A stretch of DNA of 64,000 bases from Betaproteobacteria bacterium TMED82 (GTDB lineage: Bacteria; Pseudomonadota; Gammaproteobacteria; Burkholderiales; Burkholderiaceae_A): assembly GCA_002170395.1 (NCBI GenBank), contig NHEJ01000007.1:279441-343440 (forward strand), written 5' to 3'. Position 1 is the stretch's first letter. The number at the start of each line of letters is the position of its first letter. Below, piece by piece: positions 1-64,000 of this stretch. Below the pieces are notes generated by a model, which was given only the letters and a program-made list of their open reading frames with translations, did no database searches and was not told the origin of the DNA. Both the position numbers and the translations under genes were made by a program.

Positions 1-124
1 ACCAATTTTTTGAGTCGTAGGACTCACTAGCCCCGTCACTTAATGCACAAGCTAGTCCATCTGTGTGAAAAAAAAAAGAGTCTTCATTAGAGTTTGGAAA
101 TTCAACCTCTTTGGGAACAGTCAA
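1..124 (-). CDS. PP2C-type Ser/Thr protein phosphatase, N-terminal fragment (runs off window)
   Basis: Minus-strand reading frame, open from a TTG at 122-124 to the window edge, giving about 41 residues. It contains NEDSF, then HTDGLACALSDGASES. This is the usual start of PP2C phosphatases, where the Asp of the NED-like motif and the Asp of the SDGAS/ADG motif bind the catalytic metals. The frame crosses a run of ten T without breaking. It lies 28 bases downstream of the von Willebrand A gene on the same strand, so the two are probably co-transcribed. VWA plus PP2C pairs, often with a protein kinase, are known in TerY-type phosphorylation modules; whether a kinase follows cannot be seen. The start codon is uncertain because no strong ribosome-binding site precedes the TTG. 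Confidence 0.6.
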   Translation of the reverse strand, partial: MTVPKEVEFPNSNEDSFFFHTDGLACALSDGASESYDSKNW

Positions 125-152
125 AAATTGAAGGATCCGCATGAAGAGTTAG

Positions 153-1001
153 TTAACGTAACATCATCGAACTTGAAGATGCCCTTGTACCAATATCAAA
201 AAAGTCAACAATTTCGATTGGTTCGACATTATAAAAAAATCCTCTACTTCCATCGGAAATTGAATAGCCCTTTTCTCTCGCCGCAAGGGAAACTCCGTTA
301 GGTAGGGGGCTAGACATTCTAAAAAGACACTTACCATTTGAATCAGAAATTTGTGTATCAGTATATGGAAATTTAATAGACTTTGAATCGTCGTCAGAAG
401 TTAATAAATTAAATAATAAAACCTCACCATCCTCTGTACCAATTTGACACATTTGCCTAGCCACACCTTCAGGATCTCCATCCGAGGATGCTCCATCCGT
501 TACATGCAAAACTGTTGGAGGATAGGATTGAGGGTGATCATCACACCAATGGGCAAGTTCCACGGCTGCAACTTTGATGGCCTCTTTCATCGGAGTATTG
601 CCTTTAGCGGAGGGGACGAACCATACCGGGAATTTTGTTTTTTGTCTCATGGTGCGACCCTGATTATCGACTGACTTTGTGATTCTATCCTCAATAGCTA
701 CAGGAAACTTTTCAAATAGCGAAATTTCATTAAAAACATTACTTGCAAAAGCTCCTCCCAAAGGATTCTCTATGCCTTCGCCACCATAACCAATAACCCC
801 TAAGTCGAAATAATCTCTTACTCCTTCAGCTTTAGAACTACGAGAAATAAGATTCATCACCACGCGATTTAGTGCGTTAGCCACAAACTGAGCCTTAGAA
901 ATCATAAGATTCCCAGCCAGATCAGCCATGGAGCCAGATTGGTCAATCAAGAATAAAAAGGCTGTTGGGTTAGATCTACTTATTTCTGCTTCATAAGACA
1001 T
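153..1001 (-). CDS. von Willebrand factor type A domain protein (TerY-like)
   Basis: A 282-residue protein that is essentially one VWA domain. The metal-ion-dependent adhesion site is visible as DQSGS at residues 20-24, with a later threonine in GNTPMKEA and an aspartate in HVTDGAS. I chose the ATG at 999-1001 over an upstream ATG at 1086-1088 because GGAGGTATTT stands directly before it, an almost perfect ribosome-binding site. No signal peptide or membrane segment is seen, so it is probably cytoplasmic. The next gene downstream is a PP2C-like phosphatase. TerY-type VWA proteins bind partners in a metal-dependent way and occur with PP2C phosphatases and kinases, so a signalling or stress role is inferred. 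The partner is unknown. Confidence 0.75.
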   Translation of the reverse strand: MSYEAEISRSNPTAFLFLIDQSGSMADLAGNLMISKAQFVANALNRVVMNLISRSSKAEGVRDYFDLGVIGYGGEGIENPLGGAFASNVFNEISLFEKFPVAIEDRITKSVDNQGRTMRQKTKFPVWFVPSAKGNTPMKEAIKVAAVELAHWCDDHPQSYPPTVLHVTDGASSDGDPEGVARQMCQIGTEDGEVLLFNLLTSDDDSKSIKFPYTDTQISDSNGKCLFRMSSPLPNGVSLAAREKGYSISDGSRGFFYNVEPIEIVDFFDIGTRASSSSMMLR

Positions 1002-1847
1002 AAATACCTCCAGCATAAAGTTTAGCACGAGAGTAATTAAGCTTTGATAGGAAAGTTTACTTATTCCCACAATACATAATGTAAGCAAGGCTAAACCTCA
1101 AACAAAAAATATTCACTGTCCGCTTTATTGATAAAAACCCATGGATTTTTTCACCAATTCAATGACCAATTTAAGAGGAGAGAAAAAGCCTTCGGTAATA
1201 AATTAGTTATGAATATTGAAGTATAAAAATAAATGAGACCCAACTTAAGAATAACCAGAAGTAATCATAAAAAATAAAGTCTAAGTTAACTGATTTTTAC
1301 TTACTTAGCTACAAATATTGGAATGATGAACTTAGCTCTTATAAGGGAAGTGTGACCTAGTTTTCTTCAAAAACCAAAAATAACATTTTAAGAACCTTAT
1401 CTTTTCATTCTTTTCTGCTATTTTAATAATTTCTAATCGCACGCAAAAACTATAACAAAAATGAACTTAAATATAACCTTAATAGGTAACGACACCAATG
1501 TTACGATCTCAAAGATGTTTAAAACCGACATAATTCTTGAACTCAAGTTATCTAGTTCCTGTCCGGAGGCAGCTTTTATTTCTTTGCGGGAAAGTCGTGA
1601 GTGTTGAAACTTTTCAATGTCATCTAGGCCGAAAATATGGCAAGGAGAACAACCATAACGAATGAGGTAGTAAAGGATAGTGGTGCACAAGTAACAAAAT
1701 TGGCGGTGATAGAACCTTACGTCTAGGGTCTAACCTACTTCACTAAAGCTAGCTCTAATTAAAATCAATTCAATCAGTGTGAGTTGTACATAACGTAGGT
1801 AAGACATGTAAACTTTAATATGGTTTTACTTTTTATTAAATAACGCA
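1002..1847. other. Long AT-rich intergenic stretch, no convincing gene
   Basis: About 850 bases between the minus-strand VWA gene and the plus-strand adhesin-E-like gene. Both genes point away, so it should hold at least two promoters, but I see no clear sigma70 pair, structured RNA or repeat. A minus-strand frame at 1433-1690 could encode 85 residues with a hydrophobic C-terminus. It has no recognisable family and no good ribosome-binding site, and I do not call it. This is the largest non-coding stretch in the window. Confidence 0.5.
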
Positions 1848-2228
1848 ATGAAGGTTATAATCTTTTTCGTCCTTAATTTAAGTGTTTTGACGGCTAGCGC
1901 TTCCGAAGATTGGGAGCGGAAAGCTACTGGACCATTTTATGTAGAGTACTTTGGTGAGATTAATAAAATTGACGGTATAGCCACCCTGCAGATGTTACGT
2001 GATTATAATGAAAAAATAGAGTTTGATGGATTTCTAATAAAATCAGTGCAAACTTTAAGGGAGTTCGATTGTGGAGATAAAACCACGAAAGTACAAAAAT
2101 ATACCGGTTACGCAGATCAGATGGGAGAAGGGGAAATACTGTTTCAAAAGACCGGTGAGGATTCATGGGAAACAGTGGATAGCATGACTTTTTTGGAATT
2201 TGCGCTTAAATCAGCTTGTAAAGTTTAA
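1848..2228 (+). CDS. Small secreted protein resembling the surface-adhesin protein E family
   Basis: A 126-residue protein with an N-terminal signal peptide of about 18 residues (short basic start, hydrophobic core, cleavage near TASA-SE). The mature part follows the pattern of the Adhesin_E family common in betaproteobacteria: a tyrosine/aspartate-rich first strand, a LRDYN segment, a serine followed by a central FDC cysteine, an MGEGE glycine turn, a tryptophan near residue 105 and a C-terminal cysteine. The two cysteines probably form a disulfide in the periplasm or at the surface. The family is named from a Haemophilus adhesin, but most betaproteobacterial members have no proven function. 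It converges with the GGDEF gene, only 3 bases away. Confidence 0.6.
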   Translation: MKVIIFFVLNLSVLTASASEDWERKATGPFYVEYFGEINKIDGIATLQMLRDYNEKIEFDGFLIKSVQTLREFDCGDKTTKVQKYTGYADQMGEGEILFQKTGEDSWETVDSMTFLEFALKSACKV

Positions 2229-2231
2229 TTA

Positions 2232-3224
2232 CTAGTAATTAGACTCGAGTTCTTTATAAAAAGCAGTATGCGTTCCGGGAGTTCTTTTTGCTATTTTCGC
2301 AGCTATTTCAGCTCTCGCTATTAAATCATCACTATTTAATGAATCATCGGGGAAAACAGTTATACCAATACTTGCGGTGAGCTCTTTTCCGACTGGTAAA
2401 AGTCCTTTTCTGAAAATATTAGCAACCCTAGTGGCCACCGATTTTGTATCAAAGTCTGACCCAATATTTCGTAAAACAATTCCAAACCTGTCACCGCCGA
2501 TTCTTCCTACGAAGTCTCTCGGCGTTACGAAATTTTGAAGTTTGTTACCAATTTCAAATAAAACGTCATTCCCAAGATCAAAACCATACTTTGTATTAAT
2601 TGAGGTGAAATCATCTAGTGTAACAACCATACAAGCTATCATTGCTTTTTGACTTCTAGTATTTTGCATGGACTTCTTCAACTCACCTGCAAAGGATTCT
2701 AAATTAAATAAACCGGTAAGAGCATCTTTTTTAGATTGGTCTATCAGTTTTGATCTTTCAAATTCATAGTCGCTTCGTAACTGAAAAATATTTCCTAAAA
2801 TTTTACAATTAAATTCATAGAATTCAACTTGCTCTTTGGAGAGTAGATTGATATCGCTGTAGGCTATGGCTATTAATCTAGATTCTTCAAGCTTACCAAA
2901 AGGACAGGCATAGAAATCATATTTCTCTGACATCGTTCCCTCGTCGATGTCATCGATATAGTTATGATCTAATTTAATTGCTTTTTGATTTATTATTAAA
3001 TCCTTAGAAAAGGCTTCTTCCTCAAATACAATCGAAGTTGGTGTGCCCTTGTACGAAAAAAAAGTAGATAACGCACCCTCCGTGAATTCATCATGTTCGT
3101 TATCGACAGAAATAATCAATAATCCTTTAAGTGAAAGAACATCTACCAGAAATTCGGTCGCTGAACTTAAGTAGACTGAAGCCGGGGTTACTCCAGAAAG
3201 ATGTGCTAGTTTTTCCAACGACAA
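2232..3224 (-). CDS. GGDEF-domain protein with degenerate signature (GGDRF)
   Basis: A 330-residue protein. Residues about 1-150 look like a GAF-type sensory domain and residues about 160-325 are a GGDEF domain, starting at KDALTGLFN and including a metal-binding-type Asp at 204. The signature at 243-247 reads GGDRF, so the fourth residue is Arg instead of Glu. No RxxD inhibitory site precedes it. Loss of that Glu usually weakens or abolishes diguanylate cyclase activity, so it may instead bind GTP or act as a c-di-GMP-related regulator (inference). The TTG start at 3222-3224 is supported by AGGAG nine bases upstream. There is no membrane segment. Confidence 0.8.
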   Translation of the reverse strand: MSLEKLAHLSGVTPASVYLSSATEFLVDVLSLKGLLIISVDNEHDEFTEGALSTFFSYKGTPTSIVFEEEAFSKDLIINQKAIKLDHNYIDDIDEGTMSEKYDFYACPFGKLEESRLIAIAYSDINLLSKEQVEFYEFNCKILGNIFQLRSDYEFERSKLIDQSKKDALTGLFNLESFAGELKKSMQNTRSQKAMIACMVVTLDDFTSINTKYGFDLGNDVLFEIGNKLQNFVTPRDFVGRIGGDRFGIVLRNIGSDFDTKSVATRVANIFRKGLLPVGKELTASIGITVFPDDSLNSDDLIARAEIAAKIAKRTPGTHTAFYKELESNY

Positions 3225-3328
3225 TTTGTTGAACTCCTCTAAATTGACGAACCTTTATCAAACAGCTTACAGCAGTTAAACCTAGAAAACTACCCACACA
3301 GACAAATTTAAAAAAAAATGATGAGTTA

Positions 3329-4303
3329 CTATTTTTTTGAAATGGTCAACACGTCTCGTTTAGCTTTATTTACTAACTGTTTTGCACTTAAAGGAGGCAT
3401 CCTAAAAGTTTCCTCTCTCGATGAAGCGCGTAACAGAAAATCGTCTTCATTTTTCAATTTCAATAATTTGAAGGTATGGGAGACGTTATTTTTTAAAGAA
3501 ATTTTAAATTCTATAGGTTTTTTTGACCGATCAATATTTTTAATATCGTCGGGGGAGGCTAAACTACTCACTTGAATGTCCGCTAGTTGCCTCACCAAAT
3601 CGTTTATTTCCACTTGAGAGGGGACCATATTTTTTTTCAGATCTTTAATGCCCCACTGTTTTTTTTGCGAGGTAGAACTTTCTATATTATCAGGGGCGTT
3701 TTCGGACTTAACCATCTTATTTGAAATTTTGATCGAGCCAATGGAAACCTCTTGTACGTGTTCCGACGGAAATACGAAAATGTCTCTCTTAAGCCAGTCA
3801 GATGATTGCAGCTCAATATCGCCAGCAGCAAACTTAACAGAAAAAACTTTAGTTTCTCCCCCTCTTCGAACATGGGTTTGTCTTAAGGCAGCGGCGGTAC
3901 CGAAGAAGAGAACTTCCGATAATTCACCATCCTTATAAATCATTATTTGCCTCTCAAAATCCTTGTCTGATACTCTAAGTCTTGCGAAAGAGGTCTCCTG
4001 TTGAGACACTTGAACTCCTTCTTTGAGGTCGAATAGCCGGCCTAGTAACTGTTCAACTGCAGCATTGTTAGCAGGAAAGTTTTTTTCTTTTGGCAGAACC
4101 CAAGAATCTACTTTTTTCGTTAAGGTTACGCTCGTATCACTAGGACCTTTCAGAATTATTTTCGAAATATCAGCCTTTTGTATTGATATTAATGGGCTAG
4201 GCTCCGGGGAGGCTGATAACTTCCCAAAATTATAGAAAACTACTGCGCTCAATAGCACCTGGAATACTAACAGATAAAGGAGATAGCGGTTTACATTATC
4301 CAT
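3329..4303 (-). CDS. DUF4340 domain protein of Gld-type ABC cluster
   Basis: A 324-residue protein with one N-terminal membrane anchor (residues about 7-27) and a large soluble region, probably periplasmic. The pattern VDSWVLPKEKNFPANNAAVEQLLGRL followed by repeated short beta segments matches DUF4340, which regularly accompanies GldG-type ABC transporters. It starts 13 bases after the fused permease-GldG gene on the same strand and is the last gene of a three-gene operon. Its molecular role is unknown. It may be an accessory or substrate-recognition subunit facing the periplasm. Confidence 0.75.
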   Translation of the reverse strand: MDNVNRYLLYLLVFQVLLSAVVFYNFGKLSASPEPSPLISIQKADISKIILKGPSDTSVTLTKKVDSWVLPKEKNFPANNAAVEQLLGRLFDLKEGVQVSQQETSFARLRVSDKDFERQIMIYKDGELSEVLFFGTAAALRQTHVRRGGETKVFSVKFAAGDIELQSSDWLKRDIFVFPSEHVQEVSIGSIKISNKMVKSENAPDNIESSTSQKKQWGIKDLKKNMVPSQVEINDLVRQLADIQVSSLASPDDIKNIDRSKKPIEFKISLKNNVSHTFKLLKLKNEDDFLLRASSREETFRMPPLSAKQLVNKAKRDVLTISKK

Positions 4304-4316
4304 AAAATATTTATAT

Positions 4317-7118
4317 TTAAACTTTCGATAGTAGTTTTGTATAACGCAATTGATCTAATCTTAGAGATCTGCGGCGTAATAACCAGATAATCCCGAGCCC
4401 TAGCAGAGCTAGAATGTAGTTAGCAATCTCCCACAGTTGTTGACTCTGATCTACCATGGGCTCTAAAGTCCTAGCAAACTGAGACTTACCCCTTAAGTTT
4501 AGTAAACTCTCATCTTCCGTCGACCAGTCAACGGCATTTTGCACAAATTCAAGAGGTTTAGTGTATAAGGTGTTAAGGGCGTAAGAGGCCAAATCTATTG
4601 ACCCATCTGCTCCAAAACTGTTGCTTGCGATAAGAACTAGGCGAGAGGACTTGGGAGACTTTAAAACCAGGCTCTCTAAACTTACTTCATCATTCTTCAT
4701 TTCCTCTGAATTACTAAAATAAGATTCAAATGGTCCACTCGCGGCAACGGCTAAGACTTCTGCGTTTCTTTCTGAAACATCTGAAAAGCCCGTGTCAGGA
4801 TAATTTTCATAGTCAGGAACTACATTCAAGTTGTCAGAGGTCCAGCTTGAGCGTGAGCTTTCAAGCAAACTTACAACGTTGTTATTTTCTGTTAATTCCC
4901 CATCTACAATGATCGGAGAGGACCAGTTTAACGTCATTTGATTTAACGCCGATGTGATCGGATGAGTTTGATTTATACCCGTACCGCGAATATCAGGAAA
5001 ATGAGGGTAGGGAAGTAGCTGAATTTCCCTAACCGGAATACCTCCAATAAATCTCTGAACTGGAATGGGCAAAGAAGCACTCTTGGGGTCTAATACCATT
5101 TCAGGTTCAATTTCAAATCCTAATTTAGACAGCCAGTCTTCTACACCCGAATTGTAAGCTTTAGCATCAATAGATTGGCCAACTGTGACATTGAATGGAG
5201 AGGTAGCCAAAACGACGCTACCTCCCCTCATTAAAAACTGATCAATTGCTCTTAATTGCATATCATTAGTTTTATTAGGGGCGAGGAGGAGAAGCATATC
5301 AGCATCTTCTGGGACTTCTCCTTCTTCAAGATCAGTTTCAGCGACCTTTAGGTTCTCAGACAAAACTTGTTTAAGTCTAGTGAAGTTTTGATTACGGTTG
5401 CTTGGGGTGACTAGTGCAACTGTTCTCAAGTAGCCGGGAGCCAACCGCTTTAGCGCACTGTTAATAGACCTTTTTAGCGACTCTTTATCGAGAGATTCGC
5501 CAAACTGGACTTTTTCAACATTTTCCCCCGATTCAACAAATATGCTAAACCAGAAAGGTTTCGGATCTAAAATGCTTGCAACCTGAGCTTTAACCCCGTA
5601 TGCGTCATTCAACTTAACAGCCAAATCTTGGTCTTTTTCGGGGTCGAGAACCGCAAAATTAAACGACTCTTTGTAATCCTTTTTATAATCAAGGGCAATA
5701 TTTTTTAATTCATTAAATACTGGTACTAACTCTTTTGGCAGCGATTCTGTTTCTGATATGTACATCTTGAGAAAAACTGGTTCTTTGACGCTATCGAGTG
5801 GACTTCCCTCAGCTCTAAAAGACGCGGTGGTTTTTTTAATAGCCCTAGTGATTGAATACTCAGGATTCTTGAGTCTCACATCAACACCAGCTTCAGTAGA
5901 ACTGGCCTTTGCCTCAATTAAAGCAGCATAGCTCAATTTTTCAAACTGATCGCCATAAGCTATTACAATATCAAAATAAGAGTTCACTACTTCAGCCTGA
6001 TGTCTACTGGCAGTTTGAAAAGGCACAGGACGCACTCCATATTTGCTGGCCGCTTCCTCTTCTAATTCGCTATTTCTCTGAGGATCTATAAGCTCTAACG
6101 TTATGTTGCCTTTACCCGCCACCTGGTATTCTTTGAGTAAATCTTTTAGTTGCGGGACAAGTGGAGATAACAAGGGGTGGGATCTTTCGGAAAAATAGGC
6201 TCGTATCAGCAAAGGCTCTTTCAGTTCCTTTATTTGTGATTTAGTGGTCTTTGACAGGGAGTAAAGAGAGCCTTGAGTTAAATCTAATCTAAAGTTGTTG
6301 ATTGGGCTCAACCATAAATTAATCAAAAAGGCATTGATGATTGCTAAAAGACAAAAAATTCTCCAACCGCGATGTTTTTCTGAATTACCGTCTTTAGGCC
6401 ATCGAGAACTCTCGAGACTGTAGAAATTTAAGGTAAGAAAAATAAAAACGATGGACAAATAATAGATTAAATCTCTGCTGTCAATTACTCCCCGGGTTAT
6501 CGACTCAAATCTGGCTCCAGTTCCCAATAAATTAAAGATCGCTGCGATTTCATTCCCCAATAAACCGGTAATGATAGGGCTCCCCAGAATGTAAAAAAAA
6601 CCGCAGACCAAAGTGGTTAGAATTAAGGCAACAATTGGATTATCTGTCCTTCCACTAGTAAATAAACCTATGGCAATATAGGCGGCGGCCAAGAAGAAAG
6701 TTGCGATGTAACCTCCAATAACTGGGCCCCAGTCGATGGGTCCCAAAAGGCTGACAGTTATAGGTATAGGAGCTGTAAGAACCATAGCGAGACTAACCAA
6801 CTTTAGCGCCGCTATGAATTTACCAATGATTATTTTTTCATTTCCTACCGGGGAAGTAATAAGTGCCTCGACGGTTCCGGATCGCTTTTCCTCGGACCAC
6901 GATCTCATTGTAAGCGAAGCAACTAAAAAAATTAACAATAACGGAAACCATTGGAATAGCGGTCGTATGTCAGCTATATTTCTTACAAAAAATGTTTCTA
7001 CCCAGAAAAAAACAAAAAGGCTGCTACCAATAAAGGCTCCAAGAAAAAGATATGCGGCGGGAGAAGAAAAGAAGCTTTTGTATTCCTTTTTTGCTACATA
7101 AAGTATTTCATTCATCAC
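4317..7118 (-). CDS. Fused ABC-2 permease and GldG-like auxiliary protein
   Basis: A 933-residue protein. Residues about 1-240 form an ABC-2 type permease with six predicted membrane helices. A further helix near 250-270 leads into a long GldG-like soluble region: the DUF7088-type part near QIKELKEPLLIRAYFS, then the ABC_transp_aux part with MLLLLAPN and GGSVVLATSPF. The C-terminus has one helix (about 895-915) and an arginine-rich tail. In Bacteroidetes GldF and GldG are separate gliding-motility proteins; in proteobacteria the fused form is common and not tied to gliding. The start is GTG at 7116-7118 or ATG at 7113-7115, only a few bases after the ATPase gene stop, so translation is coupled. 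Substrate unknown. Confidence 0.85.
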   Translation of the reverse strand: MMNEILYVAKKEYKSFFSSPAAYLFLGAFIGSSLFVFFWVETFFVRNIADIRPLFQWFPLLLIFLVASLTMRSWSEEKRSGTVEALITSPVGNEKIIIGKFIAALKLVSLAMVLTAPIPITVSLLGPIDWGPVIGGYIATFFLAAAYIAIGLFTSGRTDNPIVALILTTLVCGFFYILGSPIITGLLGNEIAAIFNLLGTGARFESITRGVIDSRDLIYYLSIVFIFLTLNFYSLESSRWPKDGNSEKHRGWRIFCLLAIINAFLINLWLSPINNFRLDLTQGSLYSLSKTTKSQIKELKEPLLIRAYFSERSHPLLSPLVPQLKDLLKEYQVAGKGNITLELIDPQRNSELEEEAASKYGVRPVPFQTASRHQAEVVNSYFDIVIAYGDQFEKLSYAALIEAKASSTEAGVDVRLKNPEYSITRAIKKTTASFRAEGSPLDSVKEPVFLKMYISETESLPKELVPVFNELKNIALDYKKDYKESFNFAVLDPEKDQDLAVKLNDAYGVKAQVASILDPKPFWFSIFVESGENVEKVQFGESLDKESLKRSINSALKRLAPGYLRTVALVTPSNRNQNFTRLKQVLSENLKVAETDLEEGEVPEDADMLLLLAPNKTNDMQLRAIDQFLMRGGSVVLATSPFNVTVGQSIDAKAYNSGVEDWLSKLGFEIEPEMVLDPKSASLPIPVQRFIGGIPVREIQLLPYPHFPDIRGTGINQTHPITSALNQMTLNWSSPIIVDGELTENNNVVSLLESSRSSWTSDNLNVVPDYENYPDTGFSDVSERNAEVLAVAASGPFESYFSNSEEMKNDEVSLESLVLKSPKSSRLVLIASNSFGADGSIDLASYALNTLYTKPLEFVQNAVDWSTEDESLLNLRGKSQFARTLEPMVDQSQQLWEIANYILALLGLGIIWLLRRRSLRLDQLRYTKLLSKV

Positions 7119-7119
7119 T

Positions 7120-8034
7120 TCACTTACCCTCTGTACTTACCTCTGAAAAGACACTTTCTAGATCTCTCCTTTGAGGAACAATAGTTCTAATTTTCAGCCT
7201 TTTGTTTACAAGTTTATTCACTAGTTCTGGCAACTCATTCTCCTCTATTTGGATTGATATATTATCGGTTTCTTCACCTTTATCGATACCAACGTGTGTA
7301 ATATTACAAAATTCTTTAAATAATTTAGCTAGATCCACATCACTTTTGGAGAGGCTTAATACAAACTTATTTTTCGTTTGTAGTTCGCTAATTTTTGAGT
7401 CGATAACAAGTTTACCGTTTCTCATGATGAGAACTCTTTCACAAATCGCCTGTACTTCCTGTAAAACATGCGTTGAAACTATTATTGTTGAAGTTTCAGC
7501 CAACTCTCTAATGAGACTCCTCATTTGAAGAATCTGATTTGGATCTAAGCCATTTGTTGGTTCGTCCAGAATTAATATATCCGGCACGTGAAGTAACGCT
7601 TGAGCAACTCCCACTCTTTGTCTGTAACCTCTTGATAAAGTATGAATAAAAGAAGTGGCTTTCTCTTTGAGTGATGTTCTTCGAATAGCGTTGGAAACCA
7701 AAGAGTCCAACTCACCGTCTCTAACACCGTGTAACTTTCCTTGATACTCCAAATAATCAATTACCTTCATCTCAGGCCAAACTGGGCAATTTTCAGGCAG
7801 GTAACCAATCTTTCTCTTTATTAATTGGTCGTCCACCCCTAGCTTTAATCCGTCTATCTTTACAGTACCGCCTGAGGCTTCAATGTAGCCTGTTAAAATT
7901 TTCATAACAGTTGTTTTCCCTGCTCCGTTGTGACCAAGCAAACCCACAACTTCTCCTCTTCTAACTGAGAAGCTCACGTCATCCACGGCTTTTGTATCTC
8001 CGTATGACCTAGAAAGATTGGAAACAGTTATCAT
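7120..8034 (-). CDS. ABC transporter ATPase, GldA-like
   Basis: A 304-residue nucleotide-binding subunit and first gene of the Gld-type operon. Walker A is GHNGAGKTTV (about residues 34-43), the signature is LSRGYRQRVGVAQ, and Walker B is ILILDEPTNGLDP followed by the H-loop STH. The C-terminal 80 residues form the extra domain usual in CcmA/GldA-type ATPases. It should energise the fused permease encoded just downstream. The gene is divergent from the FAH hydrolase gene, with about 80 bases between them. Confidence 0.88.
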   Translation of the reverse strand: MITVSNLSRSYGDTKAVDDVSFSVRRGEVVGLLGHNGAGKTTVMKILTGYIEASGGTVKIDGLKLGVDDQLIKRKIGYLPENCPVWPEMKVIDYLEYQGKLHGVRDGELDSLVSNAIRRTSLKEKATSFIHTLSRGYRQRVGVAQALLHVPDILILDEPTNGLDPNQILQMRSLIRELAETSTIIVSTHVLQEVQAICERVLIMRNGKLVIDSKISELQTKNKFVLSLSKSDVDLAKLFKEFCNITHVGIDKGEETDNISIQIEENELPELVNKLVNKRLKIRTIVPQRRDLESVFSEVSTEGK

Positions 8035-8117
8035 ATCGTATACTCACAAATTAACACCAAATTAAACCATAAATCTTAGCAGAAAGTTCCCGAGGAAAAC
8101 CCTATATAAGAGCGAGA

Positions 8118-8822
8118 ATGAAAGTTATGGACATGTTTTCACATTGTTATCAAGCTAACCCCTTAAAAATTTTCGGATCGAAAAAAACCGTTTTTGCTAG
8201 AAGAGTTTACTGCATTGGTGCTAATTATCTCAAGCATGTCGAAGAAATGAAGCTCTCGGTAGAAGAGAGCCCTTGCTATTTCATGAAGCCCCCGGACACT
8301 GTTTTTTCGGTGAATCCGGAAAACGTTGCATCAATAGAGTATCCGTTAGCCACAGATTTATTACATCATGAGATAGAGTTAGTGGTTATTTTGGGTAAAG
8401 AAGGTGTACAAGTAAGTACCAAAGATGCTGAAAAAATGATTTATGGTTGTGCCGTTGGTCTAGATTTAACGAGGCGAGATTTACAAAAAAACTTACGAAG
8501 TAGAGGGAATCCTTGGGAGTTGGCAAAGGTTTTTGAACAAGCTGCGCCAATCGGTTTAATCCATAAATTTTCAGATATCAAAAACATTCGTAAAATGAAA
8601 TTATCTCTTTTCGTAAATGGACAACTGCGACAAAACTCCTCTACTCAAAATATGAGGTTTGATGTTGCTCAAATTATCTCAAATCTTTCAACGTTTTTTC
8701 ATCTGCGCCCAGGAGACATTCTCTTCACCGGCACTCCAGAGGGGGTCGGGAAGTTAGTCAAAGGTGATTCAGTGAGAGCTGAAATCGAGACTCTTTCTCC
8801 CTTAAACATCAGGATAACTTGA
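8118..8822 (+). CDS. Fumarylacetoacetate hydrolase family protein
   Basis: A 234-residue single-domain FAH-family enzyme. The YCIGANYLKHVEEM segment, the metal-ligand HHEIELVV (two glutamates), the GLDLTRRDLQ aspartate and the GDILFTGTPEGVG loop are all present. Members cleave or decarboxylate acylpyruvates and related 2-keto acids with Mg2+ or Mn2+. Candidate activities are acylpyruvase, oxaloacetate tautomerase/decarboxylase or 2-keto-pentenoate hydratase; the sequence alone does not decide. The start is ATG 8118 or the in-frame ATG 8127. An OFA-type carboxylate carrier follows 128 bases later on the same strand, which makes a link to organic-acid uptake possible. Confidence 0.82.
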   Translation: MKVMDMFSHCYQANPLKIFGSKKTVFARRVYCIGANYLKHVEEMKLSVEESPCYFMKPPDTVFSVNPENVASIEYPLATDLLHHEIELVVILGKEGVQVSTKDAEKMIYGCAVGLDLTRRDLQKNLRSRGNPWELAKVFEQAAPIGLIHKFSDIKNIRKMKLSLFVNGQLRQNSSTQNMRFDVAQIISNLSTFFHLRPGDILFTGTPEGVGKLVKGDSVRAEIETLSPLNIRIT

Positions 8823-8950
8823 CTAAAAAGTAATTTTTCGATGGTCAATGAAATTATAGATGTCATGAAGTAAATAGTTAGTAGACAGAAACAGGGAATT
8901 CAGTTTAATCTAGTGAGCTAACAAAATATTAATAATCAATGGAGAAAAAA

Positions 8951-10696
8951 ATGAGTTCAAACGGCTCGTTGGGAATCTTTTCCTTCTTATTGAAAGATGC
9001 GATTGTCGCCAAACCTGGGTTTAATCGTTGGCTAGTTCCTCCAGCGTCAATTGGTATCCATTTGTGTATCGGATCTGTATATGCGTGGTCGCTTTTCAAC
9101 ATGCCGCTAACTAATCACTTCGGAGTAGTTGCTCCTGCTGCATCAGACTGGGATTTATCTTCTGTGGTCTGGATTTTTTCTGTAGCAATTGTTTGCTTAG
9201 GCCTGGCTGCAGCTTTTGCCGGGAAGTGGTTAGAGGAAGTTGGACCCAGAATGGTTGGTGTTGTCGCTGCGACTCTTTGGGGTGGTGGATTTATCGTAGG
9301 ATCCCTCGGGATTCAGACACACCAATTATGGCTTGTATATCTTGGGTATGGGGTTTTTGGCGGCTTTGGTTTGGGTCTCGGCTATGTTTCTCCTGTTTCA
9401 ACGCTCATTCGGTGGTTTCCTGACAGGAGAGGTATGGCCACTGGTATGGCAATTATGGGATTCGGTGGAGGAGCCATGATTGCAAAGCCGATCAAAACCA
9501 GCCTTTTATCGTATTTCGCTGTCGGCCCAGAATACCTTGGTTCAGAGGACGTTGTATCTACTTTGACGGAGGGCGGAAGACTTTTCGTTGAAAGAGCTGG
9601 TGAGAAATTAGAGGTAGTTATTGCTACTGCTAAGCAAGCTGCGGCTCTTCCTGGAGGAGGTGAAGCTGGTGTGTACGTGGTTGGGAGTGGTGATACTGGA
9701 GCTTCAGCTACTTTTCTTACACTTGGGATAATTTACTTCATAGTTATGATTATAGCTGCTTTTAGCTACAGAGTTCCTCCGAAAGATTGGAAGCCAGAAG
9801 GCTGGTCCCCAAAACCAGATCAAGGCAATGGTATGATAACAAAAAATCACGTTCACATTGATCAGGCAATTAAAACACCACAGTTCTGGCAACTCTGGAT
9901 AATGCTTTGCTTTAACGTCACTGCTGGAATTGGGGTTATAGGGGTGGCTAAGACCATGGTTAGTGAAATTTTTGGCTCAAATGAGGTCTTGATCGGAATG
10001 GCTACCACTAGTACTCTCGTGGTTCTTTTCTTTTTAAATTACGTGGTAATGTTATCAGCCTTCAATATGGTGGGAAGATTTATCTGGGCGTCGACCTCTG
10101 ACTATATTGGCAGAAAGAATACTTACCATTGTTTTTTTGTTCTTGGAGCAATACTTTATTCGTCGATACCATTTTTTGCTTTGCAGGCAAGCGCTGACCC
10201 GAGCGCGGTTGTTTACTTCGCTGGATTTTGCGTTGCTTCAATGATTATTTTCACAATGTATGGTGGGGGTTTTGCGACTATTCCCGCTTATTTAGCTGAT
10301 ATTTTTGGAACAATGCATGTCGGCGGAATACATGGACGCTTATTAACCGCTTGGTCCACCGCGGGAGTTCTAGGCCCTTTAAGTATTACCGAGCTTAGAA
10401 GCTATTCTTTAAATAGTGCGATTAACGATCTTGTGGCTGCAATTGATCCAGAAGTCTTCATAGATAAATTTGGGGCGCCCATTGAACAGTTAGATCAATT
10501 AGTAGCGGCTAAAACTGTTACCATTGCAAGACTCATGGAAATAGTTCCAGTCGGAACTGTTGATCCTACTCCCAGTTTATACAACACTACTATGTATGCA
10601 ATGGCTGGTCTTCTAATAATTGCCTTTGTGGCTAATTTACTTATGAGACCTGTGAATTCAAAGCATCATTATCAAGGGGATCCAACCAAGGCTTGA
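8951..10696 (+). CDS. OFA family MFS transporter (oxalate/formate antiporter-like)
   Basis: An approximately 581-residue, 12-helix major facilitator carrier of the OFA family. The N-terminal region contains GIHLCIGSVYAWSLFN, typical of OFA proteins, and WFPDRRGMATG after helix 4. A periplasmic insert of about 70 residues (near 190-260) between the N-terminal helices and a C-terminal loop near 500-545 make it longer than the usual 420-450; this long form is common in proteobacteria. I prefer the ATG at 8951 because GGAG stands six bases before it; an in-frame ATG lies at 8939. Substrate is probably a small mono- or dicarboxylate, not necessarily oxalate. Confidence 0.85.
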   Translation: MSSNGSLGIFSFLLKDAIVAKPGFNRWLVPPASIGIHLCIGSVYAWSLFNMPLTNHFGVVAPAASDWDLSSVVWIFSVAIVCLGLAAAFAGKWLEEVGPRMVGVVAATLWGGGFIVGSLGIQTHQLWLVYLGYGVFGGFGLGLGYVSPVSTLIRWFPDRRGMATGMAIMGFGGGAMIAKPIKTSLLSYFAVGPEYLGSEDVVSTLTEGGRLFVERAGEKLEVVIATAKQAAALPGGGEAGVYVVGSGDTGASATFLTLGIIYFIVMIIAAFSYRVPPKDWKPEGWSPKPDQGNGMITKNHVHIDQAIKTPQFWQLWIMLCFNVTAGIGVIGVAKTMVSEIFGSNEVLIGMATTSTLVVLFFLNYVVMLSAFNMVGRFIWASTSDYIGRKNTYHCFFVLGAILYSSIPFFALQASADPSAVVYFAGFCVASMIIFTMYGGGFATIPAYLADIFGTMHVGGIHGRLLTAWSTAGVLGPLSITELRSYSLNSAINDLVAAIDPEVFIDKFGAPIEQLDQLVAAKTVTIARLMEIVPVGTVDPTPSLYNTTMYAMAGLLIIAFVANLLMRPVNSKHHYQGDPTKA

Positions 10697-10833
10697 ACAA
10701 AGAAGAAAAACTAAGAATGGAAACAGAATTAGAGGCCGTAATTAAAAAACGATCTATGGATCCGGGAATTAGTCCAAACTTGAGCCGCAAGTGGTCGGGA
10801 AATTTTCCGGATTTATATTTAATCAAGGGGTAG
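10693..10833 (+). CDS. Possible 46-residue protein overlapping the end of the OFA carrier gene
   Basis: A frame starting at TTG 10693-10695, whose last two bases are the first two of the carrier's TGA, runs to TAG at 10831-10833 and would encode 46 residues. An alternative ATG at 10717 would give 38. The product is hydrophilic and charged (EEKLRMETELEAVIKKR, then MDPGISPNLSRKW and a C-terminal PDLYLIKG), with no membrane segment. The stop/start overlap is the pattern of translational coupling used by real pairs elsewhere here (purCE-purK). I do not recognise the family. It could also be chance; no strong ribosome-binding site is seen. Confidence 0.35.
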   Translation: MNKEEKLRMETELEAVIKKRSMDPGISPNLSRKWSGNFPDLYLIKG

Positions 10834-10984
10834 CAGTAATATTCGGTAAAAGGTTGAAGATGGGCATTAAATGCTCGAAATTTTACTTGCAAAAAAGTGT
10901 GGAAAAACATACTCTTAAATATAGAAAGTTTAGAGTTAGTTTCATACTATGAGAATCCGACTTGGAGCCTTTTTAGAGGGAAAT

Positions 10985-11061
<77 letters not shown>

Positions 11062-11317
11062 TTGTTTCCGTATGTCCGTAATTGTACTCAATGTGCTGCA
11101 TCTTGTCATGAGTTTATTGCAGCGAAAGTTATTTTTAGAAAAACTACAATGCTTCATACACTCTAATTTTTATAGTTGTAGGGAACTTGAGTGGCGCGCT
11201 TGGTCACACTTGTTTCGGCTCAAATCTATTTTCAGCGTAAGGCCTTACTTTTTAGTTAAACTGTCAGCCTAAATTATATTCAATTAGTTTTCTTCTAAAT
11301 TTATAAGTATCTAGCAA

Positions 11318-13129
11318 ATGATCAAAGAAAAGTCGAATAGCATTCCAAAACTCTTTGAAATGTTTTCAGCATTACGATTTGTTTTCGTAAAGTATGCTTA
11401 CATTTGGGCAATAGCATTGTTTTTACTAGTGGGGGCGGCGAGTGTGACTCTGAGTTTACCAGTAGCTTTTAAAACTTTGATAGATACTGGAATAACCTCG
11501 AAGGATATTAACGATAGTTTTTTTGTTTTATTGCTGCTCTCTCTTTTGCTAGCGATCTTAGTTTCATCACGATTTTACGTAATGTCCTGGATTGGAGAAC
11601 GAGTAGTTGCGGATATAAGAATTGCTGTTTTTCGATATGTAGTTTGTCAGCCTCCCGGGTATTTTGAAACTTTAAAATCTGGAGAAGTTTTATCGAGGTT
11701 GACAGCTGATACTACTCTTATTCAAACGTTAATTGGAAGTAGCATCTCTATAGCGTTAAGGAGTTCAATATTGCTCGTTGGGGGTTCCTTGATGATGTTG
11801 ATCACAAATCTTAGTTTAGCTGTAACCCTGATCAGTTTGCTCTCATTAGTCATTTTTCCAGTTTTAATATTTGGTCGAAAAGTTAGAAAAATGTCTAGAG
11901 CTAGTCAAGATAAGGTAGCAGATACAAGTGCGATGGCTGGAGAAGTATTAAACTCAATGTTAACAGTTCAGGCCTTTGCTAGAGAAAAGTATGAAATTGG
12001 TAGGTATGAGGAATTAGTAAGAAATGCTTTTGGGATTGCCAAAAAGAGAATTTTTTCAAGAGCTTTTCTGACTGTTGTAGCTATATCTTTAGCGTTTGGT
12101 GGTGTCGTGGCTACCCTTTGGTTAGGCGCAAGCCAAGTAGTAGATGGCAAACTTTCATTCGGTGAGTTGGCTGAATTTATGCTTTACTCAGTGTTTGTAG
12201 CTGGATCATTAGCAGCTCTTGCAGAAGTTTGGGGAGACTTACAAAGAGCGGTAGGAGCTACAGAGAGATTAATTGAACTTATGGACTCTAAAAGCCTGGC
12301 AACTGAATCCAGTAATAAAACTTTAGGCGAATCTAGCATATTGATTCCAGGTAGATCAGTAAAATCTGTTGAGTACTTTGCGAATGGATCCATTGAATTT
12401 GAGGGAGTTACGTTTGCTTATCCCTCAAGACTAGATGACCCAACTTTGAGAGACATTACTCTTAGTGTTAACTCAAGTTCTAACGCTGCTATTGTTGGAT
12501 TATCTGGAGTTGGAAAGACAACAATTTTTTTACTTTTACTGGGTTTTTACAGACCTCAAGCTGGCCGAATTTTTGTTGGAGGGTGTGATATTGCTTCCCA
12601 GAGTATAAGTCGGCTAAGAGAGTCCATCGGACTGGTCTCTCAGGAGCCGACTATTTTTTCAACTAGTGCGATGGAAAATATTCGTTATGGAAAACTGAAC
12701 GCAACGGATTGTGAGGTTATTGAGGCTGCAAAAGCGGCATATGCCCATAATTTCATTGAAAAACTTCCACAAGGATACAACTCTTTTCTGGGCGAAAGAG
12801 GTATACGGTTATCTACAGGCCAACGTCAAAGGATTGCTATCGCCAGAGCAATTCTTAAAAACCCACCTATATTATTACTTGATGAGGCCACTTCTGCTTT
12901 AGATTCCGAGTCCGAAAGCGAAGTACAAAAAGCCCTGGAAATTCTCTTGCCAGGGAGAACTTGCCTTATTATTGCTCACAGGCTTTCTACTATTTTGAAG
13001 ACGAATAAAATACTTGTCTTGAATGAAGGGTCAGTCAGTGAGGAGGGCACTCATACTGAACTCATAAAACAAGGTGGTATATATAAAAAACTTGCCTCCC
13101 ACCAGTTCAATCTTAAACAAAATGTATAG
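11318..13129 (+). CDS. ABC exporter, fused membrane and ATPase domains (MsbA-like)
   Basis: A 603-residue half-transporter with six membrane helices (about residues 25-310) followed by a nucleotide-binding domain. Walker A is IVGLSGVGKTT at about 392, with Val where Ser/Ala is usual. The signature is LSTGQRQRIAIARAIL (LSTGQ in place of LSGGQ), Walker B is ILLLDEATSALD, and the H-loop is AHRLST. It should act as a homodimer in the inner membrane exporting lipid or drug-like compounds. The substrate cannot be read from sequence. The ROK kinase gene overlaps its last 8 bases, suggesting coupling. Confidence 0.88.
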   Translation: MIKEKSNSIPKLFEMFSALRFVFVKYAYIWAIALFLLVGAASVTLSLPVAFKTLIDTGITSKDINDSFFVLLLLSLLLAILVSSRFYVMSWIGERVVADIRIAVFRYVVCQPPGYFETLKSGEVLSRLTADTTLIQTLIGSSISIALRSSILLVGGSLMMLITNLSLAVTLISLLSLVIFPVLIFGRKVRKMSRASQDKVADTSAMAGEVLNSMLTVQAFAREKYEIGRYEELVRNAFGIAKKRIFSRAFLTVVAISLAFGGVVATLWLGASQVVDGKLSFGELAEFMLYSVFVAGSLAALAEVWGDLQRAVGATERLIELMDSKSLATESSNKTLGESSILIPGRSVKSVEYFANGSIEFEGVTFAYPSRLDDPTLRDITLSVNSSSNAAIVGLSGVGKTTIFLLLLGFYRPQAGRIFVGGCDIASQSISRLRESIGLVSQEPTIFSTSAMENIRYGKLNATDCEVIEAAKAAYAHNFIEKLPQGYNSFLGERGIRLSTGQRQRIAIARAILKNPPILLLDEATSALDSESESEVQKALEILLPGRTCLIIAHRLSTILKTNKILVLNEGSVSEEGTHTELIKQGGIYKKLASHQFNLKQNV

Positions 13130-14009
13130 GTTAGGAATTGATTTGGGAGGGACAAAGATAGAAGCTATATTATTAGCTGAGAACGGTCTTGTTTTATCGC
13201 GCAGGCGAATTGCCACCCAAGCAGAGAGAGGGTTAGATCATATCCTAGCTAGATTAACTTTGCTGGTGGATTTAGTTCTCAGGGGAACTAGTAAAAAAGA
13301 TGTGTTAGTCGGAGTTGGAACACCAGGATCGATATCACTAGAAACCGGGCTGCTGCGAAATTCAAATACCCAATGTTTGAACAATAGGCCGTTAAAGAAA
13401 ATGATTCAGTCGTGTCTAGGTATGGAGGTTTCAATAGCTAATGATGCTAATTGTTTTGCTTTAGCTGAGGCGGTTTTAGGTGCCGGGAAGAATGAGAAAA
13501 TAGTTTTTGGTGTAATTTTGGGTACTGGTTGTGGTGGCGGTTTAGTTATAAACAAAAAATGCATAAAAGGTCCTAATTCAATTGCTGGAGAATTTGGCCA
13601 TCATTCTATTGACCAAAATGGTAGGCCTTGTTGGTGTGGAAAGCAAGGCTGTTTAGAGACATACATTTCAGGATCTGGTTTGGAAGCAAGGTTTTTTAAT
13701 GAGACAGGTAAGCGAATGAGTGCAAAGGAGATTTTTTCTTCTAATTCAAATCAAGCAAGAGTATTAAAATTAGAGTATATGAAATCGTTTGGTTTTGGTA
13801 TAGCGAACCTATGCTCAATCTTGGATCCTGACATTGTAATTTTTGGTGGAGGGATTTCTCAGCAACCTGAACTTTATACAATTGGTATTAGGGAAATTAA
13901 AAGATATTTTTTCTCTGACTCGGTAAGAACAAAATTTGTAAAAAACGGGTTAGGGGATTCATCAGGTGTTTTTGGTGCTGCGCTTTTTTCAAATGAACTA
14001 GGTTTTTAA
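13122..14009 (+). CDS. ROK-family sugar kinase, Mak/fructokinase-like
   Basis: A 295-residue kinase. The ATP-binding GIDLGGTKIEA lies near the N-terminus, the catalytic region is ANDANCFALAE, and the ROK zinc site is present as FGHHS followed by CWCGKQGCLE. GTPGSI, GTGCGGG and LDPDIVIFGGG follow the order in E. coli Mak, which phosphorylates fructose, so fructokinase or glucokinase activity is likely. The start at ATG 13122 fits the family; an upstream in-frame codon at 13074 lies inside the exporter gene. Its 3' end overlaps the convergent ABC-2 permease gene by 12 bases. Confidence 0.8.
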   Translation: MYRLGIDLGGTKIEAILLAENGLVLSRRRIATQAERGLDHILARLTLLVDLVLRGTSKKDVLVGVGTPGSISLETGLLRNSNTQCLNNRPLKKMIQSCLGMEVSIANDANCFALAEAVLGAGKNEKIVFGVILGTGCGGGLVINKKCIKGPNSIAGEFGHHSIDQNGRPCWCGKQGCLETYISGSGLEARFFNETGKRMSAKEIFSSNSNQARVLKLEYMKSFGFGIANLCSILDPDIVIFGGGISQQPELYTIGIREIKRYFFSDSVRTKFVKNGLGDSSGVFGAALFSNELGF

Positions 14010-14801
14010 TCTCCAACCTGAGCCGATAATTTTTAGACAGATAATACTTATCGCTATGCCTGCTGAAATTGATATAAAAAAGCTCAACCATGGAGAGATA
14101 TCTGATGTACCGAAAACACCATACCTAAATCCATCTATAAGATAAAAAAAAGGGTTAAACTTACTTAAAGTTTGCCAAAAGGGAGGTAGATTATTCGTTG
14201 AAAAGAATACTCCAGCTAGGAGAGTCAATGGATTGATCAAAAAATTCTGGAATCCAGCAACCTGATCCCACTTCTCTGCATATATTCCAGCGATCAGTCC
14301 TAGCCCGCCCATAATGATACAAGACAAAAAGCTAAAAACAATAATCCAGGCCAGGTGTTCAACATTAATTTGAACTATAAATGTGCAGAAAATCCAGAGC
14401 GTTAGACCACATGCAATTCCCCTGATGATAGCACCACCCAAATACCCAAAAAACCATTGTATGGGAGTCATTGGGGACAACATTAGAAATACTAAATTAC
14501 CAGTTATTTTACTTTGTGTGAAACTTGAACTGGTATTTGCGAAAGCATTTTGCTGGATGGTCATCATTACCAAGCCAGGGACCAAGAAAGCTGAATAACT
14601 TATACCTGGAAAGGGTTCAAGGCGATTATTTAGTAAGTAAGAAAAAATAATCAAGAATAATAATGAGGAAATGACAGGGGCTAAAATGGTTTGTATCCAC
14701 ACTTTTCCAAACCTGGAAATTTCTTTTTTTAAGAGAGCCATTACGGCCCAATTATTAGAATGTATTTCGACATTTCTGTTTAGTATTTTATTTTGTTTCA
14801 T
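13998..14801 (-). CDS. ABC-2 type transporter permease (YadH-like), no adjacent ATPase
   Basis: A 267-residue membrane protein with about six helices and the ABC-2 pattern: a charged N-terminal segment ALLKKEISRF, then VPGLVMMTIQQNAFANTSSS, and a C-terminal FNPFFYLIDGFRYG before the last helix. The closest known type is YadH-like. Such permeases are usually encoded beside their ATPase (YadG), but here the upstream gene is pyrF and no soluble ABC ATPase is near, so the partner must be elsewhere. The start is uncertain: ATG 14801 has no ribosome-binding site, and the Met of MALLKKE is an alternative. Confidence 0.78.
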   Translation of the reverse strand: MKQNKILNRNVEIHSNNWAVMALLKKEISRFGKVWIQTILAPVISSLLFLIIFSYLLNNRLEPFPGISYSAFLVPGLVMMTIQQNAFANTSSSFTQSKITGNLVFLMLSPMTPIQWFFGYLGGAIIRGIACGLTLWIFCTFIVQINVEHLAWIIVFSFLSCIIMGGLGLIAGIYAEKWDQVAGFQNFLINPLTLLAGVFFSTNNLPPFWQTLSKFNPFFYLIDGFRYGVFGTSDISPWLSFFISISAGIAISIICLKIIGSGWRLKT

Positions 14802-14824
14802 TGGATAATTTTTCTAATCGACAG

Positions 14825-15772
14825 TTATCTAACAATTACATTTTTGAAAATTAAAAGTTCATTTTTTAATTTTTCCGATTCTGAAGCTGCACAGTCAATC
14901 CAATCCTCGTTAGATCCAGCATATATAACTGACCTTGATACGTTAATTATGTGTGGAGCCTGAAACCCTCCAGATTTTTTTTCTTGGGGCAAGTCAATTG
15001 AATTGATTAGTTTTTTTACTGTGCCCCCTTGGGCCCCAATTCCAGGTATAAGCAACGGAATATTTTTAAATCTTTTTTTTAATATATTTAGGTGGTAATC
15101 TCGATTAGCACCAACCACTAAACCAACCATCTCGGTTTGATTAAGTGAACTACTTTGTTTTTTATCATTGGACATAATTTCTTTATTTAGTTTTTCTGCA
15201 AGGAGAGCGGTTTTAAAAAAAAGTTTCTGCTCAAGCCCTTTCTCGCTATGTATGCTTCCTTGCATGTATTCGGCTCCGGGATTTGATGTGGAACATAACA
15301 AAAAAATTCCCTTATCCTTCCAGTCTAAGAATGGTCGAATACTATCTTCACCCATAAACGGACTTACTGTTGCAACATCTGACTGAAATCTTTCAAAGGC
15401 CTCTTTTGCATAGTGTATTGAGGTGTTTCCTATATCTCCTCTCTTACCATCAAAAATTACGATATGCGAGGGGTACTTTAATTTTACCCACTTGATAATA
15501 TCACTCAATAGTTCCTCGCAAGCTTCGGAGGCGAACATAGCTGCTTGAAATTTAAATGAGCAACAATGCTGCGCAGTTGCCTCAATTATTCCTTTGCAAA
15601 AAATTTCAAATTTCTCAGCAATTGACTTTGAAGAAGAGCGCAAAGTCATCGGAAGAAGTCTCAAATCAGGATCTAGTCCGATACAAAGATTTGATTCTCT
15701 CTCCTTGATTGATTGAATCAGCCTATCTAAAAAGGTTAGCGGGTAAATTTTTTTTTGTTGCACAATTTTCAT
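14825..15772 (-). CDS. pyrF: Orotidine 5'-phosphate decarboxylase, type 2
   Basis: A 315-residue PyrF of the longer bacterial subfamily. It converts OMP to UMP in pyrimidine synthesis. Visible motifs are LCIGLDPDLRL, the catalytic FDGKRGDIGNT (Asp-Lys-x-x-Asp core; the family more often has LDAKRGD), ATVSPFMGEDS, the CSTSNPGA segment and VPGIGAQGGT near the C-terminus. It lies 34 bases downstream of the groEL terminator in the same direction, so it needs its own promoter or readthrough, and it is followed by the ABC-2 permease gene 23 bases later. Confidence 0.9.
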   Translation of the reverse strand: MKIVQQKKIYPLTFLDRLIQSIKERESNLCIGLDPDLRLLPMTLRSSSKSIAEKFEIFCKGIIEATAQHCCSFKFQAAMFASEACEELLSDIIKWVKLKYPSHIVIFDGKRGDIGNTSIHYAKEAFERFQSDVATVSPFMGEDSIRPFLDWKDKGIFLLCSTSNPGAEYMQGSIHSEKGLEQKLFFKTALLAEKLNKEIMSNDKKQSSSLNQTEMVGLVVGANRDYHLNILKKRFKNIPLLIPGIGAQGGTVKKLINSIDLPQEKKSGGFQAPHIINVSRSVIYAGSNEDWIDCAASESEKLKNELLIFKNVIVR

Positions 15773-15785
15773 TATATCTTTCTCA

Positions 15786-15819
15786 ATAAAAAAAAGAGCT
15801 TCGATTGATTGAAGCTCTT
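15786..15819 (-). terminator. Intrinsic terminator of groESL
   Basis: On the minus strand, AAGAGCTTC pairs with GAAGCTCTT (9 base pairs, 8-base loop) and is followed by a run of eight T. It sits 35 bases after the groEL stop codon and before pyrF. It is one of only two clear intrinsic terminators that I found in the window. Confidence 0.85.
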
Positions 15820-15853
15820 AATAATAAACCTAAATTTTAGTATTAGCGAAAAG

Positions 15854-17533
<1,680 letters not shown>

Positions 17534-17557
17534 CTAATTTCTCCTTACAAATTTCTT

Positions 17558-17848
17558 CTAACTTTCAATAATAGCCATGATGTCGTCTTCTCGCAGTACG
17601 AGTAATTCATCGCTATCTACCTTTACTGTTTGACCTGAATATTTACCGAACAAAACTTTATCACCAATTTTCACATCTATTGGCCTTGTTGTTCCATCTT
17701 CCAAAAGCTTTCCATTACCCGCCGCAACTATTTCACCTTGGTCGGGCTTTTCCGCTGCATTGTCAGGTATTACAATGCCAGAAGCTGTAGTTTTTTCATT
17801 ATCGAGTCTTTTTACTACTACTCGATCATGTAATGGTCGTAATTTCAT
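17558..17848 (-). CDS. groS: Co-chaperonin GroES (Hsp10)
   Basis: A 96-residue GroES, the usual length. Typical segments are [14 protein letters not shown] at the start, a mobile loop [11 protein letters not shown], and [15 protein letters not shown]. The start is at ATG 17848, with GGAG nine bases upstream; the frame is open further upstream but that part lies in the leader. GroES caps GroEL in an ATP-dependent cycle. It is first in the groES-groEL operon, with a CIRCE element 33 bases before the start codon. Confidence 0.97.
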
Positions 17849-17880
17849 ATAAAACCGCTCCAAAAAAAGGTTAAAGTAAA

Positions 17881-17907
17881 TCAGCACTCTCCTAATGAGA
17901 CTGCTGA
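17881..17907 (-). promoter_or_regulatory. CIRCE operator (HrcA-binding site) upstream of groES
   Basis: TCAGCACTC, nine bases, then GACTGCTGA. This matches the CIRCE consensus TTAGCACTC-N9-GAGTGCTAA at 15 of 18 arm positions. It lies directly downstream of the sigma32-like -10 element, where bound HrcA would block initiation. The hrcA gene itself is in this window at 48462. Confidence 0.85.
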
Positions 17908-17912
17908 TATTG

Positions 17913-17941
17913 TAAGTGGGGCCTAGCTTTGAGATTTCAAG
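17913..17941 (-). promoter_or_regulatory. Sigma32 (RpoH)-type heat-shock promoter of groESL
   Basis: On the minus strand, CTTGAAA (positions 17941-17935), a 13-base spacer, then CCCCACTTA (17921-17913). This is close to the sigma32 consensus CTTGAAA-N11-16-CCCCATNTA. Together with the CIRCE element it indicates double control, positive by RpoH and negative by HrcA. Confidence 0.85.
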
Positions 17942-17974
17942 CCGCTCGAGAAAAACCTTAAGAAAAAAAAGTTT

Positions 17975-18235
17975 TTAGGAAGCGAAAAATTTTCCTTGTT
18001 TTTCGATCACAGTCTGACACTCAATGCATCGGATTTTGCCAAGTTTTAATCTTCCCGCAGGTATATTTTCTTCGCATTCAATGCAATGCACTCCGTCGAA
18101 ATCCGGGTCAGTTTCGGGAAGAGTTTTTTTACGAGCTATCTCCAATGCGTCCTCGTTAAACTGAGTCTCGATTGCAGAGGCTCTGTCATTTTCGTCAGTA
18201 AGTTCAAAGAAATTCTCGTTTTTTTCCAAAGCCAT
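17975..18235 (-). CDS. DksA/TraR-type C4 zinc-finger protein
   Basis: An 86-residue protein with a C-terminal four-cysteine zinc finger (CIEC, 17 residues, then CIEC), the mark of the DksA/TraR family. It is much shorter than DksA (about 150 residues), lacks the long coiled coil and resembles TraR or YbiI. Short members can bind the RNA polymerase secondary channel, but many are uncharacterised. The start is supported by AGGAGGT before the ATG. It lies upstream of the groES promoter in the same direction and is divergent from dacB. Confidence 0.8.
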   Translation of the reverse strand: MALEKNENFFELTDENDRASAIETQFNEDALEIARKKTLPETDPDFDGVHCIECEENIPAGRLKLGKIRCIECQTVIEKQGKFFAS

Positions 18236-18369
18236 AAATGACCTCCTTGACTTAAAAGCGATTGGTAAAATTTGCTTTATTTAGCAATAAAAACTACGTT
18301 TTGTAAACAAGTATGAAGTCTAACATTATTTCTTTTCAATTATCATTGAAAATTTATAATAAATTAAAT

Positions 18370-19818
18370 ATGAAACTAAAAAATACCAGCCGTGTTTTAA
18401 AAATATATATTTACCTCTTAGGGTTAACGTTGAATTGGGCTACTAGCTCTTTTGCTAGTGATAATTTCGCAACTGGAGCAATATTTAAAACAATTTCAGC
18501 TATAAAAAGATTAGGTATTTCAGAGAAATCTGTAGGTATTTCGGTGGTTAAACTACCGGAGGTTATTTATCCTTTCGAGTTTTCAAGAGGTGGATTTAAT
18601 GATTCTGTTGGATTTAATCCTGGCTCTGTCATGAAGGTAGTCACAACAGGAGCAGCTCTAGATTTAATCGAAAAAGACCACCGATTCATCACTGAGATTT
18701 TCACGACTGGAAAGAAAACGAAAGATGAGTTAAAAGGAGACATTTTTTTTAAAGGCGGAGGGGATCCAAAATTAGTTGTTGAAGACTTAGAAAAAATTAT
18801 CTTGGATTTGAGGACATCTGGTTACAGAGTGTTATCTGGTAGGTGGATAATAGATGATTCTCTTTTTGATATACCAGAGGTAAACCCTAGTAAATTTGAT
18901 GGAAAACCATACAAGCCTTATAACGTAGGACCAAGTGCTGCAATGGTGAATTTTAAGGCGACAGAGATAATAATTGAGCACTCTGAAACTGGGCACACAG
19001 CAAAGTTGAAGCCAGAGTTGAATGGTATTTTGTTAAAAACAAAGTTACGTAAGAAAAAAGGAGGCTGTTCTCGAAATAAGCATTTAATTGGTTTCAACAA
19101 AAATACAGTTATGGTGAGGGGGATTTTAGGAAGCAGATGTGATTTGGACAGTAGCTTTGTGAGCTTACTCGACCATGCGAAGTTTGGCCACGCTCTATTT
19201 AAGAACCTTTGGGAAAATTCTGGTGGGACAATGAATACTGAGGTCCTGTATGGCAAGACACCAGCTAACGCAAAAAAAATATATGTTTGGAGTAGTCCTC
19301 GCACTATGCTAGATCTTGTTAAAGATATTAATGTGCTGAGTAATAATCCTATGGCCAGAAACTTATTTTTGTACTTGTCATCAAGCGAAGATAAGCCGGG
19401 AACTTTGAGTGCATCAAGAAAAATTGTTTTATCCTGGTTGGAGACAAAGGGCATTGATACTGCAGGGATAGTGCTTGACAACGGTTCTGGTTTAAGCCGG
19501 GTTGCAAAAATGAGTGCGCTAGACATGACTGACCTATTAGTTGACTCCTTGCTAAGAAATAATGGATTATCTTGGATTCAAACATTTGCCAAAGCTGGTT
19601 TTGAAGGAACTGCCTCAAATCGATTTAAAAATTTGAGAGTAGCGGGTAATGCGTGGGTTAAAACCGGGAGTTTAGAAGGAGTTCAAGCCTGTTCTGGTTA
19701 TGTGAGGGCTTCAGGGGGTGGTTGGATTGCTTTTTCCATATTTGTCAATCATAGGCTCGCCGAAAAAAGCAAAGTTACCATAGACAATTTCGTCAACTTT
19801 TTGTACGAGGAATCTTAA
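18370..19818 (+). CDS. dacB: D-alanyl-D-alanine carboxypeptidase/endopeptidase, PBP4 type (S13)
   Basis: A 482-residue periplasmic peptidase of family S13. From ATG 18370 there is a clean signal peptide ending near SFA-SD. The active-site SxxK is SVMK at 86-89, the SxN motif is SNN in the segment VLSNNPMA, and the KTG motif occurs in VKTGSLEG. An in-frame ATG 57 bases earlier would add a tail before the signal peptide and is less likely; neither start has a good ribosome-binding site. The enzyme trims or cleaves peptide cross-links in peptidoglycan. Confidence 0.88.
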   Translation: MKLKNTSRVLKIYIYLLGLTLNWATSSFASDNFATGAIFKTISAIKRLGISEKSVGISVVKLPEVIYPFEFSRGGFNDSVGFNPGSVMKVVTTGAALDLIEKDHRFITEIFTTGKKTKDELKGDIFFKGGGDPKLVVEDLEKIILDLRTSGYRVLSGRWIIDDSLFDIPEVNPSKFDGKPYKPYNVGPSAAMVNFKATEIIIEHSETGHTAKLKPELNGILLKTKLRKKKGGCSRNKHLIGFNKNTVMVRGILGSRCDLDSSFVSLLDHAKFGHALFKNLWENSGGTMNTEVLYGKTPANAKKIYVWSSPRTMLDLVKDINVLSNNPMARNLFLYLSSSEDKPGTLSASRKIVLSWLETKGIDTAGIVLDNGSGLSRVAKMSALDMTDLLVDSLLRNNGLSWIQTFAKAGFEGTASNRFKNLRVAGNAWVKTGSLEGVQACSGYVRASGGGWIAFSIFVNHRLAEKSKVTIDNFVNFLYEES

Positions 19819-20303
19819 CTCAAATGCAGTTCAGAAGTTTGTGCAATCAATCTCTAATGTACCCTGTAGGACGATAATCTAACTATGATCTTAATTTTAA
19901 TTTTCGTATTTATTTTTACTACTTTTTTTCGAAACTGGTTGAAAGATTTTCAGTTTTGTTGGCCACATTGAAAAATGATCAGTGGTGCAGTATGCACAAA
20001 AAAATTGTTGGGCTGGCTTTTTTAAAGCTAATTAATGAACAATAGGCCCGAACTTAATATTCGCTGTCATTGTGGTTAAATCAAGTTTAGATTCTCTCTC
20101 GAAATGTAGAGTTTGCTAACAAGTGTTACTGCAGATATCCTGAGATACTCATTAGTTAAAGCAATTAAATATTAGACACAGAACTAACCATGCAAATTAC
20201 GGAACTTGTATGTGAGAATTTTTTAAACTAAAAATGCAAGGGCTTACTTAACAACTAAGTTGAATTGAATATTAAATTTTCTTCCAAACACGTTTATCTT
20301 TTT
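19819..20303. other. 485-base gap between convergent dacB and rsmE, no gene seen
   Basis: AT-rich sequence with no convincing reading frame and no recognised RNA. A short palindrome GTGCA-GTA-TGCAC is at 19985-19997, but no T-run follows on the right side to make a terminator. The stretch stands out because other convergent gene ends in this window touch or overlap. Confidence 0.45.
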
Positions 20304-21038
20304 TTAAAATTCTCCCAGTTTATAATTCACAACTGCTAGGATAGCTGGCGCTACAGTCTCAGTTCTCAGAATTCGCTTACCAAATTTTATGGCTGTAAAG
20401 CACGACTCATTTGCTAAGAGATCTTCTTCATCGGAAAATCCAGCCTCAGGTCCAATCAGAATTAATAATTTATTGGCATTTTTTAGGCCTACATTAGAGA
20501 CTGATAGAGTGGCGTCAGGGTCCAACACCCACCTCAAAGTTTTTTTATTTTTTTTCTTTTCTTCCGAAAAAAAACTTTCAATATCCATTGGAGCTTGCAC
20601 TATTGTGCGATTTGTTCTTCCACACTGTTGACTAGATGCATCTGCTATTAGTTGCCACCTTTGTATTTTCTTTTTTTGCAGGTTTATTGAAAGATTCAAC
20701 TGATTTCGTTGAGAATTTATTGGCAAAATATTCGCAGCCCCTAACTCAGTTGATTTTTGCACAACATAATCCATTTTATTGGATAAGCACAAACACTGAG
20801 CAACAGTTATTTCTATAGGTGGGTCTCGTGAAATATTCTTAAAATCATGCGGGTGTAAAGTGGTATTCTTGTCACCAAAAGATGCTATTTTAGCTTCAGC
20901 CTCAAGACCATTGCCATTGAAAAGAATTATTTTTTGGCCAACTTTGATGCGAAGGACAGTTTTTACGTAATGAGTTTGTTTATAATCTAGTATTATTGTT
21001 TCATTTGAAAGTTTTGGAAAGTAAAGTCTAGGTGTCAA
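20304..21038 (-). CDS. rsmE: 16S rRNA (uracil-1498-N3) methyltransferase
   Basis: A 244-residue SPOUT-fold methyltransferase. The N-terminal PUA-like part includes HYVKTVLRIKVGQ. The C-terminal knot has LIGPEAGFSDEE and LRTETVAPAILAV, diagnostic for RsmE. It methylates U1498 of 16S rRNA in the assembled 30S subunit using SAM. It is divergent from tkt. Confidence 0.95.
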   Translation of the reverse strand: MTPRLYFPKLSNETIILDYKQTHYVKTVLRIKVGQKIILFNGNGLEAEAKIASFGDKNTTLHPHDFKNISRDPPIEITVAQCLCLSNKMDYVVQKSTELGAANILPINSQRNQLNLSINLQKKKIQRWQLIADASSQQCGRTNRTIVQAPMDIESFFSEEKKKNKKTLRWVLDPDATLSVSNVGLKNANKLLILIGPEAGFSDEEDLLANESCFTAIKFGKRILRTETVAPAILAVVNYKLGEF

Positions 21039-21158
21039 ATTTAAATCTCCGAGTAGCGAAAATGGTCATACCTCTATATATTAAAGATAATTTATTATAG
21101 AGCTACTTAAATTAGTGCAAAATAAGGTCGATAATTTGTTTAACAGTCGTAGCGTGTC

Positions 21159-23231
21159 GTGAAGTCCTCTTTGTCTGAAGATAAGCCTCTTTCTTTTCTT
21201 ACTACTGAGGGTAGGAAATCTATGGCCAATGCGTTGAGATTTCTTACTGTCGATGCAGTACAAAAATGTAATTCTGGGCACCCTGGTATGCCAATGGGCA
21301 TGGCCGAAGTGGCAGTTGCTCTATGGGGTAAGTTTTTAAAACATAATCCGCTAAATCCAAAATGGGCAAACAGAGATCGATTTATTTTATCAAACGGTCA
21401 TGGCTCAATGTTGCTATATTCCCTACTTCACCTTTCGGGTTATGCTGTTTCACTTAAAGACCTAAAGTCTTTTAGACAGTTAGGTTCGAAGACTCCAGGG
21501 CACCCTGAAGTTGATGTGACACCAGGTGTTGAAACAACTACGGGACCTCTTGGCCAAGGTTTAGCAAATGGAGTTGGAATGGCACTTAGTGAAAAGTTAC
21601 TTTCCTCAGAATTTAATCAGCCTGGATTTCCAGTTATAGATCACAAAACCTATGTGTTTTTGGGTGATGGTTGCTTGATGGAGGGCATCAGCCATGAAGT
21701 GTGTTCTCTTGCCTCCCTTTGGGGGTTATCAAAATTAATATGCTTTTATGACGATAATGGTATTTCGATCGATGGGGAAGTTGGTCCCTGGTTCTCCGAG
21801 GATGTAAAGAAGAGGTTTCAAGCGTATGGTTGGAACGTAGTAGGACCCTTAGATGGGCATTGCGTAGCTGAAGTGTCCAGCGGTATTGATCAAGCACTCA
21901 GATTCTCCCATAGTGCACACGATAAAAAGTCTGCCCCAACTATTATTATTTGCAAGACAGTTATTGGTAAAGGGTCTCCTAAATTTCAGAACACTGCACA
22001 GGCTCATGGCCAAGCTTTAGGAGAAGAGGAGGTAAGGGAAACTAGAAAGTCCTTAGGTTGGAATTTTGAAGCTTTTGAAATCCCAGAAAAGGTCAGAGCA
22101 GCTTGGGACGCAAAAGAATTTGGATCGGCTCATGAAAAAGCTTGGCAAAAATTGTTTGTTGAGTATGAACTCAAGTTTCCAGAATTAGCTAAAAAACTGG
22201 CATTACGGTTGGATGGTGAAGTTGATCAAGATAAACTTAATACATTGATTTCAAAAACTGCTCAAAATGCGAACTCTAACTTAAAGAACATAGCCACTAG
22301 AAAAGCGTCGCAGGAAGTTTTGGACATTTTGGGGCCAGAGTTAGATATTTTATTAGGAGGGTCAGCTGATTTAACTAGCAGCAATCTAACTAAGTGGCAT
22401 GGGGCGGAACCAGTCAGGTTATCTGAAAATAGCAATGAAATTCATGGAAGACACATTAATTTTGGTGTGAGAGAGTTTGGCATGACAGCAATTTGTGCTG
22501 GCGTAGCTTTACACGGAGGTTTTATTCCTTACTGTGGTACCTTCTTAACCTTCTCTGATTACAGCAGAAATGCCATAAGAATGATTGCTATGATGAGAAA
22601 GAGGGTGATTCTTGTCTTCACCCACGACTCTATTGGGCTTGGTGAGGACGGTCCTACCCATCAAGCAATTGAGCACCTGAGTGCATTACGCTTGATTCCT
22701 AATTTATCCGTTTGGAGACCTGCGGATAAATGTGAGTCAGCTATTGCTTGGCGAGCGGCTATCCAGAAAAAAGACGGACCTACCGCAATAATACTATCGC
22801 GACAAAAATTGCAAAGTTTTAAGAGGTCGCTTCGGGTACGTAACAATATAGCAAAGGGTGCTTACATTTTAAAGAAAGAAAAAAATCCGGATATTAGTAT
22901 AATTGCTACGGGTTCGGAACTTGGTTTGGCAATGAGTGCTGCTGATCAGTTAAGTAAACAGTACAACATACGAGCAAATGTAATCTCTATTCCCTCTACC
23001 ACCACTTTCGACAGACAGTCAGAAACCTATAAGGGAAATTTAATGCCTGACAAAATTCCGAAAATAGTTGTTGAAGCTGGCAGTTCAGATTTTTGGTGGA
23101 AGTATAGGCCAAGTGCTGTAATTGGTATTGATCAATTTGGTGAATCGGGTCAGGGAGGGGCACTTTTTGAGCATTTCGGTTTTACGGAAAAAACTATAAT
23201 TGAAACTGCTGGGTTAATAGTAAATAAATAG
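21159..23231 (+). CDS. tkt: Transketolase
   Basis: A 690-residue thiamine-diphosphate enzyme that moves two-carbon units between sugar phosphates. Visible segments are [13 protein letters not shown], the ThDP motif [13 protein letters not shown]...N-type region, the glutamate region [12 protein letters not shown], and [14 protein letters not shown]. The GTG at 21159 is the first start in frame; the residues before MANALRFL are not strongly conserved, so the true start may be slightly later. It leads a row tkt-gapA-pgk-pyk, an order known in Burkholderiales including Calvin-cycle strains; no RuBisCO gene is seen here. Confidence 0.96.
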
Positions 23232-23236
23232 GAAAG

Positions 23237-24259
23237 ATGATGAGTATAAAGGTAGCAATAAATGGTTATGGAAGAATAGGAAGGGCTGTTCTGCGGGCAT
23301 TGTTTGAGGGCGAAAAAGTTAAACAAAATCAGATTGAAATAGTTGCTATTAATGATTTAGGAAGTTTGGAAACCAACGTTCTTTTAACGGAGTTCGATAG
23401 TGTACACGGCAGATTTTCGAAAGACGTAGCAGCAGACTTAGGTAGTATGAGTGTTGATGGAAGAGAAATATTAATTTTTTCTGAACGAAACCCCGAAGAT
23501 TTACCCTGGAAAAAGTTGGGTATTGATGTTGTGATGGAGTGTACTGGTCTGTTCACGTCTTCGAAATACGCTTCCAAACATCTATCAGCAGGAGCAAAAA
23601 AAGTGTTAATATCCGCTCCCGGTAAGGATGTTGATGCGACAATTGTTTATGGAGTTAACCACTTTTTGTTGAATGAGAATCACAAGATAGTGTCTAACGC
23701 CTCTTGTACAACAAATTGTTTAGCACCAGTTGCAAAAATTTTGCATGATCAGTTCGTGCTCACGGAAGGTTTGATGACAACTGTTCATTCTTACACTAAC
23801 GACCAATTGCTTGTTGACAGTTTTCATAATGATCCTCGAAGAGCTAGGTCAGCAACTCAATCAATGATACCTACGAAAACTGGGGCTGCTGCTGCTGTAG
23901 GATTGGTGTTACCTGAGTTGGCTGGTAAGCTGGACGGTTTTGCTATAAGGGTTCCTACAGCTAATGTTTCAGTAATTGACTTCACGGTAAGTATAAAAAA
24001 ACCAACGACCGCTGATACTATTAATGAAATTTTTAAAGAGGCCTCAATTTCGAAGTCACTCGAGAATATTCTAGGAATTAATGAGAGACCACTGGTATCT
24101 ATAGATTTTAATCATGATTCGAGATCAAGCATTTTTGATCTTACGCAAACAAGAGTCTCAGAGTCTGGTGCTTTAGTAAAAGTTTTATCCTGGTATGACA
24201 ATGAATGGGGGTTTTCAAATAGAATGATAGATACTTCAATCTTGTTGGGTGGGTTATAA
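23237..24259 (+). CDS. gapA: Glyceraldehyde-3-phosphate dehydrogenase
   Basis: A 340-residue Gapdh. The N-terminal [13 protein letters not shown] dinucleotide fold, AINDLG (Asp preferring NAD), the catalytic [10 protein letters not shown] cysteine, TVHSYTNDQ and the C-terminal [12 protein letters not shown] are all present. It starts 5 bases after tkt with GGAAAG as ribosome-binding site; two consecutive ATG codons (23237, 23240) are possible starts. It works next to Pgk encoded downstream. Confidence 0.97.
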
Positions 24260-24283
24260 GCTGACAGAATCAAAAGGAAAAGT

Positions 24284-25467
24284 ATGGCTGTTTACGCGAA
24301 TAGGATTAAAAAGTTATCTGAAGTAGAGATGACAAACAAGAAAGTTTTCATTAGATCAGATTTGAATGTTCCGTTAAATGAGAACGGAGTAGTTTTAGAT
24401 ACTACTAGAATCGAGTCCTCACTAAAAACTATACGTTATGTCCTTCAACAAAGAGCTGCAGTGTTTCTAACGTCACACTTAGGTCGTCCAATAGAAGGTA
24501 AATATGATGAAAACTTTTCCTTGAGTCCGGTGGTTAGTGTTATGGAAAGGTTATTAAAAAAAAAATTCCGTTAATAAAAAATTGGTTAGAAAAAAAAATT
24601 GATATTTCTCCAGGAGAAATAGTTGTGTTGGAAAATTGTAGGTTCAATATTGGTGAAAAAAGTAATTCTATCGATCTGGCAGAAAAAATCTCAAATATTT
24701 TTGATGTTTACGTTAATGATGCGTTTGCAACAGCCCACCGAAAAGAGGTAACGGTAAACAAACTCCCTAGTTTAAAAGACTGTAAATGCGCTGGTTTTCT
24801 TTTCATGGAAGAAATCAATGCTTTACAGAAAATATTGGCTAATCCGAGTAGGCCTTTGGTGGCAATAGTTGGAGGCTCAAAAATTTCGGGCAAGTTAGAA
24901 TTGTTATTTTCATTACTAGAGAAAGTAGATACTTTAATTGTTGGAGGGGGGATTGCTAACACCTTATTAAGGGCAAAAGGGTTTGAGGTAGGAAATTCTT
25001 TGCATGAGAAAAACCTGATTCTTCCAGCACAAGAAATTCACAAGAAAGCTTTTGAAAAGGGGGTGAATCTTCCATTGCCACGCGATGTGGTTACAGCGAT
25101 ATCGCCTGAAATTGTTGACTCCGCGCGGACATCTCTCATCGAAAATGTACAAAGTGATCACATGATACTAGACTTTGGCCCTAAAACTTTAGAAAATTTT
25201 GAGCATATTTTAAAAGGTGCTGGAACAATTTTATGGAATGGCCCAGTTGGTCTTTTTGAAGTTGATGAATTCTCTAGTGGAACTCGAAAATTAGCTGAAG
25301 TTATTGGGCAAAGTGGCGCTTATTCTATAGTCGGTGGAGGTGATACCGTTTCTGCAATAAATAAATTCCACGTTATAAATAACATCAGTTATATCTCCAC
25401 CGGTGGCGGGGCATTTTTAGAGTTTTTACGTAATTCCGAATTGCCGGCTGTGAGAGCTTTATTTTGA
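24284..25467 (+). CDS. pgk: Phosphoglycerate kinase, reading frame broken in a poly-A run
   Basis: Together the two frames cover a full Pgk of about 394 residues. The first part (24284-24574) has RSDLNVPLNENG and SHLGRP; it then reads a stop after ERLLKKKFR. The second frame has LENCRFN, VNDAFATAHR, IVGGSKISGKL, ILWNGPVG and the GGGDTVSAI nucleotide loop. The switch lies at the A10 run 24556-24565; a -1 shift gives KKKIPLIKNWLEKK, in line with the family. The cause is either an assembly/read error, a real mutation, or slippage that restores the frame. All catalytic parts are otherwise intact, which argues against decay. AAAGGAAAAG precedes the ATG. Confidence 0.9.
24556..24565 (+). other. A10 homopolymer at the pgk frame switch
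   Basis: Ten A between TTATT and TTCCG. Reading straight through gives a stop at 24572-24574. One extra A in the RNA, or a -1 ribosomal slip on AAAAAAA, restores the conserved protein. A second run of nine A lies 24 bases downstream but is in the correct frame. Confidence 0.85.
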
Positions 25468-25481
25468 GATAAAATAACCGA

Positions 25482-26945
25482 ATGAAGGGATTAATTAGAG
25501 CTACAAAAATTGTTGCTACTCTTGGACCAGCAACAAATTCGCCGCAAACAATTGAACAAGTTTTGGCTGCAGGTGTGGATATTGTGCGAATGAACTTTTC
25601 GCACGGGTCTGCAGATGAGCATGTGAGGAGAGCATCATGGGTTCACGAGGCAGCGCATAGGCTCGGAAGAGATGTTGGAATCTTAGTTGATTTACAGGGG
25701 CCAAAAATAAGAGTTGGAATATTTGAAAATGGAGAAGTTGAATTAAAAATAGGTCAGAAATTTGTTTTAGATATTAATTGTAAGATGGGTGACAGGTCAC
25801 GAGTCGGTCTTGATTATCGTGAATTGGTAAATGATGTTCAGGCTGATGATATTTTACTTTTAAATGATGGGCATATTTCTCTGAAAGTGACAAGCGTAAA
25901 CAATACTGAGGTAAGTTGCATTGTCTTGCATGGGGGAGTTTTATCCGACAAAAAAGGAATAAATAGGCAAGGCGGAGGTTTATCAGCACCGGCGCTAACT
26001 AACAAAGATATTGGAGATATTAAGGTTGCTGCCTCAATGGAGGCAGATTACGTTGCTGTCTCATTTCCGAAGTCTGCAGAGGATATAAATTATGCAAAAG
26101 AGCTCCTAAAAAAAGCCGGAAGTCGGGCTTGGGTTATAGCAAAAATTGAGAGGGTAGAGGCAATACGTAATCTCCAGGAGATTCTTGAGGCCTCTAACGG
26201 TTTAATGGTCGCCAGAGGAGATCTCGCAACCGAAGTGGGGGAAGCGGCGGTGCCAGCCCTTCAAAAAAAAATGATTCGTATGTCCAGAGATAAAAATAGA
26301 TTAGCAATAACAGCAACACAAATGATGGAGTCAATGATCAAGTCTCCGGTTCCAACTCGAGCAGAGGTTTCAGATGTTGCGAACGCTGTTCTGGACGGGA
26401 CTGATGCGGTGATGCTCTCCGCAGAGACGGCGACTGGAAAATATCCCAATAGGACTGTCGAGAAAATGTCTGGGATATGCCTGGAAGCAGAAAAGTTTGT
26501 AGAGGGCACTTTAGATAGTCATTTTTTGGATCGAACTTTCGAGAGGGTGGATCAATCAATTGCCATGGCCTCGTTATTTGTAGCACTGCATTTAAAGATT
26601 AAGGCTATAGCCTCTTTTACCCAGTCGGGTTCGACTGCCCTTTGGATTTCAAGGTTAAATTCTGGGGTACCGATATATGCTTTAACTCCAGAGGAGTCAA
26701 GTCGGAGAAGAATGGCCTTATATAGAGATGTTCAACCAATTTTTTTTCAATATGATCTTAAGGATAGGGAAGCATTAATAAAAATCGCAGAACAAAAGCT
26801 AGTGGATGCAAATGTAGTTTCTGCTGGCGATTTGATTGTTATTACAATAGGTGAACCCATTGGACAGTCAGGAGGTACAAATACAATGAAGATTGTAAAA
26901 GTATCTGCTTTGCCTGCTGACAAGTCAAAGCAGCTCAGCCTGTAG
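25482..26945 (+). CDS. pyk: Pyruvate kinase
   Basis: A 487-residue enzyme making pyruvate and ATP from phosphoenolpyruvate and ADP. Conserved parts are TKIVATLGPATNS, VRMNFSHG, LVDLQGPKIRVG, the substrate/metal site IAKIERVEAIRNL and MVARGDLATEVG, and the TATQMMESM loop. The C-terminal domain starts near residue 350 and ends with the TNTMKI segment. It starts 14 bases after pgk. In related betaproteobacteria fructose-bisphosphate aldolase usually sits between pyk and purC; here purC/E follows after 5 bases. Confidence 0.97.
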   Translation: MKGLIRATKIVATLGPATNSPQTIEQVLAAGVDIVRMNFSHGSADEHVRRASWVHEAAHRLGRDVGILVDLQGPKIRVGIFENGEVELKIGQKFVLDINCKMGDRSRVGLDYRELVNDVQADDILLLNDGHISLKVTSVNNTEVSCIVLHGGVLSDKKGINRQGGGLSAPALTNKDIGDIKVAASMEADYVAVSFPKSAEDINYAKELLKKAGSRAWVIAKIERVEAIRNLQEILEASNGLMVARGDLATEVGEAAVPALQKKMIRMSRDKNRLAITATQMMESMIKSPVPTRAEVSDVANAVLDGTDAVMLSAETATGKYPNRTVEKMSGICLEAEKFVEGTLDSHFLDRTFERVDQSIAMASLFVALHLKIKAIASFTQSGSTALWISRLNSGVPIYALTPEESSRRRMALYRDVQPIFFQYDLKDREALIKIAEQKLVDANVVSAGDLIVITIGEPIGQSGGTNTMKIVKVSALPADKSKQLSL

Positions 26946-26950
26946 AAGAA

Positions 26951-28324
26951 ATGGCATTAATAGAGACCAACTTAGAGAACTTCCTTCTGATGAAGCGAGG
27001 AAAGATTCGGGATGTCTACAAGTTGAATGATAGTAGGGTGTTGATAATTACCACAGATAGAGTATCAGCATTCGATGAGGTTATGAGTAATCCAATCGCA
27101 GATAAAGGAAAAATTCTAAACTCTCTAACGTTATTCTGGATGCAATTATTTGAGGGTATTGTTGACAATCATCTGACTGGTCAATCTATTTCCGAGTTTT
27201 TGAATAAAGATGAAGCTGATTTTTTTGAGGACAGGGCGGTGGTTGCTGAACTACTAGAACCCTTAGCCCTTGAATCTGTAGTTCGAGGGTTTTTGGAGGG
27301 TTCAGCTTGGGAAGATTATGAGAAGTCCGGGTTTGTTTGTGGTTTTAAGCTGCCGGTTGGTTTAAGAAAGGGAGCTAAGCTCCCAGAGCCAATTTTTACT
27401 CCCGCATTAAAAGTCAATGAAAGGGGTGGACATGATAGAAATCTATCTTATCAAGAGTGTTGTGAGATATTTGGAGCCGAAAAAACAGAGATAGTTAAGA
27501 CAAAAAGTATTGAGTTATTTAACAAAGCAGCGCTTTTTTTAAAGGAGAAAAATATAAGTTTATTGGATACTAAATTTGAATTCGCGTTCAAGAATGAGAG
27601 GATAGTTTTAATCGACGAAGTTTTGACACCAGACTCTTCAAGGTTTCGTCTGGAACCCGAAGCTGGAAGAAGTATTGACCCAAATTACCTCGATAAGCAA
27701 ATAATAAGAGATTATTTGGTTGAGCAGAAGAATATCAACGACAGTGAAAAAGTTGAGGACCTTCCGCTATCAATTAAGTTGAAGGCTTCCTCTGCGTATA
27801 GGTACTTTGCTGATAAAGTTTTAGATCTACAGTCTCCTAGTGTTGGAGTCGTTATGGGCTCTGATTCGGATTGGAGTGTTATGAAATTTGCCTCTGAGAC
27901 GCTAAATCAATTTTCAATTATTCATGAAACAAAAGTCATTTCAGCACATCGAACACCTGACCTACTTTTCGAATATGCAGAGGATGCTCTTGAGCGTGGG
28001 CTAAAAATTATCATTGCTGGTGCGGGTGGGGCAGCGCATCTTCCGGGTATGATTGCATCAAAATCAATAATATTAGTATTCGGTGTTCCTATTCCTTCAA
28101 CCTACTTGAATGGCGAAGATTCTCTTTACTCTATTGTACAGATGCCAAAGGGCGTTCCAGTAGCCACGTTTGCTATTGGAAAACCTGGAGCAGTAAATGC
28201 GGCTCTTAAAGCAGTGGCAGTTTTAGCTAGAGATAATTTAGAACTTATGGATAAGTTGTTAGAGTTTAGATTAGGGGAAAAGAAAAGGGTTGCTGAGATG
28301 AACAAAAGGTTGGGAAAGACTTGA
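26951..28324 (+). CDS. purCE: Fused SAICAR synthetase (PurC) and N5-CAIR mutase (PurE)
   Basis: A 457-residue bifunctional protein. Residues 1 to about 285 are PurC: KRGKIRDVYKL, TDRVSAFDEV, GGHDRNLSYQ, LIDEVLTPDSSRF. From residue 296 it is a complete class I PurE: VGVVMGSDSDW, ISAHRTP, AGAGGAAHLPGM, QMPKGVPVATFAIG. The linker is only about ten residues and the frame is continuous. The enzymes catalyse consecutive purine steps (N5-CAIR to CAIR to SAICAR), so fusion could channel CAIR. Animals have a similar PurC/AIR carboxylase fusion but with the class II PurE. purK overlaps the end by 4 bases, completing the three-step set. Confidence 0.93.
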   Translation: MALIETNLENFLLMKRGKIRDVYKLNDSRVLIITTDRVSAFDEVMSNPIADKGKILNSLTLFWMQLFEGIVDNHLTGQSISEFLNKDEADFFEDRAVVAELLEPLALESVVRGFLEGSAWEDYEKSGFVCGFKLPVGLRKGAKLPEPIFTPALKVNERGGHDRNLSYQECCEIFGAEKTEIVKTKSIELFNKAALFLKEKNISLLDTKFEFAFKNERIVLIDEVLTPDSSRFRLEPEAGRSIDPNYLDKQIIRDYLVEQKNINDSEKVEDLPLSIKLKASSAYRYFADKVLDLQSPSVGVVMGSDSDWSVMKFASETLNQFSIIHETKVISAHRTPDLLFEYAEDALERGLKIIIAGAGGAAHLPGMIASKSIILVFGVPIPSTYLNGEDSLYSIVQMPKGVPVATFAIGKPGAVNAALKAVAVLARDNLELMDKLLEFRLGEKKRVAEMNKRLGKT

Positions 28325-29397
28325 AAATTGGATTACTTGGAGGCGGGCAACTTGGGATGATGATGATTGAGTCTGCCAAAGAATTGAATATCGACGTAAT
28401 AGTTTTCGAACAGGAGCAGCCTTGCCCTGCAGAGAGAGTATGCAATAAAATAATATATGCAAACTATTTTGATAAAGCAGCTTTAAATAGTTTTGGTAAA
28501 CAATGTGATGTTTTTACAGTTGAATCAGAAAATATTCCTTTAGACGCGCTTAGATACTTATCTCAGTTTGGAGAGTTAATTCCAAAGCTAGAGAGTATAG
28601 AAATTTTTCAGGATAGGATAAAAGAGAAAAATTATTTAAAGAAGTTAGATTTACCGGTTGTTCCTTGCATTCCTATTTTAGCGACGTCTCAACAGGTGCC
28701 AAATATAAAAAACTATTTTCCTGGAATTTTGAAAACAGCTAAAAATGGTTACGATGGGAAAGGGCAGAGATTGGTAAACTCCGAGGTGGAGTTGTGGGGG
28801 TCTTTTGATAACTTTGGCGGAGTACCGTGTATTTTAGAGAAGAAAGTACCGCTCGACATGGAATTATCGATAATATCTGCACGTGGAGTGGATGGGGAAA
28901 TGTCGTCGTATCCACTTGCGGAAAATAAACATGAAAATGGGATTCTTGTGGATAGTATTATGCCAGCTAATATTTCTAACGAAATTGTGAGGCAGGCTAG
29001 TGACTATGCCGTCAAAATAGCTGATGATCTTAAATATTCGGGAGTTTTTTGCATAGAGTTTTTTGTATGCAATGAAGAGTTACTAATAAATGAAATTGCG
29101 CCAAGACCACATAACTCTGGACATCAAACTATAGTAGCTTGTGATTGCAGTCAATTTGAACAACAGGTAAGAGTATGCGCAAAGCTCCCCTTGGGAGAAA
29201 CTAAATTAAGTGGAAGAGCTAAGCTTCACAACCTGTTAGGTGATATCTGGTTTGTCAATAATGGAGTAGAAAAAATTGTCGAACCGGATTGGCAAGAGTA
29301 TAGGAGTAAGGGTTTTTTGATAAAATTATATGGTAAGAGTAAAGTGAAAAAAGGTAGAAAAATGGGACATTTAATAGATTATGAAAAGTTTAAGTAG
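28321..29397 (+). CDS. purK: N5-carboxyaminoimidazole ribonucleotide synthase
   Basis: A 358-residue ATP-grasp enzyme making N5-CAIR from AIR, bicarbonate and ATP. The N-terminal IGLLGGGQLGMMM, the ATP-grasp KTAKNGYDGKGQ and the EIAPRPHNSGHQT metal region identify it. It begins at TTG 28321, overlapping the purCE stop codon (TTGA), which suggests coupled translation. Its product is the substrate of the PurE domain encoded upstream. Confidence 0.95.
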   Translation: MKIGLLGGGQLGMMMIESAKELNIDVIVFEQEQPCPAERVCNKIIYANYFDKAALNSFGKQCDVFTVESENIPLDALRYLSQFGELIPKLESIEIFQDRIKEKNYLKKLDLPVVPCIPILATSQQVPNIKNYFPGILKTAKNGYDGKGQRLVNSEVELWGSFDNFGGVPCILEKKVPLDMELSIISARGVDGEMSSYPLAENKHENGILVDSIMPANISNEIVRQASDYAVKIADDLKYSGVFCIEFFVCNEELLINEIAPRPHNSGHQTIVACDCSQFEQQVRVCAKLPLGETKLSGRAKLHNLLGDIWFVNNGVEKIVEPDWQEYRSKGFLIKLYGKSKVKKGRKMGHLIDYEKFK

Positions 29398-29408
29398 CTT
29401 CAACATTA

Positions 29409-30437
29409 ATGATTTATAGCGCAGATAAGGAAGAATTACTGAGTCGCGCAGCTAATGTCTTAAGCGAAGGTAGGTTAGTTGCATTTCCAACTGAAACTGT
29501 TTACGGGCTCGGTGCAGATGCTAAAAACCTAAATGCTGTTTCGAGAATATTTGCAGTAAAGAATAGACCGAAGACTCATCCGTTGATCGTGCATGTCGCG
29601 AATCTCAACAAAGCTAAAAGTATATCTAGGGATTGGCCAAAGACGGCAGAAGAATTCGCAAAAACTTTTTGGCCAGGACCTTTAACTTTAGTTGTAAAAA
29701 AAAACGATGACGTTCCTGACTTTGTTACGGGCGGACAAGATTCTGTTGCAATTCGTATTCCGGCTCACTCATTTGCCTTAAAATTACTTAAATTATTTGA
29801 TGAGAGAGGAAGTGGTTTAGTTGCGGCTCCCTCAGCGAATAGGTTTGGAGGAGTGAGTGCTACAAGATATAAGGATGTAGAAAAATCTATCGGACGATTC
29901 TTGCACGCCGAAGATTTAATTATCCCCTCGGCTTCATCTGAGTTTGGCCTTGAAAGTACAATTTTAGATTTTACCAGTGAAAAGCCTAGAATTCTTAGGT
30001 TGGGTGCATTGGGACGAAAGGCTATAAATTTGAAAATGAACACAAGGGTTGTTTTAGACGAAAAGGTTGTTGAAATGAGAAAAATGTCTGGGTCATTAAA
30101 GATTCATTATTCTCCAGTTACACCATTGTTCGTTTTGAGCCGTGAACGAATTGATAAATTACTTATAACTCAAAAGCAGTCTCTGTCAGCGAAGATTGTC
30201 TATTATGGGTTTACTTCTTTGGCTTTTAAAAGCAAGTTTTGCGAGCAAATAATAGCGCCGATATCTTCCGTAGAGTATGCAAGAACACTGTATTCTTTGC
30301 TGTTTGAATTGGACGACCAAGGGTTTAATAGGATGTTTTTTGAAAGACCTCCGGAAACAATTGAGTGGGAGGTGATTGTTGATAGGTTGGAAAGAGCTAG
30401 TTCTAAATATAAAGGTCTAAACTACGAAACATTTTGA
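29409..30437 (+). CDS. L-threonylcarbamoyladenylate synthase, Sua5 type
   Basis: A 342-residue enzyme for the first step of t6A tRNA modification, making threonylcarbamoyl-AMP from Thr, bicarbonate and ATP. The YrdC-like core (about 1-215) has FPTETVYGLGADA, KNRPKTHPL, FWPGPLTLV and APSANRFGGVS. A C-terminal Sua5 domain of about 110 residues follows, so it is the long Sua5 form and not the short TsaC. The position after purK is conserved in betaproteobacteria. The 3' end overlaps the convergent HIT-GNAT gene by 35 bases. Confidence 0.93.
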   Translation: MIYSADKEELLSRAANVLSEGRLVAFPTETVYGLGADAKNLNAVSRIFAVKNRPKTHPLIVHVANLNKAKSISRDWPKTAEEFAKTFWPGPLTLVVKKNDDVPDFVTGGQDSVAIRIPAHSFALKLLKLFDERGSGLVAAPSANRFGGVSATRYKDVEKSIGRFLHAEDLIIPSASSEFGLESTILDFTSEKPRILRLGALGRKAINLKMNTRVVLDEKVVEMRKMSGSLKIHYSPVTPLFVLSRERIDKLLITQKQSLSAKIVYYGFTSLAFKSKFCEQIIAPISSVEYARTLYSLLFELDDQGFNRMFFERPPETIEWEVIVDRLERASSKYKGLNYETF

Positions 30438-31218
30438 AATGTGTGCTCTTACACTCTATGAAGCTTTTTCCCTGAAGTTGAAACCCTTTTTTCTGATAGA
30501 AAGAAACCGCATGCTTTTGGGAATGTAAATAAATTTTTTCGTAGTTAAGTTTTTTAGCTTCTGATACCAATGCTTGGAGTATATAATTTCCCAAGCCTCT
30601 TTTTCTAAAAGTTTTCAAAACACATATTCTCCCAAGGCGCCCTCGTGGGTTTAACCTGCCGGTGCCGACAATCTTCTGTCCAACTTTTATTAAAACATGT
30701 CGGCTGATAGGGTCAAACTCATCCCATTCTTTTTTTTTCGGAATATTTTGTTCTTTTATAAAAACTTCCTCTCTTATTGGTTGTAGGAGAGTTCTACCCT
30801 TATTCCAAGAGGTAACTGCGATGTGAATTTTATTTTCAAAGGCACTTCGTCTCCAAGTTAACCTTGGGAGTGTATTCCATGTAAAGTTTGGCCACCAAGG
30901 ATCAGTTTTCCATCTAGGTACTACGTGTATATGTAAATGTGGTGTAATGTTTCCCATCGAAATTATATTTATTTTGTCAGGAGTTAATTTTTCGTATAAA
31001 TACTTCTCAAGCTTTTTGATTGCAGTAAAAAGCATTTCCGCCTCGAAATTATTTAATTCTCCAAACTCCCTCACATGACTGTTCCATACGACTCTGTGCA
31101 TTTGAAATGGGCCGTCATCTGGAATTATTGTTCTGCAATATCTATTTTTGAAAATAGTTTTTCCACCATTATTTTTACAAAAAAAACAATCTTCTTTTTT
31201 GAATTTATCTAAAGTCAT
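30403..31218 (-). CDS. HIT domain fused to GNAT acetyltransferase domain
   Basis: A 271-residue two-domain protein. Residues about 10-125 are a HIT-family domain: CFFC near the start, FQMHRVVWNSHV, and the HLHIH triad at 94-98, which is the nucleotide hydrolase/transferase active site. Residues about 145-268 are a GNAT domain of the ElaA/YjcF type: REEVFIKEQNIP, the acetyl-CoA loop RKRGLGNYIL, and FYQKKGFQL. HIT enzymes hydrolyse or transfer nucleoside monophosphates; GNATs acetylate amines. A shared substrate is possible but unknown. The reading frame is continuous, so this is a real fusion in the sequence given. Confidence 0.82.
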   Translation of the reverse strand: MTLDKFKKEDCFFCKNNGGKTIFKNRYCRTIIPDDGPFQMHRVVWNSHVREFGELNNFEAEMLFTAIKKLEKYLYEKLTPDKINIISMGNITPHLHIHVVPRWKTDPWWPNFTWNTLPRLTWRRSAFENKIHIAVTSWNKGRTLLQPIREEVFIKEQNIPKKKEWDEFDPISRHVLIKVGQKIVGTGRLNPRGRLGRICVLKTFRKRGLGNYILQALVSEAKKLNYEKIYLHSQKHAVSFYQKKGFQLQGKSFIECKSTHFKMFRSLDLYI

Positions 31219-31285
31219 CAGTTTGTTTGTAGTACCGTGATATTGTATTCTTTATTAAATATTATGCTTTAATTAAAAAAAAAAT

Positions 31286-31864
31286 ATGTCAAAAAATAAT
31301 CATAATAAAATTTATTTAGGGGGTGGTTGCTTCTGGTGTATCGAGGCGGCCTTTGGCACATTAAAAGGAATTAGTTCTGCAACCTCGGGTTACATGGGGG
31401 GAGATCTCATTAATCCAACCTATGAAAGCGTCTGTCAAGGAGACTCAGGGCACGCAGAAGTTGTTGAAATTATTTTTGATGTAAACTTGATACCCTTAGA
31501 GTCTGTTTTGGATGTTTTCTTTGAAATTCATGATCCAACTTCACTTAATCGGCAGGGAAATGATATTGGGTCTCAATACAGATCAATTATTTTTTGTACG
31601 TCGAAAACCCAGTACTCAGAGGTTTGCAAGTATATTACTATTTTGGAAAAAAATTTAAAATTTGCCAAACCAATTGTTACGGAACTTCTTTGTTTAGAGT
31701 CAGAGGCGAAAAATAATGAAAATGATGTCAATAAAAAAGATACTTTTTTCCCTGCTGAGGAGCATCATCAAAATTATTTTCAAAACAATCGGGAAAATCC
31801 ATACTGTGAGCTAGTTATTCGAAATAAAGTGTCGAAGGCAAAGAAAGCTTTGACGAACAGATAA
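31286..31864 (+). CDS. msrA: Peptide methionine sulfoxide reductase MsrA
   Basis: A 192-residue repair enzyme for methionine-S-sulfoxide. The catalytic GGGCFWCIEAAF is at the N-terminus, followed by TSGYMGG, GHAEVVEI and the FFEIHDPT segment. The end has FFPAEEHHQNYF as in the family, with a short charged insert before it. There is no signal peptide, so it acts in the cytoplasm. The ATG has no clear ribosome-binding site. The convergent pdxH gene ends 6 bases away. Confidence 0.95.
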   Translation: MSKNNHNKIYLGGGCFWCIEAAFGTLKGISSATSGYMGGDLINPTYESVCQGDSGHAEVVEIIFDVNLIPLESVLDVFFEIHDPTSLNRQGNDIGSQYRSIIFCTSKTQYSEVCKYITILEKNLKFAKPIVTELLCLESEAKNNENDVNKKDTFFPAEEHHQNYFQNNRENPYCELVIRNKVSKAKKALTNR

Positions 31865-31870
31865 CCTTTT

Positions 31871-32521
31871 TTAAGGTGCTAGTCTTTGCACTAACCATTT
31901 TTTCGTATCGGTTTTCGAGTAGGAGTTTGTGTATGAGAATCGATCATGAAGTCTGCTGGGTCTTCCCTGCCAAAATTCGAATTCGCTCGGAATTAATATT
32001 AGCCCCCCCCAGAACGGAGGGCGGGGAGGACTGTCTCCCCACTTTTCCTCTGCCTGTTTAAAGGATTTTTCCAGGACATCTCTCGAGGAAATTACTGTAC
32101 TTTGGGCAGAAGCCCATGCACCAAGCTTACTTTGTAATGGTCTGGAGTAATAATACTCGTCAGAAAGTTTTTCAGAAATTTTTTCTACTTTTCCCTCTAT
32201 CCTAATTTGCCTCTCTAGTTCAGCCCAATAAAATACTATAGATGCGAGTGGATTAGCATTTATTTGCTGAGCTTTAGATGATTCATAATTAGTAAAAAAT
32301 GTAATACCCTCGAGGTTAACTTTTTTTGCCAAGACTATTCTACTAGAGACACCTCCAGAAGAGTTAATGGTTGAAAGGCACATGGATGTGGGCTCGGGAA
32401 CTTTTGCGCTTACCGCTTGCTCCAACCAAACACTAAGCAAGTTTAATGGATTTTTGTCCAAGTCTTGTTGATCTAAGGAGCCTTTTTTATATTCAGTTCT
32501 GATATGAGATAAAGATTTCAT
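31871..32521 (-). CDS. pdxH: Pyridoxamine/pyridoxine 5'-phosphate oxidase
   Basis: A 216-residue FMN enzyme making pyridoxal 5'-phosphate. Conserved parts are the N-terminal Y(K)KG-like segment, SSRIVLAKKV, FFTNYESSKA, FYWAELERQIRIEG, SKLGAWASAQS and the C-terminal EFWQGRPSRLHDR. Full length. It is transcribed toward msrA and divergent from the rubrerythrin gene. Confidence 0.96.
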   Translation of the reverse strand: MKSLSHIRTEYKKGSLDQQDLDKNPLNLLSVWLEQAVSAKVPEPTSMCLSTINSSGGVSSRIVLAKKVNLEGITFFTNYESSKAQQINANPLASIVFYWAELERQIRIEGKVEKISEKLSDEYYYSRPLQSKLGAWASAQSTVISSRDVLEKSFKQAEEKWGDSPPRPPFWGGLILIPSEFEFWQGRPSRLHDRFSYTNSYSKTDTKKWLVQRLAP

Positions 32522-32574
32522 TGTTTTTTCAGTTTATAAAAATAGATTTAGTGTTAGTGTAACGGAGTTCGATT

Positions 32575-32587
32575 GATAAAGTTTATC
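32575..32587. promoter_or_regulatory. Palindrome upstream of the rubrerythrin promoter, possible operator
   Basis: GATAAA-G-TTTATC is a perfect inverted repeat located about 20 bases upstream of the candidate -35 of the rubrerythrin gene, in the pdxH/rbr divergent region. It does not match the FNR or Fur consensus. The position would suit an activator; no regulator can be named. Confidence 0.3.
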
Positions 32588-32607
32588 GAAAAGGTCAAAA
32601 CTTTAAA

Positions 32608-32637
32608 TTGGACTTTCGAAACACATGTTCTTATAGT
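32608..32637 (+). promoter_or_regulatory. Candidate sigma70 promoter of the rubrerythrin gene
   Basis: TTGGAC, 18 bases, TATAGT, with the -10 ending 28 bases before the chosen start codon. This is a reasonable match to the vegetative consensus but short elements like this occur by chance in AT-rich DNA. Confidence 0.35.
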
Positions 32638-32664
32638 AATGTTTTAACATTTGGAGATAGTTAC

Positions 32665-33087
32665 ATGAGTGAACTAAAAGGAAGTAAAACACACCAGCAT
32701 TTAAAAGATGCATTCGCCGGGGAAAGCCAGGCTAATCGTAGATATTTATATTTTGCAAATAAAGCTGATGTCGAGGGATATCCGGAAGTTGCGAACCTTT
32801 TCAGAAATACAGCGGAAGGTGAAACAGGTCACGCACATGGACACCTCGACTATTTGTCGCAGGTTGGTGATCCAGCAACCGATTTACCTATCGGTTCTTC
32901 GCACGCAAATCTAGCTTCTGCTGTTGCAGGAGAAACTCACGAGTACACTGACATGTACCCGGGAATGGCCAAGGACGCTAGAGACGAAGGTTTTGATGAA
33001 ATTGCTGATTGGTTTGAAACGTTGGCAAAGGCAGAGAGATCCCATGCCAATAAGTTTCAAAAGGCTTTGGATACAATAGACGCCTAA
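32665..33087 (+). CDS. Rubrerythrin, diiron domain only
   Basis: A 140-residue ferritin-like diiron protein. Two pairs of iron ligands are visible: an early Glu in [12 protein letters not shown] with the later [10 protein letters not shown], and GETHEY with [11 protein letters not shown]. The C-terminal rubredoxin domain of classical rubrerythrins is absent, so electrons must come from a separate partner. Rubrerythrins reduce hydrogen peroxide. I chose ATG 32665, with GGAG eight bases upstream, over an earlier ATG at 32608. A terminator follows, then the HdrD-like, DUF3501, DUF2237 and ferredoxin reductase genes, in an order seen in other proteobacteria for the first three. Confidence 0.92.
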
Positions 33088-33098
33088 TGTAAATACGG

Positions 33099-33134
33099 CC
33101 CAACGGTTTTTAAGAGCCGTTGGGTTTTTATTTT
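33099..33134 (+). terminator. Intrinsic terminator after rubrerythrin
   Basis: CCCAACGG, a ten-base loop, CCGTTGGG, then TTTTTATTTT. It is a strong G+C-rich 8 bp stem 11 bases after the rubrerythrin stop. Because the next gene starts only about 15 bases later, it may act as an attenuator that makes rubrerythrin more abundant than the downstream proteins. Confidence 0.85.
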
Positions 33135-33148
33135 GGAAAGGAGTTAGG

Positions 33149-34495
33149 GTGAGAGAAGGTTCGTTGCAAGCACCCACTAGACATCCCGTTGATTGGAAGT
33201 CGCAAGAATTCTACGATGAGAAGGCCTGCCTTGATGAGATGGAGCGAATCTTTGACATTTGCCACGGCTGTAGACGTTGTGTTAGTTTGTGCGGGTCGTT
33301 TCCCACGCTGTTTGATTTAATAGATGAGGCGGAGACAGGAGAGCTGGATAGCGTCAAAAGAGAAGATTATTGGTCCGTAGTTGATCAATGCTATCTTTGC
33401 GACGTTTGTTACTTAACGAAGTGTCCCTATGTGCCCCCTCACCCTTGGAATTTAGATTTCCCTCACACAATGTTGCGAGCAAAGGCTATACAATTTAAAG
33501 CAGGCAGCTCAACAAAAACTAGGGACAAGATCTTATCAAACACCTCCTTAAATGGAAAGCTTGCTACTATACCAGTGGTCGTAGATTTAGTGAATAAGGC
33601 AAACAAGTCAAAGGCTGTTAGGTCGCTAGGAGAAAAGGCATTAGGTGTTCATAAGGAGGCTTGGTTGCCTGAATATAATTCTCAAACGTTTGAAAAACAT
33701 GCAAAGCCTTACGTAAAGCCTGATATCGGTGGAGTTGTTAGTGAATTTAAGGTCGCTGTTTATTCAACTTGCTATATCAATTGGAATGAACCTGGCATTG
33801 GACATGATCTTCTTGATATATTGCAAGTAAATGAAATTCCATATTTGACAGTTCAGGGCCAAACCTGTTGTGGTATGCCAAAATTAGAGATGGGAGATTT
33901 GGATTCGGTAGAGAAATTGAAAAATGCGAACATTACCAGGCTAGCTGAGTTAGCTCGGGAGGGATATATCATAGTTACGCCAATTCCATCATGTACTCTA
34001 ATGTTTAAACAAGAACTACCCTTACTTTTCCCCAAAGACGCTGATGTCCAGTTAGTTGGGCAGGCCATAAGCGATCCATTCGAATTTTTTAAGAAACTGG
34101 TGAAAAAAGGGCTTTTTAAAACAGATTTTGAAAGTGGCCCGGGCAATGTTTCTTATCATGTTAGTTGTCATCTTCGGGTGCAAAATGTCGGACAAAAAAC
34201 TCGAGAAATTCTTGAACTCCTACCTGATATTAGCGTAAACACAGTAGAGAGATGCTCTGGGCATGCTGGTACTTGGGGAGTAAAAAAAGAGTTTCATGAA
34301 ACTGCGTTAAAGATTGGAAAGCCAGTTTTCAAAAAAATGAATAATCATCCAAACAGTTTTGATGGTTCTCCAGATGTAATTGCTTCTGATTGTCAACTTG
34401 CTGCTCATCACATCGAACAGGGAATTGGAAAAGATGAGACCGATTTTAAAGTAAAACACCCACTAACGATATTAGCTGAATCATATAAACCGTAA
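33149..34495 (+). CDS. Fe-S oxidoreductase with CCG domains (GlpC/HdrD-like)
   Basis: A 448-residue cytoplasmic protein. Near the N-terminus are two four-cysteine cluster motifs, CHGCRRCVSLCG and CYLCDVCYLTKC. Two CCG-type cysteine-rich domains follow: TCYINW with QTCCGMP, and SCHLRVQ with RCSGHAGTWG. This is the architecture of GlpC and HdrD subunits, which pass electrons between flavoproteins, quinones or thiol-disulfide pairs. No flavin domain is present. The GTG start is preceded by AGGAGTTAGG. Conserved neighbours are rubrerythrin and DUF3501, so it may supply electrons for peroxide reduction (inference). Confidence 0.87.
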   Translation: MREGSLQAPTRHPVDWKSQEFYDEKACLDEMERIFDICHGCRRCVSLCGSFPTLFDLIDEAETGELDSVKREDYWSVVDQCYLCDVCYLTKCPYVPPHPWNLDFPHTMLRAKAIQFKAGSSTKTRDKILSNTSLNGKLATIPVVVDLVNKANKSKAVRSLGEKALGVHKEAWLPEYNSQTFEKHAKPYVKPDIGGVVSEFKVAVYSTCYINWNEPGIGHDLLDILQVNEIPYLTVQGQTCCGMPKLEMGDLDSVEKLKNANITRLAELAREGYIIVTPIPSCTLMFKQELPLLFPKDADVQLVGQAISDPFEFFKKLVKKGLFKTDFESGPGNVSYHVSCHLRVQNVGQKTREILELLPDISVNTVERCSGHAGTWGVKKEFHETALKIGKPVFKKMNNHPNSFDGSPDVIASDCQLAAHHIEQGIGKDETDFKVKHPLTILAESYKP

Positions 34496-34510
34496 GAGAA
34501 AGGAAGTTAA

Positions 34511-35095
34511 ATGGAAAAGCTTGATGTTAAGAATCTTTGGACGTTAGAGCATTACTCAAAGGTGAGAAGTGGTTTTCGCAAGGAAATTATTGAACACAAG
34601 AAAAATAGGCGAGTGGCATTAGGTGATAACATCTGTTTAATCTTCGAGGATGAAAAGACGATTAGATACCAGGTTCAAGAAATGCTAAGAATTGAAAAAA
34701 CTTTTGATCAGTCAGGAATTGAAGAGGAATTAGACGCCTACAACCCGTTAATACCTGACGGTAGCAATTTCAAGGCTACGATGATGATTGAGTACCCTAA
34801 TGAGGTAGAGAGAAAGCAGAAGCTTCGTGAACTTAAAGGTATCGAGGATAATGTTTGGGTGAGAGTTGAGGGCCGAGAGAAAGTGTTTGCGATTGCTGAC
34901 GAAGATTTAAACCGTGAAAACGAGGAGAAGACCTCTGCAGTTCATTTTCTTAGATTTGAACTTGATGAAGACATGGTAAAGGCTTTAAAATATGGAGTAA
35001 GTTTAGCAGTGGGAGTTGACCATTCCTCATACAAGGTCTCTTTAGACCCCTTATCGGTGGATATAAAATTGTCACTTGTTAATGATTTAGGTTGA
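34511..35095 (+). CDS. DUF3501 family protein
   Basis: A 194-residue protein that matches DUF3501: EHYSKVRSGFRKEIIEHKKNRRVALGD-type start, TIRYQVQEMLRIE, LIPDGSNFKATMMIEYP and VHFLRFEL in order. It has no cofactor motif, cysteine cluster or membrane segment. It occurs mostly beside rubrerythrin and HdrD-like genes, as here, and starts 15 bases after the HdrD-like gene with AAAGGAAG before the ATG. A role as an assembly or regulatory partner of these proteins is possible but unproven. Confidence 0.88.
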   Translation: MEKLDVKNLWTLEHYSKVRSGFRKEIIEHKKNRRVALGDNICLIFEDEKTIRYQVQEMLRIEKTFDQSGIEEELDAYNPLIPDGSNFKATMMIEYPNEVERKQKLRELKGIEDNVWVRVEGREKVFAIADEDLNRENEEKTSAVHFLRFELDEDMVKALKYGVSLAVGVDHSSYKVSLDPLSVDIKLSLVNDLG

Positions 35096-35113
35096 TATTT
35101 TTGGAAGAACTTT

Positions 35114-35482
35114 TTGGCAGCGAAGAATGTTTTGGGAAAAGAATTAGTACCCTGTAGCTTGAACCCCCTCACGGGGTTTTTCAGAGACGGGTGTTGCAAC
35201 ACAAGCGATGACGACTTTGGCAATCATACTGTATGTGTCAGAGTAACCAAAGAGTTTCTTACTTTCTCAACCTCAAAAGGCAACGATTTGGTTACACCTA
35301 GACCCGAATTTAATTTTCCCGGTTTGGTTGCTGGTGACAAATGGTGTATCTGTGCGGGTCGATGGAAAGAAGCTGCTGATGCTGGCGTTGGGCCACCGGT
35401 TTTACTCGACTCTACTCATGAGAAAGCACTTGAGATAATTTCAAAGGCCGATCTAGAGTACCATGCTTTAATGGAAGATTGA
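35114..35482 (+). CDS. DUF2237 family protein
   Basis: A 122-residue protein of the DUF2237 family. It begins KNVLGKELVPC and has GFFRDGCCNT, HTVCVRVTKEFL, GDKWCICAGRWKEA and PPVLLDSTHEKAL, all typical of the family. Conserved cysteines suggest a metal or redox role, but the function is not known. The TTG start is preceded by GGAAG six bases upstream. It lies between DUF3501 and the ferredoxin reductase and is probably in the same transcript. Confidence 0.88.
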   Translation: MAAKNVLGKELVPCSLNPLTGFFRDGCCNTSDDDFGNHTVCVRVTKEFLTFSTSKGNDLVTPRPEFNFPGLVAGDKWCICAGRWKEAADAGVGPPVLLDSTHEKALEIISKADLEYHALMED

Positions 35483-35488
35483 ATATCT

Positions 35489-36265
35489 ATGGCTACCTGT
35501 ACATTAGAGGAAGTCTCGGAAGTTAAGCATTGGACAGAAACTCTGTTTTCCTTTAAAACTACAAGGAATAAGTCTCTTAGGTTTCAAAATGGTCATTTCT
35601 TAATGATCGGGCTTGAGGTTGATGGAAAGCCGCTCCTAAGAGCTTACAGTGTCGTAAGTCCGAATTATGAGGATCATTTGGAATTTCTATCTATCAAGAT
35701 TCCAGATGGAGCTTTGACTTCACGGCTGAAACTCATCAAGCCAGGGGACAAAATTCTTGTGGGGGAAAAATCTGTTGGCACTCTAGTAATTGATGATTTG
35801 AAGCCTGGGAAAAGGCTATATTTGTTGTCAACTGGTACTGGATTAGCTCCCTTTATGAGTATAATTAGGGATCCAGAAACCTATGAGAAATTTGAAAAAA
35901 TAATATTGATTCATGGAGTAAGGCTAGCTTCTGAATTAGCTTACAGTGGTTACTTGACAAATGAATTGCCTAACAACGAATTTTTGGGAGATATGGTAAA
36001 GAGCCAATTAGTATATTACCCGACCGTTACCAGGGAAGCATACAAACATACCGGTAGACTTACTAATGCGATAAGGAGTGGTGCCCTTTTTCAGGATCTA
36101 AATCTACCAAGTTTAAATGCTGCTGAAGATAAGGCTATGATATGCGGTAGTCCTGCGATGTTAGAGGAAACTTCGCAAATACTCAATGAGGGTGGGTTTT
36201 CTATCTCAGAAAGTCGGGGTCGTCAGGGTGACTATGTTATTGAGAGAGCTTTTGTTGGAGAGTAG
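35489..36265 (+). CDS. fpr: Ferredoxin-NADP+ reductase
   Basis: A 258-residue FAD enzyme of the bacterial Fpr type. FAD binding is seen in LLRAYSVVSPN and SIKIPDGALTSRL, and NADP binding in STGTGLAPFMSII and CGSPAMLEETS. The C-terminus ends in YVIERAFVGE, where the terminal aromatic region stacks on FAD. It passes electrons between NADPH and ferredoxin or flavodoxin. Its position after the rubrerythrin/HdrD-like group suggests it feeds that group. A second, more divergent reductase is encoded at 55682-56491. Confidence 0.93.
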   Translation: MATCTLEEVSEVKHWTETLFSFKTTRNKSLRFQNGHFLMIGLEVDGKPLLRAYSVVSPNYEDHLEFLSIKIPDGALTSRLKLIKPGDKILVGEKSVGTLVIDDLKPGKRLYLLSTGTGLAPFMSIIRDPETYEKFEKIILIHGVRLASELAYSGYLTNELPNNEFLGDMVKSQLVYYPTVTREAYKHTGRLTNAIRSGALFQDLNLPSLNAAEDKAMICGSPAMLEETSQILNEGGFSISESRGRQGDYVIERAFVGE

Positions 36266-36275
36266 AAATAAATAT

Positions 36276-37217
36276 TCAATCCATACTTTTTAAGGTCTCT
36301 TCTACGGTCGGGTAGTCCAACTTTACTCCTAACTCCTTTTTTAAACGGTCATTTTTGATCTGTCTAGATTCTCTAAAAAAGCTTCCCGCCATTTCAGATA
36401 TCTCCCCATCAATTATTTTTCTTTCTAGTTCATCTATACTTATGCGGGGTGGTTGATCAATGCCAAATTTGTCGGCAATCAACCTCATATATTCAGACAT
36501 TTTTAAAACTGAATCATCTATTGTATTTGTAATTCTGGAGGGCAAGCCCCTAAAAAGCGCCGTGTAAACCACCTTAGCCAAATCCTCAGCATTAATATGA
36601 TTGGTGTAAATATCGTCTTGCTCATTAAGAACCGGTTTTTTTGCAAGCAGTCGATTCACTGGCAACCTATCAGAAGCATAAATTCCGGGAACACGAAGTA
36701 TATGAAAATTTAACTTCTTCCGAAAACTCATCTCTGCGGATAGTCTTCTCTCGGACCTTTTATTGAGAGGAGTGCACTTGTATGTTTCATCAATCAATTG
36801 TCCTTGGGCGTGTCCGTATACTCCTGTTGTACTTACGTAAACTCCCCTTATCCTTTTATTTCTCCCATATTTAATGTAAGTACTAAGAAGATTTGCTCTG
36901 TCGTCTAAAGCATGTTCCATTCCGTAGCGGTCATTTTTTTTTGTTGGAACTAAGATAATGAACCAACTACAAATGGGTAAGATTCTTTTTACTTCGGTGA
37001 CATTGTCTAAATCAACTTTTAAGTGAGAATGATTATTAAAGTTTTTATTTTCACCTTCATCGCCAACTATATTTATAGGTAGCTCCGAACGAGAAACAGT
37101 CAAAAACTTTATATTTCTACTACATAGTTTATTAAGTCTTTTCTTTATAATTCTTCCAGCAATATCTCCGTAACCAATAATCATGATTCTGAGTTTTTGG
37201 TGTTTAAATTCAGGCAA
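36276..37217 (-). CDS. NAD(P)-binding nucleotide-sugar-epimerase-like protein (YeeZ-like)
   Basis: A 313-residue extended short-chain dehydrogenase-like protein. The N-terminal IMIIGYGDIAGRIIKKRL is a Rossmann nucleotide loop. VYVSTTGVYGHAQG holds the family serine/tyrosine region, followed by RVPGIYASDRLP and NHINAEDLAKVV. The YxxxK catalytic pair is not obvious, so dehydrogenase activity is doubtful. Reaction unknown. It starts just after livF on the same strand and could be co-transcribed; it converges with fpr, 10 bases apart. Confidence 0.75.
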   Translation of the reverse strand: MPEFKHQKLRIMIIGYGDIAGRIIKKRLNKLCSRNIKFLTVSRSELPINIVGDEGENKNFNNHSHLKVDLDNVTEVKRILPICSWFIILVPTKKNDRYGMEHALDDRANLLSTYIKYGRNKRIRGVYVSTTGVYGHAQGQLIDETYKCTPLNKRSERRLSAEMSFRKKLNFHILRVPGIYASDRLPVNRLLAKKPVLNEQDDIYTNHINAEDLAKVVYTALFRGLPSRITNTIDDSVLKMSEYMRLIADKFGIDQPPRISIDELERKIIDGEISEMAGSFFRESRQIKNDRLKKELGVKLDYPTVEETLKSMD

Positions 37218-37241
37218 AATATCTTCTCCCTAATCAGTTTT

Positions 37242-37976
37242 TCAAATTCCTAAATACGCTTCTTGAACTTTTTTATCCGACAAAAGTTGCTTAGAGTGTC
37301 CTTGCATAACTACTTTACCCAAATCTAGCACTATAGCCTCTTCAGTAATTGTTAGGGCTAATGAAGCATTTTGCTCTACAAGAAGTAAACTGATATCTTG
37401 AGAAGTAATATCCTCAAGAACTTTAAAAATTTGTTCAACTAGTATCGGAGCTAAACCCATAGATGGTTCATCTAACAGTAAAAGCTTTGGCTTCCCCATA
37501 AGTGCCCTAGCAATTGCAAGCATTTGCTGCTCACCTCCAGACAATGTTCCTGCAAGTTGATTTCTGCGTTCTTTAAGTCTTGGAAATAAATAGAATTGGT
37601 TTTCAAGACTCTCATAGACTTCCTTTAATTCCGAGTTAGGTCTTAGATAAGCACCAAGCAATAAATTTTCTTCTACAGTTAATCTACTAAAAATGCCTCT
37701 TCCCTCTGGTACTAATGTTATTCCTTGTTCCACTCTTTTAAAAGCTGGGGTCATAGCAATACTTTGACCATTAAAGTAAATTGCTCCCCCGCTTATTTCT
37801 TTAAGTCCAACCAATGCTTTCATCAAAGTAGTTTTGCCTGCTCCATTCGCACCAATAATAGCGATTTTTTGATTTTTTTTTACTGAGAAAGTCACACCTC
37901 GGACCGCCTTTATTCCGGAGTAATTTACTGAGAGGTTCTCGACAGTAAGTATGTTTGAGGTATCTTTTTTAACCAT
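37242..37976 (-). CDS. livF: Branched-chain amino acid ABC transporter ATPase LivF
   Basis: A 244-residue ATPase. Walker A GANGAGKTTLM, signature LSGGEQQMLAIARAL, Walker B LLLLDEPSMGLAP, and the LivF-typical TLVPEGRGIF and QMVEQN-like LLVEQNASLAL. It pairs with LivG in the inner-membrane HAAT importer. Last gene of livHMGF, 4 bases after livG. Confidence 0.93.
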   Translation of the reverse strand: MVKKDTSNILTVENLSVNYSGIKAVRGVTFSVKKNQKIAIIGANGAGKTTLMKALVGLKEISGGAIYFNGQSIAMTPAFKRVEQGITLVPEGRGIFSRLTVEENLLLGAYLRPNSELKEVYESLENQFYLFPRLKERRNQLAGTLSGGEQQMLAIARALMGKPKLLLLDEPSMGLAPILVEQIFKVLEDITSQDISLLLVEQNASLALTITEEAIVLDLGKVVMQGHSKQLLSDKKVQEAYLGI

Positions 37977-37980
37977 AATG

Positions 37981-38769
37981 CTATTTAAAGTTAGAGCCTA
38001 AATATGCATCAAGAACTTTTGGGTTAGTTCTTACTTCTCGTGGATGTCCCTCGGCAATTAAATTTCCTTGGTCCATAACATATATTTTGTCGCAAATCTC
38101 CATTACGAGTTTTACGTCATGTTCTATTATCAGGATGGAAACCCCACTTTTTTTTAATGAGTTTAGAAGTGATGTCAAGCTATTTCTCTCGGTTGGATTC
38201 ATACCAGCTGCTGGTTCGTCTAAAGCTAATACACACGGTTCAGTTGCTAGAGCACGAGCTATTTCAAGTTTTCTTTGCTCGCCATAAGGTAAAGTAGAAG
38301 CGACTTGTTGAGCTTTATGCTCCAAATTAACTTTTTTAAGTAAACTCATACAGTCTTGAATCAACTTTTCCTCGCTCTTCAAAAAGCTCGGTAACTTTAA
38401 AAGGCTCGCAATAATACCTGAGCTAAAGTTATCAGTTTTGTGATGTCTACCCACCATAACATTTTGAATGACGGACATTTCATTGAAAAGTCTTATGTTT
38501 TGGAATGTGCGAGCAATACCGTAACAAACAACTTGTTCAATATTTTCTGGCGAGTAATTCTGGTTATTAAGAAAAAATGTACCTCCTGATGGTTTGATTA
38601 GACCAGTGATGAGATTAAACATAGTTGTCTTACCCGCCCCGTTGGGACCAATAAGACCAGTTATCTCACCGCGATTTACTTTTATAGAAGTATCATTTAC
38701 CGCAACTAATCCTCCGAAACATTTTCTAGCTTTGTCTACAACAAGTATGGGGCTCTCTTTTAAGCTCAT
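37981..38769 (-). CDS. livG: Branched-chain amino acid ABC transporter ATPase LivG
   Basis: A 262-residue ATPase. Walker A is GPNGAGKTTMFN, the family-specific ARTFQNIRLF follows, the signature is LPYGEQRKLEIARAL, Walker B is VLALDEPAAGMNP, and LIIEHDVKLVMEICD ends the domain. The LPYG variant of the signature is normal for LivG. Its start overlaps the livM stop by 4 bases. Confidence 0.94.
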   Translation of the reverse strand: MSLKESPILVVDKARKCFGGLVAVNDTSIKVNRGEITGLIGPNGAGKTTMFNLITGLIKPSGGTFFLNNQNYSPENIEQVVCYGIARTFQNIRLFNEMSVIQNVMVGRHHKTDNFSSGIIASLLKLPSFLKSEEKLIQDCMSLLKKVNLEHKAQQVASTLPYGEQRKLEIARALATEPCVLALDEPAAGMNPTERNSLTSLLNSLKKSGVSILIIEHDVKLVMEICDKIYVMDQGNLIAEGHPREVRTNPKVLDAYLGSNFK

Positions 38770-39884
38770 AAAATTTTTCTTGAAATTAACCCTTTAGGTT
38801 TTAACAACATAATTAAAACCATTGACATACCGTAAACCAACATTCGTAGAGCCTCAGAGGGAATGATTTCCGCAGAGAACAGGATTTCTTGTAATGGTCT
38901 AGCAATTAAGCGTAGTATTTCCGGAATGGCATACAGGAGAATTGCTCCGACAATCACACCCATAACGTTTCCCATACCTCCCAACACTACCATTGAAACA
39001 ATAATAATACTTTCCATCAAAACGAAACTTTCTGGAGATACGAAGCCTTGGAAAGAAGCGAACATAGAACCAGATATTCCGCCGAAAGAAGCTCCCAAAC
39101 CAAAAGCTAAAAGTTTAATATTTCTCGTATTAATTCCCATAGCCTTGGCAGCAACCTCGTCCTCTTTTACTGCTAGCCACGCTCTACCAAGTCGAGAATT
39201 TTCTAATCGAATACTCGCTAGGACTATCAAGATTGTTAAGCCTAAAAATAAATAATAATGGAGATGTATTGATGAAAAAATAAGTCCTCCTAATTCTAAA
39301 TTTCTTGAAAAGTCTAAATTTAGAATTGTAATTGGTGCTATATTACTTATCCCCTGTGGTCCATTAGTAAGATTTACTGGGGCATTAAGATTATTAAGAA
39401 AGATCCTTATGATTTCACCAAAGCCCAGTGTCACTATCGCTAAATAATCACCCCTTAACCTAAGAACTGGGAATCCCAAAAGTATACCGGTAAACCCAGC
39501 CAGAATTGCTGATAGAAGAATTATAGACCAGCTCGACAAACCAAAACCTAATGGAAAAGTTTGTTCTATCCACTGAAAATTTTCAATAAGATGAGGAGAG
39601 GTTAACAACGCAAATAAATACGCACCCACAGCATAAAAAGCAACATAACCTAAGTCTAATAACCCTGCGTAACCAATGACAATATTTAAACCTAGGGCGA
39701 GCATTATGTAGAGCATTGAAAACGTTAGGATTCTTACCCAGGCATTACCTGCCAAGCCAACCAAAAAGGGTAAACAAAGGAGAATCAGAGAGATAATCAG
39801 AAGGAAAAGCAAACTATTTTTTGCATTGATACTGATAGTTAGCTTTGGAAGAAAATTTTTATACTCTGTCGGCAACTTTTTCAC
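38766..39884 (-). CDS. livM: Branched-chain amino acid ABC transporter permease LivM
   Basis: A 372-residue inner-membrane permease with about ten helices. The conserved core LGLNIVIGYAGLLDLGYVAFYAVGAY and LRLRGDYLAIVTLGFGEI are typical of LivM. The gene overlaps the end of livH by 26 bases if the first ATG is used; a later start would remove the overlap but shorten the N-terminus. Partner of LivH, LivG and LivF. Confidence 0.93.
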   Translation of the reverse strand: MKKLPTEYKNFLPKLTISINAKNSLLFLLIISLILLCLPFLVGLAGNAWVRILTFSMLYIMLALGLNIVIGYAGLLDLGYVAFYAVGAYLFALLTSPHLIENFQWIEQTFPLGFGLSSWSIILLSAILAGFTGILLGFPVLRLRGDYLAIVTLGFGEIIRIFLNNLNAPVNLTNGPQGISNIAPITILNLDFSRNLELGGLIFSSIHLHYYLFLGLTILIVLASIRLENSRLGRAWLAVKEDEVAAKAMGINTRNIKLLAFGLGASFGGISGSMFASFQGFVSPESFVLMESIIIVSMVVLGGMGNVMGVIVGAILLYAIPEILRLIARPLQEILFSAEIIPSEALRMLVYGMSMVLIMLLKPKGLISRKIL

Positions 39885-40788
39885 CTAAAATACCACTCGG
39901 TCTGAATAATAATACAAGAATTAAAATTCCAAAAGAAAATATATCCTGATAATGGCTTCCTAAAAATCCATTTGTTATATCTCCAATGTACCCCGCACCC
40001 AAGCTTTCAATAATCCCCAAAAGCAATCCTCCAAGCACGGCACCTGCTAGATTTCCTATACCACCGAGTACTGCGGCTGTGAAAGCTTTCAAGCCTAATA
40101 TAAAACCCATCGTGAAGTGCACGAAATTATAATTTAGTGACACTAAAACTCCGGCTATTGCAGCTAAAATTGCACCTATAATAAAAGTTATTGAAATGAT
40201 TTTATTTATGGAAATCCCCATTAATGCGGCTGCATTGGGATTTTCCGAGACTGCCCTCATCGCCCTTCCCAATTTTGTTTTGTTAACGACAATAAGTAGA
40301 ATGGTCATCGATACTAAAGACACGGAAATAATTAAAATTTGTTTTGGTACGACCACTGCACCATAAAAAGTAATTGAGTTGGTGGGCAACAAATCCGGAA
40401 AAACTCTAGGGTTCGGACCCCAAATAATCATAGCTAGGGTTTGAAGAATTATTGATATACCAATGGCGGTTATCAACGGAGATAGTCTAGGCGCTTTTCT
40501 AAGTGGGCGGTAGGCAATCTTTTCGATACTTGCTGCTAACATTGCACAAATGATTGCCGCAAAGGCTGTGGCTAACAGAAGTATAAAGATGGGGTTAAGG
40601 GTTGGGAAGTAAATCTGTAAGATTGTAACCAAAGTCAAGGCAACCATCGCACCCATCATTAAAACTTCGCCATGAGCAAAATTAATTAGTTGAAGAATTC
40701 CATAAACCATTGTGTATCCAATTGCCACAAGAGAATAAACGCTACCTAGAACTAGTCCATTCAGTATTTGTTGAGTCAGGAGTTCCAT
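39859..40788 (-). CDS. livH: Branched-chain amino acid ABC transporter permease LivH
   Basis: A 309-residue inner-membrane permease. GLVLGSVYSLVAIGYTMVYGIL at the N-terminus and AFTAAVLGGIGNLAGAVLGG near the end are diagnostic. First gene of livHMGF. The periplasmic binding protein (LivJ/LivK) usually encoded beside these genes is absent from this window, so substrate choice cannot be judged; many such systems in betaproteobacteria also take amides, urea or other amino acids. The ilvD gene upstream hints at branched-chain amino acids. Confidence 0.93.
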   Translation of the reverse strand: MELLTQQILNGLVLGSVYSLVAIGYTMVYGILQLINFAHGEVLMMGAMVALTLVTILQIYFPTLNPIFILLLATAFAAIICAMLAASIEKIAYRPLRKAPRLSPLITAIGISIILQTLAMIIWGPNPRVFPDLLPTNSITFYGAVVVPKQILIISVSLVSMTILLIVVNKTKLGRAMRAVSENPNAAALMGISINKIISITFIIGAILAAIAGVLVSLNYNFVHFTMGFILGLKAFTAAVLGGIGNLAGAVLGGLLLGIIESLGAGYIGDITNGFLGSHYQDIFSFGILILVLLFRPSGILGEKVADRV

Positions 40789-40833
40789 GAATTCAGATGT
40801 TTTCCATGTCTATTGAAGTTATCATTGTAGCTT

Positions 40834-42513
40834 CTAGTAGCCTTGTGGCGTTGTGTACGCTCCGAGGCATGCAGATGTTGATAGGCTTGCATATTTTGCA
40901 AGTACTCCAGACTTGTACTTCGGTTCCGGTCTTTTCCAAAGATTTTTTCTTTTTAAAATTTCAATATCAGATACATTTAAGTTAATGGTTAGATTAATTG
41001 CATCAATAGTAACGCTGTCCCCATTTTTTATTAGCGCTATTACTCCACCTAAAAAGGCTTCAGGAGCAACGTGCCCTACAACCATGCCCCATGTACCACC
41101 CGAAAATCTGCCGTCGGTAATAAAACCAACGCTATCGCCAAGGCCTTGCCCGACAAGTGCTGAGGTGGGGGCTAACATCTCTCTCATTCCAGGACCTCCC
41201 TTTGGTCCCTCGTATCGAATTACCACTATATCTCCGGAGGTTATTTGCTGACCTAATATTGCTTCCATTGCATTTTCTTCAGAGTCGAAAACTTTTGCTG
41301 GTCCAGTAATTACAGGATTTTTAACTCCAGAGATCTTTGCAACACAGCCCTCTGGAGCAATATTTCCCTTTAGAATTGCTAAATGTCCCGATTTGTAGAG
41401 TGGGTTTGAAAATTCTCTTATTACTTCATTTGAAGCATCCACGGCAGAAATTTCCGCGAGATTTTCACTAACTGTTTGCCCTGTTATTGTTATACAATCT
41501 CCATGGAGTATACCCTGGTTTAACAATTCCTTCATTACTGCCGGTATGCCGCCGGCTTTATGTAGATCAGTAGTTACGTACCTACCAGATGGTTTTAGAT
41601 CGCACAGTACAGGAACTTTTTTCCTAACTCGCTCGAAATCATCAATTGACCAATCAACTCCAGCAGAATGAGAGATTGCTAAAAAATGAAGCACAGCATT
41701 AGTTGAACCTCCAGTAGCCATAGTAACTGCAACCGCATTTTCAATTGATTTTTTTGTAATTATATCCCTAGGTAAGATTTGCATATCGATAGCTTTTAGT
41801 AAAGCAACGGCTGAGTTGAATGCACTAATTTCTTTTTCTCGGTCCTCATTTGCCATAGTTGAGGAGTAGGGAAGGCTCATACCCATTGCCTCAAATGCTG
41901 AACTCATTGTATTAGCTGTAAACATTCCCCCACAAGAACCAGATCCTGGGCATGACCTTTTTTCAATTTCATGTAATTCATCCTTATCAATTTTCCCGGA
42001 GGTAAATTTTCCAACTGCCTCAAAACTAGACACTATGGTTAAATCTTCATTTTTATATTTCCCTGGTTTAATAGTTCCTCCATAAACATAGATTGAAGGA
42101 ACGTTAGTTCTTGCGATTGCCATCATTCCTCCCGGCATATTTTTATCGCACCCTCCGATTACTAGAACACCATCCATCCATTGAGCATTTACGCACGTTT
42201 CTATGCAGTCTGCTATCACTTCGCGGGAAATTAATGAGTATTTCATTCCCTCGGTTCCCATGCTGATACCATCAGAAACCGTTGGTGTGCCGAAAATCTG
42301 ACAGTTTCCTCCAGAGGAAATAATTCCTTTTTCAGCGGAGTCAGCCAATACTTGTAAACCACTGTTGCAGGGAGTAATTGTAGAAAATCCGTTAGCTAAT
42401 CCAACCATTGGTTTTTCAAAATCTTCCTTTTTGTATCCCATCGCATAATACATTGCACGGTTTGGAGACTTAGACTCTCCATGAGTCACGGTTCTGGATC
42501 TAAGTTTTTTCAT
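40834..42513 (-). CDS. ilvD: Dihydroxyacid dehydratase
   Basis: A 559-residue Fe-S dehydratase that makes the 2-keto acid precursors of valine, leucine and isoleucine. Cluster and metal cysteines are visible in [14 protein letters not shown] and [16 protein letters not shown], and the C-terminus has [15 protein letters not shown] prefer the second Met ([12 protein letters not shown]), which fits the family start; an in-frame ATG seven codons earlier is possible and neither has a clear ribosome-binding site. Divergent from lgt. Confidence 0.96.
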
Positions 42514-42579
42514 ATTAATTTTTATTTTTAGCATTTAGTTAATGTTATTTTATTATATTCCTTTGCCTGTTTTACCTTT

Positions 42580-43425
42580 ATGCCAGAAATATTAGTGCAC
42601 CCACAGTTTGACATCGTTGCGTTTCATTTAGGCCCATTTCCCGTTAGATGGTATGGTTTAATGTACCTATTCGCTTTTTTATCTTTTTTTATATTAGGAA
42701 ACTGGCATTTAAGGAATTTGATTAAGTCTGGTGAGGTTCCAAACTTTTCTTTGGATGATTTAATTTTTTATGGGTTTCTTGGGGTTATTTTGGGGGGGCG
42801 TTTAGGTTATGTTTTATTTTATCAACCCACTTATTACTATTTGAATCCTCTAGAAATCTTGGCTTTTTGGAAGGGAGGAATGTCCTTTCATGGAGGATTA
42901 CTGGGAGTTCTAGCTTCTTTAGCAATATATGCTTTTAGGAACCAAGGTATTGGTAGCCGTGAAACACATAGGCACAAAAGTATTACTTTTCGATTTTTTT
43001 TTCTCACAGATTTTGTAGCTCCTCTTGCACCTCTTGGAATTTTTTTTGGGCGTATAGGGAATTTTATAAATGGTGAGCTGTATGGCAGAGTGGCTGATCC
43101 AAATATTGTTCCCTGGGCAATGATTTTCCCCCAGTCCGGCACAATCGATCCTCGGCACCCGTCACAAATTTATCAGGCATTAGGTGAGGGGATAATTTTA
43201 TTCGTAATACTCTTTGCTGTAGCTCAAAGAAAAAGAAAACCAGGATTAGTATCAGCCTTTTTTCTATTAGGCTACGGATTTTTTCGTTTTGTAGCTGAGT
43301 ATTACAGGCAGCCAGATATTTTTTTAGGAAGTTTAATTTTTAACCTGAGTCTTGGTCAGTTACTATCAATACCGATGATAGTCTTAGGATTGCTGATATT
43401 CTTTTTTTCGAGAAAATTAAAATAA
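42580..43425 (+). CDS. lgt: Prolipoprotein diacylglyceryl transferase
   Basis: A 281-residue inner-membrane enzyme with about seven helices that attaches diacylglyceryl from phosphatidylglycerol to lipobox cysteines. Conserved RWYGLMYLFAF, the SFHGGLLG catalytic segment and GRIGNFINGELYGR are present. It would process lipoproteins such as BamE, encoded two kilobases downstream. Its 3' end overlaps the convergent zapA by 9 bases. Confidence 0.96.
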   Translation: MPEILVHPQFDIVAFHLGPFPVRWYGLMYLFAFLSFFILGNWHLRNLIKSGEVPNFSLDDLIFYGFLGVILGGRLGYVLFYQPTYYYLNPLEILAFWKGGMSFHGGLLGVLASLAIYAFRNQGIGSRETHRHKSITFRFFFLTDFVAPLAPLGIFFGRIGNFINGELYGRVADPNIVPWAMIFPQSGTIDPRHPSQIYQALGEGIILFVILFAVAQRKRKPGLVSAFFLLGYGFFRFVAEYYRQPDIFLGSLIFNLSLGQLLSIPMIVLGLLIFFFSRKLK

Positions 43426-43719
43426 GTTATTTTGAGGTTCGTTTGTATTATCCAATGCATGCTCAACCATAGTAGTAATAGCATTAATTTGTTTAATATT
43501 TTCCTCCTTAGTTATACCTCCAGCATTTAGGAAGTCTCTTGCTAATGTTAAAGCCACCATGATCGCAATTTTTTCTGTACTTTGTAATTTGCCTTTCAGC
43601 TTAAGGCTTTGCATTCTAGAGTCTACTAAAGCAACACAAGCTTTTAAAACATCCTCTTCGTCCTTCAAGCAGGATATTTGATAAGAACGACCTAAAATAC
43701 TAATTTCAACTGTTTTCAT
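43417..43719 (-). CDS. zapA: Cell division protein ZapA
   Basis: A 100-residue ZapA. The N-terminal VEISILGRSYQISC is the typical beta strand pair, followed by a helical region with ALTLARDFL. It bundles FtsZ filaments at the division site. I start at ATG 43719, which fits the family; a longer frame upstream overlaps the ZapB-like gene fully. With this start the overlap with that gene is 14 bases. The 6S RNA gene that often follows zapA in related bacteria is absent because lgt converges here. Confidence 0.88.
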   Translation of the reverse strand: MKTVEISILGRSYQISCLKDEEDVLKACVALVDSRMQSLKLKGKLQSTEKIAIMVALTLARDFLNAGGITKEENIKQINAITTMVEHALDNTNEPQNNLF

Positions 43720-43951
43720 GATCTTCTGGTCGATGAATAGACTCGACATGCATTTCATTATTTGTAAAATGAGTCGACAATAAATCAGATAACTCATCGC
43801 TTGTTTTTTTTATTTTACCTTCAAGTATTTCACGCTGTATTTGGCTAGTTCTGAGTTCTTTCCTTAAATAATGATTAGCTGAAAGCAGTTCCTTGTTTTT
43901 TAAAATAAGCTCAATAATTTTTGATTTTAACTTTTCTAAAATAGGTTGCAT
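43706..43951 (-). CDS. Short coiled-coil protein, ZapB/TIGR02449-like
   Basis: An 81-residue protein, nearly all helical, with heptad spacing from residue 5 to about 60 (LEKLKSKIIELILKNKELL and onward). A similar small coiled-coil gene directly precedes zapA in many beta- and gammaproteobacteria and is related to ZapB, which links ZapA to the division ring. The overlap with zapA suggests coupled translation. Function by context only. Confidence 0.7.
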   Translation of the reverse strand: MQPILEKLKSKIIELILKNKELLSANHYLRKELRTSQIQREILEGKIKKTSDELSDLLSTHFTNNEMHVESIHRPEDHENS

Positions 43952-43961
43952 TTTTATATGA

Positions 43962-44423
43962 TCAGGAGTTACTAATTTTTGAATTTATTCTGGTGTGTTC
44001 TTTAGCGCATTTTTTGCAGATCCCATAAAGAGTCAAAGAATGGTCAGTGAGTGTAAACTGATATTTTTTTGCCACATTGAGTTGTCTCTGTTCAATCTCA
44101 GAGTCCATGAACTCTTCAACAATTCCGCACTGGAGGCAAACCAAATGATCATGGTGCTCTCCTTTTTCCATTTCATATACTGTTCGACCAGATGAGAAGT
44201 TTAAACTGCTTACCAGCTTAACTTTCTGAAAGTGACTCAAAACTCTGTATATTGTAGCAAGACCAATGTCGCTTGCGGATTCTAAGAGCTCCTTGTAAAT
44301 GTCTTCTGCACTCAGGTGTCCTTTTTTTGAACTAGCAAGAACATTAAGGACAGAAAGGCGAGGGCTTGTTACTTTCAGCCCAGCTTTTTTTAATAGTGAT
44401 AAACTTCTAGTTTTGTTAATCAT
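43962..44423 (-). CDS. fur: Ferric uptake regulator
   Basis: A 153-residue Fur-family repressor. The winged-helix part has KVTSPRLSVLNVL and the recognition-helix region GLATIYRVLSHF. The metal sites are HHDHLVCLQCG and the C-terminal CKKC. In betaproteobacteria fur lies next to bamE and dapB, as here, which favours Fur over Zur or PerR. No Fur box was recognised in its upstream region. Divergent from bamE, 62 bases apart. Confidence 0.92.
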   Translation of the reverse strand: MINKTRSLSLLKKAGLKVTSPRLSVLNVLASSKKGHLSAEDIYKELLESASDIGLATIYRVLSHFQKVKLVSSLNFSSGRTVYEMEKGEHHDHLVCLQCGIVEEFMDSEIEQRQLNVAKKYQFTLTDHSLTLYGICKKCAKEHTRINSKISNS

Positions 44424-44485
44424 ATATCACATTTAAAGTACTATAATTAGTATTTACTTATTAGTTTAACAATAATGGTTTTCAG

Positions 44486-44914
44486 ATGTTGAGATTTGTA
44501 TTATATTTTTGCGTAGTTTTTATCACTGGGTGTAGTGGTAATCTGCTCTCTAAATTTCAAGAGACTACTCAGTCAAATATTTGGGAAAATTTCACTGAAA
44601 AACTTCCGAGAGCCATAAAACCTTACAGAATTGATATTGTGCAAGGAAATTATATTACTCGAGATATGGTAAAAAAGCTGGAGAAAGGTCATTCGAAAAA
44701 TCGAGTTGTCGAGGTATTAGGAACTCCTCTTATAAACGATCCGTTTAGGGAAAACCGGTGGGACTATGTTTTTTATGTTTTTAGGGGAAATGGTGAAAAA
44801 GAATCGAGAGTGTTTACCGTTGAATTTGTTAATGATTCGTTGTCAAATTGGGACGGTGATCCAATAGATGAGGATGTCGGGCAATATTTACTGCCTTCTA
44901 GAACCTTACGATAA
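44486..44914 (+). CDS. bamE: Outer membrane assembly lipoprotein BamE (SmpA/OmlA)
   Basis: A 142-residue lipoprotein. The signal sequence ends in the lipobox FITGC with Cys16 as the acylated residue. The mature part has IDIVQGNYI, VKKLEKGHSKNRVVEVLGTPLINDPFRENRWDYVF, the typical BamE core. It stabilises the BAM complex that inserts outer-membrane proteins. Transcribed with dapB, as is common in this group. Confidence 0.94.
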   Translation: MLRFVLYFCVVFITGCSGNLLSKFQETTQSNIWENFTEKLPRAIKPYRIDIVQGNYITRDMVKKLEKGHSKNRVVEVLGTPLINDPFRENRWDYVFYVFRGNGEKESRVFTVEFVNDSLSNWDGDPIDEDVGQYLLPSRTLR

Positions 44915-44950
44915 CATTCTGAGTTTACAAGTAGGTTGTGGATATTTTTT

Positions 44951-45763
44951 ATGAAGATTTGTAATATTTCTGTTTTAGGATCCGGTGGGAAAATGGGTCG
45001 TGAGGTAATAAAACAAATTTTTTTTGATAAGAGATTCAAACTTGTCTCAGCCGTCGAACAGTATGCTGAAAGATTTGTAAACCAAGATGCTATGGCTTTT
45101 TTGGGAGAAACCTCTGGAATAAAAGTAAATTCTGACTTAAAAGAATTAGTAAATAACAAGCCAAATGTTGTTATTGATTTTAGTACGCCAGAGTCAACCA
45201 TGAGGATGCTCAAGCATTGTGCCAATAACAAAATTGGGGTTGTCATTGGGACAACAGGATTTAAGGATAATCAGTTGAATATAATGCGTCACTATTCGGA
45301 AAAAATTCCAATTCTTCTCTCTGCAAATATGAGTCTTGGCGTCAATAAATTGTTTAGCTTGGTTACGGAGACATGCAAAATTCTTGGGAATGGCTATGAT
45401 GTAGAAATTTTAGAGGCGCATCACAAGCATAAGATTGATGCGCCGTCTGGCACTGCTTTGCATCTTGGCAAGATAGTTGCTGAAAATATGGGTTTCCCAG
45501 ACCCAGTAAAAACAAGTTTTTGTTTTTCACGTGCCAATAGGCAATCGAGTAGAAAAAATAACGAAATTGGTTTTTCATCAATCAGAGGTGGAGATATTGT
45601 TGGAAAGCATGCACTTTTGTTTATAGCCAACGGTGAAACATTAGAGATAACTCATACTTCTTCTTCTCGGGCTAGTTATGCTACGGGAGCTCTTGCTGCT
45701 GCGCAGTTTGTGAGCAAGCAAAAGAAGGGATTTTATGAGATGAAAGATGCGATAGGTAATTAA
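44951..45763 (+). CDS. dapB: 4-hydroxy-tetrahydrodipicolinate reductase
   Basis: A 270-residue NAD(P)H enzyme of lysine and diaminopimelate synthesis. The N-terminal VLGSGGKMGREV nucleotide loop, VVIGTTGF, and the catalytic EAHHKHKIDAPSGTA are all present. I start at ATG 44951 (MKICNISVLG), which fits the family; a TTG 15 bases earlier is in frame. It converges with recN, 8 bases apart. Confidence 0.96.
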   Translation: MKICNISVLGSGGKMGREVIKQIFFDKRFKLVSAVEQYAERFVNQDAMAFLGETSGIKVNSDLKELVNNKPNVVIDFSTPESTMRMLKHCANNKIGVVIGTTGFKDNQLNIMRHYSEKIPILLSANMSLGVNKLFSLVTETCKILGNGYDVEILEAHHKHKIDAPSGTALHLGKIVAENMGFPDPVKTSFCFSRANRQSSRKNNEIGFSSIRGGDIVGKHALLFIANGETLEITHTSSSRASYATGALAAAQFVSKQKKGFYEMKDAIGN

Positions 45764-45771
45764 ATTACTTA

Positions 45772-47442
45772 CTATTTTATTTGCAATAGAGATCTGGCAT
45801 GATCGAGTGAAGTTTTTTCTGCTTCTTCTCCACCCAACATTCTTGCAATTTCGGTTATTCTCTCGGAAAGCTCTAACTTCTTAATTCTTGTAGTTGGCAA
45901 AGTGTTATCCATGAAACTTTTTTCTACCAAAAACTGCCTCTTCCCCTTTGCGGCGATTTGTGGAAGGTGTGTTATACAAAGAATTTGTTGATCACTACCC
46001 AAAGTTGAAAGTAATTCACCAACAATGTTTGCCGTATTTCCACCAATTCCAGAATCCACTTCGTCAAAAATAACTGTAGGTGTCTTTGAACTATTAGACA
46101 TAACCATTGTGATTGCTAAGGTTATCCTCGAAAGTTCACCCCCAGAAGCCGTTTGACTCAAGGGAAGGGTTTTCGAGTTTTTAATTTGAGAAATTTTAAA
46201 TTGCACGTCGTCAATTCCAAATGGACCAGGGTTTTTATTCTGACTTACCTCGATTTCAAATATGCACTGTCCCATGGAAAGTTTGCCGAGCCAGGAGCAG
46301 ACCTTCTCACTAAAAAAGTGACTAGCTTTTTTTCTTTCGGCGCTGATAATTTCTGCCAGCGAGAAAAATTTTTTTTCTTTTTCAGTTGTTTCTTTTTCTA
46401 AGTTGTCAATCTCCAGCTTTGTTTCTAGGTTTAATAATTCTTTCTCTGAGTCTGCCAATACTTCATCAATATCTTCAGGCTTTATTTTTAACTTTTGAGC
46501 AGTATTTAAAATCTCACTTAGTCGACTTTCAACTTGAGTAATATTTGCTGGTTCGATATCGCTTTTAGCTTCGAATTTACTAAGATTAGAGACTGCCTCT
46601 TTCAGTTCGATGATCGACTGATCAATGAGTAAACAAGCATCTTCCAGAGCTTTATCGTCATTTTTGTGACAAGATAGTTGAGTGGAAAGTTTTTCCAATA
46701 ATGAAATAATAGATCTATCCGAGCTTTGAATAGTCAACAGGCTATTGCTCGTACACTCCAGTATCTGACCCATTTTTGACAACTTAGCATGTTGAGTCGA
46801 AATATTTTCCCACTCGTTTAGCTTAAGATTCAGTTCTTTTATTTCATTAATTTTCCAGGTCAACATTTCTCTTTTTTGATTTAGATGAAGGGAATTTTGT
46901 TTTAACATTTGAAGACCTTCGAGACTTTTTTGCCAATCATCCCAACTTTTTTTTGCTAAAGAAATGGTCTCATTCAGTTTTGCGAAGTCGTCAAGAATTT
47001 TTCTTTGATAATCTTTTGAGAGCAGTCTCTGATGAGCATTTTGGCTATGTATCTCTACTAATATTTCCCCAAGTTCCTTAGTTTGGCTTAGAAGGCACGG
47101 TGCGCCATTAATCCACGTTTTAGATTTTCCATTTTTACCTAATATTCGCTTAATTAAGATTTCATCTGAAGCCGCGGGAAATCCATTATCAACTAACCAA
47201 TTTTTTAACTCCTCTTGGGCATCGCGTTTAACAATGTGAAAAAAAGCTGATATTTCCGCTGTTTCGCAACCCTCTCTAATTTTAATTGTTGTGGCTCTTT
47301 TCCCTAACAATAGAGCCAAAGCATCCATAATTATGGACTTTCCAGCCCCGGTCTCACCGGTAAAAATAGAAAGGTTGGTGTCTAATTCGAGTGACAACTC
47401 TTTAACCAATACAAAATTTTTAATAAATAAGCTTTCGATCAT
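45772..47442 (-). CDS. recN: DNA repair protein RecN
   Basis: A 556-residue SMC-like ATPase for double-strand-break repair. Walker A TGETGAGKSIIMDAL is at the N-terminus, a long coiled-coil centre follows, and the C-terminal half has the ABC signature ASGGELSRI and Walker B VIFDEVDSGIGG. Its ATG directly abuts the nadK stop codon, so the two are translated together, as in other betaproteobacteria. No LexA-type box was recognised upstream. Confidence 0.96.
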   Translation of the reverse strand: MIESLFIKNFVLVKELSLELDTNLSIFTGETGAGKSIIMDALALLLGKRATTIKIREGCETAEISAFFHIVKRDAQEELKNWLVDNGFPAASDEILIKRILGKNGKSKTWINGAPCLLSQTKELGEILVEIHSQNAHQRLLSKDYQRKILDDFAKLNETISLAKKSWDDWQKSLEGLQMLKQNSLHLNQKREMLTWKINEIKELNLKLNEWENISTQHAKLSKMGQILECTSNSLLTIQSSDRSIISLLEKLSTQLSCHKNDDKALEDACLLIDQSIIELKEAVSNLSKFEAKSDIEPANITQVESRLSEILNTAQKLKIKPEDIDEVLADSEKELLNLETKLEIDNLEKETTEKEKKFFSLAEIISAERKKASHFFSEKVCSWLGKLSMGQCIFEIEVSQNKNPGPFGIDDVQFKISQIKNSKTLPLSQTASGGELSRITLAITMVMSNSSKTPTVIFDEVDSGIGGNTANIVGELLSTLGSDQQILCITHLPQIAAKGKRQFLVEKSFMDNTLPTTRIKKLELSERITEIARMLGGEEAEKTSLDHARSLLQIK

Positions 47443-48405
47443 TTATCCTAGTGCTCCACCATTAGTGTTGCTTTGTTTTTTTCGTGAGGACGGGTTAGCG
47501 CTCCAGTTTAATTTTTTTCGCAGAACTGAAAAATAGTCATAAGATTTAGGGTGTAGTAATTTTACTGTATGCTCCGATTTTTTAACGGAAATAATATCCT
47601 CATCTTTTAACTCTGCTATTGTTTGCATATCACAATGTAGAACAGTGCCCCTGCCGTCTTTAATGATTATTTTGATTTCTAAGTCCGCCGGAAGGTTTAT
47701 GGGTCTGCTTGAAAGTGCCTGGGGTGCAAGGGGAATCAAAGCTAGACTTGAAAGCATCGGGTGAATTATCGGCCCATTGGCTGATAAGGCATATGCAGTG
47801 GATCCAGTTGGAGTACATACTATAAGACCGTCACCTCGAATTGTTTGGACGTATGTGTTTCCGACTAAAACATCTAATTCGATAATATTGCTGATTACTC
47901 CTCGATTAACTACTGCGTCATTTAGTGCAACTGATTTAAATATTACTTCTGTATGACCTCTTTTTTTTGTCCTCAGGATATTAACATCCAACATGTCTCT
48001 CGACTCAACAATTCCTCTTCCAACCAATAAGTGTGCGAGCTGTTTATGAATGTCTCTAACATCTAAATCAGCGGTAAATCCTAGCCGACCGTGGTTAATA
48101 CCAAGTATATGTACTCCATTTATGGCCAATTGCCGCGCTACGCCCAGGAGGGTACCATCCCCGCCGATAACAATCGCCAAATCAATTGAATTTTTCATCA
48201 TATTCAGTGTCACAACATCAAATTGAAGATTTTTCTCTTCACACACCACAGGATGCTTTAAAGTGTTGGCTAATTCCTCATCCAAAAAGATATTGGCTCC
48301 ATTCAAAGTGTCTGAAATAGTTTTGACAATATCTTTTATAATAGATCCTAAGGTACTGTCATTTGGTTTGCCAAAGATTCCTATGTTTTTGTATTTTGAT
48401 ATCAT
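47443..48405 (-). CDS. nadK: NAD kinase
   Basis: A 320-residue enzyme phosphorylating NAD to NADP. The GGDGTLLGVAR motif, INHGRLGFTAD and TPTGSTAYALSANGP are diagnostic. It is divergent from hrcA with 56 bases between, and upstream of recN. Its C-terminal tail of about 20 residues is rich in Ser and Asn and is probably disordered. Confidence 0.96.
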   Translation of the reverse strand: MISKYKNIGIFGKPNDSTLGSIIKDIVKTISDTLNGANIFLDEELANTLKHPVVCEEKNLQFDVVTLNMMKNSIDLAIVIGGDGTLLGVARQLAINGVHILGINHGRLGFTADLDVRDIHKQLAHLLVGRGIVESRDMLDVNILRTKKRGHTEVIFKSVALNDAVVNRGVISNIIELDVLVGNTYVQTIRGDGLIVCTPTGSTAYALSANGPIIHPMLSSLALIPLAPQALSSRPINLPADLEIKIIIKDGRGTVLHCDMQTIAELKDEDIISVKKSEHTVKLLHPKSYDYFSVLRKKLNWSANPSSRKKQSNTNGGALG

Positions 48406-48461
48406 CTTAAAGGTTTAAACTGATGTTTTTGTATTACTAATTATCGCAATGTTATATCTAA

Positions 48462-49484
48462 ATGGACAATAGATACAGAAAGCTACTTAAAACTTTAATC
48501 GAAAGATATATCGTTGAGGGTCATCCGGTCGGTTCTAGGTCATTAGCTAAGTTTAGTGATTTAGATATTTCCGCTGCTACCATAAGGAATGTGATGGCTG
48601 ATTTAGAAGAAATGGGATTAGTAGAAAGCCCTCACATCTCTGCTGGCCGAGTCCCGACGATAAAAGGTTTTCGCTTATTTGTTGATAGTCTACTCACACT
48701 CAGCGAGATAGAGAAGAAAGAAGCAGCTATCATTAGGGACACGTTCAGGGACGATGTTCCTGAGGAAGTCATGACCCATGCAGCTGATCTGCTTTCTAAG
48801 TTATCAAAATTTGCGGGTGTAGTAACCACGACTAGGAAATCACAGACTTTTAAGCATTTAGAGTTTGTTAAGCTTAATGAAAAAAGAATTTTGCTTATTT
48901 TAGTTACTCCTGAAGGAGAGGTGCTAAACAGAATCTTTACTATTGAAAGACGCTTTAGTGAGTCGCAGCTAGTTGAAGCGAGTAATTATCTCACTACAAG
49001 TTTCTCAGGTTTGTCTTTTTCCCAAGTTCGGGAAAGATTAAACTCCGAATTGAAGATACTGCAGAGAGACTTATCGATACTTATTATTAAAGCCATTGAG
49101 GAAGGCGGGGCAGTTTTGAGGGATGCCGAGGGCAAGGTTGTAATTTCTGGCCGAAATCAGCTTTTGGATGTGTCAGAGCTCTCGAAAAATTCTGCACGCT
49201 TGAAAAATGTCTATCATTTATTAGAGCAAAAAACTGGGATAGTTAAGCTTTTAGAATCTATTTCGAAGGCAAAGGGAGTTCGTATTTTCATTGGTGGAGA
49301 GTCAGCCTTGATGCCTGAATCTAGTTTATCCGTTGTTGCTTCATCTGTCGTTGTGGAAGGTTTTGTGGTTGGAACTCTAGGAGTTATTGGTCCCACAAGA
49401 ATGGCTTATGACAGAGTAGTACCAATAGTTGACATTACTGCTAAAGCGGTGTCGATGGCTTTATCTCAAGCTGATGCTATATGA
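48462..49484 (+). CDS. hrcA: Heat-inducible transcription repressor HrcA
   Basis: A 340-residue repressor that binds CIRCE operators and is kept active by GroEL. The winged-helix part has VGSRSLAKFSDLDISAATIRNVMADLE, followed by SPHISAGRVPT, and the effector domain ends with GVIGPTRMAYDRVV. It starts the hrcA-hemH-grpE-dnaK-dnaJ row. A good CIRCE element is found upstream of groES at 17881 but not upstream of hrcA itself or dnaK. Confidence 0.96.
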   Translation: MDNRYRKLLKTLIERYIVEGHPVGSRSLAKFSDLDISAATIRNVMADLEEMGLVESPHISAGRVPTIKGFRLFVDSLLTLSEIEKKEAAIIRDTFRDDVPEEVMTHAADLLSKLSKFAGVVTTTRKSQTFKHLEFVKLNEKRILLILVTPEGEVLNRIFTIERRFSESQLVEASNYLTTSFSGLSFSQVRERLNSELKILQRDLSILIIKAIEEGGAVLRDAEGKVVISGRNQLLDVSELSKNSARLKNVYHLLEQKTGIVKLLESISKAKGVRIFIGGESALMPESSLSVVASSVVVEGFVVGTLGVIGPTRMAYDRVVPIVDITAKAVSMALSQADAI

Positions 49485-49494
49485 GAGTAGTTGA

Positions 49495-50610
49495 GTGATT
49501 TCATTATCTTCAACCTCTTTGGTGCCTGAGCCTCCATATCAGCATGGAACTACCGAAAAAGTAGGAGTACTTCTCGTAAATCTTGGTACCCCAGAGGCTC
49601 CAACGTCCGCAGCCCTAAAAAAATATTTAAGAGAGTTTTTGTCTGACCCAAGAGTTGTAGAAATACCGAGATTGCTTTGGTGGCCTATTTTAAACCTCGT
49701 AATTTTGAATGTGCGACCAAAAAGATCAGCGGAAAAATATGCAAGTATTTGGACTAAAAATGGCTCGCCCTTAAAGGTAAATTCAGAGAATCAAAGGATT
49801 AAAGTCAGTGAAAGTCTTTCTGAAAATGGGCTTAATGTTGTTGTTTCGCTTGCAATGAGATACGGAGACCCATCGATAAAGGATCAAATATCGATGTTAA
49901 AAAAAGAAGGGGTGAGTAAATTGTTGATCCTCCCACTTTATCCTCAGTTCTCGGCGAGTACCACGGCTACTGTGTTCGACAAGGTTTTTGAGCAATTAAT
50001 TAAAATGAGAAACCCCCCTGCAATACGCTTAGTAAAGTCTTTTCATGACAGCAAGTTTTATATTTCCAGCGTAGCGGAAAGCATTCGTCGTTATTGGCAA
50101 CACAATAAAAAGTCAAATTTTCTTTTATTTAGTTTTCACGGTGTTCCTGTGAGGAGTTTAATGGAGGGTGATCCATATCACTGCCAATGCCAAAAGTCGG
50201 CAAGATTGATAGCTGAGGAATTGCAGTTGAATAATTCAAATTGGGCTATTTCATTTCAGTCTAGGTTTGGCGCTGCAGAGTGGCTGAAACCATATACTAC
50301 TGAGACAATCAAGATGCTGGCTGAAAAGGGTATTACTACTTTAGACATAGTTTGTCCGGGGTTTACCTCTGATTGTTTGGAAACATTGGAGGAAATTGCT
50401 ATGGAGGCAAAGGAAGATTTTATCAATGCTGGAGGTAAAAACTTTGGGTATATTCCATGTTTAAATGACGGAGATTTAGGTATACGAATGTTAAAAAATA
50501 TTATCGTCTCTGAACTTGGCGTGTGGGGAACTGAATCGTCAAATGTGGAACAAGAAGCTTGTGCGAAAAAACAAAGAGAGAGAGCTCTACAACTAGGGGC
50601 AAAAATTTAA
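49495..50610 (+). CDS. hemH: Ferrochelatase
   Basis: A 371-residue enzyme inserting iron into protoporphyrin IX. Conserved VGVLLVNLGTPEAP, FSFHGVPVRS with the active-site His, HCQCQKSARLIA and VCPGFTSDCLETLEEI are present. It starts at GTG 49495, just after hrcA. The placement between hrcA and grpE is typical of betaproteobacteria. Confidence 0.96.
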   Translation: MISLSSTSLVPEPPYQHGTTEKVGVLLVNLGTPEAPTSAALKKYLREFLSDPRVVEIPRLLWWPILNLVILNVRPKRSAEKYASIWTKNGSPLKVNSENQRIKVSESLSENGLNVVVSLAMRYGDPSIKDQISMLKKEGVSKLLILPLYPQFSASTTATVFDKVFEQLIKMRNPPAIRLVKSFHDSKFYISSVAESIRRYWQHNKKSNFLLFSFHGVPVRSLMEGDPYHCQCQKSARLIAEELQLNNSNWAISFQSRFGAAEWLKPYTTETIKMLAEKGITTLDIVCPGFTSDCLETLEEIAMEAKEDFINAGGKNFGYIPCLNDGDLGIRMLKNIIVSELGVWGTESSNVEQEACAKKQRERALQLGAKI

Positions 50611-50617
50611 AATCATG

Positions 50618-50646
50618 GTTGAAATTTCTAATTGTCCCCCAATCTA
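50618..50646 (+). promoter_or_regulatory. Candidate sigma32 promoter upstream of grpE
   Basis: GTTGAAA (50618-50624), 12 bases, then CCCCAATCTA (50637-50646), close to the sigma32 consensus. The predicted start of transcription would lie within a few bases of the grpE ATG at 50655, giving a nearly leaderless message. Confidence 0.55.
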
Positions 50647-50654
50647 TTAGTGGT

Positions 50655-51293
50655 ATGAGTAAGGAAAAGAAGGATCCCTACAAGGAAGTTACCGAAAGTT
50701 TAGACTCAGTTGATGGTAAATCGATAGGAAATACCGTCGATACAGCTGAGTTTGGTATAAAGTCGGATACTTGTTTTGACGGGGAAGACGATGGTTTAAA
50801 AGATCTTATTGACGACGAGACATCTGATGGGGACGGCTGTTCTTTTGAAGATGCACTTGAAACTCTTTCTCTTGAAAAAGAGAAAAGTCTTAGGCTGCAA
50901 GCAGATTTGGAAAATTTGAGGAAGCGCCTACAAATAGAGGTCTCCAATGCTAGTAAGTATGCAATTGAAAGCTTTGCCGAGAGTCTGCTACCAGTGGCCG
51001 ATAGTTTGGAAGCCGCCTTGTCTTTAAATGATCAATCCATCGAGGACTTTAAGTCAGGCGTAGAGCTTACGTTAAAACAGTTAAATCAAGCTTTTTCAAG
51101 AGGAAAATTGGAAAAAATTTCTCCTGGTGTCGGAGAAAAGTTTGACCCTAATCATCATCAAGCTGTTTCGACGCAGCCAAGTGGTGATTTGGAACATCCC
51201 GTTATGTCTGGGGGGATTGTCAGGGTACTTCAAACGGGTTATTCAATATCTGGAAGAATAATTCGCCCTGCATTGGTTATAGTTGCTGACTAA
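50655..51293 (+). CDS. grpE: Nucleotide exchange factor GrpE
   Basis: A 212-residue DnaK cofactor. The first 70 residues are acidic and probably disordered. The dimerisation coiled coil follows (ALETLSLEKEKSLRLQADLENL), then the beta domain with GEKFDPNHHQAV and VLQTGYSISGRIIRPALV. ATG 50655 is chosen because the upstream part of the frame lies inside hemH; it lacks a clear ribosome-binding site. It drives ADP release from DnaK encoded next. Confidence 0.94.
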   Translation: MSKEKKDPYKEVTESLDSVDGKSIGNTVDTAEFGIKSDTCFDGEDDGLKDLIDDETSDGDGCSFEDALETLSLEKEKSLRLQADLENLRKRLQIEVSNASKYAIESFAESLLPVADSLEAALSLNDQSIEDFKSGVELTLKQLNQAFSRGKLEKISPGVGEKFDPNHHQAVSTQPSGDLEHPVMSGGIVRVLQTGYSISGRIIRPALVIVAD

Positions 51294-51295
51294 AA

Positions 51296-51324
51296 CTTGA
51301 ATTTTAAAAATGATACCCAACTTA
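51296..51324 (+). promoter_or_regulatory. Candidate sigma32 promoter upstream of dnaK
   Basis: CTTGAAT (51296-51302), 12 bases, then ACCCAACTTA (51315-51324). It is weaker than the groES promoter but has the same layout as the grpE candidate. It overlaps the first arm of the inverted repeat at 51315-51351. Confidence 0.45.
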
Positions 51325-51351
51325 AATATCCGAAGAGGATGTTTATTGGGT
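51315..51351 (+). promoter_or_regulatory. Long inverted repeat before dnaK
   Basis: ACCCAA, CT bulge, TAAATATCC, loop GAAGA, then GGATGTTTA and TTGGGT. This gives 15 base pairs including one G-T pair. No T-run follows, so it is not an intrinsic terminator. It is not a CIRCE element. The ribosome-binding site AAAGGGGA and the dnaK ATG lie just after it. It may be an mRNA structure in the 5' leader or a DNA operator at the promoter. Confidence 0.6.
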
Positions 51352-51371
51352 GACAAAAGGGGATTTAAAAA

Positions 51372-53312
51372 ATGGGAAAAGTGATTGGTATAGATCTTGG
51401 AACTACTAACAGCTGTGTTTCTGTGTTAGAGGGCAACCAAGCTAAAGTGATTGAAAACAGCGAAGGTACTAGAACTACTCCATCGATAATTGGATATATG
51501 GAGGATGGAGAGATTTTAGTTGGAGCACCCGCAAAAAGGCAGGCTGTTACTAACCCAAAAAGTACCTTATATGCAGTAAAGAGGCTTATCGGCAGGAGGT
51601 TTGAGGATTCTGAAGTTCAAAAAGATATTGATATGATGCCCTTTTCAATCGTTAAAGCTGAAAATGGTGATGCTTGGTTAAGCGTAAGAGATGAAAAATT
51701 AGCCCCTCCTCAAGTTTCGGCGGAAGTTTTAAGGAAGATGAAAAAGACCGCGGAGGATTACCTTGGTCAAGACGTTAGCGAGGCCGTAATTACTGTTCCA
51801 GCATATTTTAATGATGCTCAAAGACAAGCTACGAAAGATGCTGGAAAAATCGCAGGTTTGGATGTTAAGCGAATAATAAATGAACCGACGGCGGCAGCAC
51901 TAGCTTTTGGATTAGATAAATCTGACAAGAAGGATAGAAAAATTGCAGTGTATGATCTTGGGGGAGGTACTTTTGATATATCAATAATTGAAATTGCCGA
52001 TGTTGATGGAGAAAAGCAATTTGAAGTCTTATCAACTAATGGCGATACTTTCCTTGGGGGAGAGGACTTCGATCAAAGAATAATCGACCATATTATAGAC
52101 GAATTTAGCAAGCAGAACGGTGTGGATCTCTCCAAGGACCCTATTGCTTTGCAGAGAATAAAGGCGGCCGCGGAGAGAGCCAAGATAGAGTTATCTTCTA
52201 GCCAGCAATCAGAAATGAATGAGCCTTATATTGCTATGGCCAATGGAGCGCCGGTTCATCTTGCTTCGAAATTGACGAGAGCAAAACTTGAATCTTTGGT
52301 AGGTGATTTGATATCTAGAAGTATTGATCCCTGTGAGGTTGCATTACGCGATGCTAATTTAGGTACCTCTGACATCGATGATGTGATACTTGTTGGCGGT
52401 ATGACAAGAATGCCTAAGGTCCAAGAAGCAGTAAAAGAGTTTTTTGGAAAGGAACCAAGGAGAGATGTAAATCCCGACGAGGCGGTATCTTCTGGCGCTG
52501 CTATACAAGGAGCTGTTTTATCGGGAGATAGGTCGGATGTTTTACTTCTTGACGTTACGCCGCTCTCATTGGGGATAGAAACGCTAGGGGGTGTAATGAC
52601 GAAGATGATACAGAAAAATACAACCGTTCCTACAAAGTATTCCCAAGTATTTTCAACAGCCGAAGACAATCAGCCTGCCGTCACTGTAAAAGTGTTCCAA
52701 GGGGAAAGAGACATAGCTAATTCAAACAAGCTTCTTGGTGAATTTAATCTCGAGGGAATTCCTGCTGCTGTAAGGGGAACTCCTCAAATTGAAGTGACCT
52801 TTGATATAGATGCGAACGGTATATTACATGTGTCTGCGAAAGACAAGGCCACTGGAAAAGAAAACAAGGTTACAATAAAGGCCAACTCCGGTCTCTCAGA
52901 GAATGAAATCCAAAAAATGGTTGCTGATGCAGAAGCTAATGCCGAAGAGGATAAAGCGAGAGTTGAGTTAGTCTCTGCGATTAATGCAGGAGAGGCTATG
53001 GCCCATTCCGTCAAGAAGACTTTGGAAGAGCATGGTGATAAGTTGGAGAGTTCTGAAAAAGAAAAAATTGAAATTGCAATTAACGAGCTTCAGAGTGCTA
53101 TAAAATCTGAAGACAAAAATAATATTGATAAAAGAACTGAGGAACTTACTCAGGCCTCTCAAAAGTTAAGTGAAATGGCTTTTTCAAGTGGGGCAAACCA
53201 AAATGTGCAACCGCAGAATGAAACTAGCGAGGGGACAAATAACGAAGCTTCTGAGAAGGAGAAGGAAGATAATGTAGTTGATGCTGAATTTAAAGAAGTA
53301 AAAAAAGATTAG
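51372..53312 (+). CDS. dnaK: Chaperone DnaK (Hsp70)
   Basis: A 646-residue Hsp70. The ATPase domain has [47 protein letters not shown] and [10 protein letters not shown]. The substrate domain begins with [14 protein letters not shown], and the C-terminus is acidic and ends [10 protein letters not shown], a typical EEVD-like tail. A strong ribosome-binding site precedes the ATG. It works with DnaJ and GrpE encoded beside it. Confidence 0.98.
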
Positions 53313-53333
53313 TGAGCATCGTGAGTTTATAAG

Positions 53334-54464
53334 ATGGCCGAGAAAGATTATTATGACGTATTAGGTGTAAGTAGGGGTTCATCAGGAGATGATATCAGAA
53401 AGGCATACAGAAAGATGGCCATGAAATATCACCCTGATCGTAACCCGGACAGTAAAGAAGCCGAGTCAAAGTTCAAGGAATGTAAAGAAGCTTATGAAAT
53501 TTTATCTGATCCACAAAAAAAAGAAGCTTATGACAGGTTTGGCCATGCTGGAGTAAACCGAGGTCCGGCTGGAGGGGCTAACCAGGGTGATTTTTCTGGA
53601 TTTGCCGACGCTTTTGGGGATATATTTGGTGACATTTTTGGTGGTGGTGGTAGGCAAAGTAGTAATAGGAAAGGAGGAGCTTTCAGGGGATCGGATTTAA
53701 AATATTCCATGGAGATCACCTTAGAACAAGCAGCTTCTGGTTTGACCACTGAAATAAAAGTACCTAACTGGAATAGTTGTGTAAAATGCGGGGGATCTGG
53801 CTGTAAACCCGGTAGCAAGCCTGAGGTTTGCAAAGCTTGTGGAGGTCAAGGGCAACTTAGAATGCAACAGGGATTCTTTTCCATTCAGCAAACATGCCCT
53901 TCATGTAGAGGTGCTGGAAAAACTATCACTACGCCATGCGGAGAATGCAGTGGAGCGGGGAAAGTAAAACAAAACAAAACTTTGGAGGTTAGTATTCCTG
54001 CTGGAATAGACAGCGGTATGCGTATTAGATCTGCCGGAAATGGAGAGCCTGGACACAATGGGGGTTCAAATGGAGATCTTTATGTGGAGATTGGTGTTAG
54101 GAAACATCATGTTTTTGAAAGGGAAGAGGATAATTTGCATTGTGAAGCTCCAGTAAGCTTTAGTAAATCAGCTTTGGGCGGATTAGTAGATGTCCCAACT
54201 CTGAACGGTAAAGCAAGCTTTGACATACCTGAGGGTACCCAGTCAGGAAAAACATTCAGACTTCGCGGAAAAGGAGTGCCGAATGTTAGGTCTGGAGTTT
54301 ACGGAGATCTCTATTGTCACGTGGTAATAGAAACTCCTGTAAAACTATCCGATTATCAAAAAAAATTACTTCAAGAATTTGATGAATCAATAGAAAAGAA
54401 CAGGGATAAGCATAATCCGCACAGTAAATCTTGGATGGATAAAGTAAGGGAATTTTTTAATTAG
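53334..54464 (+). CDS. dnaJ: Chaperone DnaJ (Hsp40)
   Basis: A 376-residue type I J-protein. The J domain has the HPD motif in [12 protein letters not shown], followed by a G/F-rich region, four zinc-finger repeats ([33 protein letters not shown]) and the C-terminal substrate domains. It stimulates DnaK ATPase. Starts 21 bases after dnaK. Its last 8 bases overlap the convergent nth gene. Confidence 0.98.
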
Positions 54465-55107
54465 CATTTTTACTATTCACGGTTTTATCTTTGAATTCAC
54501 ATAAATGCTCTAGTGGACATATTTCGCAAAGAGGTTTTCTGGCCTTGCAAATATACCGGCCATGTAATATTAACCAATGGTGAGCGTTTTGCTTATATTG
54601 TTTTGAGACTAACTTATTTAATTTTCTTTCAACGATTCCAACATTATCTCCGACCGCTATTCTCGTTCTATTTGAAACTCTAAAAACGTGAGTATCTACG
54701 GCTATGGTATCCCACCTAAAATAAGTATTCAAAATTACATTTGCAGTTTTTCTCCCAACGCCCGGTAATTTTTCTAGTAGTTCTCTGCTCTCTGGCACTT
54801 CGCCACCATGATTATCTTTTAATAGGTTACAAGTTTTTATGATATTACTTGCCTTAGTTTTAAAGAGTCCGATACTTTTAATTATTTTTACTAACTTCGA
54901 TTCCCCTAGTTTTAGAAAATCATCTGCTGTTTTACATTTTTTAAATAATATTTTTGTAACTTTATTAACTGAAACGTCTGTAGCTTGTGCCGATAAAATT
55001 ACAGCTATTAAGAGTTCAAAAACTGTATCGTAAATTAGTTCAGTTTTTGGTTGAGGCTGTTGATTTTTGAAAATCTCAAAAATGTTATCGCGTTTAACCT
55101 TGTTCAC
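54457..55107 (-). CDS. nth: Endonuclease III
   Basis: A 216-residue base-excision-repair glycosylase/AP lyase for oxidised pyrimidines. The helix-hairpin-helix [16 protein letters not shown] has the catalytic Lys, [11 protein letters not shown] the catalytic Asp, and the C-terminal [4Fe-4S] loop is C-x6-C-x2-C-x5-C ([17 protein letters not shown]). It starts one base after the rnfB stop, a linkage also found in the E. coli rsx-nth operon. Confidence 0.96.
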
Positions 55108-55108
55108 A

Positions 55109-55675
55109 TTATTTAAATTTAGAGAGGTCTTTTTTCAATGAATCCACAATTGAATTTCTAAAATCTGAGGAGTTGTTTTTTTTAAATAACCTAGACTTTT
55201 TTACTGCAAACTTTTGTTTACTTTTTTCCTTTTTCTGTTCGTCCCATGATAGATCTCTGGGTCTTTCTACAATTACAATGCAGTCCACGGGACAAACATT
55301 TAAGCAAAGGTTACAACCAGAACACTCGTCTCGTATGATTGAGTGCATAAACTTCCTAGCGCCAGCAATTGCATCTATCGGGCAAGCGGGGAGGCACAAA
55401 CCGCAACCAATACAAATTGATTCTTTTATAGACACTAACTTTGGTGGCTCTGGACGACCACATTGCAAATCGATCTCTTTTACAGACTTACCGGTGATTC
55501 TTGATAACTTAATGACTACGTTTTTTCCTCCAGGTGGACATCTATTGATATCCGCCTTACCCATAGAAATAGCGTTAGCGTATGGTCTGCAAGATTCAAA
55601 GCCACACTTTTGGCAATGTGTTTGAGGTAAAACATCATTAATTTTCTCTTTTAAACTCTTCGAGGAATAATCCAT
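55109..55675 (-). CDS. rnfB: Stand-alone RnfB-like ferredoxin
   Basis: A 188-residue Fe-S protein. The N-terminal four-cysteine motif THCQKCGFESC with RCPPGG is the RnfB Fe-S domain, followed by two ferredoxin motifs CIGCGLCLPACP and CSGCNLCLNVCP. The usual N-terminal membrane helix is missing, and no other rnf gene is in the window. The last 40 residues are lysine-rich. Lone RnfB genes next to nth are common in betaproteobacteria. Its partner may be the reductase encoded 6 bases upstream, but this is inference. Confidence 0.88.
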   Translation of the reverse strand: MDYSSKSLKEKINDVLPQTHCQKCGFESCRPYANAISMGKADINRCPPGGKNVVIKLSRITGKSVKEIDLQCGRPEPPKLVSIKESICIGCGLCLPACPIDAIAGARKFMHSIIRDECSGCNLCLNVCPVDCIVIVERPRDLSWDEQKKEKSKQKFAVKKSRLFKKNNSSDFRNSIVDSLKKDLSKFK

Positions 55676-55681
55676 ATCAAA

Positions 55682-56491
55682 TTACCAAAAGCTCTCTACT
55701 GCTATCTGTCCAGGTTTATCTTTTCTACTAATGGCAAATCCTTTTAATTGAAGATATTTTCTGGTTTCTTTGACCATGTTTGGGTTACCACACAACATAA
55801 TCTTAGATTTCTCTATGGATAAATCGAGTTTTAGATTCTCTTTTATCCACGAAGATTCTAATATATCAATAAAATGAGAGCGAGTTAAATCAAATGTGGT
55901 GGTCTTTCCGGCTAAAATCCCCTCTGTCGACTCAGAGCATCTCGTTGTAAAGGGAACATAATTAAAATTAGAGACATAATTTTTTAATGATGGGTCTCTG
56001 AAGATTGAAAAGATTTTCTCAGTATAAATAATTTGTGAGTTATCCCTAACACTATGTAATAAATTCACACTTTGAAAGTTATGCCAGACTTTTTTTTCAG
56101 AAATTATGGATAAAAACGGAGCTATCCCGGTACCCGTCGCTAGCAACCACAAATCTCCTTGAAGTAAGAATCTATCTAGTGTAAAAAAACCATAGCTACG
56201 TTCATCTAAATGAACTCCATTACCACTTGCTGTTAATTTAAGAAGTTCGCTAAAGGCTCCGCCATCTTCTAATATGATTAAGAATTCCAAGAAATTGTCT
56301 TGTGGATTATTGGCAATCGATTGTGCTCGCCAAGTTAGAAGATCTGTCTTCTGGTGATCAACGTTTAAACCCAACCTTGCGAATTGTCCTGGGCAGAAGA
56401 TAAATTCCCTAGGTTTTAAAACCTTTAGACAAATTATATTTGGTGCAACATTAAATTTGTTTAAAACTGTAGCAAGGTGGATGTTTGTCAT
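55682..56491 (-). CDS. Ferredoxin-NADP+ reductase, divergent paralogue
   Basis: A 269-residue FAD/NADP protein of the FNR family. The FAD motif is WRAQSIANN (RAxS with Gln in place of the usual Tyr), NADP binding is seen in LATGTGIAPFLSII and LCGNPNMVKETRKY. It differs strongly from the reductase at 35489. It lies between fdxA and rnfB on the same strand, so it probably reduces one or both. The start is 39 bases after fdxA. Confidence 0.85.
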   Translation of the reverse strand: MTNIHLATVLNKFNVAPNIICLKVLKPREFIFCPGQFARLGLNVDHQKTDLLTWRAQSIANNPQDNFLEFLIILEDGGAFSELLKLTASGNGVHLDERSYGFFTLDRFLLQGDLWLLATGTGIAPFLSIISEKKVWHNFQSVNLLHSVRDNSQIIYTEKIFSIFRDPSLKNYVSNFNYVPFTTRCSESTEGILAGKTTTFDLTRSHFIDILESSWIKENLKLDLSIEKSKIMLCGNPNMVKETRKYLQLKGFAISRKDKPGQIAVESFW

Positions 56492-56530
56492 TTATACTCT
56501 TGCTGCGTCAATTTTAAAATTAAGAGAACT

Positions 56531-56854
56531 CTATTTTTCTATTAAGTGTTTTTTTTCTTTTACATCTTTCCAATTATCTGCATCAGAACAAGCTTCTTCC
56601 AGCCTAGTTATGCTCGGCCAATCTTTCGCGAGCTCTGCATTCAATTCAATAAAGTCCTGTTGGTTATCAGGAACATCCTCTTCCGCATATATTGCGTCTA
56701 CAGGGCACTCAGGAATACAAACCGCGCAATCAATACATTCGTCAGGATCGATGACTAAAAAATTAGGGCCCTTTCGAAAGCAATCAACGGGGCAAACATC
56801 AACGCAGTCAGTGTATTTACATTTAATGCAACTCTCAGTTACGACATGTGTCAT
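56531..56854 (-). CDS. fdxA: Seven-iron ferredoxin FdxA
   Basis: A 107-residue ferredoxin of typical FdxA length. It begins [26 protein letters not shown], giving the [3Fe-4S]/[4Fe-4S] pattern, and has a second motif [16 protein letters not shown]. The frame is open far upstream, but those residues run over the rpsF gene and are not conserved, so I use ATG 56854. It is first in a four-gene minus-strand row fdxA, reductase, rnfB, nth. Confidence 0.94.
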
Positions 56855-57003
56855 CAGTTCAATCTCAAAATCAATAGTTAATAAAGAGCAATGGTTTTGG
56901 CTTTCTAATCGTTTTGAGCAAAATTTGAGAAGAATGCTAAATTGTACTCTATCTTTTAAATGTTGTTTTAACTTTTCTATTTTGATATCATACAGGATTT
57001 CCT

Positions 57004-57039
57004 GTAACAGCTTCTGAGCTGTTACTATAACCGTAGGAG
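57004..57039 (+). promoter_or_regulatory. rpsF leader hairpin, possible S6:S18 autoregulatory element
   Basis: GTAACAGC, loop TTCTGA, GCTGTTAC is a perfect 8 bp hairpin that ends 9 bases before the AGGAG ribosome-binding site of rpsF. A CCG at 57031-57033 and the GGA within AGGAG recall the CCG/GGA features of the known S6:S18-binding leader. A smaller palindrome ACAGGA-TT-TCCTGT sits just upstream at 56992-57005. The resemblance to the known leader is partial. Confidence 0.45.
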
Positions 57040-57045
57040 AATTAC

Positions 57046-57441
57046 GTGAATTCTGAAATAGAAAGTCTGTCTCAAGATAAAACTTTGAGACATTATGAGC
57101 TAGTTTTAATGGTTCACCCTGACCAAAGCGAGCAGGTGCCTGGTATGATTGATAGGTGTAAAACTTTTGTTTTAAACAGAAAAGGGCTAGTTCATAGAGT
57201 TGAGGATTGGGGAAGGAGGCAGTTAGCCTTTCCAATTCTGAAGATATCAAAGGCTCATTATTTGCTATTTAACATTGAGTGTGACAGCAAAGATCTTGAT
57301 GAATTAGACCATTCTTTCAAATTTAATGATGCCATCATTAGGCATCTGTGTTTGAAAGTAACGGGGGTTCCGACTGGGAGTTCTCCAATGATGAAAATTG
57401 TACAAAAAGAGGAATCAAAAAAATCTGAGGTTGATGCTTAA
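57046..57441 (+). CDS. rpsF: 30S ribosomal protein S6
   Basis: A 131-residue S6. The core [21 protein letters not shown] and the [18 protein letters not shown] segment are conserved. The GTG at 57046 has AGGAG six bases upstream and gives 14 extra residues compared with most S6 proteins, which begin near MRHYE; a TTG at 57085 would give the usual length but has no ribosome-binding site. S6 binds S18 in the 30S platform. First gene of rpsF-rpsR-rplI-dnaB. Confidence 0.96.
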
Positions 57442-57473
57442 TCAGCTTTAAATTTAACTCGGGAGGTTGTGGG

Positions 57474-57749
57474 ATGTTTAGGTCAGGTCAAAAGAACTTT
57501 GATAGAAGAAAGAGAAAGAATAACCAGACTGCTTTATTTAAGCGGAAAAGAGTTTGCAGGTTTTCCGGTAAAAACCCAGAAGTAGTGGACTATAAAAATG
57601 TGGAGTTGTTGAAAGATTTTGTTTCCGAGACTGGAAAAATTATTCCAGCGAGAATAACTGGAACCAGCGCCAAGTACCAGAGGCAGCTTACACTAGCAAT
57701 AAAAAGGGCGAGATATTTAGGCTTGTTGTCCTTTACTGACAACCACTAA
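57474..57749 (+). CDS. rpsR: 30S ribosomal protein S18
   Basis: A 91-residue S18 with the conserved core [23 protein letters not shown] and [24 protein letters not shown]. The ATG is preceded by a GGGAGGTTG ribosome-binding site. Only 32 bases separate it from rpsF, so the priB gene usually found here in beta- and gammaproteobacteria is missing. Confidence 0.97.
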
Positions 57750-57765
57750 ATTAAATGGAGTAAAA

Positions 57766-58224
57766 ATGCAGGTAATACTTTTAGATCGTATAACTAACTT
57801 GGGCCAACTAGGGGAAGTAGTTAGAGTCAGGGATGGATACGCTCGAAATTTTTTAATTCCGAAGGGTCTTGCAAAAAGAGCTACTCAAGCAGCGATAGCA
57901 GAGTTTAAAATTCGGCGAGAAGAAATTGAGAGGGTTGCTGAAGAAAAGCTAAAGTATGCTAAAAAAATAGGTGACGCAGTTGAGGGCAAAACAATCGAAA
58001 TTTTTCAAAAAGCCGGTTTAGATGGAAAGCTTTTTGGCTCTGTGACTGGGTTAGACATTGCCTCGCGATTGACCACTAAAGATCTTGCTATAAATAAATC
58101 TCAGATTCAATTGCCAGATGGACCGATTAAAACCACTGGGGAACATATTGTCAGGATAGCTCCTCACAGTGAAGTAGTTGTTGAAGTGACTGTAAAAGTC
58201 TTGCCAGAACTAGCGGAGCAGTAG
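57766..58224 (+). CDS. rplI: 50S ribosomal protein L9
   Basis: A 152-residue L9. It begins MQVILLDRITNLGQLGEVVRVRDGYARNFLIPKGLA, the RNA-binding N-domain, followed by the long connecting helix and the C-domain with FGSVTGLDIA. Length and order are normal. Confidence 0.97.
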   Translation: MQVILLDRITNLGQLGEVVRVRDGYARNFLIPKGLAKRATQAAIAEFKIRREEIERVAEEKLKYAKKIGDAVEGKTIEIFQKAGLDGKLFGSVTGLDIASRLTTKDLAINKSQIQLPDGPIKTTGEHIVRIAPHSEVVVEVTVKVLPELAEQ

Positions 58225-58235
58225 TTTGGCTTTTT

Positions 58236-59618
58236 TTGGGATTTGGTTATTTGTTTGAAGGCTCTAATGACACTAGATTGGCTGTTCCTCCCTACTCTAA
58301 CGAGGCTGAAGCAGCTGTACTAGGGGTTCTCTTACTGGATAATAGTGCGTGGGAAAAAATCGGGGATATTTTAGGGCCCTCCGACTTCTATAAAAACACC
58401 CACCGCCTAATCTTTGAAAATATATTGAAACTTATCGATGAATCAAAGTCCGCAGATGTGGTGACGGTTTTTGAGTCTTTAAAATTTAATGGATTGGACA
58501 CTGAGTGCGGTGGTTTGCCATATTTGAATTCGTTGGCTGGATCAACCCCCGCCACGTCGAATGTTGAACAGTATGCTGCAATCGTAAGGGACCGGTCAAT
58601 ACTTAGAAGTTTACTTGCTGCAAGTCAGGAAATTACCAATATGGCTCTGAAACCTGGTAATAGGGGAACAGGTTACATTTTAGATGATGCAGAGGGGAAG
58701 ATTTTTAGGATCAGTGAGGTCCGGGATAGGACTCGTTCAGGGATAATAGATTTCGATAATCTTTTAACGAGGGTCATGAAAGGAGTTGATGAATTATACA
58801 ATAACCCAAATCACTCAGATGTTACTGGAAAGCCCAGTGGCTTTATTGATTTAGATCAGAAAACTGCAGGTATGCATGATGGTGAACTAATCATCATCGC
58901 TGGCCGACCAAGTATGGGAAAAACATCTCTCGCTGTAAATATAGCAGAGCATGTGGCTATTGATTGCGGGTTACCTGTCGCGATTTTTTCAATGGAAATG
59001 AGTGCCGAACAGCTTGTGCTGAGAATGTTATGTTCGCAAGGTCGTGTAGACTCTCAGAGAGTTAGAACTGGAAAGTTAAGTCAGGATGATTGGGATAAAT
59101 TAATGAGTTCTCTCGCCAGAATGAAGAACATAGGTATGCATATCGATGAAAGCGCTGCAATTAATCCGTTAGAACTAAGATCGAAAGCTAGGAGACTCTC
59201 AAAATTGGCTGGGGGATTAGGTCTTATAATTGTTGATTATATTCAACTGATGAATTCTTCAGGAAGTAATGAAAATAGAAGCACTGAGATTTCAGAAATA
59301 ACAAGATCTCTAAAGAGCCTTGCTAAGGAGCTCTCCTGTCCAATAATTGCCTTATCTCAATTGAATAGAACAGTTGAACAAAGACCTGATAAAAGGCCAG
59401 TAATGTCAGATTTAAGAGAAAGTGGGTCAATTGAGCAAGATGCCGATGTCATTTTGTTTATATACCGTGATGAGGTTTACAAGCCAGATAATATTGAAAA
59501 TAAAGGAATTGCGGAGATAATTATAAGCAAACAGAGAAATGGCCCCACTGGAACGATAAAGTTAACTTTCTTGGGGAAATACACCCGATTTGAGAATTAC
59601 AGTTCCATTCAAGATTGA
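58236..59618 (+). CDS. dnaB: Replicative DNA helicase DnaB
   Basis: A 460-residue hexameric helicase. The N-terminal domain has PPYSNEAEAAVLGVLLLD; the RecA-like domain has Walker A AGRPSMGKTSLAVN, AIFSMEMSAEQL, LIIVDYIQLM and ALSQLNRTVEQRPDKRPVMSDLRESGSIEQDADV. The TTG at 58236 is the first in-frame start after rplI. No intein is present. The 3' end overlaps the convergent sulfurtransferase gene by 10 bases. Confidence 0.97.
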   Translation: MGFGYLFEGSNDTRLAVPPYSNEAEAAVLGVLLLDNSAWEKIGDILGPSDFYKNTHRLIFENILKLIDESKSADVVTVFESLKFNGLDTECGGLPYLNSLAGSTPATSNVEQYAAIVRDRSILRSLLAASQEITNMALKPGNRGTGYILDDAEGKIFRISEVRDRTRSGIIDFDNLLTRVMKGVDELYNNPNHSDVTGKPSGFIDLDQKTAGMHDGELIIIAGRPSMGKTSLAVNIAEHVAIDCGLPVAIFSMEMSAEQLVLRMLCSQGRVDSQRVRTGKLSQDDWDKLMSSLARMKNIGMHIDESAAINPLELRSKARRLSKLAGGLGLIIVDYIQLMNSSGSNENRSTEISEITRSLKSLAKELSCPIIALSQLNRTVEQRPDKRPVMSDLRESGSIEQDADVILFIYRDEVYKPDNIENKGIAEIIISKQRNGPTGTIKLTFLGKYTRFENYSSIQD

Positions 59619-60439
59619 TTACACCACTCGCTCCACGAGCCAGCGTATAGAGCACTGTCCGTTAAGCCAGCTATTTCCATACTCAATAAATTATGACATG
59701 CCGTGATACCAGATCCACACATATGCACCACCGATGAAGAGTCCCGTTCATCTAGCAAGCTGAGAAATTCTTTTTTTAGCACATTTTTAGGTTTAAAAAG
59801 TCCAGATTCATCTAAATTTTCAGAAAAAGGCCTGTTTATAGCTCCAGGGATGTGGCCCGCCTTTTTATCAATTGGTTCAACTAGTCCTTCAAATCTCTCC
59901 TTTGCTCTAGCATCTAGGAGCAAACATACTTTATCGTTAGATTTATCGTTAACCCAAGCTCTAATTTCCCCATAGGTCCATTGGGCGCATAAATTTGGTC
60001 TAGGCTGAATAGCCCCTTTTTTTGGATGAGTTATTTTGGTAGTCAGTTCAAAATTAGATCTCTTCCAGGCATCTATTCCTCCGTCGAGAATACAACATTT
60101 GTCATGACCTATCCATTTACACAACCACCAAAAGCGCGCCGAAAAGACACCGCTTGCATCATCAACTGCAATCAATAGGGTGTCGTTATTTGCGCCAATG
60201 GAAGCTAATTTTTGCACAAAAGCTTTTTTTTCGGGCAACGGATGACGGCCATAGACTTCTTTTTCTATTTTTTCTTTGTTACTTAGATCCTCATCAGCAT
60301 GTAAGAAAAAGGATTCGGGAATATGTCCTTCTAAATAACTTTTTCTACCTTGTTCGCTGTCTTGTAAATTATGACGGCAGTCTACCACTATGAAATTATC
60401 TAAATTAGAAAAATCATTAGTTGAAATTATTGGAGTCAT
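59609..60439 (-). CDS. sseA: Two-domain sulfurtransferase (rhodanese/mercaptopyruvate type)
   Basis: A 276-residue protein with two rhodanese domains. The first (about 1-125) is inactive and has VDCRHNL and YLEGHIPESFFLHADEDLS. The second has LLDARAKERFEG, AGHIPGAINRPF and the active-site loop HMCGSGITACH. CGSGxT is closer to mercaptopyruvate sulfurtransferases than to thiosulfate types. Its start overlaps the end of the Rieske gene by 23 bases, so they are co-transcribed. Confidence 0.88.
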   Translation of the reverse strand: MTPIISTNDFSNLDNFIVVDCRHNLQDSEQGRKSYLEGHIPESFFLHADEDLSNKEKIEKEVYGRHPLPEKKAFVQKLASIGANNDTLLIAVDDASGVFSARFWWLCKWIGHDKCCILDGGIDAWKRSNFELTTKITHPKKGAIQPRPNLCAQWTYGEIRAWVNDKSNDKVCLLLDARAKERFEGLVEPIDKKAGHIPGAINRPFSENLDESGLFKPKNVLKKEFLSLLDERDSSSVVHMCGSGITACHNLLSMEIAGLTDSALYAGSWSEWCNQS

Positions 60440-61460
60440 AAAAGTGTTTTTTTAGTTTGCGAGAGCTAGAGCTTTTTAAGAACTTATAAAAATGTGGAAT
60501 TCCTGCCTCCAGTCTAGGGTGGATTGGGCCAAACGATTTTTCATTAGAGCATTTGATGGATTTTCTCCCTTCCTCAATCAAAATAGCAATCTTGTCGTCC
60601 TCCTCCGCAGTTTCTTTATATGCTAACTGTTGTGCCTTTGCATAAGTTTCATGAAAATGACAAATCTGTTCAGGGTAATAAAATTCTGTGACATTTAACG
60701 TTTTTTCTGGACTGATAGGATACAAAATACTTATAACTAATGTCTGAGGATACCATTCAAGCATTATATTTGGGTAAATAAGCATCCATATGGCTCCCCA
60801 TTTTGGTTTTTCTTTCACATATTGTGATCTGACTAGGCTAGTCCAATCTGAATATATTGAAGAAGTTCTTTTTACCTCGTTCAAATATCCAACAGCCTGA
60901 ATACTATAATCATCAAAGAAGTGCCACTGTAATTTATTGCAATCAACAAACCCACCTAACCCTGAGTGAAATGAGTCAACATGATAGTCATCTAAATAAA
61001 CCTCAACAAATGTTTTCCAATTATAGTTGCAGATTTGGGAAGTTACATTGTGCAAAGCAAAATTATCAAAAGTGAAATAATCGAAAAAAGGGTTTCTCGA
61101 CAAACTATACTTTAATTTTGAGACGTCATTTTCAAATAGTAAACCTTCCCATTCAAACGTTTTCTTTGTTTTCAAATTCAAATTTGGTAGGCTTTTAAAA
61201 TTTGGAGCGCCTATTAGTTTTCCGGTAATATCGTAAGTCCAACAGTGTAATGGGCAAACTATTGAGGAAACATTACCCTTATCTCTTAACATTGGTGACT
61301 GTCGATGTCTACAAATGTTAGAGATTATTTCATAACCATTTTTGTTATGAATGAGGGCGCGAGAATTGCTTTCCTGAGGTAAACAAATAAAATCACCAAT
61401 TTCGGGGATCATTAACTTATGCCCCACGTATTTAGGGCTATCTTTAAAGAGAGAATCCAT
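60417..61460 (-). CDS. Rieske-type aromatic-ring-hydroxylating oxygenase, alpha subunit
   Basis: A 347-residue oxygenase subunit. The Rieske [2Fe-2S] ligands are in CRHRQS and CPLHCW (C-x-H ... C-x2-H). The catalytic mononuclear iron ligands appear in DDYHVDSFHSGLG. Such enzymes use electrons from a separate reductase to hydroxylate or demethylate aromatic or similar substrates; the substrate is not known. A Rieske gene divergent from xseB-ispA-dxs is conserved in betaproteobacteria. Candidate reductases are encoded elsewhere in the window but not next to it. Confidence 0.87.
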   Translation of the reverse strand: MDSLFKDSPKYVGHKLMIPEIGDFICLPQESNSRALIHNKNGYEIISNICRHRQSPMLRDKGNVSSIVCPLHCWTYDITGKLIGAPNFKSLPNLNLKTKKTFEWEGLLFENDVSKLKYSLSRNPFFDYFTFDNFALHNVTSQICNYNWKTFVEVYLDDYHVDSFHSGLGGFVDCNKLQWHFFDDYSIQAVGYLNEVKRTSSIYSDWTSLVRSQYVKEKPKWGAIWMLIYPNIMLEWYPQTLVISILYPISPEKTLNVTEFYYPEQICHFHETYAKAQQLAYKETAEEDDKIAILIEEGRKSIKCSNEKSFGPIHPRLEAGIPHFYKFLKSSSSRKLKKHFYDSNNFN

Positions 61461-61645
61461 CTCTAGATCGAATGTCTCGCTATCGAAATAGGAAGGAAAA
61501 TTGATAAAATTATCGGTATTAAACTTATTAATCAGTTTCTCCTTAAACGAAAATAATAGCCAACCACCAGCGATTTTTTGAAAATCACTTACTATCTAAA
61601 TGAATATTAATTAGTATAAAGGCTATTAGAAAAAAAAGGAGTGTC

Positions 61646-61948
61646 GTGACTGCTAAGAGAGAATTATCAAAGTGTAAAAACGAAGTTAAAAAAAGTACAT
61701 TAATTAAAATAAAAAAAATGACTTTTGAAGAAGCACTATCTCATGTTGAGAAGATAGTTTCAGAGCTAGACCGTGGAGAGATTTCTCTTGAAGAGTCGCT
61801 ATTAAAATATAGAGAAGCGATGCAAGTTTTGAAACATGCCTCGGGATTATTAGATGAGGTAAAAGAAGAACTTAAGCTGATTGACGAGTCAAACGAAACT
61901 GTTAGATTGAGAGACTACTTTATTCGACATGATTTTTCTGGAGATTAA
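61646..61948 (+). CDS. xseB: Exodeoxyribonuclease VII small subunit
   Basis: A 100-residue protein. The conserved part starts MTFEEALSHVEKIVSELDRGEISLEESLLKYREAM. The GTG at 61646 has AGGAG four bases upstream and adds 24 lysine-rich residues; the ATG at 61718 gives the more usual length but lacks a site. XseB works with XseA to degrade single-stranded DNA. ispA begins 2 bases after its stop. Confidence 0.93.
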   Translation: MTAKRELSKCKNEVKKSTLIKIKKMTFEEALSHVEKIVSELDRGEISLEESLLKYREAMQVLKHASGLLDEVKEELKLIDESNETVRLRDYFIRHDFSGD

Positions 61949-61950
61949 TC

Positions 61951-62892
61951 ATGCATAAAAGAGATTTGCAAGATGGAGATTTACTCGATAATAGATTAGC
62001 TACTTTATGTGAAAAAAATTTAGAGATGCTATCGTCAGGTGAGCAAAAGTTTGCGAGCGAGTGCCTGAGTCATTTCTGGAGAGCTATTGCCTACGGTCTT
62101 GAGGGTGGCAAAAGGTTAAGGGGAAGATTAGTAATGGCCACTAGCCAAGCCGTTTTCGGCGTAAAGACTTTCAAAGGCTTACCGAAAACAATGCAAACGT
62201 TAATTTTGGACGCTTCGATGGCGATCGAGTGTGTGCACGCGTTTTCATTAGTTCATGATGACTTGCCAATTATGGATGATGATAAACTGAGAAGGGGAAA
62301 AAATACTTTACATGTTGAATATGATGAGGGAGTTGCCTTGCTTGCTGGCGATGCACTTCAGACTTTAGGTACCGAAATACTATCGTCTTCAGACGTGCTA
62401 AAACTAAGAAGGTTTAGGTTAATCAGAGAGCTGTCATTGGCTACTGGAGCTCGCGGTATGGCAGGTGGTCAGATGATTGATATAAAAGCTGTTCAAGAGA
62501 AATTGAGTGAGATAGAAATAAAAAACATGCATCGTTTAAAAACCGGGGCTCTTTTGACAGCAGCGGTTAGAATGGGTTTTTTTGGAGTTAATAAAAAGAA
62601 AGATGAATGCAAATTGAGTGGATTAATGGCTTTTATTTCAAATTTAGGGCTGGCGTTTCAGGTTGTCGACGATATTTTAGATGCTACTGGAAAGGAAATA
62701 TTGTTGGGTAAAACGGTTGGTAGAGATATTAAGTTGATGAAACCAAATTTTGTTCAGGTTTGCGGAGTCGAGAAATCCCGAGCGTTTGCTGAAAAGTCAC
62801 TTGAAGCTGCTCTATCAAGTATCGAAAATTATGGAGCGGAGGGTAACAACTTGAGAGACCTAGCTATATCATTAGTTAGACGACAGAAATAG
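61951..62892 (+). CDS. ispA: Farnesyl (geranyl) diphosphate synthase
   Basis: A 313-residue short-chain prenyl transferase. The first aspartate-rich motif is HDDLPIMDDDKLRRG and the second QVVDDILD; GGKRLRGRLV and GLEGGKR binding segments are present. It makes FPP from DMAPP and IPP for quinones and undecaprenyl carriers. It is about 15 residues longer than E. coli IspA. It follows xseB and precedes dxs in the normal order. Confidence 0.95.
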   Translation: MHKRDLQDGDLLDNRLATLCEKNLEMLSSGEQKFASECLSHFWRAIAYGLEGGKRLRGRLVMATSQAVFGVKTFKGLPKTMQTLILDASMAIECVHAFSLVHDDLPIMDDDKLRRGKNTLHVEYDEGVALLAGDALQTLGTEILSSSDVLKLRRFRLIRELSLATGARGMAGGQMIDIKAVQEKLSEIEIKNMHRLKTGALLTAAVRMGFFGVNKKKDECKLSGLMAFISNLGLAFQVVDDILDATGKEILLGKTVGRDIKLMKPNFVQVCGVEKSRAFAEKSLEAALSSIENYGAEGNNLRDLAISLVRRQK

Positions 62893-62908
62893 AAAAAAGT
62901 GATTGAAC

Positions 62909-64000
62909 ATGAATATACTTGATTCCGTAAATTGTCCTGCAGACGTTAAAAAGCTTGATCGAAATGAACTCAAGACCTTAGCTACTGAGCTTCGGGAATA
63001 TTTATTAGCGTCAGTGTCTAAGTCAGGTGGACATCTTTCCTCTAATTTGGGAACCATTGAGCTAACGGTGGCTATCCATTATGTCTTTAATGCTCCATTC
63101 GATAAGCTGATTTGGGATGTTGGACACCAGAGTTATCCTCACAAAATTTTGACCGGAAGAAAAAGATCATTGTCAACTATTAGAAAATTTGGCGGTATAT
63201 CTGGTTTTCCAAAAAGGAGCGAGAGTGAGTATGACGCTTTTGGAACTGCGCATTCATCCACTTCCATTTCTGCCATTCTTGGGATGGCAGTTGCTGCTAG
63301 AGTGCTCGGATTGTCGGAAGGAGAGAACCGAAGAAGGCATATCGCAGTTATCGGGGATGGCGCCTTGAGTGCTGGAATGGCGTTTGAGGCTCTTAATAAT
63401 GCTGGTAACGGTAATAAAGATCTTGATATTCTGGTTATTTTGAACGACAACGAAATGTCTATATCTCCCCCTGTAGGGGCTTTGAGCAGCTATTTAGCGA
63501 GACTACTGACCGGAAAAATATACTCTTCCGCGAGGGAAATAAGCAAACAGTTTTTGAGGGTTATACCACCGGTGTTAGAAATGGCTAAAAAAATTGAGGG
63601 TGGAGCCAAGGGATTATTAACACCCAGTACACTATTTGAAGAATTTGGATTCAACTATTTTGGCCCAATTGACGGGCATGACCTGGATGCTATTGTTCCT
63701 GCTCTGAGAAATTTAAGAAACTTAAAGGGACCGCAGTTTTTACACGTTGTTACAAGGAAAGGGCGAGGTTATAGAAGAGCTGAAGTTGATCCTATTCTTT
63801 ATCATGGGCCAGGGAGTTTTGATCCCAATTTCGGCATCATATCTTCAAAAAAACCAAAAAAGAGGACCTTTTCCCAAATCTTTGGAGATTGGCTTTGTGA
63901 TGTTGCTGAACAAGATAATAAGATCGTTGGAATTACGCCTGCGATGAGAGAGGGGTCAGGTATGAAGGAGTTTTCGGGGAAATTTCCTGATAGGTATTTT
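62909..64000 (+). CDS. dxs: 1-deoxy-D-xylulose-5-phosphate synthase, N-terminal part (runs off window)
   Basis: The first 364 codons of dxs, open to the window edge. It begins [16 protein letters not shown], then the ThDP-binding segments: [74 protein letters not shown] and GPIDGHDLD. Dxs condenses pyruvate and glyceraldehyde-3-phosphate at the start of the MEP isoprenoid pathway. The ATG is 16 bases after ispA. About 40 percent of the protein is missing on the right. Confidence 0.95.

Follow-up and report, generated by a model that had tools for sequence, protein, structure and literature searches.

The frame of an otherwise undecayed pgk breaks at A10, probably through a one-base indel in the assembled sequence

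The window, by which we mean the whole stretch of 64,000 nucleotides that was analysed, contains the glycolytic gene pgk in two reading frames, flanked by two open genes that run in the same direction. The features at the locus are as follows.

23237..24259, plus strand: intact open frame upstream of pgk, which we take to encode glyceraldehyde-3-phosphate dehydrogenase (gapA-like)
24284..24574, plus strand: N-terminal part of pgk in frame 0 (PF00162 positions 2-82, E 1.9e-24)
24538..24571, plus strand: the only stretch able to hold a joining shift, as read off the sequence
24556..24565, plus strand: A10 run, the place of the frame break
24565..25467, plus strand: C-terminal part of pgk in the -1 frame (PF00162 positions 100-377, E 7.5e-98)
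24590..24598, plus strand: second run, A9, inside the C-terminal part, where the frame is unbroken
25482..26945, plus strand: intact open frame downstream of pgk, presumably encoding pyruvate kinase

The N-terminal part begins at an ATG (24284), passes through A10 in frame 0 and ends at a TAA (24572-24574) after 96 aa, and the remainder follows in the -1 frame, free of stops between a TAG (24535-24537) and the TGA that ends at 25467, in agreement with a preliminary description of the gene as split at A10. Since these two stops bound the frames, the shift must fall in 24538-24571. The PF00162 profile (379 positions) was matched over the whole length of pgk, divided between the two frames, and the -1 frame supplies the whole C-terminal part of PGK. 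With one A added at the junction, the protein aligned to those of the congeners without a gap and matched their length, which confirmed the earlier statement that a single added A restores the family sequence. Among the A/T runs of the genome sample described below, the one that holds the break ranks with the 25 longest, indicating that the break is not placed at random. Slippage at the A9 (24590-24598) was ruled out as a means of repair because the frame-0 stop comes first. A separate internal start for the C-terminal part was also rejected; the first ATG, GTG or TTG in its frame, the GTG at 24625, already lies within the PF00162 match.

The genome to which the window belongs (G000) comprises 1,579,864 bases in 7 contigs and has a completeness of 85.57%. 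A search of this genome for a second intact PGK revealed none besides the two pieces of pgk, which upheld the view that pgk is present once; because of the completeness value, another copy in the missing sequence is possible. A scan for promoters and terminators around pgk gave nothing notable, with one promoter-like site (3.9 expected) and one terminator-like site (0.9 expected). The early stop in pgk leaves untranslated sequence behind it, which could lower pyruvate kinase further down. Loss of mismatch repair was considered as an explanation and found unsupported: genes for MutS and MutL are both present in G000 with open frames, so that a general loss of this function is unlikely to be the cause. 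Elsewhere in the window, positions 26951-28324 form a single ORF of 457 aa, which we take to be a fusion of SAICAR synthetase (PurC) with PurE.

A match to PGK was found in 58 of the 61 genomes searched, the window's own genome included. The genus is represented by 7 further genomes, of which 6 carried an intact PGK and 1 had no match. These congeners are distant, the six with a match showing 46-54% identity to the C-terminal part of pgk, and no allele of the same species was present among the seven; the named genome collection held no closer PGK either (13 PGK loci, best identity 46%). At the position of the pgk junction, none of the 6 intact congeners had an A-run of at least 7 and none had a frame break. 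Three of them had A5, and G007 had a T7 starting one base away. The comparison of A-counts in relatives, suggested in the preliminary description as a check, thus revealed that the run is not conserved.

The window's pgk was entered as its read-through protein into an alignment of 39 PGK sequences (38 from relatives), from which three loci repeating others were left out. It differed at 3 of 88 near-invariant columns; the corresponding counts were 5 of 90 for L036, an intact congener, and 10 of 87 for the outlier L003. The branch length of the window's protein was 0.61, compared with 0.68 for L036. Since neither the columns nor the branch length revealed any other decay, pgk appears to have been under selection until recently, or to be so still. 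The earlier claim that all catalytic motifs are kept on both sides of the break agrees with the near-invariant columns, which are the sole basis on which it was assessed.

Long A/T runs were surveyed in a G000 sample of 463,440 bases (29% of the genome; loci L057-L076 and the window; GC 0.378). The sample held 105 A/T runs of at least 9 (80 of 9, 23 of 10 and 2 of 11; none longer), 85 of which lay in coding-like frames, 15 bases or more from the ends, and left them unbroken (69 of 9, 14 of 10 and 2 of 11). The remaining 20 were the A10 and A9 of pgk and 18 runs near gene ends or between genes. By Pfam, four of the A10/T10 runs that lie outside coding-like ORFs resembled gene borders; the families on their two sides were sugar nucleotidyl transferase and dTDP-sugar epimerase, S16 and RimM, L31 and no family, and no family and FliS, respectively. 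Hence pgk was the only gene seen broken at a run of 9-11 in the sample. Because the 85 runs in coding-like frames stay unbroken, systematic undercalling is unlikely and any error must be sporadic; on the same count, the idea of a generally bad G000 assembly was unsupported.

A coding-potential scan of the sample returned 41 junctions of two frames at runs of at least 6. Besides pgk and one A9 (138804 of C7), these involved runs of 6 to 8, and many had two long arms, as tandem genes would. Homology provided a test independent of the scan. When ORFs of G009, a genome of the same family, were compared with the sample by tblastn, 167 queries matched and a single frame split was found, that of pgk; the HSPs amounted to 123 kb with 17 runs of 9 or 10 and so represent part of the sample only. 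Queries from two congeners recovered pgk as well, with 2 splits among 85 matched queries from G006 and 5 splits among 159 from G003. The five other splits (one from G006, four from G003) were rejected: nine of their ten pieces lie antisense to open frames of 91-558 aa, and the tenth lies on a tRNA-Thr gene. As a separate observation, N occurs 49 times, alone or in pairs, at 44 unevenly spread sites in L059, L061, L062 and C7 5258-43954 of G000, and nowhere in the window. These letters may mark ambiguity in the consensus, a reading compatible with a consensus of mixed strains.

The congeners G006 and G003 each contained a gene in two frames that meet at a homopolymer.

L136, about 8522-8533, minus strand: frame break in a G006 desaturase gene at a G7 run
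L140, about 14226-14234, minus strand: G003 gene in two frames meeting at A6 (Fer2; FAD/NAD domains)

In 240 kb of G006, a fatty-acid desaturase gene was split at the run of seven G, with desaturase matches on both sides; queries from G009 gave 121 matches and 1 split, its own queries 96 and none, and those from G003 107 and 1 putative split. In 160 kb of G003, its own queries gave 154 matches and 1 split, those from G009 61 and none, and those from G006 100 and 2 putative splits. The G003 protein at A6 is encoded by one ORF in G000. Because an ATG overlaps the G003 junction, this case is ambiguous and was left out of the clean breaks; it may be a real two-gene arrangement. No split was detected in 800 kb of G009 among 144 of its own queries with a match. 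The G7 break in G006 indicates that such assemblies do contain isolated homopolymer breaks. A single case, and at G rather than A/T, it is consistent with sporadic errors in the sequence or with recent indels.

The abundance of runs was compared with a baseline of synonymous-codon shuffles within each gene (303 ORFs of at least 200 aa); this side observation covers L057-L076 and the window of G000, and also L128-L147. In the G000 ORFs, A/T runs were in excess at length 8 (195 seen, 122.4 expected) and length 9 (60 and 43.5), stood at 14 for an expected 16.8 at length 10, and fell to 2 for an expected 9.6 (sd 2.0) at 11 or more. Runs of A in the sense strand were not avoided at A9 (39 seen, 29.0 expected) or A10 (9 and 11.4), whereas only 1 of at least 11 was seen for an expected 7.3 (sd 2.2), a value as low as which was reached in 0 of 100 shuffles. 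G006 and G003 also had an excess at 8, and the ORFs analysed from these two genomes held no coding runs of 11 or more. In G009, by contrast, the deficit began at length 8 (16 seen, 27.9 expected) and continued above it (0 and 8.3). In this genus the threshold length for purging seems to have shifted. Outside ORFs, runs of at least 11 numbered 0 in 44,807 bases of G000 (with 6 of length 10) and 3 in 14,743 bases of G006, raising the possibility that assembly or mutation caps run length in G000.

In PMC1088944, avoidance of runs is taken as a sign of harmful slippage, and species with many unavoided 9A/9T runs are set aside as unlikely to slip there. Applied to our counts, this reasoning argues against strong slippage at A10 in this genome, whereas a tract of 11 would be of the purged kind. 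Replication slippage could yield the same pattern of run lengths. The Blochmannia vafer genome is about 0.7 Mb in size. The coding runs of at least 9 in the G000 sample (85 in 463 kb) have a density near that in B. vafer, for which 153 poly-A tracts of at least 9 are reported in coding regions (PMC3017870).

Tamas 2008 and Wernegreen 2010 are the primary papers on poly-A frameshifts rescued by slippage in Buchnera and Blochmannia. According to other reports, 12-50% of transcripts are corrected by poly-A slippage in insect endosymbionts (PMC5009743), slippage reaches about 20% at an A11 in tssM1 of Citrobacter rodentium (PMC4256274), E. coli RNA polymerase makes 0.39% insertions at an A7 (PMC6260861), and eight genes of B. 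vafer with frameshifts in tracts are treated as possibly functional through slippage correction (PMC3017870). The Buchnera and Blochmannia cases resemble pgk in that an otherwise undecayed gene is broken once, by one base, within a long A-run and would be restored by one added A, but some of them have RNA evidence or conservation between species. G000 also differs from those genomes in its size of about 1.6 Mb, its GC content (38% in the sample) and its open MutS and MutL. A frame change involving pgk is also reported for the pgk-tpi fusion of Thermotoga maritima, which is said to be made by a frameshift between pgk and the next gene to give a longer fusion product; the break in the window, however, lies inside pgk. 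We found no case of pgk with transcriptional slippage among the literature titles, although one may exist elsewhere. In tssM1, as in pgk, the excerpt places a poly-A run shortly 5' of a stop, and one extra base opens the full-length frame; unlike pgk, tssM1 needs both products and its slippage was measured, whereas the short product of pgk (96 aa) is without most of the enzyme. The break likewise resembles the false one-base deletions beside A/T runs that fragment genes in assemblies, but those in the excerpt of PMC12007338 come mainly from long-read assemblies, and G000 may not be one.

If A10 is real, RNA polymerase could add one A in a share of the transcripts and so give full-length Pgk, a reading that we regard as unlikely. 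It agrees with the position of the break in A10 and the length restored by one A, with the state of pgk as an undecayed and only copy found between open genes of the same pathway, and with the documented rescue of frames by poly-A slippage (PMC5009743, PMC4256274). However, the run is absent from all six intact congeners, G000 leaves A9 and A10 unavoided in the manner of bacteria deemed unlikely to slip (PMC1088944, excerpt), and no frame restored by slippage was reported from the transcriptomes of E. coli and Buchnera (PMC5574713). A much used enzyme would, moreover, be made from a share of its messages only. The proposal of a working slippage site thus gained nothing specific, as there is no conserved run and no structure beyond chance, and runs of 9-10 A/T are common and intact in the genes of this genome. 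That pgk is maintained in dependence on slippage, which would set the level of Pgk in a 1.6-Mb genome with open MutS and MutL and in a lineage tolerating A/T runs of 8-10, is very unlikely. The ribosome could instead shift by -1 on a real A10. The frame-0 codons TTA AAA AAA AAA hold the heptamer A_AAA_AAA, which we take to be a slippery heptamer of the type X_XXY_YYZ (dnaX-type), and a few bases upstream lies GGAAAGG (24544-24550), a candidate Shine-Dalgarno-like stimulator, which may be there by chance. The RNA at and downstream of A10 folds no better than chance, however (24566-24665: z 0.40, 132 of 200 shuffles folding as well or better; 24500-24660: z 0.61, 147 of 200), and such frameshifting appears extremely improbable. 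The sequenced strain might also have less Pgk, or none, because of a real and recent frameshift, a transient null or a leaky variant at an unstable tract. Such a frameshift would be in keeping with the proneness of long runs to replication indels (PMC3017870) and with a gene that has yet to decay. It would nevertheless affect a central gene of which no other copy was found, in a genome with open MutS and MutL, and a null would be expected to vanish quickly; we consider it distinctly unlikely.

The break is probably a one-base undercall, or a minor indel variant of an unstable A11, in the assembled sequence. This reading is favoured because the break is alone and at an error-prone site, pgk is otherwise undecayed and its neighbours are open, six of seven congeners have an intact PGK, pgk is the sole gene that tblastn found split in the sample, G006 has a homopolymer break of its own, and coding sequence holds few sense A-runs of at least 11. 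Against it we counted the 85 unbroken runs, the absence of splits in G009 and the unsplit state of G006 under its own queries. Under an indel in the assembled sequence, pgk would be an ordinary, functional gene from whose A-tract the assembly lacks one base. An A11 would match the family, and in genes of this genus tracts of that length are rare and presumably liable to indels; the deposited A10 would be a consensus undercall or an indel variant taken from the reads. Most living cells would then carry an open pgk frame. We infer a length above A10 for the true tract, or for the one carried by the majority. The preliminary description was right to name a homopolymer error in the assembly as the main alternative to slippage.

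The observation of a break in pgk stands, and its simplest account is a one-base indel in the assembled sequence of a tract of unusual length, introduced by error or taken from a minor variant; functional transcriptional slippage at A10 is a possible one. An essential gene that is broken at a homopolymer in an assembly calls for a check of the reads before its pathway is called lost. If the break were real, polymerase error would be what sustains a central glycolytic enzyme, and this in a bacterium that differs from the insect endosymbionts whose genes are rescued by slippage.
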